DNA of 48,978 nt from Candidatus Poribacteria bacterium (GCA_009843785.1 VYCT01000307.1:1-48978); one strand, 5' to 3'; shown: positions 1 to 48,978, counted from the first letter of the stretch. A program made the numbers and translations. The notes: generated from the letters alone by a model not told the origin.

Positions 1-1
1 G

Positions 2-13
2 TATAATTATAAT
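2..13 (+). promoter_or_regulatory. Probable -10 region of the rpoZ promoter
   Basis: Two overlapping TATAAT hexamers (2-7 and 8-13) lie about 50 bases upstream of rpoZ. The -35 element would fall outside the window. The same TATAATTATAA core occurs in the promoter of the tRNA cluster at 503-513, which supports the assignment. Confidence 0.5.
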
Positions 14-62
14 ACACTAATACGCTCGTCTAAATCTGTATTTACGTGGAGGAGATTTAAAG

Positions 63-407
63 ATGAATGAAGTCGTTTACAATGAAGACTTGGTGAAAAC
101 AGTAAAAAACAAGTATCTTGCCGTGAATATTGCCGCGAAGCGAGCCAGAGATATTAATGCAAACGGTTTACCCATCGCCCCCACAAACGCGGCAGACAAA
201 AAAAAGAAACCCGTTGCTATTGCAACACAAGAATTAATAGACGGGAAACTCCACTTTGAAAAGGGCGAACCGAAAGTTCCTGATTCAAAAACGCCTTCGA
301 TTTTTACCGACGCTGGAGCACCAGGAGACGGAAGCGATATATTCGATGAGGAACTCCTCGAACAAGAAGTCGATACGGAGGTAGCTGAACGCGAAGAGGG
401 ACTGTAG
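63..407 (+). CDS. rpoZ: DNA-directed RNA polymerase subunit omega
   Basis: Omega is the small RNA polymerase subunit that chaperones beta-prime and can carry part of the ppGpp site. The 114-residue protein has the family core: an N-terminal segment reading NKYLAVNIAAKRAR, the RARDIN stretch, and a basic patch followed by KKPVAIATQEL and the EL-DGKL helix. An acidic tail of about 45 residues makes it longer than the E. coli protein (about 90). The start is ATG 63, preceded by a strong GGAGGAG at 49-55. It stands just ahead of the tRNA/ribosomal block but is separated from it by the promoter at 480-508, so it is probably the last gene of an upstream unit. Identification is by sequence pattern and is firm. 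Confidence 0.9.
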   Translation: MNEVVYNEDLVKTVKNKYLAVNIAAKRARDINANGLPIAPTNAADKKKKPVAIATQELIDGKLHFEKGEPKVPDSKTPSIFTDAGAPGDGSDIFDEELLEQEVDTEVAEREEGL

Positions 408-479
408 CACCGATCACCGTCGTGCTGAGATCCCTAAATCGCGCCTATCACAGAACCTTGTGCGAAAAATGCAAATCAC

Positions 480-508
480 TTGACAATCGTGAGTAAAGTG
501 AGTATAAT
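480..508 (+). promoter_or_regulatory. Sigma70-type promoter of the tRNA/ribosomal block
   Basis: TTGACA (480-485) and TATAAT (503-508) are separated by exactly 17 bases, a full consensus match. The predicted start site lies a few bases before tRNA-Thr at 520. This is probably the main promoter for the tRNA-rpmG-secE-nusG-rpl block. Confidence 0.85.
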
Positions 509-519
509 TATAACGTATT

Positions 520-591
520 GCTGACGTGGCTCAATGGTAGAGCAAGTGATTTGTAATCACTAGGTTGGAGGTTCGATTCCTCTCGTCAGCT
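520..591 (+). tRNA. tRNA-Thr (anticodon TGT)
   Basis: The cloverleaf closes with acceptor GCTGACG/CGTCAGC, D stem GCTC/GAGC, anticodon stem AGTGA/TCACT with loop TTTGTAA, and T arm GGAGG-TTCGATT-CCTCT. The discriminator is T591 and CCA is not encoded. Order and identity match thrU in the E. coli thrU-tyrU-glyT-thrT cluster. Confidence 0.93.
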
Positions 592-600
592 TTCAATCAT

Positions 601-682
601 GGGGGTATGCTAGAGCGGTCAAATAGGGCAGACTGTAAATCTGTTGGCTATGCCTACGGTGGTTCGAATCCATCTGCCCCCA
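601..682 (+). tRNA. tRNA-Tyr (anticodon GTA)
   Basis: Acceptor GGGGGTA pairs with TGCCCCC and includes one G-U pair. Anticodon stem GCAGA/TCTGT encloses CTGTAAA. A long variable arm is present, as expected for a class II tRNA, and the T arm is GGTGG-TTCGAAT-CCATC. Length is 82 bases without CCA. Confidence 0.93.
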
Positions 683-794
683 TCTGCTCTTATACTGGGC
701 AGTCGTGTAGTCGAATCAACCCAGGGAGCCAGCCTCCAACAAAAATTCCAGATGGACGTGCTTCAGTGATATGCCACATTATCACTTATGTTAT

Positions 795-867
795 GCGGGA
801 GTAGCTCAGCTGGTAGAGCATTGGCCTTCCAAGCCATGTGTCGCGGGTTCGATTCCCGTCTCCCGCT
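795..867 (+). tRNA. tRNA-Gly (anticodon TCC)
   Basis: Acceptor GCGGGAG/CTCCCGC. The anticodon stem begins TTGGC and the loop reads CTTCCAA. The T arm contains GGTTCGATTCC. It is third in the cluster, as glyT is in E. coli. The 112 bases between it and tRNA-Tyr hold no recognisable gene. Confidence 0.93.
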
Positions 868-888
868 TGTTGATATGTTTTAATTTTT

Positions 889-964
<76 letters not shown>

Positions 965-987
965 CTTACGGAAAGTAGGATTTTATT

Positions 988-1140
988 ATGCCGAGAGACA
1001 TTGTAACATTAGCATGTGATGTATGCAATCAGCGGAATTATGTGACAACCCGGAACCGCCGAACGCAACAAAACCGATATGAACGAAAAAAATACTGCCG
1101 GTTCTGCCGAAAACATACACTCCATAAAGAAACGCGATAA
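988..1140 (+). CDS. rpmG: 50S ribosomal protein L33, zinc-ribbon form
   Basis: This 50-residue ORF reads MPRDIVTLACDVC at its start and ends near HKETR. It carries two CxxC pairs (CDVC near residue 10 and CRFC near residue 37), the zinc-binding 'C+' form of L33. A basic linker rich in Arg and Gln lies between the pairs. The start is ATG 988 with AAGTAGGA about ten bases upstream. L33 sits near the E site of the 50S subunit. It lies between tRNA-Thr and tRNA-Trp, ahead of secE, a common order in bacteria. Length and motif agree with the family and I see nothing broken. Confidence 0.92.
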   Translation: MPRDIVTLACDVCNQRNYVTTRNRRTQQNRYERKKYCRFCRKHTLHKETR

Positions 1141-1212
1141 CTTTTGAGTCACCGCAACGGATCACACGACCTTAACCGTTCAGTGTGTCTCATGAAGTTT
1201 AATAAAATATTT

Positions 1213-1284
1213 GGGTAATTCTGTGTTCCATCAAACCCGGTAGGTGCGGTTTGGAACCGCACCGGGCATGAGTAAAAATTACCC
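1213..1284 (+). repeat. Nested inverted repeat between rpmG and tRNA-Trp
   Basis: An outer 8-bp stem (GGGTAATT 1213-1220 with AATTACCC 1277-1284) encloses a perfect 9-bp hairpin (GGTGCGGTT 1243-1251 with AACCGCACC 1255-1263, loop TGG). CCC/GGG pairs flank it at 1236-1238 and 1264-1266. No T tract follows, so it is not a classical terminator. It could be an RNA processing site or a member of a dispersed repeat family. Confidence 0.6.
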
Positions 1285-1328
1285 GATTAAATTCTTAATC
1301 TTGATCTGACACACTATCGAAATCTTGC

Positions 1329-1401
1329 AGGCCAGTAGCTCCAACGGTAGAGCGTCGGTCTCCAAAACCGAGTGTTGGGGGTTCGAATCCCTCCTGGCCT
1401 G
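1329..1401 (+). tRNA. tRNA-Trp (anticodon CCA)
   Basis: Acceptor AGGCCAG/CTGGCCT, D stem GCTC/GAGC, anticodon stem TCGGT/ACCGA enclosing CTCCAAA, and a T arm containing GGTTCGAATCC; discriminator G. It lies directly before secE, a frequent bacterial arrangement. The CCA anticodon reads UGG only, which matters for the in-frame TGA seen at 45911-45913. Confidence 0.94.
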
Positions 1402-1417
1402 TCTTTTATAATTTATT

Positions 1418-1837
1418 ATGATAACTCGCTTAAAAAAATATCTTCAGGGAATCCATCTCGAATGGCAGAAGGTAACTAAACCGGACATCAAAGAGGTACA
1501 AGGGAGTACCATTACCGTTATTGTCGCCTCCGCCCTCTTAGGGCTTTACATCGGTATCATTGATGGTAACCCTAAATTTCCTGAATGGAAGAGTCCTTTA
1601 TCTTGGATTTTTCTCGCCGCCCTGCCAGTGGTTGTCTTTTTGATCGTAAAAAGTTGGGAAGACCACTCACAAAACGATAGAGACCCTGAGGCGGCTATTG
1701 ATGGAAACCGAAAAATAATCGCAGCGGCAGTAGCCAGCATCCCACTCATCGCTGTACTTGTGAGCCAGTATGCCTTGAACACCTCCCTTGAGGGCTTCGG
1801 GATGACTTTCCTCAGAACGCTTTTTATTCGTAGTTAA
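1418..1837 (+). CDS. secE: Preprotein translocase subunit SecE, C-terminally extended
   Basis: SecE clamps the SecY channel of the general secretion translocon. Residues 1-50 carry the family signature: an amphipathic stretch with LEWQKVTKPDIKEV followed by a membrane helix (about 30-50). Single-helix SecE proteins are about 60-70 residues; this one has 139. The extra part contains two more hydrophobic segments (about 62-79 and 100-118) joined by a charged loop, and no recognisable domain. E. coli SecE also has three helices, but its extra two precede the conserved one, whereas here they follow it. The gene sits between tRNA-Trp and nusG as expected. The start is ATG 1418, with a weak ribosome-binding site. 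The identity is firm; the role of the extension is unknown. Confidence 0.88.
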   Translation: MITRLKKYLQGIHLEWQKVTKPDIKEVQGSTITVIVASALLGLYIGIIDGNPKFPEWKSPLSWIFLAALPVVVFLIVKSWEDHSQNDRDPEAAIDGNRKIIAAAVASIPLIAVLVSQYALNTSLEGFGMTFLRTLFIRS

Positions 1838-1871
1838 CTCTTTTGTACTTCAACCAGGGGTGAATCAGAAT

Positions 1872-2438
1872 ATGGATGGATACTGGTACGTTGTTCAGAT
1901 ATACACCGGACATGAAAAAAAGGTTAAACTCACCCTCGACAACATGATCGCACGGGAAGAGCTGCAGGACGCGATCTTGCAGATTAATGTCCCGGAAACC
2001 GAAGTGGTCGAGGTGAAGGACAGCCAGCGCAAAGTCAGTGTCCGACCTTCCTATCCGGGATACGTACTTGTTAATACCACCCATGAACTTGGACCGCATG
2101 TCGAAAGCACGATTGGACAAAGAAGTTGGGCGCTTATACAAGAAACCCCAGGCGTCATGAATTTCCTAGGGCCCCCCGCACACCCATCACCCTTAAGTCC
2201 GGATGACGTTGAGGTAATGCTCCAGATGTCAACCGAGGAAGAGGAAATTGTACCAGTTCCAGCGATGGAATACGAGATAGGCGATAAGGTTAAAGTCATC
2301 AACGGACCCTTTAGTGGATTCCCTGGCGAAATTGAAGAAATCGACATGGAACATCAACGGTTACGCCTCAGCATTTCGCTTTTCGGGCGTTCAACGTCTG
2401 TTGACTTGGGATTACTTGAAGTCGAAGAACTGAACTAA
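1872..2438 (+). CDS. nusG: Transcription termination/antitermination protein NusG
   Basis: NusG binds RNA polymerase and links it to Rho or the ribosome. The N-terminal NGN domain opens with YWYVVQIYTGHEKKV, and the C-terminal KOW domain lies at about residues 130-188, with VKVINGPFSGFPGEI and a final LLEVEEL. I place the start at ATG 1872 (188 residues): AGGGGTGA at 1857-1863 is then correctly spaced. The alternative GTG 1860 overlaps that Shine-Dalgarno sequence. Acidic segment EEEEI (about 122-126) sits in the interdomain linker. The gene follows secE by about 35 bases and precedes rplK, the classical order. Confidence 0.92.
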   Translation: MDGYWYVVQIYTGHEKKVKLTLDNMIAREELQDAILQINVPETEVVEVKDSQRKVSVRPSYPGYVLVNTTHELGPHVESTIGQRSWALIQETPGVMNFLGPPAHPSPLSPDDVEVMLQMSTEEEEIVPVPAMEYEIGDKVKVINGPFSGFPGEIEEIDMEHQRLRLSISLFGRSTSVDLGLLEVEELN

Positions 2439-2467
2439 ATTCTTACAATCCAGAATAGGGAAAAACA

Positions 2468-2890
2468 ATGGCAAAAAAAGTAGCAGGTGAAGTTAAACTC
2501 CAATTGGTATCCGGACAGGCAACACCACAGCCGCCTGTTGGTCCAAGTCTCGCACCCTATATGATTAATCTACAGGAGTTTATCAAATCTTTTAACGCCC
2601 AGACGCAGCATCAAACCGGTATGGTGGTGACAACCATCATTACCTGTTATAGTGATAGGTCATTTACCTTTGCCGTAAAATCGCCGCCCGCGGCAGTTTT
2701 ACTCAAAGCCGCAGCCAAGATCGCCAAAGGTTCAGGGGAACCCAACCGAAACAAGGTCGCATCCGTCACAAAGGATCAAATCCGAGAGATTGCGGAGACG
2801 AAATTGCCTGACTTAAATACTACAGATTTAGATGCCGCGATGCGGATGGTAGAAGGCACCGCCCGCAGTATGGGGCTTACGATTGGATAG
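2468..2890 (+). CDS. rplK: 50S ribosomal protein L11, variant N-terminal loop
   Basis: L11 forms the GTPase-associated centre with 23S rRNA and is needed for RelA-type stringent signalling. The 140-residue protein keeps the start [13 protein letters not shown], the proline-rich helix ([11 protein letters not shown], residues 18-28), DRSFTF, PPAAVLL and the C-terminal RNA-binding domain ending GTARSMGL. One change stands out. The usual loop after this segment, of the type GQHGVN, is replaced by APYMIN (residues 29-34), so both glycines are lost. The gene is intact, starts at ATG 2468 after AATAGGGAAAAAC, and precedes rplA by 80 bases. Confidence 0.93.
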
Positions 2891-2970
2891 CGAAGGGCGG
2901 CGCATGCGCCGCATAAACTCGCTTTGGAACAGGGCTACACAGATATGCCCACTGACTATCGGAGAACAAC

Positions 2971-3669
2971 ATGGCGAAAAGAGGAAAACGATACACCGAA
3001 GGCAAGGCGCATGTAGATAGACTCCAACTCTACACAGTAGATGAAGCCGTCTCGCTTGTGAAAAAAACGAGCGGGGCGAAGTTTGATGAGACGGTTGATC
3101 TCGCATCACGCCTCGGTGTAAATGCACAACACGCCGATCAGAATATCCGCGGCACCGTTACACTGCCACACGGCACAGGGAAATCCGTCTGTGTCGTCGT
3201 CTTCGCCGAAGGCGACCCCGCACGACAAGCTGAGGAAGCTGGCGCAGATTTCGTCGGAACAGATGACCTCGTTGATAAAATCGTTGACGGATGGCTCGAT
3301 TTTGACGCAACCATCGCGACACCCGACCTCATGCGCAGTATTATGCCCAAACTTGGACGAGTCCTCGGACCGAGAGGTTTAATGCCTAACGCCAAGGCTG
3401 GCACCGTCACAATGGATGTCGCTGATGCAATACAGAATATCAAAGCAGGTCAAATCGAATATCGGGTAGAACGCTCATCGGGCATCGTTCACGTTCCGAT
3501 CGGTAAGACCTCATTTGAAGAAGAGAATATTAAAGCGAACCTCAATGCTATAATGGGGGCACTCGTCGCCGCTCGCCCCTCCTCCGTAAAGGGGAGATAC
3601 ATTCGGAGCGTGGCTATATCGGCAACCATGGGCGCTGGTATCCGGATAGACCCACAACAATTTGTATAA
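2971..3669 (+). CDS. rplA: 50S ribosomal protein L1
   Basis: L1 is the mobile L1-stalk protein that helps release deacylated tRNA, and in many bacteria it represses its own operon. The 232-residue length is typical. Visible markers are the start [10 protein letters not shown], the VRGTV-type segment ([14 protein letters not shown]), the signature [19 protein letters not shown], and the C-terminal [18 protein letters not shown]. The start is ATG 2971 with GGAG at 2961-2964. The 80-base gap after rplK holds no obvious terminator, so rplK and rplA are probably one transcript. Confidence 0.94.
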
Positions 3670-3773
3670 ATGACGCGGGATACGATATGGAAATAGTCTT
3701 TACAGTTGAATGGAGTCGTAGAACGTAGGTGCCATTGGCTTAATTGCCTACCGAGGCTTGAATGGAATGGAAC

Positions 3774-3864
3774 ACAGGGCGTGCTGCTCAACGCACATAT
3801 CCGATTTATTGCCCCCTGTTGCTTTCTCTGTTTATCTAAGCCTCCAGGCACCTGGGGGCTTTTT
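3774..3864 (+). promoter_or_regulatory. Probable L10-type leader with transcription attenuator
   Basis: The 288-base gap before rplJ contains an intrinsic terminator: GCCTCCAGG (3840-3848), loop CA, CCTGGGGGC (3851-3859), then TTTTT (3860-3864). The upstream segment GCCCCCTGT (3811-3819) can pair with ACAGGG (3774-3779) or compete for GGGGGC (3854-3859), giving mutually exclusive folds. Autogenous L10(L12) leaders occupy this position in many bacteria. The terminator is seen directly; the switching model is inferred. Confidence 0.6.
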
Positions 3865-3957
3865 GCATGCAATCGTATACCCAATTAACCTGTTTGTATG
3901 GAAACCGAAGCGACGTCATGTGGCTTCCATACAACCTACACAGAAAGGAGCTGACAC

Positions 3958-4524
3958 ATGCCGAATCAGGCGAATGTTCAGCAAACAGAACAAATTCGTG
4001 AGATGTTCAACAATGCTGACGTTGTTCTGCTAACAGACTTTCAAGGACTCACCGTCGCAGAAATTAACGAGCTCCGGAATCAACTCCGAGCCGCTGATAT
4101 CCGGTATAAAGTCTGTAAGAACACTTTAGTGAATGTCGTCGCTGAAGAGAAAGGCATTGAAGGGGTAAGCCCTTATCTCAAGGGAAATACAGCCCTCGCT
4201 ACCGGCACAGATCCGGCGGCATCTTCAAAAATCTTGCTCGCATTTGGCGAGGAACACGAAAATTTTAAAATTAAAGGCGGAATTCTCGGGACACAGGTGA
4301 TTGACGCAGCAGGCGTTGAAGCACTGAAGGATATGCCCTCACGCGAAGCCCTTGTCGCTAAGACCGTCGGACTTATCAGCGCACCACTCACTGGACTCCT
4401 GCGAACCCTACATCAAGGGTCACCTGCTAATGGGATAGTCAATGTCCTGAGTGGAACAATACGTCAGGTAACCTCTGTCCTAACGCAGGTTGCCGAGCAG
4501 AAGAAAGAGGCAGACAACGCCTAA
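3958..4524 (+). CDS. rplJ: 50S ribosomal protein L10
   Basis: L10 is the base of the L7/L12 stalk: its N-terminal domain binds 23S rRNA and its C-terminal helix carries L12 dimers. Markers in the 188 residues are the TDFQGLTVAEINELRNQLR segment, YKVCKNTL, the GGILG segment, and the LISAPLTGLLRTL helix that precedes the L12-binding tail. The start is ATG 3958 with AAAGGAG at about 3943-3949. It lies downstream of the attenuator and about 100 bases before rplL, so its expression is probably set by that leader. Length and motifs are ordinary. Confidence 0.93.
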   Translation: MPNQANVQQTEQIREMFNNADVVLLTDFQGLTVAEINELRNQLRAADIRYKVCKNTLVNVVAEEKGIEGVSPYLKGNTALATGTDPAASSKILLAFGEEHENFKIKGGILGTQVIDAAGVEALKDMPSREALVAKTVGLISAPLTGLLRTLHQGSPANGIVNVLSGTIRQVTSVLTQVAEQKKEADNA

Positions 4525-4625
4525 CGCTTATACGAAGTATCACAGGGAAACCGAGGCACTGTGTCTCTATTTTCCTAAAATTCTAATCAAGTCAATTGTG
4601 TACGACTTATAGAGAGGATATAAAC

Positions 4626-5027
4626 ATGGCCGCAGATATGGAAAAAATGATTGAGGAAATTAGCAATATGACCGTTCTGGAACTCTCCGAACTGGTCAAA
4701 GCATTGGAAGATAAATTTGGCGTCAGTGCATCAGCCATGCCGGCAGTCGCTATGCCAGGCATGATGCCCGCTGCAGATGGGGCCGCCGCAGAAGAAGAAG
4801 CTGCAGCGGAAGAGAAAACCGAATTTGATGTACAACTCAAAGAATTCGGTGCCAACAAGATTCCCGTTATCAAAGAGGTGCGCTCCCTTACCGGGCTCGG
4901 CTTGAAGGAAGCAAAAGAAACAGTCGAATCCGCACCCGTCGTCATTCAAGAAGGGGTCTCTAAAGAGGATGCCGACAAGGCGAAAGAGCAGCTCGAAGAA
5001 CTCGGCGCAGTCGTCGAAATTATCTAA
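4626..5027 (+). CDS. rplL: 50S ribosomal protein L7/L12
   Basis: L7/L12 is the multi-copy stalk protein that recruits translational GTPases. The 133-residue protein has the N-terminal dimerisation helices ([18 protein letters not shown]), an Ala/Glu-rich hinge (about 45-65) and the C-terminal factor-binding domain with [30 protein letters not shown] and a final [10 protein letters not shown] use ATG 4626, with AGAGAGGA at 4611-4618; a longer reading from TTG 4596 has no support. In most bacteria rpoB follows; here a terminator follows and rpoBC is absent from the window. Confidence 0.94.
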
Positions 5028-5085
5028 ATCGCGGTCAAGACCGCATGCTTTAGCTTGCGCGATGTAGACACCGCGTGATGAATAC

Positions 5086-5150
5086 GAAACCCATTATGGT
5101 TTTGAGCATAGCGATTTGCTACGGCGAACTATAATGGGTTTCTGTCTTTT
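5086..5150 (+). terminator. Terminator after rplL
   Basis: A perfect 12-bp stem (GAAACCCATTAT 5086-5097 with ATAATGGGTTTC 5131-5142) encloses a loop that contains a small TAGC/GCTA hairpin. It is followed by TGTCTTTT. A separate GCGGTC-AA-GACCGC hairpin lies at 5031-5044, directly after the rplL stop. Together they close the ribosomal block. Confidence 0.7.
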
Positions 5151-5217
5151 GTAAAATAACCCGCGTAACGATCGCACAAATTGAAACTGTTCTATTGAAA
5201 ATTACCAAGCCACACCG

Positions 5218-6060
5218 ATGTTTAGTATTCTTGATGTTTTTTATCTCGTTTTCAGCCAACTCGCAGTCGGTGGATTTGTGCTGCTCCTTTTAGTCCCGAA
5301 AACGTTAGTTGGGCCGAACTTCTATCGTTTGATGGGAAGCATCTACTTGCTTGTGAGTGGTTTATCGCGCTGCGCGGACTTAGCACTCCATCGGCAACCC
5401 GTCACTTTTCTCAATTTTTTCGGATTCTGGCAGAACCCCGAGTCTGTTTTGGTCATCTCTTTTCTGCTTATCCTTTTCATCTATACACTGAGTTGGTGGT
5501 TCAAAGTCCCGTTGCTCACGCGACTCGCTTTCTGTGGCGGCGTAGTTTGTGGTGCTGCCTGGGTCGTTTTGAGTGCCCAGCGTTATTCCGAAATTGTTCA
5601 ATTGCCGGGTGAAATGTTTCTGCTCCCACTTCAATTCTTGACAGCTGCTGTATTACTGGGTGCTGTCCACAGCGGCATGTGGTTTGGGCACTGGTACCTT
5701 GTGACACCGGATCTACCGGTGAATTACCTAAAACGGTTTAATACCGTGTTACTCTATACCCTTTCAGGGATGGCATTGCTGCTCTGCCTGAACATCTATT
5801 TCAGGCAGCAATCCACGGATGCTGTCCCTTTTAATCTTTTCTACCAAATCATCTTCAGCATGCGGCTGCTTATAGGCATCGCTGGCACATTGCTCCTCTA
5901 CTTTATTACATGGGACTGCCTACGCCCGAAGTCTGTCGCGCGTGATGTACTTGGGGCAACACGGGCAGCAACCGGTTTTCTTTTTATTGCCATTATTACC
6001 GTTTTCCTCGGTGAGTTTTGCAGCCGATTTTTGCTTTTGGAGATGCGGTTCATCTTCTAA
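5218..6060 (+). CDS. Polytopic membrane protein, function unknown
   Basis: The 280-residue protein is almost entirely hydrophobic, with about eight predicted helices. These start around residues 4, 35, 80, 100, 138, 175, 212 and 248. Between helices five and six is a conserved-looking loop with two histidines (HSGMWFGHWY). The last helix carries GEFCSRFLLLEMRF, which loosely recalls the C-terminal GE-x-x-R segment of DmsC/NrfD-type quinone-linked anchors. That resemblance is weak and no iron-sulfur or molybdenum partner lies nearby. It is flanked by the rplL terminator and the dehydrogenase gene, and looks like a single-gene unit. I do not assign a function. Confidence 0.75.
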   Translation: MFSILDVFYLVFSQLAVGGFVLLLLVPKTLVGPNFYRLMGSIYLLVSGLSRCADLALHRQPVTFLNFFGFWQNPESVLVISFLLILFIYTLSWWFKVPLLTRLAFCGGVVCGAAWVVLSAQRYSEIVQLPGEMFLLPLQFLTAAVLLGAVHSGMWFGHWYLVTPDLPVNYLKRFNTVLLYTLSGMALLLCLNIYFRQQSTDAVPFNLFYQIIFSMRLLIGIAGTLLLYFITWDCLRPKSVARDVLGATRAATGFLFIAIITVFLGEFCSRFLLLEMRFIF

Positions 6061-6113
6061 TCTTCAGGATTTGCATAAATCCCGAAAACTGACTGCTAAT
6101 ATTGTAAATTTCG

Positions 6114-6143
6114 TTGTAATTTAAATTCATAACATGCTAAAAT
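6114..6143 (+). promoter_or_regulatory. Probable promoter of the dehydrogenase gene
   Basis: TTGTAA (6114-6119) is followed after 18 bases by TAAAAT (6138-6143). The -10 has an extended TGC motif (6135-6137). It lies 36 bases upstream of the ATG at 6179. Confidence 0.5.
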
Positions 6144-6178
6144 AACTATAAACATTAAAGACCTTTAGGAGGCACATA

Positions 6179-7249
6179 ATGAAATCTCAAATTTTTTATG
6201 AACCCGAATCAATGAGCCTCGAAGACCGACCTGTACCAGAACCCGGTGATAATGACCTGTTAGTTCAAGTACGTTCGGTAGGTATCTGCGGTTCGGATGT
6301 CGCATATTATTTTGGTAACAGTTCGCTTGAAACAGACGACGGAAAAGGACCCCTGATCCTTGGGCACGAATTTACCGGTGAAGTCGTCGAAGTCGGCAGT
6401 GAAGCAGGAACAACAGGTGGATTTAAAGTAGGGGACAGAGTTGTCGTGAATCCCGTCCAGTCAAACCCGGACTCCTTTTGGAGTCAAAAAGGGTTGTCCA
6501 ACCTGTGTCCTGAAAAACGTGTTTTAGGTGTAGGCGTTGATGGCGGATTCGCCGAGTACGCTGTCTCTGATTATCGTTGGACAGTCAAATTACCCGATAA
6601 TGTTACTTATGATCAAGGCGCATTAACAGAACCCCTCGCCTGTGGACTTTATGCTGTCAACAATCTCAACGCTGAAGAAGGGCAGACTGCCGTTGTTTTT
6701 GGACCGGGGCCTATCGGTTTGATGATGGTGCAAGTATTGAAGAGCCGCGGCTTGAAAAACGTACTGCTTGTCGGAACTCGTGATTATCGCTTGGATTGCG
6801 GTAAGGAACTCGGGGCAGACGTAGTCGTCAATGTCAGCGATACCAACTCTCCACACTACGTTGAAGCTCTCGGTGCTACGATTGAGGAACTCAATAACGG
6901 TGAATTGGCGGACCGCGCAATTACCGCTACCAGCTCACTTGACGCAATTCACACCGCTTTGGAAATCACGGGTAGGCACGCAACCGTCGTTATTTTCGGA
7001 CTCCCCGGCGACACAGATGTCATGCAGGTACCTATCCTTGATACGATCCTCATGGATAAAACCATTCGGTTCTCTTGGCTCGCACCCGATACATGGGAAG
7101 AGGCAGTACAACTCATTTCCAGCGGCGATGTCAATATGGACAAAATTATTAGCCATGAATTCTCGCTTGATTCGCTCGTTGAAGGGATAACAAAGGTCCG
7201 AAACCGCGAAGATGCATGCACTAAGGGATTGATAAAGGTCTCTGATTAA
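6179..7249 (+). CDS. Zinc-dependent medium-chain alcohol/polyol dehydrogenase family protein
   Basis: The 356-residue protein has the medium-chain dehydrogenase layout: an N-terminal GroES-like catalytic domain, then a Rossmann NAD(P)-binding domain with VVFGPGPIGLMMVQVLKSRG (about 166-185). The catalytic zinc ligands are present: Cys37 in GICGSD, and His63-Glu64 in LGHEFTGEV. The structural-zinc loop, normally four closely spaced cysteines, keeps only Cys110 within SNLCPEK. The substrate is not evident; threonine or sorbitol dehydrogenase-like subfamilies are closest. A strong AGGAGG precedes ATG 6179. The small membrane gene at 7262 follows by 12 bases and may be co-transcribed. Confidence 0.85.
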   Translation: MKSQIFYEPESMSLEDRPVPEPGDNDLLVQVRSVGICGSDVAYYFGNSSLETDDGKGPLILGHEFTGEVVEVGSEAGTTGGFKVGDRVVVNPVQSNPDSFWSQKGLSNLCPEKRVLGVGVDGGFAEYAVSDYRWTVKLPDNVTYDQGALTEPLACGLYAVNNLNAEEGQTAVVFGPGPIGLMMVQVLKSRGLKNVLLVGTRDYRLDCGKELGADVVVNVSDTNSPHYVEALGATIEELNNGELADRAITATSSLDAIHTALEITGRHATVVIFGLPGDTDVMQVPILDTILMDKTIRFSWLAPDTWEEAVQLISSGDVNMDKIISHEFSLDSLVEGITKVRNREDACTKGLIKVSD

Positions 7250-7261
7250 CCGGTATGTAAC

Positions 7262-7591
7262 ATGGGTATCCCATTTTTCATCGTTTTTGTCCTTTCGATT
7301 GCTTTTCTATCGCTGGGGATAACTGCCTTGGGTGACTTTGTCTCGGTGGAGTGGCCTCAGCAGGATTCACCCGAGGCGGTCACCCCCTACCTCAATTTGC
7401 ATGCCAATTATTCAGCAGTCGGGCGATGCGTCTCAGGGTTTCTACTATTTCTGCTGAGCCTCTATGTTATGGGTTTTCTCCTCTATCTTGAGGAGCGAGA
7501 GAGCGGTAGGATTATGAAAAACGTTAAAAGTTTCGCTAAACTACGACAGTTACTGGAACGGCATCAAAAAGGCAAATTGAAAGAGCATTGA
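7262..7591 (+). CDS. Small two-helix membrane protein, function unknown
   Basis: The 109-residue protein has two hydrophobic segments: about residues 2-24, and 58-78 containing VSGFLLFLLSLYVMGFLLYL. A roughly 30-residue loop separates them, and a basic, helical C-terminal tail follows. No family is recognised. It lies 12 bases after the dehydrogenase and 19 bases before hemE, so it may be carried on the haem transcript. It ends with TGA (7589-7591), which is useful evidence that TGA acts as a stop in this genome. Confidence 0.65.
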   Translation: MGIPFFIVFVLSIAFLSLGITALGDFVSVEWPQQDSPEAVTPYLNLHANYSAVGRCVSGFLLFLLSLYVMGFLLYLEERESGRIMKNVKSFAKLRQLLERHQKGKLKEH

Positions 7592-7610
7592 AGGGGTAAC
7601 TTCTCTCAGC

Positions 7611-8690
7611 ATGGAACAGGAACAAAAAAACGACTTACTTCTGCGCGCAGCGCGATGTCTGCCAGTGGAACGCGTACCCGTATGGATGATGCGGCAGGCG
7701 GGCAGGTCAGATCCGATTTATCGGCAGATTCGACAAGAATTGAACGTCCCTTTAGAACAACTCTTCCGAACCTGTCCCGCACCGATGTCAGACACTGATG
7801 TCGAATCGGCTGTCAAGATTTCGCTGCTCCCAAAACGGATCGGCGTTGATGCAATTATCGTCTATAAAGATATTCTCACCCCACTTGCACCCATGGGCGC
7901 GCATTTCCGGTTTGACCCAGGCCCCATTTTAAACCCACCGATTCGGACGCAAGCACAGATAAACGCACTCCAACCGGTCGATGACCCCCCCTCACAGTTA
8001 GCGTTCACAGGGAAAGTCATTCGTAAACTCCGAGAGACCCTGAACGGAGAACTACCGCTCATCGGTTTTGCTGGAGCCCCTTTGACCCTCGCATTTTTCC
8101 TGATTGCCGGGGAGAGCCCTATCAAACGCGGTACCGGCGTAACTGAAAAAGCAACCCCTGTATTCCAAATGATTGAAGAAGCCCCTGAACGCTTACATCG
8201 TTTACTAAGCAAATTGACGGAGATGACCGTTAATTATTTGAACTACCAAATTAGCGAAGGTGTCCAAGTTGTCCAGCTTTTCGAGTCCATCGCGGATGTC
8301 TTACCCAGACACATATATAAAGAGTTCGCATTTCCGTATCACCAACAAATTTTCGCTGAACTCAGCCCAGAGGCACCCGGAATACTTTTCGCAAAAGAGT
8401 GTAACCATCTCGATCTAATGCTCCAAAGTGGCGCAGGCGTACTGAGTGTCGGCAAATGTGTAGACCTCGGCAGAGCCAAAGCTGAGACGGATGGCACCGT
8501 CGCTTTTCAAGGGAACGTTGATAACGATATACTCCGGGACGGAACACCCGATGACATCACAGCCGCTGTCGAAACCTGCCTAAAACAGGGCGGAAAGACA
8601 GGACATATATTGAATTTGAGTCATGGACTTCACAGAGACACACCTTTTGAAAACGTTAAACATTTTGTAAATATCGCAAAAACACTTTAG
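7611..8690 (+). CDS. hemE: Uroporphyrinogen decarboxylase
   Basis: HemE removes four carboxyl groups from uroporphyrinogen III to give coproporphyrinogen III. The 359-residue length is normal. The active-site strand VWMMRQAGR (residues 24-32) supplies the conserved arginines, and the catalytic aspartate is Asp87 in YKDIL. QGNVD and the late NLSHGLHRDTPFENV segment are also present. The residues after RQAGR read SDPIYR instead of the common YLPEYR, a variation in a conserved stretch. GGGGTAA lies about 17 bases before the ATG. The gene is 16 bases upstream of the MBL-fold gene and heads a haem-related run of five same-strand genes. Confidence 0.92.
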   Translation: MEQEQKNDLLLRAARCLPVERVPVWMMRQAGRSDPIYRQIRQELNVPLEQLFRTCPAPMSDTDVESAVKISLLPKRIGVDAIIVYKDILTPLAPMGAHFRFDPGPILNPPIRTQAQINALQPVDDPPSQLAFTGKVIRKLRETLNGELPLIGFAGAPLTLAFFLIAGESPIKRGTGVTEKATPVFQMIEEAPERLHRLLSKLTEMTVNYLNYQISEGVQVVQLFESIADVLPRHIYKEFAFPYHQQIFAELSPEAPGILFAKECNHLDLMLQSGAGVLSVGKCVDLGRAKAETDGTVAFQGNVDNDILRDGTPDDITAAVETCLKQGGKTGHILNLSHGLHRDTPFENVKHFVNIAKTL

Positions 8691-8706
8691 GAATAGAACA
8701 AGAAAC

Positions 8707-10155
8707 ATGACAGAGAATCCTTTTGCACCACGACAATACGGACAACTCGTTAAAGTTACAGAGCGGGTGTATCTGTTTCGCAATATCGTCAACTCCTCTA
8801 TTATCATTGGAGATAACGGTGTAGCCGTAATTGATACGCAAGTAAACCAAATGATGGCACGACGACTCTACAACGCCATCCGTACTGTTACAGACAAGCC
8901 AATTCTGTATGCGATTAACACACACTATCACTGGGACCATACGAACGGAAACACTATTTTTCATCAGGTAGGCGCAACTGTCGTCGCACGCGAGATGACG
9001 AAAGACTTCATGGTCAATAGATCACCACGGCAAGAGGCTTTCCTCCGATCGCGGGGTTTCACACTCGGCGACCCACCCTTCCTCCCACAGCAGACATTCA
9101 CACACGAAACCGAACTCGATTTAGGCAATCAACCCTTACACCTCGTTCATTTAGGAAAGGCAGAAACAGACGATGCCACTGCTATCAGGATTCCCGCAGA
9201 AGAGTGTATCGTCTCTGGCGATACCGTTATGACAGGGAGTTTTCCGATCTTTGGGCAACCTGTTATGAATGAAGGGCTCATGGCGAACCACGATTGGATT
9301 CATACAATTAAAGAACTCCGAACATACACACCCAAATCTGTACTACCGGGACACGGGCCTTTAGCGCGAGATGCTGAAATAGATCTGTTACTCCGGATAG
9401 AGTCCTATTTTCTAACGGAAGTCCGAAAGCGCGTCGAACAAGGCATGTCTTTAGCCCAACTCCTCGCTGAGATGGAAGCTAACTTTCCTGACTGGATTCA
9501 GTCTATCGCCGAAGTGTGGGGAACACCCCGCTACGCGATTTTAAGGGTGTACCGCGGGTTGATTGACGACCCGGAACCGGGCTGGCAACACCTGAAACCT
9601 TCGGCTATTCCGGTTGCAGATACTGAAAAACTTTACCAAAAAACACACGCACTTGAAAAATTTGAAGCATACCGAGAAACCGCCGAAGAGGTCGCCGAGG
9701 GTAATGATTTCGGCTTAGCCATTGCTATCTTGAAAACCGCAACCGAAAAATTTTCTAATCTTCCAGACCCATGGACAGTATACGCAGATTTGCTCACGCA
9801 AGCGTCCCGCAGCGTGTCAAGCGTCCTTGAGAAAGGAGACTTCTTCGCCGAAGCGCAAAGAGCACTCAATACCGCACTTGAATTAGACCCTGATTACGCC
9901 CCCGCACACCTTTTACGCGGGTACAACCACATCCTCTCTGCTTACCGCAACGGTGATGAAACAAAAACAGGGTTGGCATCCATTTATCGGGCGCTTGTCA
10001 ACGGACTGCACGGCACACAACTCGCACAAGCATACTTTTCCATCGGACTCGCACATCGCACAAATGGAGATGAAACGTTGGCACGTCAAGCTTTCGCGAA
10101 GGCGATCGCTGCCGATCCTCGCTTCATGCCAGCACAATTAGCCAATATGGCGTAG
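8707..10155 (+). CDS. MBL-fold metallohydrolase with C-terminal TPR-like domain
   Basis: The 482-residue cytoplasmic protein begins with a metallo-beta-lactamase-fold domain (about 1-235). The zinc motif HxHxDH is at His73-His78 (THYHWDHTNGN), and further metal ligands are likely in GDT and in LPGHGP. A middle helical region (about 235-310) is followed by tetratricopeptide-like repeats, the last ending ARQAFAKAIAADPRFMPAQ. Architecture and motif recall SoxH-like or alkylsulfatase-like hydrolases, but the substrate is unknown. It lies within the haem run, 16 bases after hemE and 14 before hemH, so a link to porphyrin or haem handling is possible but unproven. No signal peptide is visible. Confidence 0.82.
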   Translation: MTENPFAPRQYGQLVKVTERVYLFRNIVNSSIIIGDNGVAVIDTQVNQMMARRLYNAIRTVTDKPILYAINTHYHWDHTNGNTIFHQVGATVVAREMTKDFMVNRSPRQEAFLRSRGFTLGDPPFLPQQTFTHETELDLGNQPLHLVHLGKAETDDATAIRIPAEECIVSGDTVMTGSFPIFGQPVMNEGLMANHDWIHTIKELRTYTPKSVLPGHGPLARDAEIDLLLRIESYFLTEVRKRVEQGMSLAQLLAEMEANFPDWIQSIAEVWGTPRYAILRVYRGLIDDPEPGWQHLKPSAIPVADTEKLYQKTHALEKFEAYRETAEEVAEGNDFGLAIAILKTATEKFSNLPDPWTVYADLLTQASRSVSSVLEKGDFFAEAQRALNTALELDPDYAPAHLLRGYNHILSAYRNGDETKTGLASIYRALVNGLHGTQLAQAYFSIGLAHRTNGDETLARQAFAKAIAADPRFMPAQLANMA

Positions 10156-10169
10156 GAGGCATATTAATA

Positions 10170-11126
10170 ATGAGATATGACAGTGTCTTACTCGTTGCAT
10201 TTGGGGGGCCCACACCCGGATGCTGTCAGAAATACGATAGCGACGCATGTCCCGGTGAAGCTTACTGTTTTGTTGAAGGAATCGCCGGGACTGCTGAATC
10301 CCAAAGAGAACGGGTAAAAGACATCTCAGCGCATTACATAAAATTAGGCGGATTTTCACCATTCAACGAATTGACTTTTAAACAAGCCGACGCTTTAGAA
10401 AACGCATTAAAAGCACGCAATCTTCCGCTGCCTGTTTATGCAGGATTCAGGCATTGGACACCTTATTTAAAAGAAGTCATCGCTGAAATGGCACAAAAAG
10501 GACACCGTAAAATACTCGGCATTATCATGGCACCCCACCAATCCAAAGTCAGTTGGGAGTGGTATCAACAAGCAGTGAAAAAAGGAATTAAGGCAGTGGA
10601 GGGTGAAAAACCGACGATTGACTATCTCGACCCGTGGTACACACACAAAGGCTATGTCGGGGCTATTGCTGAAATCATCAAAACCGCGTGTACCGACAAA
10701 TTAGAACGTGCGGAGCTGGTTTTCACAGCACACGCAATTCCACAAGCGGCGGCCGACACTTCACCCTATACACAACAGTTTGAAAAAAACGGTGCAGCAG
10801 TCGCCCAAGAGATTGGGAAAACTCGATTCGGCTTTGCATACCAAAGTGAAGTAGAAAACAGCCCTATCCCGTGGACACAGCCGGATATCAACGACTGGCT
10901 TAAAGCCCGAAAAGAAGAAGGCGTTGACACCGTTGTCGCCTCACCGATCGGTTTTCTTTGCGATCATGTTGAAGTACTCTACGACCTTGACATAGAGGCG
11001 GCTGAGACAGCGAAAGCGTGTGGTATTGATTTTATTCGGGCTGGAACTGTCGGGGCCCATCCCAAATTCATCAACATGTTAGCAGACTTCGTCTGTGAAA
11101 AATCGTCCATTTCTCAGATCCAGTAG
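10170..11126 (+). CDS. hemH: Ferrochelatase with N-terminal cysteine-rich insertion
   Basis: Ferrochelatase inserts Fe(II) into protoporphyrin IX or coproporphyrin III. Family markers in the 318 residues are LLVAFGGP, LGGFSPFNELT, FTAHAIP with metal-ligand His188, and SPIGFLCDHVEVLYDLD with Glu268. Between GGP and the CFVEGI helix lies a segment about ten residues longer than in common homologues. It holds four cysteines (18, 19, 27, 33), so a metal or redox role is possible. Known [2Fe-2S] ferrochelatases carry their ligands elsewhere, mostly near the C-terminus. A GGAGG precedes ATG 10170. The sequence cannot tell whether the pathway runs through protoporphyrin or coproporphyrin. Confidence 0.9.
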   Translation: MRYDSVLLVAFGGPTPGCCQKYDSDACPGEAYCFVEGIAGTAESQRERVKDISAHYIKLGGFSPFNELTFKQADALENALKARNLPLPVYAGFRHWTPYLKEVIAEMAQKGHRKILGIIMAPHQSKVSWEWYQQAVKKGIKAVEGEKPTIDYLDPWYTHKGYVGAIAEIIKTACTDKLERAELVFTAHAIPQAAADTSPYTQQFEKNGAAVAQEIGKTRFGFAYQSEVENSPIPWTQPDINDWLKARKEEGVDTVVASPIGFLCDHVEVLYDLDIEAAETAKACGIDFIRAGTVGAHPKFINMLADFVCEKSSISQIQ

Positions 11127-11173
11127 GTACCGGATTTTACGTGGAACCCTTGAAGACTTCAAAAACTTCTTCA

Positions 11174-11248
11174 GTCGCGTAGCGACGGTATGTTTATAGA
11201 AATACGTTGAAAAAACGATTTAGCCCCGTAGGGGCGGCATCTGTCTTC
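11174..11248 (+). repeat. Two copies of a GTA-loop hairpin repeat
   Basis: Copy 1 is GTCGC-GTA-GCGAC (11174-11186) followed by GGTATGTTTATAG. Copy 2 is GCCCC-GTA-GGGGC (11223-11235) followed by GGCATCTGTCTTC. The stems differ in sequence but both pair perfectly, the loops are identical and the flanks are related. They lie in the hemH-hemY gap, and the longer hemY ORF would translate through copy 2. Confidence 0.65.
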
Positions 11249-11260
11249 TTGAGGAGTGCA

Positions 11261-12703
11261 ATGTCTATGGAATCCCGCAATAGTAGACGTGCCATAGTTA
11301 TCGGCGGCGGCATCACAGGGTTAGCCGCGTCCTACCGCTTACAGCAAGAGGGAGTGCTTCGCAATATCCCGCTTGATGTTACGCTTCTTGAAGCGACTGG
11401 ACGCGTTGGCGGTGTTATCCAAACCGAACACCGAGACGGATTCCTCATTGAACACGGACCCGATGCCTTTATCTCTACAAAACCGGCGGCAAAGACCTTG
11501 TGTGAAGAACTCGATATCGCAGATCAATTCATAGGCACCAACCCAAAAGTCCGTCGGAGTTTTGTCGTCCGAAAAGGCACTCTGCACCCTGTCCCTGAAG
11601 GTTTTTACATGATGGCACCGGGGGCCCTGAAGCCGTTTCTAAAAACCCCGCTCTTCAGCTGGCGTGGTAAATTACGGATGGCATTGGATCTCTTTATCCC
11701 ACGCCGAGAAAGAGACATAGATGAAGCTGTAGCCCATTTCGTCAGACGCCGACTCGGGACAGAAGCCTTTACACGCATGGCGCAACCCATGATAGGCGGT
11801 ATCTATACCTCGGATGCCGAAAATTTGAGCCTAAAGGCGACCTTTCCAAGATTCTTGGAGATGGAAAAAACACACGGAAGTATTATCAAGGCACTCCGCG
11901 CACAAAAAAAACAGGCAACCGAAACCAGTCGAGATACCAGCGGCCCCCGTTATAGCCTTTTTCTGTCGTTTAAATCAGGAATGCAGACCTTAATTGATAC
12001 CCTTGTTGACATCTTATCCGAGAGTATTAGATTAAATACGCGTGTGGAGCATATCCAGCAAGATGTTGATGGGACAGGGTGGCGTGTCACGCTTTCCACT
12101 GGAGAAACCCTCAATTCGGAACTTCTCTGTATCGCACTCCCTGCGGTGCAAACAAGCGCGCTCGTCCAGCGGATATCAAATCCGCTCGCCACCAAACTCA
12201 ATGAAATTCCATACGCTTCTTCTGCAACGGTTAATTTAGCATTCCGTCGTACAGATATTATACACCCATTAGACGGCATGGGATTCGTTGTCCCTGCTAC
12301 GGAAAGCCTATCGCTGATCGGGTGCTCGTTCAGTAGCGTCAAATTTGAGAACCGCGCGCCAGAAGAACACGTCTTGTTACGTGCCTTTGTCGGTGAACCT
12401 ATCTCTAAAAACGCCGAAACCGACCTTATTCAATTGTGTCAGGCAGATTTAATGCCGCTGCTTGGCATCGAAAACGCGCCACTGTTCGCTACGGTTCGCA
12501 AACATACGCAGGCAATGGCGCAGTATCAAGTAGGGCACCAGGACGTTGTTGGTGATATAGAACGCCTCACGCGCGAATTACAAGGCCTCGCGCTTGCAGG
12601 AAATGGTTACCACGGTATAGGCATCCCTGACTGTATCCGAAGTGGGGAGACCGCAGCGATTTCACTCTTAGATGCTTTTTGTGAGGCAGCCCATGAATCT
12701 TAA
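11261..12703 (+). CDS. hemY: FAD-dependent protoporphyrinogen/coproporphyrinogen oxidase
   Basis: This oxygen-dependent flavoenzyme oxidises the porphyrinogen to porphyrin, next to ferrochelatase in the pathway. The 480-residue protein has the N-terminal Rossmann motif (AIVIGGGITGLAASYRL), the LLEATGRVGG segment, the substrate-domain HGPDAF, GIYTSDAENLSLKATFP, and the C-terminal FAD segment LALAGNGYHGIGIPDCIRSGE. I start at ATG 11261, which follows GAGGAG (11251-11256). A longer frame from TTG 11207 would add 18 residues that only translate the hairpin repeat. It overlaps the cytochrome gene by 11 bases. Whether the substrate is proto- or coproporphyrinogen is open. Confidence 0.9.
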   Translation: MSMESRNSRRAIVIGGGITGLAASYRLQQEGVLRNIPLDVTLLEATGRVGGVIQTEHRDGFLIEHGPDAFISTKPAAKTLCEELDIADQFIGTNPKVRRSFVVRKGTLHPVPEGFYMMAPGALKPFLKTPLFSWRGKLRMALDLFIPRRERDIDEAVAHFVRRRLGTEAFTRMAQPMIGGIYTSDAENLSLKATFPRFLEMEKTHGSIIKALRAQKKQATETSRDTSGPRYSLFLSFKSGMQTLIDTLVDILSESIRLNTRVEHIQQDVDGTGWRVTLSTGETLNSELLCIALPAVQTSALVQRISNPLATKLNEIPYASSATVNLAFRRTDIIHPLDGMGFVVPATESLSLIGCSFSSVKFENRAPEEHVLLRAFVGEPISKNAETDLIQLCQADLMPLLGIENAPLFATVRKHTQAMAQYQVGHQDVVGDIERLTRELQGLALAGNGYHGIGIPDCIRSGETAAISLLDAFCEAAHES

Positions 12704-13712
12704 GGTGGTGCGTTGGGATATTGTCGGTGTAAGTTTGGGATTGTTCGGATGCCTCTTAACTATAGTAACAGTTAACCTCACACTGCGTGCCGAAGACAAC
12801 GCACATCGCGTGACAGAGGCATATCAAGGATTTCAGGACGGGAAATGTAAAAGCTGCCACCCGGCTATCTGGAGAGAGTGGGAAAATTCGATGCACGCCA
12901 AGGCATGGGTGGATGAAATCTATCAGGCTGCCGCAAAGCAGGTCCCCGACAGGAAAACGAAATGCGACCAGTGCCACGCGCCCCAACCGATTCTCATCAC
13001 AGGTGTTGGAAAAATGCCGAAGCTGCGGGACAAACAACGAGAGGCTGGTGTTTCTTGTCTCGTCTGCCACCTCGACGCACACGGCGCGATGAACGGACCC
13101 CCAGCAAGCGCGGAAACCTATTTTCATGCTAACGTTACCAATCCTATCTATACCGAACCGACAGTGCTTTGCGGGACCTGTCACGGTCAACAAAGTGTTC
13201 CTGAGCATGACCAAGTTTCCAGTTTCCTAAAGAGCAAATTCGCCGAGGGTGATGCGAGTTGCGCGACATGTCACATGCCGGTTGTGACACGCTTACAAAG
13301 CACAACCAGCCATGAAAGCATCAAAGGCAGAAAGCATACCTGGCGCGGCAGTCGCAGCGTTGCACAACTCAAGCGTGCAGCAACCCTTCAACTTGGATAC
13401 GTAGATGGAAAAGCGGATGTCAAACTTCGGAGTCAGACCGGACATATCTTACCGGGGGGGACATTGCGCACGATCGTGCTTGAGGTGACAAGGCACGCAC
13501 CAGATGGCACGCAGCTTCAAAAGCAGCAAATCTCAATTTCTGCCAAGAACGAGAACCGACTGTTTCCAAACGAAAACAGGGCCTACGCTTTTGATATACC
13601 ATCCGCCACAACCGGCGACACAATTAAAGCCCGCTTAATATACCAGTTGACACCGGATACTCCCGAACCCAAGCGAATATTGATGGCAGAGAAAACGCAC
13701 ATAGTCCCATAA
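12693..13712 (+). CDS. Membrane-anchored pentahaem c-type cytochrome
   Basis: The 339-residue protein has one N-terminal membrane helix (about 9-31) and five CXXCH haem-c sites: CKSCH (52-56), CDQCH, CLVCH, CGTCH and CATCH. The spacing and the HPAIWREWENSMHAKAW segment resemble cytochrome c554-type multihaem proteins, which carry electrons in the periplasm. The last 110 residues have no haem site and look beta-rich. ATG 12693 lies inside the end of hemY, with GAGG a few bases upstream; an earlier ATG at 12672 is possible. Ending the haem run with a haem-rich protein suggests co-ordinated supply. The redox partner is unknown. Confidence 0.82.
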   Translation: MNLKVVRWDIVGVSLGLFGCLLTIVTVNLTLRAEDNAHRVTEAYQGFQDGKCKSCHPAIWREWENSMHAKAWVDEIYQAAAKQVPDRKTKCDQCHAPQPILITGVGKMPKLRDKQREAGVSCLVCHLDAHGAMNGPPASAETYFHANVTNPIYTEPTVLCGTCHGQQSVPEHDQVSSFLKSKFAEGDASCATCHMPVVTRLQSTTSHESIKGRKHTWRGSRSVAQLKRAATLQLGYVDGKADVKLRSQTGHILPGGTLRTIVLEVTRHAPDGTQLQKQQISISAKNENRLFPNENRAYAFDIPSATTGDTIKARLIYQLTPDTPEPKRILMAEKTHIVP

Positions 13713-13713
13713 C

Positions 13714-14454
13714 CTACGCATTCATATTCGGCAACGAATCAAAACCGAGCAAACGCTTTAGTGTCGGTGTCGCACGCGAAATAACTTCATCCGAAACCAG
13801 TTCCAGATGTGCCTGCTGTGGTTTCAAAATAGAACGACAGAAAAAGCCGAGTAACCCAACACGCGGTTCATTCGTTACATTTTTTGAGGAACCGTGCCAT
13901 ATCGCACCGTTAACAATTAGGACGGATCCCCGCGGTCCACAAATTTGCAACGCGTCGGTGTATTCAACACCCGCTTCAGGCAGTGCTTCAAGCCGTCCGT
14001 GGCTCCCCGGCACACAACGGGTGGCACCATTTTCAAGCGTCCAGTCATCTAAAAACCAAACGCTGTTGGCAACCAGTGGAAAACTCGGGCGCGGTGTCGG
14101 TAACGCAGATAGTGGATAATCGATATGGAGACCGGCATCCGGCGCACCCGGATAAAGCACATTCACCGTAAACGAACTCAATGTGCAATCGGCACCGAGT
14201 AGGTACGCCATCGCAGCGAGCATCTTCGGCTGTTGGATCGCATCTTCAAAAATCTCGCCTTTGTTAACAAGATTCCAGACGCGTTGCGCACTGTCGTTCG
14301 CGAGATACCTATGATTTTTACCGGCTGCTTGTTCCGCTGCAGCGAGTGCCAAAGCTCTTTCCCGAAGTTGTTCCGTTATATTGGAGGGTATCAGGCTTTC
14401 GAGCAGCAAAAAACCGTGTCGATCCAATTGCAATTTTTCAGATTCAGTTAACAT
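13714..14454 (-). CDS. Phytanoyl-CoA dioxygenase (PhyH) family protein
   Basis: PhyH proteins are Fe(II)/2-oxoglutarate oxygenases. The 246-residue protein carries the facial triad: His110-x-Asp112 in GLHIDYPL, and distal His187 in AIWHGSS, followed by the 2-oxoglutarate arginine at about Arg198 (NEPRVGLL). GATRCVPGSH is the usual strand before the distal ligand. The substrate is not predictable, because bacterial members act on many small molecules. The reverse-strand ATG at 14454 has GAGG upstream. It converges on the cytochrome gene with one base between the stop codons. A good reverse promoter lies at 14487-14515. Confidence 0.85.
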   Translation of the reverse strand: MLTESEKLQLDRHGFLLLESLIPSNITEQLRERALALAAAEQAAGKNHRYLANDSAQRVWNLVNKGEIFEDAIQQPKMLAAMAYLLGADCTLSSFTVNVLYPGAPDAGLHIDYPLSALPTPRPSFPLVANSVWFLDDWTLENGATRCVPGSHGRLEALPEAGVEYTDALQICGPRGSVLIVNGAIWHGSSKNVTNEPRVGLLGFFCRSILKPQQAHLELVSDEVISRATPTLKRLLGFDSLPNMNA

Positions 14455-14481
14455 AGGCTTTTCCTCAAATGCATTTTTTTC

Positions 14482-14515
14482 TTGACAGTTTAAATGTTTT
14501 CTGATAATATGTCAA
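14482..14515. promoter_or_regulatory. Overlapping face-to-face promoters
   Basis: Forward strand: TTGACA (14482-14487), 17 bases, TAATAT (14505-14510). Reverse strand: TTGACA (complement of 14510-14515), 17 bases, TAAACT (complement of 14487-14492). The two occupy the same 34 bases, so polymerase bound to one would block the other. The reverse promoter would serve PhyH and the forward one the giant surface gene. Confidence 0.6.
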
Positions 14516-14576
14516 ATAGATTGTTGATTTCTGATTAAACGCGTCAGAATTCTTCATCCAAAATTCAGTTTTTGGT

Positions 14577-14605
14577 TTGACATGTTTTGTTAATTGTGGT
14601 ATCAT
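14577..14605 (+). promoter_or_regulatory. Promoter of the giant surface-protein gene
   Basis: TTGACA (14577-14582) and TATCAT (14600-14605) are separated by exactly 17 bases. Transcription would start near 14612, leaving a leader of about 430 bases before the ATG at 15045. Confidence 0.7.
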
Positions 14606-14611
14606 ATATAA

Positions 14612-15044
14612 GCGGACTGCATTTTAATCGATGATATACCGATGCGGCGGGAATAAAATTGTACCGATTGCATAAAACATCACGCAACTGCAGGACGATG
14701 CTATTTACAGGTTTCGCACCTGTAATGCTAATCTCTCTGGCACGTAACGATTAAATGCTTGCTTAATTTTGCTACTTTTTGCTAAAATAATAGAAAAATT
14801 CCCGCAGAGTTGAACATGGAAGTTAGATGCCCGCTTTCCTTATGTTTTAACCTGTGCCTTAGGTTATACGAACCCTATCCTACGGCTACATCGGTATCGG
14901 GAAATTTTAATGCTCGTTGGTAAGATGTTAATTGGATGGGCAAACATCGTACCCCGGTCGTCTTTGTCGTATTCTCGCTTGCCCATCTAAGAAACTCAGT
15001 ACTTAGTCTCGCGAGCGCGCAGACTTAACGAGGAGGATGAGTTA
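14612..15044 (+). other. Long structured 5' leader without a gene
   Basis: No coding sequence is supported in this stretch. Hairpins seen are TTACAGGT-TTCGC-ACCTGTAA (14705-14725), an AACCT/AGGTT hairpin near 14850-14866, and a 9-bp long-range stem GATGGGCAA (14935-14943) with TTGCCCATC (14979-14987). AGGAGG sits at 15031-15036. I could not match it to a known riboswitch consensus; cis-regulation is an inference from length and structure. Confidence 0.5.
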
Positions 15045-18000
15045 ATGAAAAAACGAACACTCGTTTGTTTTTTGATTTTTACATTGTGTGTTTTTTACAC
15101 CGCAATTCCCAACACAGTTTTCGGGCAAGAAGAGGACGTTTCTCTCGCTGAACGGGTATTGGAAAAATATAGTGCAACGCTTGCGCGCGATGATATCCAA
15201 GCGGTGCTACCCCAAGTTCTGGAAGGTTTGAAATCACCAGAGATTCAACCCCTTTTGAATCCGGGAACCATTAACCTTGTCGTTGGGAATCCGGATCTCC
15301 TAATACAATTCGTTCCAGACATAGATCCGCAATTCGTGGAGCTTCTGAAAACAGATGCGGAACTTCAGGCAATGCTCACCGATGCAGACGTGCAAGCACT
15401 GCTCCAAGATCCGGCAGCGATTGATGAACTTGCGACGTTGCTTGCTGCACCACCGGATCCTGGCACACCGGATCCTGGCACACCGGATCCTGGCACACCG
15501 GACCTTGGCACACCGGATCCTGGCACACCGGATCCTGGCACACCGGATCCTGGCACACCAGACCCACCACCGGTTGTTGAACCGCCAGACCCGGAACAAC
15601 CGGTTGTTGAACCACCACCAGAGAAAGTTAACCCCGCATCTCCATTTGATCCGATAACACCAGCAAACGAGTCAATATATGGTAAATCTAAACTTGGCGG
15701 ACTCTCACTTAACAGATTCTTTGGGAGGCAATTTTTACAGGGGATTATTTCAGCCAGCGATCTTCAAGGACACACCCCAGACACTTTGGTTGACCTAATC
15801 CTTAACCAGGTTCCACAAGGATTACTCTCGAAAAGCCAACTCGCGTCCATTCGCTATGCACTCACATCAGAGTCTACCTCGATTTTCGACAATGAAGCGA
15901 ACCGGTTAGATTTAGATTTTGAGAATTTTGGGAATGCGATAACGCCTAAGCCGGTTGAGATCGGTTACCTGGATGTTCCAAACACCAAATACCTAACCCG
16001 GGATAACTTGAACCTTTACGTCCGTGTGCCATTACCTGCTACGGATGTTGGCGGTGTCACATTTATGCTCAAAGATGGGGACGGGGCAATTGGCGAGCAC
16101 ATGGCTGCTGTTAGTTCAGGAACTATCTCTCATACCTTCCAATTAGATGAATCACTCGCTGCCACCAACTTGCCCGCATGGCCCACCTCAACCACTGGAT
16201 TATTCTCTGGTGTGAACCTTTGGTACTCCTACGATCGATTGGAAGGATACCAGATGGAACCTATGATGGCAAGCACAGACGCTGCCGGGGGTGTTGTTTG
16301 GGAAACAGCGGTAGAAGATATTCCGCTGGGTAATAATGTCTACTACTACTTTGAAGTAACGCTCTATGAGCCAGTCGAACTGGACATCCTAAGTCGTATC
16401 AAGCTTGTGGATTTGTATGCAAAACTACAAGAAAACCCTGACTCACTGCCAGCTGACGAGTTATTGGCGGAAATCGCAAACGCAAGGTTGGATCCGCCAC
16501 TTGAGATTACGAGCTGGTCGATGCCAGACCCACGCAATCTACAAATCGTAGAACGTGGTATTGTTGATAGTTTATTTACACCCACGGTCAATGCTGCAAT
16601 AGACCGCTTCATAAATCTGCCTGCAGTTCAAAAGATCGCCACGGGGCAACAACTCACTCGCGCAGATGGCAGAGAAATTCAGAAGGCACTGAACCGACTT
16701 CAGGGACCACTCCTTCTCAGTGCTAACGCACTCCTCAGCGAGATCGAAAGGACAACCGATCCGCTGTTGGCTTCCGTTTTCAGCGTCCCAGCTGTTGATC
16801 CAGCATCCCAATCCTTATGGGTTGCTAATATTGATGCAATCGCGGATAACAACTATTACTTAGCTGCCACTGTCCACGATGCTGCAGGAGCCCCACTGGA
16901 TCAGATACAAGAGCAATTCACTGTTGATACAACCGCACCCGAAGCGACAATCACATTCGCCCCTGAACTCAACGCTACCGGTTATTGGAACAGTGAAGGT
17001 GTCTATGTTGCCACCGCGCCTGCCCCCGGTGCCGCTGCACTCAACGTTAGGGGGATGCCGGAGTACGCCCTTGATGCTGGTGAATCGTATCTGATTTTTC
17101 AAGAGGCTGAATTGGATATGCATGGGAACTTCCAAAACACTTGGCTGCCATTGACAATCGAGTCCACTATGGCATCATCTAAGATTTTGCAAGCTGCGCT
17201 CAGACAGAATCCAGCAGTCTTGAAACCATACTTTCCAGACTTAACCGATGAGCAGGTATTAGGGATCATTGAAACTGTGACCCCTGACTTAATCTTGGGC
17301 TTTTTAACACCTGAACTTATTCAAACAGAAGCGAACAAACTTCTCGCCCCAAGCGGTATCCAGTTGAATGAATACCAAAGTCAAGTGATCTATCAGATCT
17401 TAGATGTTACATTCCAGCTCTTTGATACACTGCTACCGGTCAGTTTTGACTTTGTCCCGGGTGAAGGGTACGCCATGACGATGCCTATTCAAGGTGAGGG
17501 AATGCCCCTCGCGGTCGGAGACTATGGCATCCGCGCACTTGGAATTGATACGCTCTTCAATATTAATGCCAGTGCTCCACATGCACGGCTCAGAATCGTC
17601 GCACCAGACTATGACAAAGCCAGCGTAACGTTTGCTGTGATTGGTGATTGTAACATGGACGGCGATATGGATGACCTCTTTGAAAGCGGTCCCATCGGTG
17701 ATGTGACAATCTTCGGAAATACCACAGAGAATGTTATGTTAACCGTCACAGTTGACCATCGTTCAGCGCATCCTGCGACCGTTATGGTCGAATATATGGA
17801 CGCTGCTGGCGCATGGCAGAATATTGGCGAACTTGATCTCGCTGGAACTGAAATGGGTTCAACGTTGACGATCCCTTGGAACGTCGCTGACTTTGACGCA
17901 TTGATAGGCGCAGGCAGCTCTGTAATGGTGCGTGCTGTCGCTACCAATGCACTTAGGCTCACAGACCCTGATCCAACAGCAGGCACTATCAATTTAGATG

Positions 18001-21000
18001 CAGGCATTTGCCCGCTCGATCCTGAAGTCATCGCGATTACAGTGGATCCCGCCACGACGACCAATTCGGAGAGCGGCGCACCACAAGGCATGCTAACCCT
18101 TAACGCATACACACCGAGCCGGACTTCTACAGACATTACTTCTGTCCGCTTAGTTGCCAAGGGAGCCCAAGATGCCGAATGGACAATTGAAACCAGTGAA
18201 GCTGCTGAAAACATCGGTGGTCAAGTTCTTGCGGATCTCCTTGGCGATCTCGTCAATACTGTAGGGCCTGACAAACCGAGTGTCAATGTTGGGAGTACTT
18301 ACCAGAAATGGACGATTTCCATAGATACCACAGCGTTGATGGATACGATTACCAGGGGTAGTACTGAGGATAACCAATATGTTGTAACGGGATATGCCAA
18401 TACCGAGGGTGGCGAAATACCACCGATTCCCGGTGTTGAGGCAAAATTCTCCGTTGATAACATCGGTCCCACAAACATTACTGCTGTTGCTGATGCCGAT
18501 GGCGCAGTTGACGCAAACGAAGATGGCAGTTACACAGTCGGTGGACTCGTTGATAAATATGACGAGGAAGTTGAATCCCCGATGGTTACCTTTACCATCA
18601 AGCCAGTATCTTATATGGGAACCTACACATCGGTCATGATAGTGACGGATGCTGAGGGTGTTTCTATTGGAGAGGCAACCGAAACTGCTGAAGGCAGTGG
18701 CGTTTTTGAGATAACCGTTGATGTCGGTATACTTGCTGATGGTGAATACCTCGAAAACGGAACTTATATGTTCCACGCTGTCGCTGTTGATGCTGAAGGC
18801 GCAGAAGTCGCTGAAACCGACGGGCCAAAAATCTCGGTGAATGTTGAAAACAATTACCGACCGGCTCCCGAAATTTTGGCAATAACGACGGATCCTCCAG
18901 CAGAGACTAACCCCGATAGCGGAGCACCGAAGGGAATCGTCACGGTCAATGTTTATTCTATTGGTGAAATAACTTCTCCGCTTATGACTTCAACGCGTAT
19001 TGAAGCCAAACGTCAGAACGATGACGATTCCGCGTGGGAACCGGTTGGCACAACTGAAGAGGGAATCGCTGTTACTGCCGAAGAAGTTCAAGAACTACAG
19101 CATCTAAATGTTGACTCCCTGAGTGACCTCATTGCGGTCGCAGCTGGAAACGCCGCGACGAGCGCGGAGGCTTCACCTATTCATCGCTATCAAACCTATC
19201 AAAAATGGACGGTTGATATAGATACGGTAGCCTTGGAACTTCCAGACACCATTGACAAGGATAGTCCCGCAGCGCGGGATGCTTCCAAGGATGACAACCC
19301 GTACGTCGTACGTGCAGTCGCAATTTCCGCAGCTGACGAAGGCGAAACGGAATCTCCTGATGGGGTTCAATCAACATTCTCACTTGATAATGTTGATGAT
19401 GTCGGACCACTCGGCCCAACGAACATTGTTGCCGTTGCTGACGTTGCTGGGATGATTGAAGCAAATGAGGATGGTAGTTATACTGTCGGCGGGATTGTTG
19501 ATGATACAGTGCCTTCACCGATAGCGATATTTACTGCTGAACCAACTGCTGATCCTGCTACCTATGCCTCAGCGAACTTGGTGCAAACCACTGAAGACAG
19601 TGCTGAAACTGTTGCTGAAGGCGAAGCCGGTGTTTTTGACCTTACAATTGATGTCGGAATGCTCGAAAATGGAACTTATATGTTCCACGCTTTAGCCGTT
19701 GATGAATCGGGGAACGTGCAAACCGATGAGTCACCAATGGTAACGGTGCATGTTCTGAACTTCCGGGTCTCTGATGTCACTGAAAAAGCAGTCATTGCCG
19801 TTGATGGTACAGACGTACCAGAATCACCCGCAGAACCGATTCCACTGCGTGAATCCGTCACTGTGAGTTTCATGGTCGCAAACGGCTCGTTAGCTGCTGA
19901 CGAACTCAGTGGTGCAGTAGATGGCAGTGAAGTGCCGAGTGAGAGTGCTGAAGATCCCGAAAATACCTTCTCGTTGAAGGTAGAAGTTGGTGCACTCGTA
20001 GACGGTGTCTATACACCTGACGGTGTGGTCACAAAACGGAACGGTTCGGTCGCATTCCCATTAACAACGGTTAATGTAGATAACACCGGTCCGATGGTTA
20101 CCATCGAATCACCAACCGAAGATGAGACGGTAGATAGCCTGCCGACCATCCGAGCAACCTATCATGACGGTGCCGGAGCGGGCGTTGACGGGGCGACTGG
20201 AAGCCTCGCATTGGCACGTCTCCAACCACCTAACGAAGCCGAAGTCGTTGTTGACCAAGCGGAGCTTGACAAAGATGCCGCAAGCTTGGTTTACACCCGC
20301 AGCGAACCACTCGCGGGTGGCGCATATCGCGTGACTGTTCAAGTTACAGATAATCTCGGCAACGTCGGTGAAGGGTCCGCTGAGTTTGCAGTCAATGGCA
20401 CTGCACCTATGGTCGCGATTCATTCACCCGCTTCAGGGCAAACCTTCGAGCACGGCGAACCGCTTATCAGTGGTGAATTTTCCGGCGCAGGCACTGTTGA
20501 GGTAACGACGTTTACCATCAACGATGTTGAAGCCACACCAGAGGTAGACGGAAACCGATTCTCTTATACCCCTGAGGAAGGTTTAGGCAATGGAAATCAC
20601 ACCGTTGTTGTCGCAGTCACTGACGGTGATGGCAATACGGCGCAGACATCTGTCACCTTTACGGTAAAGATGCCGAAAGATACAACACCGCCTGTCATCT
20701 CTGCAGCAGCCCCCAATGGGGTCATCAAAGATACCGATCCAGATAAGTTAGGAGCGGTAGTGATCTCAGCGGTTGTAACCGACGAACAATCTGCTGTTTC
20801 GTCTGTGAAATACAGTATCAATGGTGGCGTGACTCGTTCTGTGGCTACCTTGAATGTCGCTGAAGGCAAAATTCAGGCACCAGTGGACTTCGAGACACAC
20901 GGACCTGGCCTATACACTGTGTCACTCAGCGCAACCAGCCAAGGTGGTACGACCAGCCATGTGTGGACTTTCACACTCATTTTGGATAATACCGCACCTA

Positions 21001-21953
21001 CGATCTCTTCAATCACGCCTTCTGGAACCTTCCGTGGTGGACTCCCGGTCATCTCCGCGAGTGCCAGCGACGAATCTGGAATCGCTGAAATAACCATCGC
21101 TGTTATGGATGCCGCAGGCGAAGAGGTAGCAGGCAATACCGCAGATGATGCCGAAGACAATGTTGAAGGTATCACCCGTTTGGATTTCAATCCTGAAGCA
21201 CCGCTTGATGAAGGCACTTACACGATTGAAGTGCGGGCAACTGATACGCTTGGTAATTCCGCCACAGCAAAGGAAAATTTCACAATCGATTTCGATACTG
21301 CCGCACCGGTCATCACAATGGCATCGCCCCAGAATGAGGCACGCCTGACCAATCGCCGGCCACAGATTTCAATAACCTACGCCGATGCTGAATCAGGTGT
21401 AGATGTTGATTCGATTCGATTCGTTTTCGATGATAAATTGATTAACCTCGCACCGAACCAGAAATCAGCTTCACAGGTGATGTACACACCACCGGCTGAT
21501 CTCGCTTTCGGGCAACATACAGTTAAACTTGAAGTGTCTGACATGGCGCATAAAGAGGGCAATGTTTCTGAAAAGAACAAAGATGCTCGCAAGGCAAACA
21601 TGGCAGTCCACGAATTTAGTTTCACTGTTGAGAGTGAGGAAGGTCCAGTATTGGCATCGCGTCCGATTAACGCACCTAACCCGTTCAAGGATAACACCCG
21701 AATCTCCTTCACATTGACTCGACAATCTACGCTGAGCATCGTTATTTACGATAGCACGCTCCGGCCCGTTCGAGTACTTGTGGATAACGAAGTTTGGGGG
21801 GCAGGTGAGTACACTGGTAAAGCCGCAATCGGTTGGGATGGAACCAGCACTTCTGGTGAAGATTTAGCTCGAGGCATCTACTTCTGTCAAATTATAGTCG
21901 CAGAAGGTTTCGAGCCTGAATACGTCATTCTCAAACTTGCACTGACGCGCTAA
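15045..21953 (+). CDS. Giant secreted Ig-like repeat protein with FlgD/T9SS-like C-terminal domain
   Basis: The 2302-residue protein starts with a signal peptide (about 1-27, cleavage near VFG/QEE). An alpha-helical region (30-135) follows, rich in motifs of the type LLQDPAAI. Next come seven PDPGT units (137-171), a Pro-rich linker, and a long mixed region to about 860. A DxNxDGDxDD calcium-loop-like motif (868-877) resembles a dockerin or EF-hand. From about 990 there are tandem Ig-like/cadherin-like domains, including two copies of a 282-residue block starting at 993 and 1275. The C-terminus (about 2205-2302, from NAPNPFKDNTRISF to the GIYFCQI strand) is of the FlgD-like/type IX secretion sorting type. 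The product is most likely exported to the cell surface for adhesion or as a coat. The following PorV-like gene supports this. AGGAGG precedes the ATG. Confidence 0.8.
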   Translation: MKKRTLVCFLIFTLCVFYTAIPNTVFGQEEDVSLAERVLEKYSATLARDDIQAVLPQVLEGLKSPEIQPLLNPGTINLVVGNPDLLIQFVPDIDPQFVELLKTDAELQAMLTDADVQALLQDPAAIDELATLLAAPPDPGTPDPGTPDPGTPDLGTPDPGTPDPGTPDPGTPDPPPVVEPPDPEQPVVEPPPEKVNPASPFDPITPANESIYGKSKLGGLSLNRFFGRQFLQGIISASDLQGHTPDTLVDLILNQVPQGLLSKSQLASIRYALTSESTSIFDNEANRLDLDFENFGNAITPKPVEIGYLDVPNTKYLTRDNLNLYVRVPLPATDVGGVTFMLKDGDGAIGEHMAAVSSGTISHTFQLDESLAATNLPAWPTSTTGLFSGVNLWYSYDRLEGYQMEPMMASTDAAGGVVWETAVEDIPLGNNVYYYFEVTLYEPVELDILSRIKLVDLYAKLQENPDSLPADELLAEIANARLDPPLEITSWSMPDPRNLQIVERGIVDSLFTPTVNAAIDRFINLPAVQKIATGQQLTRADGREIQKALNRLQGPLLLSANALLSEIERTTDPLLASVFSVPAVDPASQSLWVANIDAIADNNYYLAATVHDAAGAPLDQIQEQFTVDTTAPEATITFAPELNATGYWNSEGVYVATAPAPGAAALNVRGMPEYALDAGESYLIFQEAELDMHGNFQNTWLPLTIESTMASSKILQAALRQNPAVLKPYFPDLTDEQVLGIIETVTPDLILGFLTPELIQTEANKLLAPSGIQLNEYQSQVIYQILDVTFQLFDTLLPVSFDFVPGEGYAMTMPIQGEGMPLAVGDYGIRALGIDTLFNINASAPHARLRIVAPDYDKASVTFAVIGDCNMDGDMDDLFESGPIGDVTIFGNTTENVMLTVTVDHRSAHPATVMVEYMDAAGAWQNIGELDLAGTEMGSTLTIPWNVADFDALIGAGSSVMVRAVATNALRLTDPDPTAGTINLDAGICPLDPEVIAITVDPATTTNSESGAPQGMLTLNAYTPSRTSTDITSVRLVAKGAQDAEWTIETSEAAENIGGQVLADLLGDLVNTVGPDKPSVNVGSTYQKWTISIDTTALMDTITRGSTEDNQYVVTGYANTEGGEIPPIPGVEAKFSVDNIGPTNITAVADADGAVDANEDGSYTVGGLVDKYDEEVESPMVTFTIKPVSYMGTYTSVMIVTDAEGVSIGEATETAEGSGVFEITVDVGILADGEYLENGTYMFHAVAVDAEGAEVAETDGPKISVNVENNYRPAPEILAITTDPPAETNPDSGAPKGIVTVNVYSIGEITSPLMTSTRIEAKRQNDDDSAWEPVGTTEEGIAVTAEEVQELQHLNVDSLSDLIAVAAGNAATSAEASPIHRYQTYQKWTVDIDTVALELPDTIDKDSPAARDASKDDNPYVVRAVAISAADEGETESPDGVQSTFSLDNVDDVGPLGPTNIVAVADVAGMIEANEDGSYTVGGIVDDTVPSPIAIFTAEPTADPATYASANLVQTTEDSAETVAEGEAGVFDLTIDVGMLENGTYMFHALAVDESGNVQTDESPMVTVHVLNFRVSDVTEKAVIAVDGTDVPESPAEPIPLRESVTVSFMVANGSLAADELSGAVDGSEVPSESAEDPENTFSLKVEVGALVDGVYTPDGVVTKRNGSVAFPLTTVNVDNTGPMVTIESPTEDETVDSLPTIRATYHDGAGAGVDGATGSLALARLQPPNEAEVVVDQAELDKDAASLVYTRSEPLAGGAYRVTVQVTDNLGNVGEGSAEFAVNGTAPMVAIHSPASGQTFEHGEPLISGEFSGAGTVEVTTFTINDVEATPEVDGNRFSYTPEEGLGNGNHTVVVAVTDGDGNTAQTSVTFTVKMPKDTTPPVISAAAPNGVIKDTDPDKLGAVVISAVVTDEQSAVSSVKYSINGGVTRSVATLNVAEGKIQAPVDFETHGPGLYTVSLSATSQGGTTSHVWTFTLILDNTAPTISSITPSGTFRGGLPVISASASDESGIAEITIAVMDAAGEEVAGNTADDAEDNVEGITRLDFNPEAPLDEGTYTIEVRATDTLGNSATAKENFTIDFDTAAPVITMASPQNEARLTNRRPQISITYADAESGVDVDSIRFVFDDKLINLAPNQKSASQVMYTPPADLAFGQHTVKLEVSDMAHKEGNVSEKNKDARKANMAVHEFSFTVESEEGPVLASRPINAPNPFKDNTRISFTLTRQSTLSIVIYDSTLRPVRVLVDNEVWGAGEYTGKAAIGWDGTSTSGEDLARGIYFCQIIVAEGFEPEYVILKLALTR
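15453..15557 (+). repeat. 15-bp tandem repeat (7 units) encoding PDPGT
   Basis: Seven head-to-tail 15-base units (CCGGATCCTGGCACA) encode PDPGT. Unit four (15498-15512) differs at three positions and reads PDLGT. The period is a multiple of three, so copy-number change keeps the frame. This is also why spurious ORFs appear in the other frames. Confidence 0.9.
18021..19760 (+). repeat. Intragenic duplication of a ~282-residue block
   Basis: Two adjacent blocks, 18021-18866 and 18867 to about 19760, encode related sequence in the same order. Both start with an ITxDP-x-x-TN-x-x-SGAP segment and share YQKWTxxIDT. Both continue with the motif EDGSYTVGG and end with ENGTYMFHA followed by VAVD/LAVD. 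They are diverged but clearly paralogous, indicating growth of the protein by tandem duplication. Confidence 0.75.
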
Positions 21954-21963
21954 GTAAATGGCA

Positions 21964-22009
21964 GTCCGCATATCGGGAATTGGACAACTGTCCAGTTCCC
22001 GAGGCGGAC
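21964..22009 (+). other. Intercistronic hairpin
   Basis: A 12-bp stem, including one T-G pair, (21974-21985 with 21990-22001, loop AACT) is enclosed by a second 6-bp stem GTCCGC/GCGGAC (21964-21969, 22004-22009). TCTTTT follows, a weak T tract. It may partly terminate or set RNA stability between the giant gene and the PorV-like gene. Confidence 0.6.
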
Positions 22010-22027
22010 AGTCTTTTGGAGGATATA

Positions 22028-23026
22028 ATGTTAATGACAAAACAAATCGCTAAATGGGCTTCCAGAAAATGCCCGAAATTGTTATGCGGTTTAATACCAC
22101 TTTTCTTTCTTATCCTAGCGGTGTCGCCGGCCAGTTTTGCCGGAGTGGATGCCATGCCACACTTACGGCTTGGTGCCGGTGCACGCTCAATCGGTTTAGG
22201 CGGCGCATTCACTGCAATCGCCGATGATGCCACCGCAACTGTCTGGAACCCAGCAGGCCTCGGGGCCGCACCGGATTTAAGTCTCAACTTTTCGACCCAG
22301 CAGCTGGACCTTGATAGAAGCCACAATTTCATCGCCTTGACCAAAGCACTCGGCTCCGCTGGATCCATCGGAATCGCAATTACAAACGCAGGGGTCAGTG
22401 GTATCCCACAGTATGATAGCAGCGAAAATTACGGCGGCGAATTCGACTATAGTGCAAACGCCTATTCCCTCTCTTACGGCATCGGCATCGGAAATTTCAG
22501 CCTCGGTTTAACCGGGCGTATGCTCGCTGATAACTTCGGTTTAGATACCGTTGAAAACCAGAGCGGTTTTGGCGGTGTAGATGTCGGATTAATGGGACAC
22601 GCCCTGCACATAGATGTCGGCGAAGAACAGGTACCGACTTTCCATTACGGCCTTGTTGCTAAATATCTCGGCGCAGCTATCGGCGATGACACTGTCCCGA
22701 TGGTGGTCAATGTCGGGTTAGCTTACAACCTTTATATGGGCAATGTTGTCACATTCGCAGCGGACCTTGAGCAAGAGTTCGTTAACCTTGACCAAAGTGC
22801 CACGAGCCTAAGACTCGGGGCTGAATACACGATTGTCACTTACAAATCCACTGCTTTGTCTATTCGGGGCGGCGCTAAAGTTTCGCGCGATACACAGAGC
22901 CTCTTTGGTGGGTTTGGTGTGAACATAGGTGGGCTGCAACTTGACTATGCTATCCAAGATGGCATGGCGAGTGAAATCAACGGTGTTGGATCAACTCACT
23001 TTGGTTCCCTCTCTTATAGATTTTAA
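22028..23026 (+). CDS. PorV/PorQ-family outer-membrane beta-barrel protein
   Basis: The 332-residue protein has a signal peptide (about 1-36, ending SPASFA). The family signature follows directly: LRLGAGARSIGLGGAFTAIADDATATVWNPAGLG, seen as the motifs GAGARS, GGAFTAIADD and WNPAGL. Alternating beta-strands run to a C-terminal aromatic (SLSYRF), typical of outer-membrane barrels. In type IX secretion PorV binds the C-terminal sorting domain of cargo, and the preceding gene ends in such a domain. No other T9SS component is in the window. GGAGG (22018-22022) sets the start at ATG 22028; an upstream TTG 21980 would read through the hairpin. An 11-base tandem duplication (23017-23038) repeats the stop region. 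Confidence 0.8.
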   Translation: MLMTKQIAKWASRKCPKLLCGLIPLFFLILAVSPASFAGVDAMPHLRLGAGARSIGLGGAFTAIADDATATVWNPAGLGAAPDLSLNFSTQQLDLDRSHNFIALTKALGSAGSIGIAITNAGVSGIPQYDSSENYGGEFDYSANAYSLSYGIGIGNFSLGLTGRMLADNFGLDTVENQSGFGGVDVGLMGHALHIDVGEEQVPTFHYGLVAKYLGAAIGDDTVPMVVNVGLAYNLYMGNVVTFAADLEQEFVNLDQSATSLRLGAEYTIVTYKSTALSIRGGAKVSRDTQSLFGGFGVNIGGLQLDYAIQDGMASEINGVGSTHFGSLSYRF

Positions 23027-23049
23027 ATAGATTTTAAAGGAGAAAACTT

Positions 23050-23913
23050 ATGAAAATGATAAGAGGCACTCTGAAGTTGGCACTGATTCTGTACATCTGC
23101 ACAGCGCTCAGCGGCGTTTATGTCTTCTCCGCCTCGGCACGAATTACACCCCACCAAGACGAGGATGGCACCGTGCTCATTGAGATTGTAAAGGGCGATA
23201 CGCTCTGGGACCTCTGCCAAGAGCATCTCAAAGATCCACTCCGGTGGCGCGAACTGAGTAAGTACAACGACTTCACCAATCCACACCTCATCTACCCCGG
23301 CGAAAAATTACGTATTCCCGTCGATATGGTAAAAGATGTCGTCGGTATTGCTGAAGAAGACCTGCTTAAACAGCAGCAAGAACTTGAAAAATTGAAGGCG
23401 GAATTAGCCGAGTCCGAAGCCACGCGGGATAAACTTGAGGCAGAAATTAGCGGCCTTAATGAGAATATGGCCAAACTCAAGGCGCAACTCAAGGCGCTTG
23501 AGGATAGCCTGAAATCGCAAAAAGATTTGATGATGGCTGTCACGGACTCCGGAAACGAAATCGCTTCTGGCGTCAAAAAAGCACTTGAAGCCGCTAAGAC
23601 CGCTATCCTTAAAGACATCGCCCGTCTTGACGAGCGTCTCGCAGAGGCAGATAAGATGCTCAAAGACCGTCAAATGAAAGCCGAAGCAACACACGCGGTC
23701 ATTGAAGCTATTCAAGCGGACGTGAAAACGCTTTTAGCGCAGGTTGAGGCCAACCAAAAGGCAATCAACGAAGTTAAGATGATGCTTGAGGATGCTAAAG
23801 GTATACATGAAGAACCTTCCACATCCAAACGTGCATTGGTGTTCCTGACTACAGCCGCGGCGGGCATCGGCTGGTTCGTTATGAATGCTATCGGCGGGCG
23901 CAGCGGCGAATAA
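23050..23913 (+). CDS. LysM-domain coiled-coil membrane protein
   Basis: The 287-residue protein has an N-terminal signal or anchor (about 5-29). A LysM peptidoglycan-binding domain (about 43-91) contains VKGDTLWDLCQEHLKDP and a final YPGEKLRIP. A long Glu/Lys/Ala-rich coiled coil spans about 105-255, and a hydrophobic helix (about 262-282, ALVFLTTAAAGIGWFVMNAI) sits near the C-terminus. It could bridge peptidoglycan and a membrane. AAAGGAG lies just before ATG 23050, and the PorV-like gene ends 23 bases earlier. The three genes 15045-23913 probably form one surface unit, closed by the terminator at 23931. Confidence 0.8.
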   Translation: MKMIRGTLKLALILYICTALSGVYVFSASARITPHQDEDGTVLIEIVKGDTLWDLCQEHLKDPLRWRELSKYNDFTNPHLIYPGEKLRIPVDMVKDVVGIAEEDLLKQQQELEKLKAELAESEATRDKLEAEISGLNENMAKLKAQLKALEDSLKSQKDLMMAVTDSGNEIASGVKKALEAAKTAILKDIARLDERLAEADKMLKDRQMKAEATHAVIEAIQADVKTLLAQVEANQKAINEVKMMLEDAKGIHEEPSTSKRALVFLTTAAAGIGWFVMNAIGGRSGE

Positions 23914-23930
23914 CCGGTACGCATCTTTTA

Positions 23931-23967
23931 GGCAGGGAAGGTGTTACAACACCTCCCTGCTTTTTTT
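23931..23967 (+). terminator. Intrinsic terminator after the LysM gene
   Basis: GCAGGGA with AGGTGTT pairs with ACACC and TCCCTGC (23932-23960, small bulge, loop near 23945). Seven T residues (23961-23967) follow. The next ATG is only nine bases further on. Confidence 0.85.
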
Positions 23968-23975
23968 ATATCACT

Positions 23976-24566
23976 ATGTCGTCAAATACCTCTAAGTACC
24001 CTCAACCCCCCTTCACTCACGCGATTGAACTTTATGGCGATAGAGCCGGAAGTAAAGGGACTTTTAAATTTGCCGGCTTCGCATGGATACAACGCACGAA
24101 GGTCATACTTGTCCAAGGGGACGCGCATAACCTAAACAGTGCCGCTGAATGGCGATGTTTACTACGCTTAATCGCACTCGCACATCGCCTCAAAAAGCCT
24201 ATCCTTTTGTGGAATCTACCTGTTACGCATATCGCAGCGATACAACGTAGAACTTCATTAGCCTGCGCACACGTTATTCAGAAAACTGAATTGGAGCTGC
24301 TCAGACTGCCACATCCTATCATTACTGTTTTTGATGGGGTTGATAATGTTGAGCACGCCGCTCCTGAAATAATATGGAATGATGGAAGTGTACTTATCAC
24401 AGCACCCGACGCACAATTTTCTGAAGAAAAAAAGATTAAAATAGCACAGCACCCTACAGACATCGCACCTGCAATCTTGGAACTTCTGGGTCAAGCAGAG
24501 GCGGTTCCTGCTACAGAATTGATCAAAAACCGGCGAGAATCTTTACATTTCCTCGTGAAAAGTTAG
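23976..24566 (+). CDS. Degenerate AccA-like (carboxyltransferase-alpha fold) protein
   Basis: The 196-residue protein resembles part of acetyl-CoA carboxylase carboxyltransferase alpha. IELYGDRAGS (residues 17-26) matches the ELHGDRA motif, VILVQGD matches the following core strand, and LLRLIALAHRLKKPIL (62-77) matches the AccA helix-strand. However, the glycine-rich oxyanion segment of AccA (GEGGSGGA type) is absent: HPIITVFDGVDNVEHAAPEI stands there. The protein is also about 120 residues shorter than AccA. Carboxyl transfer is therefore unlikely and a regulatory or binding role is possible. No Shine-Dalgarno is visible, and the ATG lies nine bases after a terminator, so the start is uncertain. 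The phospholipid gene at 24594 follows closely. Confidence 0.5.
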   Translation: MSSNTSKYPQPPFTHAIELYGDRAGSKGTFKFAGFAWIQRTKVILVQGDAHNLNSAAEWRCLLRLIALAHRLKKPILLWNLPVTHIAAIQRRTSLACAHVIQKTELELLRLPHPIITVFDGVDNVEHAAPEIIWNDGSVLITAPDAQFSEEKKIKIAQHPTDIAPAILELLGQAEAVPATELIKNRRESLHFLVKS

Positions 24567-24593
24567 TTTGCTATACAATGAGGAGACGTTACA

Positions 24594-25217
24594 ATGTTTG
24601 AAGCGAAATTAAAACCCCGCCTTGAGATAATCCTTTCTGCTATCGCAAATAAAATGGTGGCACTCGGGATTACTGCGAATATGGTAACCCTTTTCGGGTT
24701 CTTCGTGAATCTGATCGCGACCTTTTACTTCGCCACGGGGCACCTGATTACAGGCGGTATTCTTATTCTGTTTGGGGGCAGCTTTGATATGATAGACGGA
24801 GCCGTCGCACGGGCGCAAAGGAACTTACGAGCCTCCGGGGCACTCCTGGATTCCGTTATCGATCGCTATTCGGAAGGTTTTCTCTTTCTCGGAGCACTCA
24901 TCTATTTTTATAGTTTAGAGAGTTTGCTGGGGATAGTTTTAGCGTTTGGGGCATGGTTCGGTTCAATTCTCGTCAGTTATGTCAGGGCGAGAGCAGAGGG
25001 GCTCCAAATTACGTGTAAGGTCGGACTCATGCAACGACCTGAACGTATCATCTTACTCGGGACCGGTACACTCATCCAAGGGGTGCTCTGGTACAAATTT
25101 CCGATTATCCAAAGCACCGGAATGATCCTCCTCTGTACACTCGGTATCCTGACGCTCACCTCGCATATGACTGCCGTTCACCGTCTGATTTTCTCCTACC
25201 ACGAATTGGAACGCTAA
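24594..25217 (+). CDS. CDP-alcohol phosphatidyltransferase family protein
   Basis: Members join a CDP-linked lipid or alcohol to a second alcohol at the membrane. The 207-residue protein has the family signature: DMIDGAVAR (about 62-70), then G-x3-D-x3-D in GALLDSVIDR. About six membrane helices are present. It lacks subfamily clues; phosphatidylglycerophosphate-like or inositol-phosphate-type synthases are candidates. GAGGAG precedes ATG 24594. It shares four bases with the convergent exporter gene. A second member of this family lies at 32764-33366. Confidence 0.82.
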   Translation: MFEAKLKPRLEIILSAIANKMVALGITANMVTLFGFFVNLIATFYFATGHLITGGILILFGGSFDMIDGAVARAQRNLRASGALLDSVIDRYSEGFLFLGALIYFYSLESLLGIVLAFGAWFGSILVSYVRARAEGLQITCKVGLMQRPERIILLGTGTLIQGVLWYKFPIIQSTGMILLCTLGILTLTSHMTAVHRLIFSYHELER

Positions 25218-26014
25218 CCCAGCCCGAGCAGCGATATAATATCTAAATTAAAGGGTTTGAGGACAAGGTTCGTCGCAAACACAAGCACAGTCGCAACAAG
25301 CACCACTTTGATCCATTTATCCCCTTTTTCGACTGCCCAATGGCTGCCAATCCATGCACCCGTAGCATTCCCTATCGCCAACGTCACACCTAAGGTCCAA
25401 TCAACCTGCTTTTCCATAATAAAGATACCGAGTGCTAACACCGTATAAAAGAAGATAACTAAAACTTTAATCGCGTTCGTCCGTACTAAGTCTATACCGG
25501 TAAGGAGACGCAAAGCAGTTATAACAAGCAGACCCACACCCGCTTGAATGAAACCCCCATAAATCCCGATAAAAAAGAAAACGACCATCGCGATGATTTT
25601 AGAACCTGTACCGCTGCTTTCAATCTTATCCTTTAACCTTGCTGTTGGGTTCAGTAATGTTAAAGTCAGCATAACAAGCATCACGCCTGCAAGAATGAAT
25701 TGGAATAGCGCGGCATCCGTACCAATCGCAATTTTGGCACCTATCCCGGCACCGATAACCGCAGGGACAGCGAGTAGGATACCATACCTAAAATCAGAGA
25801 CACCCTTACGCCGGAAACCGATAATGGCACTGATGTTTTGGAAGAAAATAGCAACCCTATTTGTGCCGTTTGCTAATATCGGATCGGAAGTAAGAAAAAT
25901 AAGCATCGGGAGTGCCAACAACGATCCGCCAGCGGCAACTGTGTTTACGAAACCAGCACAAATACCTGTGCCAAAGAGTAAGAGGGTGTGCAGAAGGTTA
26001 AATTCAAAATCCAC
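25214..26014 (-). CDS. TauE/SafE-family sulfite/anion exporter
   Basis: The 266-residue polytopic protein has about eight helices. It shows the family features: GFVNTVAAGGSLLALPMLIFL near the N-terminus, the related half GGFIQAGVGLLVITAL in the second half, and NGTNRVAIFFQN between helices. Such proteins export sulfite, sulfoacetate or related anions. I start at GTG 26014, which overlaps the upstream gene's stop by 11 bases. A longer reading to ATG 26080 adds 22 residues lying inside the upstream gene. Translational coupling is likely. A link to the sulfatases is tempting, but they are about 8 kb away. Confidence 0.78.
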   Translation of the reverse strand: MDFEFNLLHTLLLFGTGICAGFVNTVAAGGSLLALPMLIFLTSDPILANGTNRVAIFFQNISAIIGFRRKGVSDFRYGILLAVPAVIGAGIGAKIAIGTDAALFQFILAGVMLVMLTLTLLNPTARLKDKIESSGTGSKIIAMVVFFFIGIYGGFIQAGVGLLVITALRLLTGIDLVRTNAIKVLVIFFYTVLALGIFIMEKQVDWTLGVTLAIGNATGAWIGSHWAVEKGDKWIKVVLVATVLVFATNLVLKPFNLDIISLLGLG

Positions 26015-26303
26015 TTGAGTTTTTCTTATCTTCCTTTTTTGATAAATTGGACAGCCGCTGACGGTGTTTCGCAATCCCAATTAAGATGAGACCCGTGAGG
26101 TTTCCCGCAATAATAGCACCGCCAAGCCCCATAATTGCCATAAAACCACCGACTTGAAGAATACCATCTCCAAATGGACACTGCCAGTGTAGACCGTAAA
26201 TAGCCACCGCAGGAATCAATAAACCGAGGACAAACCCTATTCCTGCAGCAATGCCAGCGACATTCTGAAATTTTTTTAACGCTGGCAGTTGAACTTCAAA
26301 CAT
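26004..26303 (-). CDS. Small membrane protein, function unknown
   Basis: The 99-residue protein has two hydrophobic stretches: about 14-36 (VAGIAAGIGFVLGLLIPAVA) and 50-77. A central CPFGDG loop separates them and the tail is basic and Ser/Lys-rich. No family is recognised. The start at ATG 26303 is supported by AAGGAAGGGG upstream on the reverse strand. Its end overlaps the TauE-type gene, so the two are probably translated together. It may be an accessory to that exporter. Confidence 0.6.
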   Translation of the reverse strand: MFEVQLPALKKFQNVAGIAAGIGFVLGLLIPAVAIYGLHWQCPFGDGILQVGGFMAIMGLGGAIIAGNLTGLILIGIAKHRQRLSNLSKKEDKKNSSGF

Positions 26304-26329
26304 CTGTCCCCTTCCTTTCTATTATTTCA

Positions 26330-27349
26330 CTAAGCGAGCCCTAAGTATTTATCCCTGCCTTGCACGAGTGCCTCTATTTTCCGGTCTACCACGGAGCGTT
26401 GAAGCATCCAAAACCCACAATCCGGATGGACCCAGCCAATCCGACCCGCGCCCAACATCTTTTCCGCTTTTTCTATACTGAACGCTACGTCATCGGGCAT
26501 CTCAATCGGATTCACCTTCACATCAATTACACCGATACCGAGAACAATCTCTGACGTGACTGCCTTAAGTGCCTCAAGATCAGCATCAGGTCGGTGTTGC
26601 AGCTCTAAAACGAGATGATCGCATCGGAGTGTATTCAAGAAGTCGATGAGACCCTTCCAAGTGCCTTTTTGAATGACCTGGCCCCCGTAGTTTCCAAAAC
26701 AGAAATGGACCGCCTTCTCTCCTTGAAATGCATCAAGGACAGTATTAATAGCATCGGCAGCGCGGGGCGCGTCCTGCGGGTTGCCCGGTATATTGGCTTC
26801 GTCAATCTGGAGACAGGCACAATCAAGTTCTTGCACCTGTGCCGCTAAAACTGTTGATAAGGCAGTAAGGAGCGCGTCAAAGTCGCCGTAGTGTTTATCC
26901 AATAACGTCCGTGCGAGCATATACGGACTTGTTACCGTGAACTTGATGTTTTTACCAGCAGTGTCTACCGCACGTTCACAATCCGAAACGAGGTTTAACG
27001 AGCCTTCCCCTAACGCTTTCTCAACAACTCCGGCAGGTTTCGCTCGAAAAGACATCGTTTGCATCTGTCGAAACTCATGCCATTCCTGTCTGCCGACTTC
27101 TGACCTTATTCCTGAAAGGGGGCGAATGAAATAATCAATCATTCCGTTGGTATCGGGATGGTTTGGGTCAAAGCGGTAGAGTTCGCCGTCTGTCGGCAGA
27201 TCGATACCACGTTGCCGCTGAATATCCACGACAACCCGTGTCGCATCAAGAAGTGACTGCTCCGTCGGCATCGACACAAGCCACGCCGGGACTGGATAAG
27301 AACCGACAGTTGTGGTTAAGATTTCTGGTCTATTTGATAGATTTTTCAC
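26330..27349 (-). CDS. Stand-alone MetE catalytic-domain (core MetE-like) methyltransferase
   Basis: The 339-residue protein corresponds to the C-terminal catalytic half of cobalamin-independent methionine synthase, with TTTVGSYPVP at the start. The zinc ligands are complete: His215 and Cys217 (VHFCFGNYGG), Glu249 (LVLELQHR) and Cys311 (HPDCGFW). The N-terminal folate-binding half of full MetE (about 750 residues) is absent. Known single-domain relatives take methyl groups from donors other than polyglutamyl folate, such as a corrinoid. A thiol acceptor is expected; homocysteine is likely but unproven. The start is GTG 27349. It lies 12 bases after the lipoprotein gene. Confidence 0.78.
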   Translation of the reverse strand: MKNLSNRPEILTTTVGSYPVPAWLVSMPTEQSLLDATRVVVDIQRQRGIDLPTDGELYRFDPNHPDTNGMIDYFIRPLSGIRSEVGRQEWHEFRQMQTMSFRAKPAGVVEKALGEGSLNLVSDCERAVDTAGKNIKFTVTSPYMLARTLLDKHYGDFDALLTALSTVLAAQVQELDCACLQIDEANIPGNPQDAPRAADAINTVLDAFQGEKAVHFCFGNYGGQVIQKGTWKGLIDFLNTLRCDHLVLELQHRPDADLEALKAVTSEIVLGIGVIDVKVNPIEMPDDVAFSIEKAEKMLGAGRIGWVHPDCGFWMLQRSVVDRKIEALVQGRDKYLGLA

Positions 27350-27361
27350 TCGTACGCTACC

Positions 27362-28372
27362 TTAGTTGTTCATCAACTTAAACGATTCAAGTTCAAAAAC
27401 GGTCTCGACTGTCTCATCACCCCGAGTCTGCGACTGTGTAAATTTAACAATGCCGACATCCGGGGCAATCCACTTTTTCACGACAGTGATGTCCAGTGGG
27501 AAATCTTGATTTCCAATATCGAAACCCCACCAAAATGATTCCTGAACCTGAAAAACATGTTCAAAAGTCCCAGCTGGCACAGTCACTGTCTCTTCCGAAA
27601 GCACCTCAAATTCGTCAAGTCCATCACCAAGAGGGAAAAGTTCCGGCACTAATTTTGCCTGAAAACTAACATCCCACTTCTCGCCCGGGATCAGTGGAAA
27701 TTGATATAAAGGCAGGAACGGCTCGAACAGAATTGTGTCCCCTGTCCCGGATGTCGTATTCTGCGCGTGCTGCACAATACCTGAGATTTCACCTTTTTCA
27801 TCAAAGAGCGGACCCAAGTAAGAGTAGTTGACAATGTTCTCCAAACCCGCATTCGTACTGGACTTCTGAAGCACAAAACTCTCAATGGTTTTTCCACCAG
27901 CGCGTTGAATTTGAATGGTATCTATGATTTGAAAAATAATCTCACTATCATTTTCATCACGGTAGTGCCAGGTGTTTCCAACAGCCAATGGATAGTAATT
28001 ACCCGGTCGCGTCCGCCACACTTGGATGTCAAGTACGCTTCTTGTCGTGTTTTCGCCATCGCTGACGGTAACTTCAATTTGGTACTTCCGCTCAGTTTCG
28101 GGTGCCCGCCAGACCGCACCAGAGGCGTTCTCGGTTAATTCGCCGCCTGTCACTGACCAAGTATATGATAACACATCATTCTCAAGGTCCCCAGTTACCA
28201 AGCGAATTGCCACCGCCGCCCCAGGAGCAACTACATCTGATTCCGCTTCAAAGGTTAAAATACGCGGGGCGAGATTTGTATCGCGCGATACGTCCTCACC
28301 GCAGCCTAACCCAACGCCTATCAGTAGAAACCAGAGGATTTTCCATGCATCGGTTATTTTTACGATTTTCAT
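27362..28372 (-). CDS. Probable exported lipoprotein with PKD-like domain
   Basis: The 336-residue protein starts MKIVKITDAW, followed by a hydrophobic segment ending VGLGC, so Cys24 is a candidate lipidation site; Gly at -3 makes the lipobox imperfect. Residues about 33-115 form a PKD/Ig-like domain (YTWSVTGG, YQIEVTVSDGEN). The rest is a beta-rich domain with YYPLAVGNTWHYRD, a motif seen in many uncharacterised bacterial lipoproteins. GGAG lies six bases before ATG 28372, which I prefer to the longer reading to 28438. It is probably co-transcribed with the MetE-like gene. Its role is unknown. Confidence 0.7.
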   Translation of the reverse strand: MKIVKITDAWKILWFLLIGVGLGCGEDVSRDTNLAPRILTFEAESDVVAPGAAVAIRLVTGDLENDVLSYTWSVTGGELTENASGAVWRAPETERKYQIEVTVSDGENTTRSVLDIQVWRTRPGNYYPLAVGNTWHYRDENDSEIIFQIIDTIQIQRAGGKTIESFVLQKSSTNAGLENIVNYSYLGPLFDEKGEISGIVQHAQNTTSGTGDTILFEPFLPLYQFPLIPGEKWDVSFQAKLVPELFPLGDGLDEFEVLSEETVTVPAGTFEHVFQVQESFWWGFDIGNQDFPLDITVVKKWIAPDVGIVKFTQSQTRGDETVETVFELESFKLMNN

Positions 28373-28482
28373 ATTTTCTCCACATACATGAGCCATTCTC
28401 CAGAAAATACCTTTACATTTCAGCAGAAGCTTTGCCAAGAAATATCCTCGGTTAGACGATTGATACCTGCGTCCTTATACTT

Positions 28483-29223
28483 TTAGCCATCAAGCGGTTT
28501 ACCGCGTAAGACTTCACGAGATTGGGTCGCGCCGTTTCCTGTCACATTGTAAGCGAAGGTGTTCATCAACCGATCCTTTACCGAATTATTTGGTGCCGAG
28601 CCGTGGATAATCAGCGCGTTAAAGAACACACCGTCGCCTGGCTCCATTTCGAGTGCCACAGCGTCTTCCCGTTCTTGATAGTGACCCGGGAGAAATACCC
28701 CAAAGGTCTGGTGTTTCCTTTCGTGTTCTTGCAAACCCCAATTGTGGCTTCCAGGAACAAACTGGATGCAGCCGTTCTCAAGGTTCGCCTCGCTGATAGC
28801 CAACTGACAATTGATCATGACAGGTTTGTTGTTATCATTTTTCCAATAGGCGTAATCCTGATGCCACGGGATAGCCGTGCCATCACCACCGGCTTTCGGA
28901 AGCAATTTACTGTGATACAGCGAAATGTCTTCGCCCATCAACGCTTCCAATATATCCAACATATCATCACTGCGAAGCAAACGATTGAGGGTTGGACTCA
29001 CCAACTCACTATGCATTAACTGCTTGATACGCGGCGGATGGTCCTCTGAATCGTAGACCTCCCAGGAAATGCCGATCCCATCAGTCGGTCGTTCTGCCAT
29101 GCGATTGTGTATATCTTTGATTTCTGCCTGAATTCGTGCAATATCTTCTGAAGAGACAAGCCCTTTTTTTAAGAGGTAACCATTTGCCTCATAAAACTGT
29201 TGTTCTTCGGTGGTAAGTCTCAT
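28483..29223 (-). CDS. Phytanoyl-CoA dioxygenase (PhyH) family protein
   Basis: The 246-residue Fe(II)/2-oxoglutarate oxygenase has His121-x-Asp123 (PWHQDYAYWK), the VPGSH strand, distal His207 (LIIHGSAPNNS) and the co-substrate arginine Arg218. The long tryptophan/tyrosine-rich stretch after the HxD motif is typical of the bacterial PhyH group. I start at ATG 29223, behind AAGGAG; a longer reading to 29295 lacks a ribosome-binding site and would run over the probable promoter. It is a separate lineage from the members at 13714 and 39637. The substrate is unknown. Confidence 0.85.
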   Translation of the reverse strand: MRLTTEEQQFYEANGYLLKKGLVSSEDIARIQAEIKDIHNRMAERPTDGIGISWEVYDSEDHPPRIKQLMHSELVSPTLNRLLRSDDMLDILEALMGEDISLYHSKLLPKAGGDGTAIPWHQDYAYWKNDNNKPVMINCQLAISEANLENGCIQFVPGSHNWGLQEHERKHQTFGVFLPGHYQEREDAVALEMEPGDGVFFNALIIHGSAPNNSVKDRLMNTFAYNVTGNGATQSREVLRGKPLDG

Positions 29224-29300
29224 GTGATTTCTCCTTAACCCATCCAGCGCAATCACTAAATGGTCTGAATCTTTCCTCCTAAATGAAATTTGCATTTAAA

Positions 29301-29329
29301 AGTATACACCACGTTTCCAGAAAAATCAA
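29301..29329 (-). promoter_or_regulatory. Reverse-strand promoter of the PhyH gene
   Basis: On the reverse strand TTGATT (complement of 29324-29329) and TATACT (complement of 29301-29306) are separated by 17 bases. The start site would be about 70 bases before ATG 29223. Confidence 0.6.
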
Positions 29330-29649
29330 GAGATTTCCATTTTATTAATTGTATTCTTGAACGGACGTTGGTAGAAAAAGGTTTACTTTCATCGTAAACG
29401 CTGCTAAAATATGAGTATTATAGTAAAACTTAGAATTATGTAGACACCTATCCTTTAACAAATACCCGTTCGTAGTAGGGCAATTTATTGCCTGTTGCTT
29501 GCCTTTGGACGTGCCATAATGCACTTCGCATTTGGGTGAGTACACCGCAAGATCGCACGACTACGAACTCATCTATCTATAATTTTAGTGTGGACAGCCC
29601 ATTGGGCGTAAGTCCTGAGCACACGCCACCAAAATGGAGATAAACTGAT
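29330..29649. other. Intergenic region before the MazG-like gene
   Basis: No gene is supported here. It contains a small GGCAA-TTTA-TTGCC hairpin (29479-29492), a TATAAT at 29578-29583 without a convincing -35, and a GCCCA/TGGGC palindrome near 29597-29607. It is AT-rich at its left end. Confidence 0.5.
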
Positions 29650-30003
29650 ATGGACTATACGCTCGAAAATTGCCAAAAATTTGTAGACGACTGGATCCAC
29701 AACATCGGAATCCGATATTTCTCAGAATTAACCAATACCGCCATCCTCATGGAAGAAGTCGGTGAGTTAGCACGAATTATGGCGCGTCAATATGGCGAGC
29801 AAAGCTTCAAGGAAAACGAGAAAGATTTAGACCTTGGTGAAGAAATGGCGGATATCCTGTTTGTGCTTATCTGTCTCGCGAATCAAACAGGCGTTGAACT
29901 TGAAGACGCATTCAAAAAGAACTTGGAGAAAAAGACACGCCGAGATAAGCAACGCCACAGCGGAAACCCGAAACTTCAGAAAAATCAAGTGTCGGGCACC
30001 TAA
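29650..30003 (+). CDS. MazG-like nucleotide pyrophosphohydrolase
   Basis: The 117-residue protein belongs to the all-alpha NTP pyrophosphohydrolase group, which hydrolyses nucleoside triphosphates to monophosphates, often as housecleaning. The metal-binding helices are visible as EEVGELAR (about 37-44) and EEMADILFVL (about 75-84), the EExxE and ExxD pair. The C-terminal tail is basic. It is a single-domain form, half the size of E. coli MazG. ATG 29650 follows AATGGAGATAAA. It lies 19 bases before the TPR/transglutaminase gene and is probably co-transcribed. Substrate preference is not visible. Confidence 0.82.
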   Translation: MDYTLENCQKFVDDWIHNIGIRYFSELTNTAILMEEVGELARIMARQYGEQSFKENEKDLDLGEEMADILFVLICLANQTGVELEDAFKKNLEKKTRRDKQRHSGNPKLQKNQVSGT

Positions 30004-30022
30004 TCGCTGACGGAGATTAAAA

Positions 30023-32743
30023 ATGATGTTTCATAAAAACTATGCATTTGGGTTGTTAAGCCTACTTTTTGTCATCAACGGATGCACGATTTTCTCGAAA
30101 AATTCATCCACGCCACCAATAGTTGACCCCCTGGTTGAGCGCAGCCGTCAGTGGCGGGAGCAGGTTGAGGTGGGCAATAATGAACTAAAACAGGGCAACC
30201 TGCGTGCAGCGCTTGCCGCTTACGAAGTCGCTATCACGATTCGACCCGATGCCAGTGAAGTCCAACGCAAAATAGCGGAAATATACTTCCAGCTTGCGGA
30301 ATACGAAAAGGCCAAGAACGCATTTATCGCTTTTTTGGCACTTGAACCGAAGAATATCGCAGCCCTTAACTACGTTGGATATATTTCTGAGAAACTAATG
30401 GACTATGCCGCCGCTGCTGAATACTATGAGCGAGTTCTCGGCGTTTCAGCAGAAAATCTCTATGCACTAAACCATCTCGGTTTAGCCTACAAACAGCTCG
30501 AACGCTATGATGAGGCGGTAGAGATCCTCCACAAAGCGTTATCCCTTGATCCCAAATGTGAACGTCCCGAAAGTGAAAATTTGCACAATTACTTGGGATT
30601 AGTCTATCTGCAACAAGGTAAACTTGGCGAGGCAATCGCAGAATTGCGGGAATCCATTCGGGTGTTGCCGAAGGACACTTGGGCAAGAGAACAACTCGCT
30701 GCACTCTATGAAGACCAGCACCGTTACTTTGAGGCGCAGCTCCAGTACCAACGACTTTTAGAAATTGATCCTGACAACCTCCTCGCCTTGACCCGACTCC
30801 AAGCACTCGCACAACTAAATCTCCGTTCAGTACAGGTCACCGATGTACCACCTGTTACCCTCCTGAATCCCGATGTTGAGCATATCATCGCGAATGCCCC
30901 TGACGCAAGCGACTATCCGGACGCTGACACACTCGTGCTATTCAACCATTTTAGCCACGACGTTTTACCGACTGGACAGTCGCGGTACACGACACATCAA
31001 GTCGTTAAAATCCTCACCGAAAGAGGCATCCAGAGGTATGGGGACATCGCCATCCCTTACCAACCGACTGCACAGAATATAGGCGTGAACATCGCAAGAA
31101 CAATCACAACAGATGGCACAATCCTGCAACCCCCCGATGAAGCTTTTAACGATGTAACACCGCCGGGGTTATTGTCACAAAACCTCTACTCCGACGCTAT
31201 GTGGAAGGTAATTTCCATGGTTGGGCTCGCCCCCGGTGCCTGTATTGAGTACCAGGTAACGCTTGAAGATAAAGTGCCTGGAGGCGAAACATGGATTACA
31301 GGCGGATACAATTTGCAGGCAACAGAAGCAACACTCGAAACCAGTTACGCACTTCAGATGCCAAAAGCCTGGCACCTGCAGTGGGAGATCGCTAACGAAC
31401 CAAACCCACAAACACCTGTGATATCCCACACAGAAAATGATACGATCATCTATATATGGAAGTACGGTCAGACATCACCACTGACGCTGGAAGACGGGAT
31501 GCCACACATTAACGACATCGTGCCACGCTTACGCTATTCCTCAATTAAAGATTGGCACAGTGTTTACAATTGGTATAAAGACCTCGCGAAGGGGAGATAT
31601 ACCCCGAATGCCAATATTGAAGCAAAGGTTCGGCAGCTAACCAACGATCTAACAACGCAAGAGGCGAAAATACGTACACTCTATCACTTTGTCGCCACAA
31701 ACGTTCGTTATGTCGGCATTGAGCTCGGGCAGAGTGCTTATCAACCTACGCCTGCCACTGAGGTTTTTCAAATGCAATACGGCGATTGCAAAGATAAAAC
31801 TACACTTCTAATTGCGATGTTGGATTTGGTGGGTATCAAAGCCTATCCGGTCCTGATGAGTGTCGCTCCGCACGAACGCCTCGATACTACGTTGCCATTG
31901 CTCAGCCAGTTTAACCACATGATTACTGCAATTCCCACCGGCACAAATACCCATATATGGTTAGACCCTACAGCTACAACCTGTCGTTATGGCGATCTCC
32001 CGTATAACGCACAAGGACGCACAGGATTTCTTATCTCTGATACACACGGCGAGTTTGTCGAGACACCTATTTACGCACCAGAATCCAACCGTCTTGTCAG
32101 CACCACAGAATTGACGTTAGATAGCGACGGTAGTGTGAAAGGTACGCTCTACATCCAGACAAATGGACAGTATGATCTAAATACCCGATGGGCATACCAG
32201 CAGATACAGCCTAATGCCTTGAAAACCACTTTAGCGACTGAACTCAGCCAGCAATTTCCGGGCATCCAAGTGACCTGGTCCGAAATGTCCGACCTCGCTG
32301 ATTTAAACGTGCCAGTGACAATCCATCTCGGTTTCCATGTTGAGAATTACGGGACATCGGTGGGAGACGATATGCTACTACCTTTGCCAATTGATGAGTT
32401 CGCAGACTACGCTGAAACCTTTGCTAACGAAAAACGCATCTATTCATTAGATTTAGGTTACCCAATGCAAATTGAAAAGGCAATCCGCATCCAGATGCCA
32501 GACGGCTGGGCAGCTACACTGCCAAAGGATATTCACCACGTTATAGAGAATGCGGAACTGACGAGGCAGTACAGACAGGTCGGAAATATTATCACTTATC
32601 AGCTCGTGTTTACGCTTAAAAATCGCATACTTTCAGCAGCCGCATATTCAGCAGCAAGACCGCTTTTTACGGCACTCGCAGGCGAAGATGGAAGTCGTGT
32701 GTTGTTAAGAACTGGCGGCGATAATCACATGTCGCGAAAATGA
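30023..32743 (+). CDS. TPR/DUF3857/transglutaminase-like lipoprotein
   Basis: The 906-residue protein has a lipobox ending VINGC (Cys21). Tetratricopeptide repeats follow (about 45-270, e.g. YEKAKNAFIAFLALEPKNIAA). Next are a DUF3857 domain (about 320-500) and a transglutaminase-like fold with Cys589 (YGDCKDKTTLL), His632 (FNHMITAI) and Asp648 (WLDPTA), a complete catalytic triad. A C-terminal beta-rich DUF3858-like region ends the protein. Exported TPR-transglutaminase proteins are common in Bacteroidota-like bacteria, with unknown substrates. GGAG precedes ATG 30023. It ends with TGA. Membrane location is inferred from the lipobox. Confidence 0.82.
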   Translation: MMFHKNYAFGLLSLLFVINGCTIFSKNSSTPPIVDPLVERSRQWREQVEVGNNELKQGNLRAALAAYEVAITIRPDASEVQRKIAEIYFQLAEYEKAKNAFIAFLALEPKNIAALNYVGYISEKLMDYAAAAEYYERVLGVSAENLYALNHLGLAYKQLERYDEAVEILHKALSLDPKCERPESENLHNYLGLVYLQQGKLGEAIAELRESIRVLPKDTWAREQLAALYEDQHRYFEAQLQYQRLLEIDPDNLLALTRLQALAQLNLRSVQVTDVPPVTLLNPDVEHIIANAPDASDYPDADTLVLFNHFSHDVLPTGQSRYTTHQVVKILTERGIQRYGDIAIPYQPTAQNIGVNIARTITTDGTILQPPDEAFNDVTPPGLLSQNLYSDAMWKVISMVGLAPGACIEYQVTLEDKVPGGETWITGGYNLQATEATLETSYALQMPKAWHLQWEIANEPNPQTPVISHTENDTIIYIWKYGQTSPLTLEDGMPHINDIVPRLRYSSIKDWHSVYNWYKDLAKGRYTPNANIEAKVRQLTNDLTTQEAKIRTLYHFVATNVRYVGIELGQSAYQPTPATEVFQMQYGDCKDKTTLLIAMLDLVGIKAYPVLMSVAPHERLDTTLPLLSQFNHMITAIPTGTNTHIWLDPTATTCRYGDLPYNAQGRTGFLISDTHGEFVETPIYAPESNRLVSTTELTLDSDGSVKGTLYIQTNGQYDLNTRWAYQQIQPNALKTTLATELSQQFPGIQVTWSEMSDLADLNVPVTIHLGFHVENYGTSVGDDMLLPLPIDEFADYAETFANEKRIYSLDLGYPMQIEKAIRIQMPDGWAATLPKDIHHVIENAELTRQYRQVGNIITYQLVFTLKNRILSAAAYSAARPLFTALAGEDGSRVLLRTGGDNHMSRK

Positions 32744-32749
32744 CGCTTC

Positions 32750-32797
32750 TTTGGTTGACGGTGTCACTCTTTGACATACTTCCAACCGTCAACCAAA
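32750..32797. terminator. Hairpin between convergent genes
   Basis: A 12-bp perfect stem (TTTGGTTGACGG 32750-32761 with CCGTCAACCAAA 32786-32797) has a 24-base loop. Its right arm lies in the end of the reverse-strand gene. There is no strong T tract, so its role as terminator is tentative. Confidence 0.4.
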
Positions 32798-33366
32798 ACA
32801 GGAAGCCCGCGAATCAGGCACATGGCGACAGTCACAACAGAGAGTATTACGCCTGCTAATTCCAAACCGACGACTAATTCCGGATGGATGCCAGAATTCT
32901 TGAAAGCAATAACGCCGCCAAGATAGATGAAAGCGACTGCTTTAGCAATGCCATAGATACTACGGCTTATTCGTGAACTCGTAAGCGCACGCGTCCATTT
33001 GGAAGACATCATAGTGTTCTCACCGAAGGCTGTTTTGCCTTGAGCAAAGGCCGCGCTTCGTAAGCCGTCTGTGAAAAACCCTCGCGCAATCACGATCACT
33101 GGAATCCAGAACGGGATCAACCCAACGACAGCGAAGTAAACCCAGAAGATGCATTCGACAATCCGGTCGCCGATGATGTCAAAGAGTGCGCCAAAATCGG
33201 AAGTCTGATTGAGTTTACGAGCAACATAACCGTCAACCGCATCGAGAAACAGAATCAAACCGATCAGTGCGACAAGCGAAATGTCTAAATAGATATGATA
33301 TCCAAAAAGGGAAATCACAACAAACGCGAGGATCAGGCGGAAAAGCGTATTCAATTTCGCAGTCAT
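32764..33366 (-). CDS. CDP-alcohol phosphatidyltransferase family protein (second)
   Basis: The 200-residue membrane enzyme carries the signature DAVDGYVARKL, followed by G-x3-D-x3-D in GALFDIIGDR (about 42-75). About five helices are seen. Sequence outside the motif differs clearly from the member at 24594, so the two probably make different phospholipids or precursors. The C-terminus has a charged tail after the last helix. The gene converges on the transglutaminase gene and diverges from the sulfatase at 33498. ATG 33366 lacks a strong Shine-Dalgarno. The substrate is not assignable. Confidence 0.82.
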   Translation of the reverse strand: MTAKLNTLFRLILAFVVISLFGYHIYLDISLVALIGLILFLDAVDGYVARKLNQTSDFGALFDIIGDRIVECIFWVYFAVVGLIPFWIPVIVIARGFFTDGLRSAAFAQGKTAFGENTMMSSKWTRALTSSRISRSIYGIAKAVAFIYLGGVIAFKNSGIHPELVVGLELAGVILSVVTVAMCLIRGLPVLVDGWKYVKE

Positions 33367-33497
33367 GGTTTTTCTGCTTTGTCGGGGCGGTTGCTACGCT
33401 TTGGTCTTGTTCAGGTTGAGTGTCTCTCTTTTAATACTAACATACCAAATCACTAAAAACAACATTAATTTTTTCCGATAGAAGAGGTACTTATTTG

Positions 33498-35102
33498 ATG
33501 AACGAAAACAGTAAACCTAATATTGTCCTCATTCTGAACGACGACATGGGTTTTTCCGACTTAGGCTGCTACGGCGGCGAAGTCCATACACCGAATCTTG
33601 ACAGGCTCGCCGCAGGTGGGCTGCGATTTACACAATTTTACAATACCGCACGCTGCTGTCCGTCACGTGCCTCCATGCTTACCGGGCTACATCCGCATCA
33701 GACCGGAGTCGGGCACATGATGAGCGACGACGGACTTGAAGGCTATCGTGGCGACCTCAATGACCGCTGTATCACTATTGCCGATGCCGTCCGATCAGAG
33801 GGGTATGGCACCTATATGAGCGGCAAATGGCATATCTCTCGCCACACCGCGCCTGATGGACCCAAACACAGTTGGCCCTGCCAACGCGGGTTTGACGAGT
33901 ACTACGGCATCATTACCGGGGCAGCGAACTTCTGGAAACCGAATACCCTCACGCGCAATAACACGCGTATCCAACACGATGAACTCCCTGAAGGGTACTT
34001 CTTCACAGATGCTGTTAGCGATGAAGCGGCGACCTATATCCGAAACCATACCGAAAAGACACCAGAACGCCCGTTCTTTACCTATGTCGCTTATACGGCA
34101 CCGCATTGGCCCCTACACGCTCACGAAGAAGACATCGCACGCTATAATGGACGTTTTGCCGCAGGATGGGACGAACTTCGCGAAGAACGGCTCTCGCGGA
34201 TGCGGGAAATGAAAATTTTAGATGAGACTTGGCAACTCACGGCACGCGATCCCTCCCAGCTACCTTGGAGCGAGGCACAATACAAGGAGTGGAATCAACG
34301 CCGTATGGAGGTCTACGCGGCGCAAATCACTCGGATGGATGCAGGCATCGGACGCATTATTAACACACTCGAAGAGACGGGACAACTCGATAACACGCTT
34401 ATCCTGTTTTTAGCAGATAACGGCGGTTGCGCCGAAGAACTCGGGGGGCCCCCAGCAATACGTGACAAGGGTTCACTCATCAGCACCGATACAACTTCTG
34501 ATGGTCAACCCGTCTATCGGGGCAATGACCCCACCATCATGCCGGGAGCCGAAACTACCTATCAGAGTTACGGCGTTCCGTGGGCGAACCTATCCAATAC
34601 ACCCTTCCGACTCTATAAGCACTGGGTACATGAAGGCGGTATCGCTACGCCCTTAATAGCGCATTGGCCTGATGCCATAAAATCCGCTGGAGACTTGCGG
34701 CATCAACCCGGACAACTGCCAGACATTATGGCAACATGCCTTGAGATTTCGGGCGCAACTTATCCTGAAGAACACCACGGAAAACCGGTTTTACCGTTAG
34801 AAGGAACAAGTTTGGTACCGATTTTTGATGGAAAAGATAACGGTGAAAACGTACTCTATTGGGAACATGAGGGGAATTGTGCAGTCCGACAAGATAACTG
34901 GAAATTGGTCTGTAGGTTCCCCGGCGATTGGGAACTTTACGATCTGGAAGCGGAACGAACAGAAATTAACGATCTCGCCGCTAAGCATCCACAGAAACTT
35001 CAAGAACTCACCGGACTCTACCGAGACTGGGCGGACCGCTGTTTTATCTACCCGTGGGATAAACTCCAAGAACACCGTAGACAGCGGCGCCACGAACGCT
35101 AA
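33498..35102 (+). CDS. Formylglycine-dependent sulfatase (arylsulfatase family)
   Basis: The 534-residue S1-type sulfatase has metal-binding Asp-Asp in LILNDDMGFSD and the modification motif CCPSR (Cys53 is the formylglycine precursor). Also present are the GKWH motif in YMSGKWHI and a second metal segment, LFLADNGG. No signal peptide precedes the catalytic domain, so it is probably cytoplasmic; the maturation enzyme is not in the window. An AGAGG (33483-33487) favours ATG 33498 over TTG 33495. It is transcribed away from the other three sulfatases and ends in a shared terminator with the lactonase. The sulfated substrate is unknown. Confidence 0.88.
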   Translation: MNENSKPNIVLILNDDMGFSDLGCYGGEVHTPNLDRLAAGGLRFTQFYNTARCCPSRASMLTGLHPHQTGVGHMMSDDGLEGYRGDLNDRCITIADAVRSEGYGTYMSGKWHISRHTAPDGPKHSWPCQRGFDEYYGIITGAANFWKPNTLTRNNTRIQHDELPEGYFFTDAVSDEAATYIRNHTEKTPERPFFTYVAYTAPHWPLHAHEEDIARYNGRFAAGWDELREERLSRMREMKILDETWQLTARDPSQLPWSEAQYKEWNQRRMEVYAAQITRMDAGIGRIINTLEETGQLDNTLILFLADNGGCAEELGGPPAIRDKGSLISTDTTSDGQPVYRGNDPTIMPGAETTYQSYGVPWANLSNTPFRLYKHWVHEGGIATPLIAHWPDAIKSAGDLRHQPGQLPDIMATCLEISGATYPEEHHGKPVLPLEGTSLVPIFDGKDNGENVLYWEHEGNCAVRQDNWKLVCRFPGDWELYDLEAERTEINDLAAKHPQKLQELTGLYRDWADRCFIYPWDKLQEHRRQRRHER

Positions 35103-35158
35103 AAAAAAATGTGTAGTCTGTTCGGGCGGGTCCCTGTACTTGCCCGAACAGACTACAC
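35101..35158. terminator. Bidirectional terminator between sulfatase and lactonase
   Basis: A perfect 17-bp stem (GTGTAGTCTGTTCGGGC 35111-35127 with its complement at 35142-35158) has a 14-base loop. A run of nine A at 35101-35109 gives a U tract on the reverse strand, so it is strong for the lactonase gene. On the forward strand the tail is only TTGGTTGTT. Confidence 0.85.
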
Positions 35159-35197
35159 TTGGTTGTTCAGGGGGGCTGTGCCCACCTTTCCCGTAAA

Positions 35198-36292
35198 CTA
35201 ACTACACGCCAACATCTTCAAACAGACAGGTGTCGGCACCTCTGCTACGTCCCCTGTCGCATTCAACTCACCTGTTTCAGCGTCAATAGCGAACGTAACA
35301 ACCGTATCTGTGTTTTGGTTGGCAGCGAAGAGGAACGTGCCTTCCGGGTTCAGTCCAAAGTTTCGCGGTGCCTGTCCTTGTGTCGATTCATAGCCGATGG
35401 GGCTCAGCATGCCGGTTTCACCATCAATCGCGCAAATCGCAATGCTATCATGCCCACGGTTCGACCCGTACAGGAACTGCCCGGAAGGGTGAACGTGGAT
35501 ATCCGCACAGTGACTCGTGCCGTCGAAGTCATCGGGGAGCGTGGAAATTGTTTGGAATTCAGTTAGCGTTCCGGCTTTCGTGTCGTACCGAAAAGCAGTG
35601 AAGGTTGAGTCTATCTCGTTAATCACATAAGCGTATTGCCCATTCGGATGGAAATCGAAATGCCGAGGGCCCGCACCGGGTTGCACCCGTGCCCACGGTT
35701 GCGTATGAGGCGTAAGTTTCCCATTTTTCGCATCTAATTGGTAGATGAGCACTTTATCAAGCCCAAGATCGGGTGAAAAAGCGTAACGATTCCCCGGATC
35801 AATCATAATCGCGTGCGCGTGAGGTGCCATCTGCCGTTGTGGGTTAACACTGGATCCCTGATGCTGCACAAAATCGGAGGCTTCACCGAGCCTACCATCC
35901 GACGCAATCGGGAAAGCAGTGACGCTACCACCACCGTAATTCGCTACGAGCAGGCATTTACCAGTCGAATCTACACTTAAATGACACGGGCTACCACCGC
36001 CCGTCGCCCGTTGGTTGAGATAACTAATCTCTCCTGTCTCTTTATGAATGTAAAACGCCGTAACCGCCCCACTCGCTTTGCCCTCAAACTCATTCAGTTC
36101 GTTAACGGCAAAGAGATACTGCCCACTCGGATGTATCTCCAAAAAAGATGGGTTTTCAACGCCTGTTATCTTGCTGCTATATTCCAAGGCACCCGTCGCA
36201 CCGTCTAAACGGTAGACGTAAATCCCTTCGCTATTTCCCTGCGTATAGGTGCCGACATAAACGAAATAGTCTTGGCTATTCTGTTGCGCCAT
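35198..36292 (-). CDS. Lactonase-family seven-bladed beta-propeller protein
   Basis: The 364-residue protein matches the lactonase family that includes cytoplasmic 6-phosphogluconolactonase of the propeller type. It starts DYFVYVGTYTQGNSEGIYVY and has repeats of the form HPSGQYLFAVNE, HPNGQYAYVINE and HPSGQFLYGSNR, each ending a blade. The PRHFDFHPNG and PRNFGLNPEG segments carry expected surface residues. Substrates in other family members are sugar lactones and some cyclic carboxylates. It has no signal peptide. The gene is 14 bases downstream of a sulfatase on the same strand, so a joint role in sulfated-sugar breakdown is plausible. Confidence 0.83.
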   Translation of the reverse strand: MAQQNSQDYFVYVGTYTQGNSEGIYVYRLDGATGALEYSSKITGVENPSFLEIHPSGQYLFAVNELNEFEGKASGAVTAFYIHKETGEISYLNQRATGGGSPCHLSVDSTGKCLLVANYGGGSVTAFPIASDGRLGEASDFVQHQGSSVNPQRQMAPHAHAIMIDPGNRYAFSPDLGLDKVLIYQLDAKNGKLTPHTQPWARVQPGAGPRHFDFHPNGQYAYVINEIDSTFTAFRYDTKAGTLTEFQTISTLPDDFDGTSHCADIHVHPSGQFLYGSNRGHDSIAICAIDGETGMLSPIGYESTQGQAPRNFGLNPEGTFLFAANQNTDTVVTFAIDAETGELNATGDVAEVPTPVCLKMLACS

Positions 36293-36306
36293 TATTGATT
36301 TTCTCC

Positions 36307-37917
36307 TTACGAAATTTTCAGATGAATCGTTCGCTCTTCGCTTTCACCATAACCGATGCGAATCGCTTTCGCTCGTACCCGTGTTTCGCCCTTTGGTAAA
36401 CGCAGCGGATCCGTATACAACTGCCAACGCACGTCATCTCCCTGCTCTGTCGTATAGGCAATAGATGCGCCTTGCGTAGAGCAGTGAAGTTGTAAAACAA
36501 GCGGAGCTGCCCATTCACCAACCCTATGGGCGACCTCTGTGCCCGGGTGTTCGGCGTTAATCGGAATAAAAATTGGAGCCGCCGTTTGCGGTTGCGTGCC
36601 ATCCGGATACCACGTTGCAACCATCTGCTCTTCGGGAATATGCCCCATATCCCCAAATTCGGATTGCCACTGTGCCAACGCACCGCGCATCCGTTCCAGT
36701 ACATCCTGATGTTCAGCGTCCGCTGCCAAATTGTTGAGTTCATATCGATCGTTTTCAACATCGTAGAGTTCCTCAGCAGGACGTGGATAACGGAACATCA
36801 CCTCCTGATCGCCCTCCAATTCGCCCGCGGCATATAACCGCCACATTTCCTGCATGACGGGGTGCCGATTGCGATACGGAATCCAGAGCAGATACGGCTT
36901 TTCGGGGTAATAATTTTTGATGTATTTATACCGTTTATCACGGACGGCACGCATCATATCATAAGATTCGTCATAACGGTCGCGCGTCGCAAAAATGTAA
37001 TCGCGTTCAATCGTCTGTGGACCAAGGAACGGTTGTCCCTGTAGATGCTCGGGTGCCTGCACGTCACAGAGTGAAAGCACCGTGGGGCCGAGGTCAATCA
37101 AACTCACCAGTTGTTCTGTGGTACTGCCTGGACTCAGTGTGCCGGGCCATCGGACAATCAAAGGGATACGGATACCCGCATCGTAGGGCCACCGTTTGCC
37201 GCGTGGAAGTCCTTCGCCGTGATCGCTCCAGAGGAAGACGATGGTGTTCTCAGCAAGCCCGTCCGCTTCCAGCTGATCTAACAGTTCACCGACGCGTGCG
37301 TCAGCGGTCGCGAGGTTATCGTATTGCCGTGCTAATGCTTGCCGTGCTTTCGGTGTATCGGGCAGGTAGGGCGGTAACTGCACGTCATCTGGATTCGTGG
37401 TTGTGGTCAAGGGACGATTCTCTCGTTCCCACATACCGCTTTCGTGCGTAACACCCGGATTGAAGACCGAGAAGAAGGGTTGTCCCGCCGCACGATTGCG
37501 CCAGTGTGCAGTGTTGTCGGATTCATCCCATGCCGTGATGGGCGGTGTGAACTGATAATCGGTTTTGCTGTTGTTCGTGCAGTAATAACCCGCGCCTCTA
37601 AGATATTCGGTAAAAGTCTTGACATAAGGCGGTGGCACTGCAGAATACGGTGTCGGCATATCAGGTGTGTTCGGGTTCGTATGCCGTGTCCGCATGTGGT
37701 GTGTACCGATCGAGGTTTGGTACATACTCGTAATGATTGCAGAACGACTCGGAGCGCAGACCCCAGCAGTCGAAAACGCATTTGGAAACCGGCATCCGCC
37801 TGCAGCGAGCCGGTCGATGTTTGGCGTACGCGCAAGTCTATCGCCATAACAACCGAAACGCGGTGTTGTATCCTCTAACGAGATCCAAAGAATGTTCGGA
37901 CGGTCTGATGTATTCAT
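36307..37917 (-). CDS. Formylglycine-dependent sulfatase with C-terminal Fn3-associated domain
   Basis: The 536-residue protein starts MNTSDRPNILWISLEDTTPR; Glu-Asp replaces the common Asp-Asp, as in N-sulfoglucosamine-sulfohydrolase-like sulfatases. Cys54 lies in CAPSR. FLWSDHGEGLPRGKRWPYDAG is the distal metal/substrate segment. The last 80 residues (IAYTTEQGDDVRW, RAKAIRIGY) form a chitobiase-type or Fn3-associated beta domain. No signal peptide is visible. GGGAG supports ATG 37917. It is a close paralogue of the gene at 38001-39605, with most of the sequence shared; only 83 bases separate them, which indicates a tandem duplication. Confidence 0.87.
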   Translation of the reverse strand: MNTSDRPNILWISLEDTTPRFGCYGDRLARTPNIDRLAAGGCRFPNAFSTAGVCAPSRSAIITSMYQTSIGTHHMRTRHTNPNTPDMPTPYSAVPPPYVKTFTEYLRGAGYYCTNNSKTDYQFTPPITAWDESDNTAHWRNRAAGQPFFSVFNPGVTHESGMWERENRPLTTTTNPDDVQLPPYLPDTPKARQALARQYDNLATADARVGELLDQLEADGLAENTIVFLWSDHGEGLPRGKRWPYDAGIRIPLIVRWPGTLSPGSTTEQLVSLIDLGPTVLSLCDVQAPEHLQGQPFLGPQTIERDYIFATRDRYDESYDMMRAVRDKRYKYIKNYYPEKPYLLWIPYRNRHPVMQEMWRLYAAGELEGDQEVMFRYPRPAEELYDVENDRYELNNLAADAEHQDVLERMRGALAQWQSEFGDMGHIPEEQMVATWYPDGTQPQTAAPIFIPINAEHPGTEVAHRVGEWAAPLVLQLHCSTQGASIAYTTEQGDDVRWQLYTDPLRLPKGETRVRAKAIRIGYGESEERTIHLKIS

Positions 37918-38000
37918 CACGACTCCCTGTTTTTGACAAGATTGTACCCCAAACAACAGTTTAAGTCAATACGGTTGTCTAAGCATTCAGAAGCATATAT

Positions 38001-39605
38001 TCACGAAACTGTGAATTTTAGCGATTTTTCATCGCTCTCTTTGTAACCAATCCGAATTGCTTTTGCTCTTATCACCGTTTCACCTTTCGGTAAACGCAAA
38101 GGTTCTGTATACAACTGCCATCGGACATCTTCACCTTGTTCGGTGGTATACGCAATTGAGGCACCTTGTGTTGAACAGTAGAGTTGCAGAAGCAGCGGGG
38201 CGTCCCATTCTCCATCTTCATGAGCAGGCTCCGTGCCGGAGGTAGACGCATTAATCGGAATGAAAAGCGGTGATGCTGTTTCGGGTTGTGTGCCATTAGG
38301 ATACCACTGCGCCACCATTTGTTCTTCAGATATATGCCCCATATCCCCGAATTCCGATTGCCATGCTATCAACGTTGCTCGCATCCGTTTAAGCACATTT
38401 GCATGTGCTGCATTCTCTGCTAAGTTGTTGAGTTCATACGGGTCATTTTCCACATCGTAGAGTTCCTCAGTGGGGCACGGTGATTGGAACATGACCAATT
38501 GATCGCCTTCTAATTTGCCTGCGGTATGAAGTCGCCACATCTCCTGCATCACGGGATGGCTATTGCGGTAAGGATCCCAGCGCAGATACGGCTTTTCGGG
38601 ATAATAATTTCGGATGTATTTATACTTTTTATCGCGCACAGCACGCAACATGTGATACGATAAATCAAGGCGGTCGCGCGTCGCAAAAATATATTCACGT
38701 TCTACTTTTTCTGCTCCAAGGAAAGGCTGTCCTTGTAGGTGCTCTGGTGCTTGAACACCACATAACGAAAGCACAGTGGGTCCGAGGTCAATCAAACTCA
38801 CCAATTGATCACTATCACTCCCTGGATTAAGTGCTTCGTGCCAACGCACAATCAACGGAATTCGGATCCCCGCATCATAGGGCCACCGTTTGCCGCGTGG
38901 GAGTCCTTCACCGTGATCACTCCAGAGAAAAACAATAGTATTCTCTGCGAGTCCGTCTTCTTCGAGCTGATCTAACAACTCGCCGACACGGGCATCGGCA
39001 GTGGCGAGGTTGTCGTACTGTCGAGCCAATGCGGCACGGGCTTTCGGTGTATCTGGTAAATAAGGAGGTAATTCCACGTCATCTGGATTCGTGGTCAGTG
39101 GACGATCTTCCTTTTCCCACATACCGCTTTCGTGTGTAACAATTGGGTTAAAAACGGAAAAGAAGGGTTGCCCTTCCGCACGATTTCGCCAGTGCCCTTG
39201 ATTGCTATTATCATCCCACGCGGTAATAGGAGGTGTAAACTGATAGTCTGTTTTACTATTGTTGGTACAATAATAGCCTGCCCCTCTCAGGTATTCGGTG
39301 AAGGTTTTCACATAAGGTGGAGGCACAGCAGAATACGGCGTAGGTAGGTCCGGTGTACTTTCGTGTGTATGCGTTGTCCGATGGTGATGTGTTCCGATGG
39401 ATGTCTGATACATTCCGGTGATAATAGCGGAACGACTCGGGGCACAGACACCGGCGGTTGAAAACGCATTTGGAAACCGACATCCGCCTGCAGCGAGCCG
39501 GTCAACGTTCGGTGTACGCGCCAGCGTATCTCCGTAGCAACCGAAACGCGGCGTTGTATCCTCTAAAGATATCCAAAGAATGTTCGGATGGTCTGATGTG
39601 CGCAT
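38001..39605 (-). CDS. Formylglycine-dependent sulfatase, tandem paralogue
   Basis: The 534-residue protein is nearly the same length as the neighbour at 36307 and shares its motifs: Cys54 in CAPSR, ISLEDTTPR, FLWSDHGEGLP, and a C-terminal Fn3-associated domain ending KFTVS. Differences are spread over the protein, so the duplication is not recent. GGGAG supports ATG 39605; a longer frame to 39839 runs into the PhyH gene and is rejected. It lacks a signal peptide. The PhyH gene 31 bases upstream is probably co-transcribed, a pairing that recurs in this window's region. Confidence 0.87.
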   Translation of the reverse strand: MRTSDHPNILWISLEDTTPRFGCYGDTLARTPNVDRLAAGGCRFPNAFSTAGVCAPSRSAIITGMYQTSIGTHHHRTTHTHESTPDLPTPYSAVPPPYVKTFTEYLRGAGYYCTNNSKTDYQFTPPITAWDDNSNQGHWRNRAEGQPFFSVFNPIVTHESGMWEKEDRPLTTNPDDVELPPYLPDTPKARAALARQYDNLATADARVGELLDQLEEDGLAENTIVFLWSDHGEGLPRGKRWPYDAGIRIPLIVRWHEALNPGSDSDQLVSLIDLGPTVLSLCGVQAPEHLQGQPFLGAEKVEREYIFATRDRLDLSYHMLRAVRDKKYKYIRNYYPEKPYLRWDPYRNSHPVMQEMWRLHTAGKLEGDQLVMFQSPCPTEELYDVENDPYELNNLAENAAHANVLKRMRATLIAWQSEFGDMGHISEEQMVAQWYPNGTQPETASPLFIPINASTSGTEPAHEDGEWDAPLLLQLYCSTQGASIAYTTEQGEDVRWQLYTEPLRLPKGETVIRAKAIRIGYKESDEKSLKFTVS

Positions 39606-39636
39606 TATGACTCCCTTTTGACAGTGATTTAATGTT

Positions 39637-40473
39637 TTAGCTCCAACACGCGTCCGTGTATGCCTCACGATCAAAGAGTTTCCGACGGAACGGTGTCGCC
39701 GTTGCCATCCATTCTTCAGGAATCTCCTGCGTGTAACGGTGCGGCGGTCCCGCTTCCTTAAAGATGTCGATGTTGAAAATACGATAGAGCTGCGGCGAAT
39801 CCACAGGCTTTGCCTCAACGGCGTGAAAGATACGTGCATCTATGTAGACCATACTCCCCGGCGGTAATTCCAACCGTTTCTCTTCCAATTGACGTCCGGC
39901 TTCTTTGTCATAGTCACCTGCAAGCATCCGTTCTGGCGTTGCCTCCCGCGTCGGTGCGACCTTATGGCTACCTGGTATAACTTTGAGGTTTCGATCGCCA
40001 CGTGTGAAGCCATTTGGATAGTACAAAATCTGTATATAGTAGTTATCGCGTTCAGCGAGATTAATCGGATTCTCATGCTTCCAATGGTGGTGGTCTTGGT
40101 GAAAACCGAGAGGACCGACCCCGCGGGGTGCTATGTTGAGTGCGGAGTGACAAAAGTGGTACGCCTCACCAATGGTCGCGCATATGAGTGCCGTGATGAA
40201 AGGGTCGTCGATGAGCCGATCACTGTATTCACGGCGATCGTTCCACGGACGTATAAAATACGGGCGCTCTGGTTTTTCGCCATTATTCAACGTCTCAATG
40301 TACTGACGTGTCGGTTCAAAATGCTGTGTAATCTCTTCAATCAGACCTTCTCTGCCACCGTCCGTTAGCACGTCCGGATAAGCGATGTAGCCATCGTTGT
40401 GGAAAGAATCGATATCCGCTTGCGATGGACCAAGCAATCGGAAAAGTGAATCAATTGTAGTAGTGGCTTCCAT
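39637..40473 (-). CDS. Phytanoyl-CoA dioxygenase (PhyH) family protein
   Basis: The 278-residue oxygenase has His125-x-Asp127 (GFHQDHHHWK), IPGSH, distal His217 (RIFHAVEAKP) and Arg231 for 2-oxoglutarate. The histidine-rich stretch after the motif is unusual. The start is ATG 40473 with GGAG upstream. It is 31 bases before the sulfatase gene on the same strand. The coupling suggests that the oxygenase acts on the same organic sulfate or its product, but this is inferred from position only. Confidence 0.85.
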   Translation of the reverse strand: MEATTTIDSLFRLLGPSQADIDSFHNDGYIAYPDVLTDGGREGLIEEITQHFEPTRQYIETLNNGEKPERPYFIRPWNDRREYSDRLIDDPFITALICATIGEAYHFCHSALNIAPRGVGPLGFHQDHHHWKHENPINLAERDNYYIQILYYPNGFTRGDRNLKVIPGSHKVAPTREATPERMLAGDYDKEAGRQLEEKRLELPPGSMVYIDARIFHAVEAKPVDSPQLYRIFNIDIFKEAGPPHRYTQEIPEEWMATATPFRRKLFDREAYTDACWS

Positions 40474-40500
40474 AGTTGTAACTCCATCCTGGGATTTGGT

Positions 40501-40529
40501 TTGACTTTTGGTTCATTTGAGAGTATAAT
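40501..40529 (+). promoter_or_regulatory. Promoter of the DUF433 gene
   Basis: TTGACT (40501-40506) and TATAAT (40524-40529) have a 17-base spacer, near-perfect consensus. Transcription would start near 40536, 83 bases before the GTG start codon. Confidence 0.75.
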
Positions 40530-40618
40530 TGCTGCTGACGCTCGCGTATTGTATGATAAACTTTAGTATTGCTCGCGTGCTTTCCATGTTTGAGTATACC
40601 ACTGACAGGAGAAAAAAG

Positions 40619-40864
40619 GTGCAAAATCTAAACCGTATAACTTTTGACCCCGAAGTGATGGGAGGCAAGGCATGTATTCGCGGCATGCGAGTCACCGTCA
40701 GCACAGTTGTTGGTTTGGTCGCTTCTGGCTATTCCAATACTGATATTCTGAAGGCATATCCCTATTTAGAAGAAGAGGATATTCGCCAAGCTCTTACCTA
40801 TGCCGCATGGCGGGTTCAAGAAATTGAAGTGCCACCTCACATCCGGCTGTGTCCCTCCTGCTGA
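40619..40864 (+). CDS. DUF433-domain (antitoxin-like) protein, no partner
   Basis: The 81-residue protein matches DUF433: RITFDPEVMGGKACIRGMRVTV, seen as ITFDPEVMGGKACIRG, and a helical end with PYLEEEDIRQALTYAAWR. DUF433 proteins are often antitoxins to a DUF5615 PIN-like toxin encoded just downstream. Here the downstream gene is a sulfatase on the opposite strand, overlapping by 28 bases, and no toxin is seen. I start at GTG 40619, correctly spaced after AGGAG (40607-40611); upstream in-frame ATG codons have no ribosome-binding site. It may be a solitary DNA-binding regulator. Confidence 0.82.
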   Translation: MQNLNRITFDPEVMGGKACIRGMRVTVSTVVGLVASGYSNTDILKAYPYLEEEDIRQALTYAAWRVQEIEVPPHIRLCPSC

Positions 40865-42309
40865 AATCTCTCCAGCAACGCTGTCAAGCGTTCCACAATC
40901 TCTGGATACGTTTCCCATACGTTATTCGTTTCACTCGGATCGTCGTAGATATGATACAGTTGCCCCGGCGTCCCCGGTTTCGGACCGCCATCACGAGGTG
41001 GGGGCCAGCCACCTGAACCTTGTGTTCCCAAGATCAATTTCCAATCACCGTGCCGGATAGAGAAAACGCCTGTGCTGGAATGATGCACAATGGCTTCCCG
41101 CAATGATCTTTCGATCTCTTCACCCAGTAACGCAGGCAGAATGTTGCAACTGTCCTGTCCTGCGTCGTCTGGCACTTCCGTCCCGACAATCGCTGCGCAG
41201 GTCGCCATCAGATCGGTAAGACAGGTTAACGTATCAGTTTCGGTATTCGGTGCGATGACACCGGGCCATCGTGCTATCAGCGGTTCACGGTGCCCGCCTT
41301 CCCAAATATGTGCCTTGTAACCACGCCAGTCACCGCACGATTTATGATCGTAGAGATGATACGGCATTGGGCTGTTATCTCCTTGAATCCTGTCACCGGG
41401 CAAGGCACCGTTATCACTCGTGACAAAGATGAGCGTCTCGTCGGTTTTGCCGGTGCGTTCTAACGCGTCCATAACTTCACCAACCATCCAATCCACAAGC
41501 CATACCAGATCACCACGGGGACCAGCACGACTCTGCCCGCGTGCGAAGTCTGGCACGACTGCCTCTGTGCAAGGTTCGTGCGGTGCAGAGGGGGTCAGAT
41601 AAAGGAAGAAAGGGGCATCCGCATCAGTTTGCCCTTCAATATACGCAACCGCCTTCTCTGCTATAATCGGATCCGCATCCTTATGTTCCCACCCTGCGGT
41701 CATCATACCGGGACGGCTTGTAAACTCTGGCACTTCGTGATAGACATTCGGGATTTCCACAAAAGTGTCGTTCTCAATAAAACCGTAAGGCGGCTGGCAG
41801 GTCGGGCAGCCGGAATTCCCGTAAAAATAGTCAAACCCGATATCCACGGGACCGCCGGTGAGTGGCGCGGTGAAATCAATATGCTCTTCGAGTTCCCGTC
41901 CGGCATTGCCCCACGGCAGCGGGGCATTGAAATCGAAATCGTATCCCGGCACCGTCGAAAATCCGAGTCCGAGATGCCACTTGCCGATACAGGCGGTGTT
42001 GTAACCCGCATCTTTCAGTAATCCAGCGACTGTCAAGCGTTCAGGTTCAATCAGCGGGGGTTCGTAGCCGTAAAGCACACCGTGTTTGAGACGGCTACGC
42101 CAGCAATATCGACCTGTTAAAACGCCGTAGCGTGTCGGTGTACAGACGGCGGAGGGTGAATGTGCGTCCGTAAAACGGATGCCCTCCTGCGCGAGTTTAT
42201 CCATATTCGGGGTCGGAATTTTTGAATCTACGTTGTAGCAGCCGACATCACCGTATCCCATATCGTCTGCCATGATAAAGACAATGTTTGGAGAGGTCTG
42301 TGTGTCCAT
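40837..42309 (-). CDS. Sulfatase with CTPTR modification motif
   Basis: The 490-residue protein has IVFIMADDMGYGDVGCYN with the metal Asp-Asp, a variant modification motif Cys56-T-P-T-R60 (most family members have Ser at position four), GKWHLG, and FVTSDNGALPGD. C-x-P-x-R is still a recognised formylglycine-generating site, so activity is likely. No signal peptide. AGGAG eight bases upstream supports ATG 42309, not the longer reading to 42345. It is 41 bases after the first RDD-PspA gene on the same strand and may share its transcript. Its C-terminal end overlaps the DUF433 gene. Confidence 0.85.
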   Translation of the reverse strand: MDTQTSPNIVFIMADDMGYGDVGCYNVDSKIPTPNMDKLAQEGIRFTDAHSPSAVCTPTRYGVLTGRYCWRSRLKHGVLYGYEPPLIEPERLTVAGLLKDAGYNTACIGKWHLGLGFSTVPGYDFDFNAPLPWGNAGRELEEHIDFTAPLTGGPVDIGFDYFYGNSGCPTCQPPYGFIENDTFVEIPNVYHEVPEFTSRPGMMTAGWEHKDADPIIAEKAVAYIEGQTDADAPFFLYLTPSAPHEPCTEAVVPDFARGQSRAGPRGDLVWLVDWMVGEVMDALERTGKTDETLIFVTSDNGALPGDRIQGDNSPMPYHLYDHKSCGDWRGYKAHIWEGGHREPLIARWPGVIAPNTETDTLTCLTDLMATCAAIVGTEVPDDAGQDSCNILPALLGEEIERSLREAIVHHSSTGVFSIRHGDWKLILGTQGSGGWPPPRDGGPKPGTPGQLYHIYDDPSETNNVWETYPEIVERLTALLERFQQEGHSRM

Positions 42310-42350
42310 TCTAACAACTCCTGAGTGGGTATGGCGATAAGACATCGCGC

Positions 42351-43469
42351 CTATTGTAATTTCGCCTTTAATTCGGCGAGGTCTTTGTCAATGGATGCGT
42401 CTTCTGCGTAGTTTGAGAATTCACGATGCAATTTCACATCTTTGAACTCGACATCCACCTCAGAAGCCGCGCGTGCTAAGGCAGCGGCTTCAGTTACATT
42501 CTGTTCCACTTGCCTCAGAATCTCAAAAGCCTTGCTATCTTGGAGCTCTGTCAATGCTTGGTGGAGGTGTTCGTGAGCATCAACATTTGTGTGCTGTGCG
42601 ATGACCTGATCCCTTTTTCTTTCTGTCTCCTCGGTTTTTTGCTGCAGCGTTTCAAAAAGCGTTGTGAGATGCGCTACAACCCGTTTCTGTTCATTCCATT
42701 GCGCTTTATAACTGCTGGCGAGTCGTCGGTATTCATTCCGTTGTGCCAAATCTTCCCGCGCGAGATCCTCGCGGCCGGCTTGAAGAGCAATGGCGGCTCG
42801 CTCCTCACACCGTTCTGCCTGTGTAATCGCGCCCTCGTGGGCGTTTTGAAACTGTTTTTCAATGCCAATGGAGGCATCAACCTTCTGTTTCGCTTCCGAA
42901 AACCGATCCGTGATTTCATGGATGACATCGCCTAAGACCTTTTCCAGATCGGTTGTTGCGGCTCTATTTTTAACCGCAGACTCGGTTTCATCTTCAGTTA
43001 CAAATTCAACCTGTTTTGTGTCTAATTTAACAACAACGGTCTTGGCAAGTTTATCGCCCATCCGCTGTTTCTCTTTTCCGGTGGCAAACAGCCAGTCAAC
43101 GGGTTGGAATATGCCCGCAAACCGACGAACGAAGGCATCTTTAAAGTTCGCAGGTTCTCCATCCTCCAAACGGATTGTCTGTAGAGATAAAAGTCTCTTT
43201 CCAAACCCACCCCCTTTTTTCACACCATCCATGAAAAACAGACCGAACCCCCACAGAATAAAACTTAGAGTCCCGATACTAACCGATGTCATGTTTGATG
43301 CGTCATGAAAACTTCTAAAACTATCAAAAATCTCAAATAGCACAAGACCGCTAAGAATCAAAACGGCTTGGCAGAGCCCCAAGAATCCTATGTCTAATAA
43401 AAACGCGCCCAGTCGCGTCCATCGGGATGCCAACTTGAACTTTTTCCCTGCAACCTTAATAATAGACAT
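42351..43469 (-). CDS. RDD-PspA/IM30 fusion protein, copy 1
   Basis: Residues 1-150 form an RDD membrane domain: an entry motif VAGKKFKLASR, Arg20 and Asp26 at the first helix, more helices to about 82, then GKRLLSLQTIRLEDG and MGDKLAKTVVV with the last Asp. Residues about 173-372 match PspA/IM30: LEKVLGDVIHEITDR, an ERAAIALQAGREDLARED helix, a long coiled coil and a final LAELKAKLQ. PspA is a membrane-repair/ESCRT-III-type protein that normally binds membranes through an N-terminal amphipathic helix; here the RDD anchor stands there. AAGGAGG supports ATG 43469. It is most diverged from copies 2 and 3. Confidence 0.82.
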   Translation of the reverse strand: MSIIKVAGKKFKLASRWTRLGAFLLDIGFLGLCQAVLILSGLVLFEIFDSFRSFHDASNMTSVSIGTLSFILWGFGLFFMDGVKKGGGFGKRLLSLQTIRLEDGEPANFKDAFVRRFAGIFQPVDWLFATGKEKQRMGDKLAKTVVVKLDTKQVEFVTEDETESAVKNRAATTDLEKVLGDVIHEITDRFSEAKQKVDASIGIEKQFQNAHEGAITQAERCEERAAIALQAGREDLAREDLAQRNEYRRLASSYKAQWNEQKRVVAHLTTLFETLQQKTEETERKRDQVIAQHTNVDAHEHLHQALTELQDSKAFEILRQVEQNVTEAAALARAASEVDVEFKDVKLHREFSNYAEDASIDKDLAELKAKLQ

Positions 43470-43530
43470 CGTTGAAAACACCTCCTTCTATATGAGAATT
43501 TGCGCTTGGTAAAAAAGATGTTAATAAGTA

Positions 43531-43866
43531 CTACGGATCGGTTTCAGAAGGCGGGTGAGCATGATCAGATTCTTCATCCGTGTCTGTTGGGGGTTGTGAT
43601 GGCAATTGTGGCGGGAAAATAAGCGTATCGGTTGTGGACAATTGTTGATGTGTTTTCAATACCGCTTTCAATTCCGCGTAGAATTGCTCGCACTCTTCTT
43701 TCGTGCCAATCAACTCTATGCTGGGCGAGTTTGACAGATTAATATGTAGCTCATACTGACGATGTCGTCCTCTGATTATCTTGATCTGATGGACATACTC
43801 AATATTCACCATCCCTCGGTAAGAGTTCTTATACCTTTCATCCGGATTGATGATCTCAATAAACAT
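43531..43866 (-). CDS. Small protein within the RDD-PspA array, function unknown
   Basis: The 111-residue protein has a beta-rich first part (about 1-70), including NIEYVHQIKIIRG and an IELIGTKEECEQFYAELKAVL helix. A low-complexity tail rich in Pro, Asp, Glu, Ser and His follows (from about 85). No signal peptide or membrane helix. The fold could be PH-like, judging from the strand-helix order only. AAAGGAG supports ATG 43866. It lies 28 bases after copy 2 and 61 bases before copy 1 on the same strand, so it is likely co-expressed with the array. Confidence 0.6.
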   Translation of the reverse strand: MFIEIINPDERYKNSYRGMVNIEYVHQIKIIRGRHRQYELHINLSNSPSIELIGTKEECEQFYAELKAVLKTHQQLSTTDTLIFPPQLPSQPPTDTDEESDHAHPPSETDP

Positions 43867-43894
43867 TATGAAGCTCCTTTCGGCTTTTTTCTTT

Positions 43895-44992
43895 CTACTG
43901 AACTTTTGCTTTTAATTCGGCAAGGTCCTTGTCAAGCGATGCTTCCTCAGCGTAACCCGCGAATTCACGCGCTAATTTCGTGTCTTGGTATTCAACATCT
44001 ACCTCAGCTGCAGCTTTCGCCAAAGTGGCTGCCTCCGTCGCGTCCTGCTCCATCTTTGCAAGTGTCTCAAATGCCTTGCTGTCTTGTATCTCTTTCAGCA
44101 TCTCACGGAGATGAGTTTCGGCATCAACGTTTCTGTGTTTCGCGACGATAGTTGTTTTTTGCCCTTGTGCCTCTGTCATCTTCTGCTGGAGATGCTCCAA
44201 GAGATCGCTCAGTGATCGGACGGTCTGTTTCTGTTCTTCCCACTGTGTTTTATAGTCGGCTGCCAGTCGCCGGTATTCATTCCGTTTTTCCAAATCTTCG
44301 CGTGCCAAATCCTCACGTCCGGCTTTCAAAGAAATAACGGCGCGATCTTGCCACCGATCCGCTTGCAGAACCGCGCCTTCGTAAGCATCTTGAAACTGTT
44401 TTTCAACCCCGATAGAGGCATCAACCTTCTCCCGCGCCTCCGCAAGACGGTTTTTCATTTCAGCGATGGCATTCTCTAAAACCTGCTCTGGATCTTCGGT
44501 TTCAGCTTCAGTCTGTTCCGGTTCCGGTTCAAATTCCACAACAACCGTCTCCGCGAACTTATCTCCGAGGCGTTGCTGTTTTTTACCAAGGAACCAGAGT
44601 AAATCAAAGGGTTGGAGGAGACCCGCGAAACGACGAAGAAAAGCATCTTTGAACGTACACGGTTTGCCATCTTTCAGACGAAGCACTTGTAGTGACAACA
44701 ACTTCTTTCCTATGCCCTGCCCCTTTCTGAAGCCATCGATAAAAAACAGACCAAATATCCACAAAACGACACTGAACAGAAAGGCAAAGATGCTGAGTCC
44801 ACCGATGCTTAGCAACGACTGAGGTGATCCGAAGGATCCTATACCGAATAACAGAAGAGCTACAATTGATAAAAGCAGCCCTAAAACTGATTGCGCGGCA
44901 CCGATAAGCGCGATGTCTATGAAGAGGGCATATAACCGTGTCAGTCGAGATGCTAATTTGAATTTTTTCCCCGCAATCTTAATGGACTTCAT
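43895..44992 (-). CDS. RDD-PspA/IM30 fusion protein, copy 2
   Basis: The 365-residue protein has the same two-domain order as copy 1: MKSIKIAGKKFKLASR, an RDD membrane part with Arg20, Asp26 and GLFFIDGF after Trp78, GKKLLSLQVLRLKDG, then a PspA/IM30 part from about 165 (LENAIAEMKNRLAEAR, AGREDLAREDL) to LAELKAKVQ. It is closest to copy 3. AGGA seven bases upstream places the start at ATG 44992, not TTG 44998. The gap to copy 3 is 51 bases. Confidence 0.82.
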   Translation of the reverse strand: MKSIKIAGKKFKLASRLTRLYALFIDIALIGAAQSVLGLLLSIVALLLFGIGSFGSPQSLLSIGGLSIFAFLFSVVLWIFGLFFIDGFRKGQGIGKKLLSLQVLRLKDGKPCTFKDAFLRRFAGLLQPFDLLWFLGKKQQRLGDKFAETVVVEFEPEPEQTEAETEDPEQVLENAIAEMKNRLAEAREKVDASIGVEKQFQDAYEGAVLQADRWQDRAVISLKAGREDLAREDLEKRNEYRRLAADYKTQWEEQKQTVRSLSDLLEHLQQKMTEAQGQKTTIVAKHRNVDAETHLREMLKEIQDSKAFETLAKMEQDATEAATLAKAAAEVDVEYQDTKLAREFAGYAEEASLDKDLAELKAKVQ

Positions 44993-45043
44993 TTTCAAAT
45001 CCTATAAATCTTTCGTATTATACGACGCACGTTGGATGAATGT

Positions 45044-46138
45044 TTATTGCTGTAGCTTCGCTTTCAATTCAGTGAGATCTTTGTCAATTAATGCTTCTTC
45101 AGCATAACTCGCGAACTCACGCTCTGATTTCATATTCTGATAGGGAATATCTAATTCAGCTGCAGCTTTTGCTAAAGTAGCCGCCTCAGTGGCATCCTGC
45201 TCCATCTTTAAAAGTGTATCAAATGATTCGTTGGCTTGTATCTCTTTTAGCATTTCGCGAAGATGTGCTTCGGCATCAACATTTCTGTGTTTCGCCGCAA
45301 CAGTGGCTTTTTTCCCTTCCGCCTCCATAGTTTTTTGCTGGAAGTGCTCAAGAAGGTTGCTGAGTTCTCGGACGGTCTGTTTCTGTTCTTCCCATTGTGT
45401 TTTATGTTTATCTGCTAATCGTCGATATTCATTTCGTTTTTCGAGGTCTTCACGTGCCAAATCCTCACGCCCTGCTTTAAGAGCAATGAGTGCGCGTTCT
45501 TCCCACTGTTCCATTTGGGCGACAGCACCTTCATAAGCATCCTGAAACTGTTTTTCAACGCCGATGGAGGCATCAACCTTCTCTCGCGCTTCTGAAAGCC
45601 GGTTTTTCATCTCAACGATAGTGTTTTCTAAAACTTGCTCAAGGCTTTCGGTTTCAACTTCAACCTGCTCCGGTTCAGGTTCATATTTTACAACAACTGT
45701 CTCTGCGAATTTATCTCCTAACCGTTGTTGTTTTTCACCAAGCGTCAATAAAAAGTCCATTGGCTGAAAGATGCCAGCGAACCGGCGGACGAAAGCATCT
45801 TTGAACGTACACGGCTTACCGTCTTTCAAACGAAGCACTTGTAAGGATAGCAATTTTTTGCCAAAGCCTTGTCCCTTTCTGAATCCATCTATGAAAAAGA
45901 GACCGAACACTCATAGAGCTATGCTGCTAAAAACAAAAATGCCTAATATGAAACTTTGCCAACCAGTTTCTGGATGATTCCACATTGACGGAGAAATAAT
46001 GTGTCCTATCAACCGCATTAAGAAGAGCGCAATTATTTGCACGACGGTTAGCGAGGTTAAATCTATGAAGAGCGCATATAAGCGCGCCAGTCGTGATCCC
46101 AATTTGATTTTCTTGCCCGCAATCTTAATAGACTTCAT
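45044..46138 (-). pseudogene. RDD-PspA/IM30 fusion, copy 3, interrupted by in-frame TGA
   Basis: Read through one TGA (45911-45913, reverse strand) this gene would give 364 residues, almost the same as copy 2 (365). The stop is codon 76, at SIAL-stop-VFGLFF, where copy 2 has VVLWIFGLFF and copy 1 ILWGFGLFF: tryptophan TGG has become TGA by one base change. Both halves otherwise keep full RDD and PspA sequence without frameshift. A GTG directly follows the TGA, so re-initiation could make a 289-residue C-terminal part. Recent pseudogene, readthrough or sequencing error are all possible. TGA ends other genes here, so general recoding is unlikely. Confidence 0.75.
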
Positions 46139-46273
46139 TGATGACTTCATCCTTTGTTCTATGTGGTCTTAATTGTGTCTCAACAAGTTGGAGAAGAGAG
46201 TGTTGATTTTGGAGACATGTTCAGAATCTTATAACTTTTCTATATTTCTGTTGCCTGTGTCCGGACAAGGTTC

Positions 46274-47458
46274 TTACTTCTGGAATTCTGCCTTCAACTC
46301 AGCAAGGTCTTTATCAAGCGATGCTTCTTCAGCATAGCTCGCAAAATCGCGTTCTAATTTCGTATCCTGATATGCGACATCTACTTCAGCTGCAGCTTTC
46401 GCTAAAGTAGCCGCCTCCGTCGCGTCCCGCTCCATCTTTGCCAGTGTTTCAAACGTCTTACTATCTTGCATTTCTTTCAGCATCTCACGGATATGGCTTT
46501 CGGCATCAATGTTTCTGTGTTGGGCAACGACAACTGCCTTTTTCCCTTCAGCTTCTGTCATTTTCTGTTGAAGATGTTCAAGAAGGTTACTAAGGGATTG
46601 GACAATCTGTTCCTGTTCTTCCTCTTGCTTTTTGTACTGGTCTGCCAATCGCTGGTATTCGTTACGTTTTCCGAGGTCTTCCCTTGCCAAATCTTCTCGT
46701 CCTGCTCTGAGGTTAATAATAGCACGCTCTTGCCATTTTTCCGATTGGGCGACAGCACCTTCATAAGCATTCTTAAACAGTTTTTCGACACCTACAGAGG
46801 CATCAACTTTCTGGCGGGCATCTGAAAGCCGGTTTGTCATCTCAACGATGGCATTCTCTAAAATTTTTTCAGGATCTTCGGTTTCGGTTTCCAACGCTTC
46901 TGGCACTGGATCAAGCTTTACCACAACCGTCTCTGCTAACTTATCTCCCATCCGCTGCCGTTGTTTTCCAAACGTCCAGAAGGAATCCAGGGGTTGAAAA
47001 ATACTCGTCAGACGGCGAACAAAAGAATCTTTAAAGGAACACGGTTTACCATTTTTCAATCGAAGGACTTGTAGGGACATTAATTTTTTGCCGGGGCCCT
47101 GTCCATCGCCGAAGCCATCTATGAAAAACAGAATAGCTGCCCCTATTGCTGCACCGCCCCAGAGTAGAGTGTCTAAACTATAGTTCAGCCACGGTCCGAA
47201 AAGACCAATTATAGACATTTGCACGAGAGGGTATACATCTTCATCTACTTTAGTTTTAGGACCTAATGTCCACAGCAATGCACTGAGCAATCCAATCCGA
47301 ATAAGACTCGGACCAATACCGGAACCCATGGCATCAAACAGAAAAACCAAAATGGATAGCACACCTGCTACGAGCATTCCATCTATCAGAAACGCAAATA
47401 ATCGCGCCAATCGTGATCCTAATTTGAGTTTTTTACCCGCAACCTCAATAAACTTCAT
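46274..47458 (-). CDS. RDD-PspA/IM30 fusion protein, copy 4
   Basis: The 394-residue protein is the longest copy and first in transcription order. MKFIEVAGKKLKLGSR, Arg20 and Asp26 open the RDD part. An extra stretch of about 25 residues, with KTKVDEDVYPLVQM, lies between its helices, and the following helix reads AAILFFIDGF instead of the Trp-containing form. GKKLMSLQVLRLKNG follows, then PspA/IM30 from about 195 (LENAIVEMTNRLSDAR, AGREDLAREDL) to LAELKAEFQK. Topology prediction is less clear here. ATG 47458 has GAGG at a spacing of ten. An AT-rich palindrome lies just upstream. Confidence 0.82.
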   Translation of the reverse strand: MKFIEVAGKKLKLGSRLARLFAFLIDGMLVAGVLSILVFLFDAMGSGIGPSLIRIGLLSALLWTLGPKTKVDEDVYPLVQMSIIGLFGPWLNYSLDTLLWGGAAIGAAILFFIDGFGDGQGPGKKLMSLQVLRLKNGKPCSFKDSFVRRLTSIFQPLDSFWTFGKQRQRMGDKLAETVVVKLDPVPEALETETEDPEKILENAIVEMTNRLSDARQKVDASVGVEKLFKNAYEGAVAQSEKWQERAIINLRAGREDLAREDLGKRNEYQRLADQYKKQEEEQEQIVQSLSNLLEHLQQKMTEAEGKKAVVVAQHRNIDAESHIREMLKEMQDSKTFETLAKMERDATEAATLAKAAAEVDVAYQDTKLERDFASYAEEASLDKDLAELKAEFQK

Positions 47459-47476
47459 CCTAACAAAACCTCTGTT

Positions 47477-47496
47477 ATATATACGTACATATATAT
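47477..47496. promoter_or_regulatory. AT-rich palindrome upstream of the RDD-PspA array
   Basis: ATATATA (47477-47483) and TATATAT (47490-47496) are inverted around CGTACA, 19 bases upstream of copy 4. It may be a promoter -10 region or an operator. No clear -35 was found. Confidence 0.35.
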
Positions 47497-47587
47497 TGTA
47501 GAGTCAGCAAAGGCGAAAAAGGATAGCAAAATAGCCTTCAGAGGCAGGTGCAAGGCACAAGAACCTCGCACCATAATACTACGTTCG

Positions 47588-48646
47588 TTACAGTGTCGGC
47601 ACTGTCACAGCGACTTCGCGCCCCCCTGCATTTGAAGAATCGATAACGCCTTGGATAATAACGTTCGTAAGCATAACGCCATACGGATCAATCGGTGAAG
47701 GTTTCCCCTCGCGGACAGCATCAATAAACGCCGAATCTTCTTCGTGGAATACACTTACAGATTCAAACTTGGTGAACGCTTGATCAAAAATCTCACCGTC
47801 TTTATCGCCATAGACGCGGACACCTTCCTCTGGCCCACGGACCTCGCCAATACCGAGACGTAATCCCGCTTTTTTGCCGAGGAAGATCGTACCACCGAGC
47901 GAATCCATGTTCATGCACCAGCACGTCTTGAAGACCATACGCGCACCGTTTTCAAAGACCACCCAACCGACACCAAAATCTTCTACTTCAGTCTCTTTAA
48001 GTGCGGGGTTCCAGGTATTGTGCAGACTCAGGTAGTTGGAAGTGATACCAGAGACCGCAACCGGCTTCGGGTGTCCCATCAGATAGAGCGCAGTATCAAG
48101 CGCGTAGACACCGATGTCCGCAGACGCACCTAAACCCGCTGTCGCCTTTCGGATAAAACTGCCGCCGGGGTTCCCGCGCCGCCGATCCGCCACGGTCTCA
48201 ACGTAGTAGATATCGCCGAGTGTGCCAGCGTCAACGATCTCTTTTGCCTTAATTACCTGTGGCGAGTACCGGAGTTTCAAGCCGACCATCAATATTTTAT
48301 CGTTTTCTTTTGCGGCGCGCCACATCGCAGCCGCAGCGTCCAACGTCGCTTCCATCGGCTTCTCACAGAAAACATGTTTGCCTGCGTTCAGCGCAGCGAC
48401 TGTCGGTGCGGCATGCACACCTGTAGGCGTACACACGTACACCGCCTCAATTTCGTCCATTTTGAGCATTTCATTGTAATCGGTGAACGTGCGTTTAATG
48501 TCCCATCGTTCTTTCGCGCGCTCCAGGTTTGCAGGGACAAGGTCGGCGGCGGCAATAATTTCAGCACCTTTAATATCAGCAAGTGTGCCGCAGTGTGCCT
48601 GTGCAATACCACCCGCTCCAATCAAACCTAACTTAACTGTTCTCAT
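47588..48646 (-). CDS. Gfo/Idh/MocA-family oxidoreductase
   Basis: These NAD(P)-dependent enzymes act mainly on sugars, inositols and related polyols. The 352-residue protein shows the N-terminal Rossmann motif LGLIGAGGIAQAH, the VYVCTPTGVHA strand, the EKPMEAT motif with the conserved lysine, and a C-terminal beta-sheet domain with GLGASADIGVYALDTALYLMG. GAGGAG precedes ATG 48646. The gene is monocistronic as far as seen, 129 bases upstream of the RDD-PspA array. The substrate is not predictable from sequence. Confidence 0.87.
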   Translation of the reverse strand: MRTVKLGLIGAGGIAQAHCGTLADIKGAEIIAAADLVPANLERAKERWDIKRTFTDYNEMLKMDEIEAVYVCTPTGVHAAPTVAALNAGKHVFCEKPMEATLDAAAAMWRAAKENDKILMVGLKLRYSPQVIKAKEIVDAGTLGDIYYVETVADRRRGNPGGSFIRKATAGLGASADIGVYALDTALYLMGHPKPVAVSGITSNYLSLHNTWNPALKETEVEDFGVGWVVFENGARMVFKTCWCMNMDSLGGTIFLGKKAGLRLGIGEVRGPEEGVRVYGDKDGEIFDQAFTKFESVSVFHEEDSAFIDAVREGKPSPIDPYGVMLTNVIIQGVIDSSNAGGREVAVTVPTL

Positions 48647-48978
48647 TCATATCTCCTCATTCTGTTTTGTATGCCTCTGATTTTAATCATTTATGTTTTG
48701 AAAGTCAAGGGAAAATTGTAGTCGTTTTCGGTTGTCAGTTATCGGTTGTTGGTGAGATGCGTAAATATTTTGTCAACGAATTGTCAGAATCGGGATTTGC
48801 AGGATTGTAAGTAGACGAGACGCGTCAAGTTGTTCGGTATCAAGCAGGTGTATCACCGAATGGAGAAAATTACGCATTTATTTCTCAAACTCACGATAAA
48901 AAATATATTTGACTTTTCTTGGCTTTTTTTGACAAACATGTTAACATATTGACAAATGGGGTCGGCAGCATTCAATAT
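48647..48978. other. Gene-free right end of the window
   Basis: No coding sequence is supported. It contains a TCGGTTGTCAGTTATCGGTT stretch (two near-repeats of TCGGTTGT) near 48730-48750, and two TTGACA hexamers (48929-48934 and 48949-48954). A 10-bp perfect palindrome ATGTTAACAT (48938-48947) lies between them. The latter may belong to a promoter/operator of a gene beyond the window. Confidence 0.5.

Follow-up and report, generated by a model that had tools for sequence, protein, structure and literature searches.

PspA fused to an RDD membrane domain in place of helix α0, in tandem arrays of a Poribacteria family

PspA, Vipp1 (IM30) and LiaH (PF04012) belong to the bacterial ESCRT-III superfamily, and the amphipathic helix α0 is regarded as the part of PspA that binds and curves the membrane. 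PspA deprived of α0 still forms rods and no longer tubulates membranes (PMC12358876); thus the core can polymerise, and some other attachment is needed. In Bacillus subtilis, PspA depends for its membrane localisation on YdjI and the membrane proteins YdjG/YdjH (PMC8581546). In a 2022 survey PspA proteins mostly had the length of a single domain, and PspC-PspA fusions were noted in Firmicutes (PMC9239133); a 2024 survey counted over 98% of PspA proteins as single-domain and listed NlpC/P60, PspAA and tandem fusions (PMC11237479). The latter also describes cyanobacterial PspA/Vipp1 dyads and triads, in which PspA-family paralogues lie side by side, as they do in the locus described here, without fusion to a membrane domain.

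The second family concerned is that of the RDD membrane domain (PF06271). We take SppI/YteJ of B. subtilis to be an RDD protein. It lies in the membrane, too, and its C-terminal domain is functional (PMC7568657). In Halobacillus, an RDD protein carries out Na+(Li+,K+)/H+ antiport that depends on conserved Asp and Arg in the vicinity of TMS III (PMC5996927).

In the present study we describe proteins that join an RDD domain to PspA and that are a variant form of PspA, not a separate kind of protein. They share the RDD signature residues and the membrane helices with the Halobacillus and B. subtilis RDD proteins and differ from them in having PspA at the C-terminal end. As in the Firmicutes PspC-PspA fusions of PMC9239133, a membrane domain and PspA share one polypeptide, but the membrane domain is a different one. 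The main texts of the two Psp surveys (PMC9239133, PMC11237479) hold no description of an RDD-PspA fusion; neither of them came up in a full-text literature search for PspA together with RDD, and one for Poribacteria and PspA found no paper.

The window, by which we mean the whole 48,978-nucleotide stretch analysed, is part of a 6.17 Mb Candidatus Poribacteria MAG. Four paralogous loci lie on one of its strands at 42351-47458, and in each an RDD region is followed by a PspA_IM30 region, as the initial annotation had proposed (Table 1). Its count of four fusions holds for the loci, but only three are intact, because an in-frame TGA breaks the RDD half of copy B, at a position that is Trp in the closest orthologue (L054). 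Read through this codon, the copy B RDD domain scores 47.4 bits, and the TGA is either a nonsense mutation or an assembly error. A reassignment of TGA to Trp was rejected, since genes all along the window read normally under translation table 11, with the stop confined to copy B. The genes are transcribed from the minus strand in the order Gfo/Idh/MocA, A, B, C, a 111-aa ORF, D, sulfatase and PhyH; intergenic gaps from Gfo/Idh through the sulfatase are about 5-130 bp, which makes it plausible that these genes form one transcription unit. Copy A has a longer loop between its RDD membrane helices and is orthologous to the first copy elsewhere, and copy D, with the longest linker (~28 aa), represents the oldest clearly resolved paralogue type.

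Table 1. Features of the array and its flanking genes, in window coordinates.
Feature	Coordinates	Strand	Remark
Gfo/Idh/MocA oxidoreductase, neighbour upstream of array	47588..48646	-	conserved
Copy A, RDD-PspA fusion, 394 aa	46274..47458	-	first array gene
Copy B, RDD-PspA fusion with in-frame TGA	45044..46150	-	stop at 45913-45911
Copy B downstream ORF, 288 aa, half RDD and whole PspA	45044-45910	-	
Copy C, RDD-PspA fusion, 367 aa	43895..44998	-	
Copy C RDD domain, aa 1-155, predicted membrane helices 18-51 and 59-89	44534..44998	-	
Copy C acidic linker, aa 156-169, at the site of canonical α0	44492..44533	-	
Copy C PspA/IM30 helices α1-α5, aa 170-367	43898..44491	-	
111-aa ORF, between copies C and D	43531..43866	-	
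Copy D, RDD-PspA fusion, 376 aa	42351..43481	-	last array gene
Sulfatase, immediate downstream neighbour of array	40837..42345	-	conserved
PhyH-type dioxygenase, downstream neighbour of array	39637..40473	-	conserved

Both halves are recovered above the Pfam cut-offs. For copies A, B, C and D the PspA_IM30 profile (cut-off 33.9 bits) gives 79.6, 67.7, 79.0 and 69.3 bits, and the RDD profile (cut-off 24.1 bits) gives 46.4, 24.5, 46.1 and 48.9 bits, so that A, C and D clear both thresholds by a wide margin and copy B shows a truncated RDD; these matches are far beyond chance. The PspA half is similar in sequence to Vipp1/PspA proteins of solved structure (E 1.8e-24), so that profile, similarity and predicted fold (see below) agree on its identity. 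It has the α1-α5 helices of canonical PspA and, as previously noted, both the EDLARE-type helix and the LAELKAK end; its identity to PspA of sister families is about 40%. Against the PspA equivalog model TIGR02977 (NCBIfam) the fusions reach 52.7-68.1 bits, below the cut-off of 242.95. The RDD half shows the signature residues of its family, R21, D28 and D146 (of the GDK motif) in copy C, each conserved to 95% or more across 55 proteins, as are R122 and R123. The positions first assigned to them (Arg20, Asp26 and a later GDK) are correct give or take one or two residues from copy to copy. A chance or misassembled fusion is ruled out by 48 named loci and by dozens of assemblies, closed ones included.

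The canonical protein differs from the fusion chiefly at the N-terminus, where the fusion has an RDD domain and an acidic linker and no amphipathic α0. PspA of the sister families (e.g. MSVFSRISTVFKANVNDALTKAEDPEKVLNQ...) matches PspA_IM30 over positions 1-217 at 187.9 bits, α0 included. The fusions enter the profile at position 19-24 and run to 218, resuming at EDPEKVL(E), the residues right after α0. The junction thus falls at the α0/α1 boundary, and α0 is replaced by the RDD domain with a short acidic linker, in line with the suggestion of the initial annotation that a fixed anchor takes the place of helix 0. The linkers behind the RDD domain have 14-28 residues and a net charge of -2 to -9, and those measured have a low hydrophobic moment (0.12-0.41), as against a net charge of 0 to +4 and a moment of 0.49-0.85 for α0 of 12 sister proteins. 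With canonical PspA as query, the strong matches in the fusion-bearing family were fusion ORFs only, aligned from query residue 10-22, and this search found no canonical α0-bearing orthologue there; the α0-bearing matches listed belong to a divergent paralogue scoring about 54-75 bits. Since the strong matches begin late in α0 or past it, the RDD domain has replaced α0 and was not added to an α0-bearing PspA. In the window's genome the divergent paralogue adjoins an ABC transporter gene.

An AF2 model of the copy C monomer, built on 55 alignment rows, has a mean pLDDT of 76 and a low global confidence (pTM 0.38). It places two long membrane helices ahead of a small part of β and short-helix structure that contains the GDK, followed by a low-confidence linker (159-167) and helices at 170-225 (α1), 229-290 (α2/3), 295-306, 308-332 and 341-366 (α5), an order that matches the expectation for PspA α1-α5. 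The PspA hairpin and the helices after it are present in the predicted structure, and the best Foldseek matches are Vipp1 (E 2.2e-6) and PspA assemblies and rods (to 1e-3). Neither outcome that the initial annotation named as refuting it, a C-terminal half missed by the PspA/IM30 profile or a fold without these helices, was thus observed. If the chain crosses the membrane an even number of times, as predicted, the RDD N-terminus and the PspA half would lie on the same side of the membrane, which is probably the cytoplasm.

The predicted topology also bears on a different reading, namely that the RDD domain does the work, as an ion or proton antiporter or as a sensor, and that the PspA coiled coil serves as an oligomerisation or stress-gating module with ion homeostasis as the output. 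The antiport of the Halobacillus protein speaks for this idea, the residues that look equivalent in the fusions being D146, R122 and R123. However, the prediction shows no more than two clear long membrane helices, and between paralogues conservation is stronger in the PspA half. In a sister family, moreover, a MacB/FtsX permease carries a related RDD domain, which gives RDD the look of a portable module. We regard the antiporter or sensor reading as unlikely.

A scan of the genomes of 84,980 species for exact peptides of the PspA half, a pattern that distant fusions may escape, returned the 48 loci, all in Poribacteria. By profile, 56 of the 59 genomes of the window's family have matches, nearly all of them spanning both halves, and the other three gave no match. 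In the remaining families of the phylum the profiles found the PspA part alone or RDD alone and no fusion. Among the matches listed for 302 genomes outside the phylum and 284 of one further phylum there was PspA or RDD only, and those listed for 387 relatives and 286 genomes of two other phyla were likewise separate PspA or RDD. One match on a plasmid consisted of PspA alone. Given the insensitivity of the pattern scan to distant fusions, the specificity of the RDD-PspA fusion for one Poribacteria family is well supported, short of proof. All of the genomes are MAGs, and several records of the family are consistent with a sponge origin. A sponge-associated poribacterial clade has been named Entoporibacteria (PMC8546597), and we infer that the fusion-bearing family corresponds to it.

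The fusion therefore recurs in other genomes, but not at a constant copy number of four. In 42 complete arrays, flanked by Gfo/Idh and sulfatase on the two sides and counted for copies whose PspA domain is essentially complete, one copy is present in 14, two in 18, three in eight and four in two, so that four is the upper extreme rather than the norm. In a tree of the PspA half the fusions are monophyletic and apart from canonical PspA (SH-aLRT 100). The copy D type forms a clade (SH-aLRT 98) with last-position copies from two genome groups, which dates the duplication before these groups diverged. For types A and C/B this tree gives weak resolution and an origin before the species, and the RDD-half tree recovers the same types more sharply. 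The paralogue types are old and ordered, and a recent in-genome amplification of copy D was rejected as its type spans genera. Between copy C and L040 the RDD halves are 99% identical and the PspA halves 90%, a sign of recombination between the halves.

Both halves have dN/dS values of 0.02-0.27 between orthologues, which points to purifying selection on each. This pattern contradicts, for copies A, C and D, the notion that the tandem duplication is decaying or neutral and serves no special purpose other than dosage, as does the retention of gene order and synteny across genera. The variation from one to four copies and the stops or frame breaks in some of them fit such a notion, which we nevertheless hold to be highly improbable.

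In each of 57 paralogue pairs within arrays the two PspA halves resemble each other more closely than the two RDD halves do (medians 0.70 and 0.55). Together with the age and order of the types, this fits co-assembly of the paralogues, and to that extent the hetero-oligomers proposed in the initial annotation are partly supported; obligatory mixing is not, because 14 of the 42 complete arrays hold one copy. A stricter version, in which the array is a kit whose paralogues are all required and non-exchangeable subunits, could likewise appeal to the ancient, ordered types and their diverged RDD halves. It has to reckon with these single-copy arrays, with the persistence of different types alone in different genomes and with the interruption of copy B in the window, and seems to us quite improbable.

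Across loci and genera the array keeps its setting, with Gfo/Idh, one to four fusions, sulfatase and PhyH on one strand. Near the array we found none of the psp or lia partners PspC, PspB, PspF and LiaF, the neighbours being catabolic enzymes, and PspC was not found anywhere in the window's genome. The conserved order could mean that the fusion is a membrane scaffold which organises the membrane-linked use of sulfated host glycans or protects it, as distinct from general repair. But the distances to the sulfatase and to PhyH differ among genomes, such enzymes are plentiful in them, and canonical PspA of sister families also adjoins a Gfo/Idh gene, there without a sulfatase. We give this explanation a small chance.

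Taken together, we propose that RDD-PspA is probably a permanently membrane-tethered PspA scaffold, in which the RDD domain stands in place of α0 and of the usual recruiter. The sequences show that a canonical PspA lost α0 in the family ancestor and gained an N-terminal RDD domain and a short acidic linker before α1. With two membrane helices and both termini inside, the RDD domain would hold the PspA hairpin against the cytoplasmic face of the bilayer, where it may take over the task of α0 in attaching the polymer to the membrane as well as the recruiting done elsewhere by PspB/PspC or YdjG/YdjH. In PspA-YdjGHI of B. subtilis and PspABC of E. coli PspA also works with an integral membrane part, but their anchor is a protein of its own, whereas in the fusion it is covalent. 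The conserved α1-α5 cores could then assemble laterally to build a scaffold on the cytoplasmic membrane, able to support or reshape it under stress. Types A, B, C and D may share a common polymer interface and differ in their diverged RDD domains, so that mixing would tune stoichiometry or signal input; such mixing would be optional, as a third of the complete arrays make do with one copy. Several points stand against the scaffold: the AF2 model is that of a monomer and has a low global confidence, a fixed polytopic anchor may sterically hinder rod formation, three of the 59 family genomes gave no match, and the neighbours are Gfo/Idh, sulfatase and PhyH instead of psp or lia genes. More speculatively, the lineage might have turned its only canonical PspA, elsewhere a peripheral protein that has to be recruited, into an integral polymer of the membrane that has its receptors built in. 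Its diverged RDD halves would sit on a common polymer core, and mixed filaments would read several membrane signals, a possibility that we find rather doubtful. Anchored PspA was also considered as the cause of the reported cell compartments of Poribacteria and was rejected, since a published study ties these to microcompartment shell and gas-vesicle genes and the bodies it describes lack a bounding membrane.

Evolution has exchanged α0 for a polytopic anchor, which purifying selection has kept family-wide. The exchange amounts to a natural experiment on α0, by which it can be tested directly whether a bacterial ESCRT-III protein can do with attachment alone in place of helix insertion, and whether a covalent partner can stand in for the separate membrane partners of Psp systems.

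The 111-aa ORF inside the array had escaped the initial annotation. Searches of Pfam, NCBIfam, PHROG and PDB gave no match, or in PDB no significant one, and a fold search gave non-significant PH/FERM-like matches mingled with chemokines; a PH-like fold is possible, at a level below significance. The ORF recurs at 12 loci by clustering, 12 by alignment and 13 by tblastn, where it follows copy C or takes its place, before the last copy, and its dN/dS is near 0.1.

In a sister family, a MacB/FtsX-type permease (locus L138, 178-1893) carries, fused at its C-terminal end, an RDD domain related to that of the RDD-PspA proteins; the permease gene adjoins that of an efflux-type adaptor protein. Given its presence on this permease, this RDD type looks like a portable membrane module. 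In one genome (locus L081, 7971-9058) the fusion is split over two overlapping frames, RDD (167 aa) and PspA (211 aa), reflecting either a frameshift or a sequencing error.

The 111-aa ORF of the arrays has the near-invariant core VNIEYVHQIKIIRGRHRQYELHINLSNSPSIEL; a β-sheet followed by a C-terminal helix is predicted, and the modelled fold is perhaps PH-like. DUF433 proteins are often toxin-antitoxin components.

Additional features of the window
Feature	Position	Strand	Remark
DUF433 protein	40529-40864	+	opposite strand, between sulfatase and PhyH
111-aa ORF	43531-43866	-	conserved at RDD-PspA fusion arrays

At three sister-family loci (L090, L093, L095) canonical pspA is followed by a Gfo/Idh-type gene, likened to that of the window by type, with no sulfatase neighbour.

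Divergent PspA-like proteins were observed in genome G000. One, scoring under the Pfam cut-off, is encoded beside an AAA+ ATPase gene (locus L006, contig C382, 2-2337), an arrangement reminiscent, by analogy, of an ESCRT-III/Vps4-like pair. The gene of another, an α0-bearing PspA paralogue, overlaps an ABC transporter ATPase gene (locus L005, contig C229, 1477-2909), and a similar paralogue is present in most family genomes.
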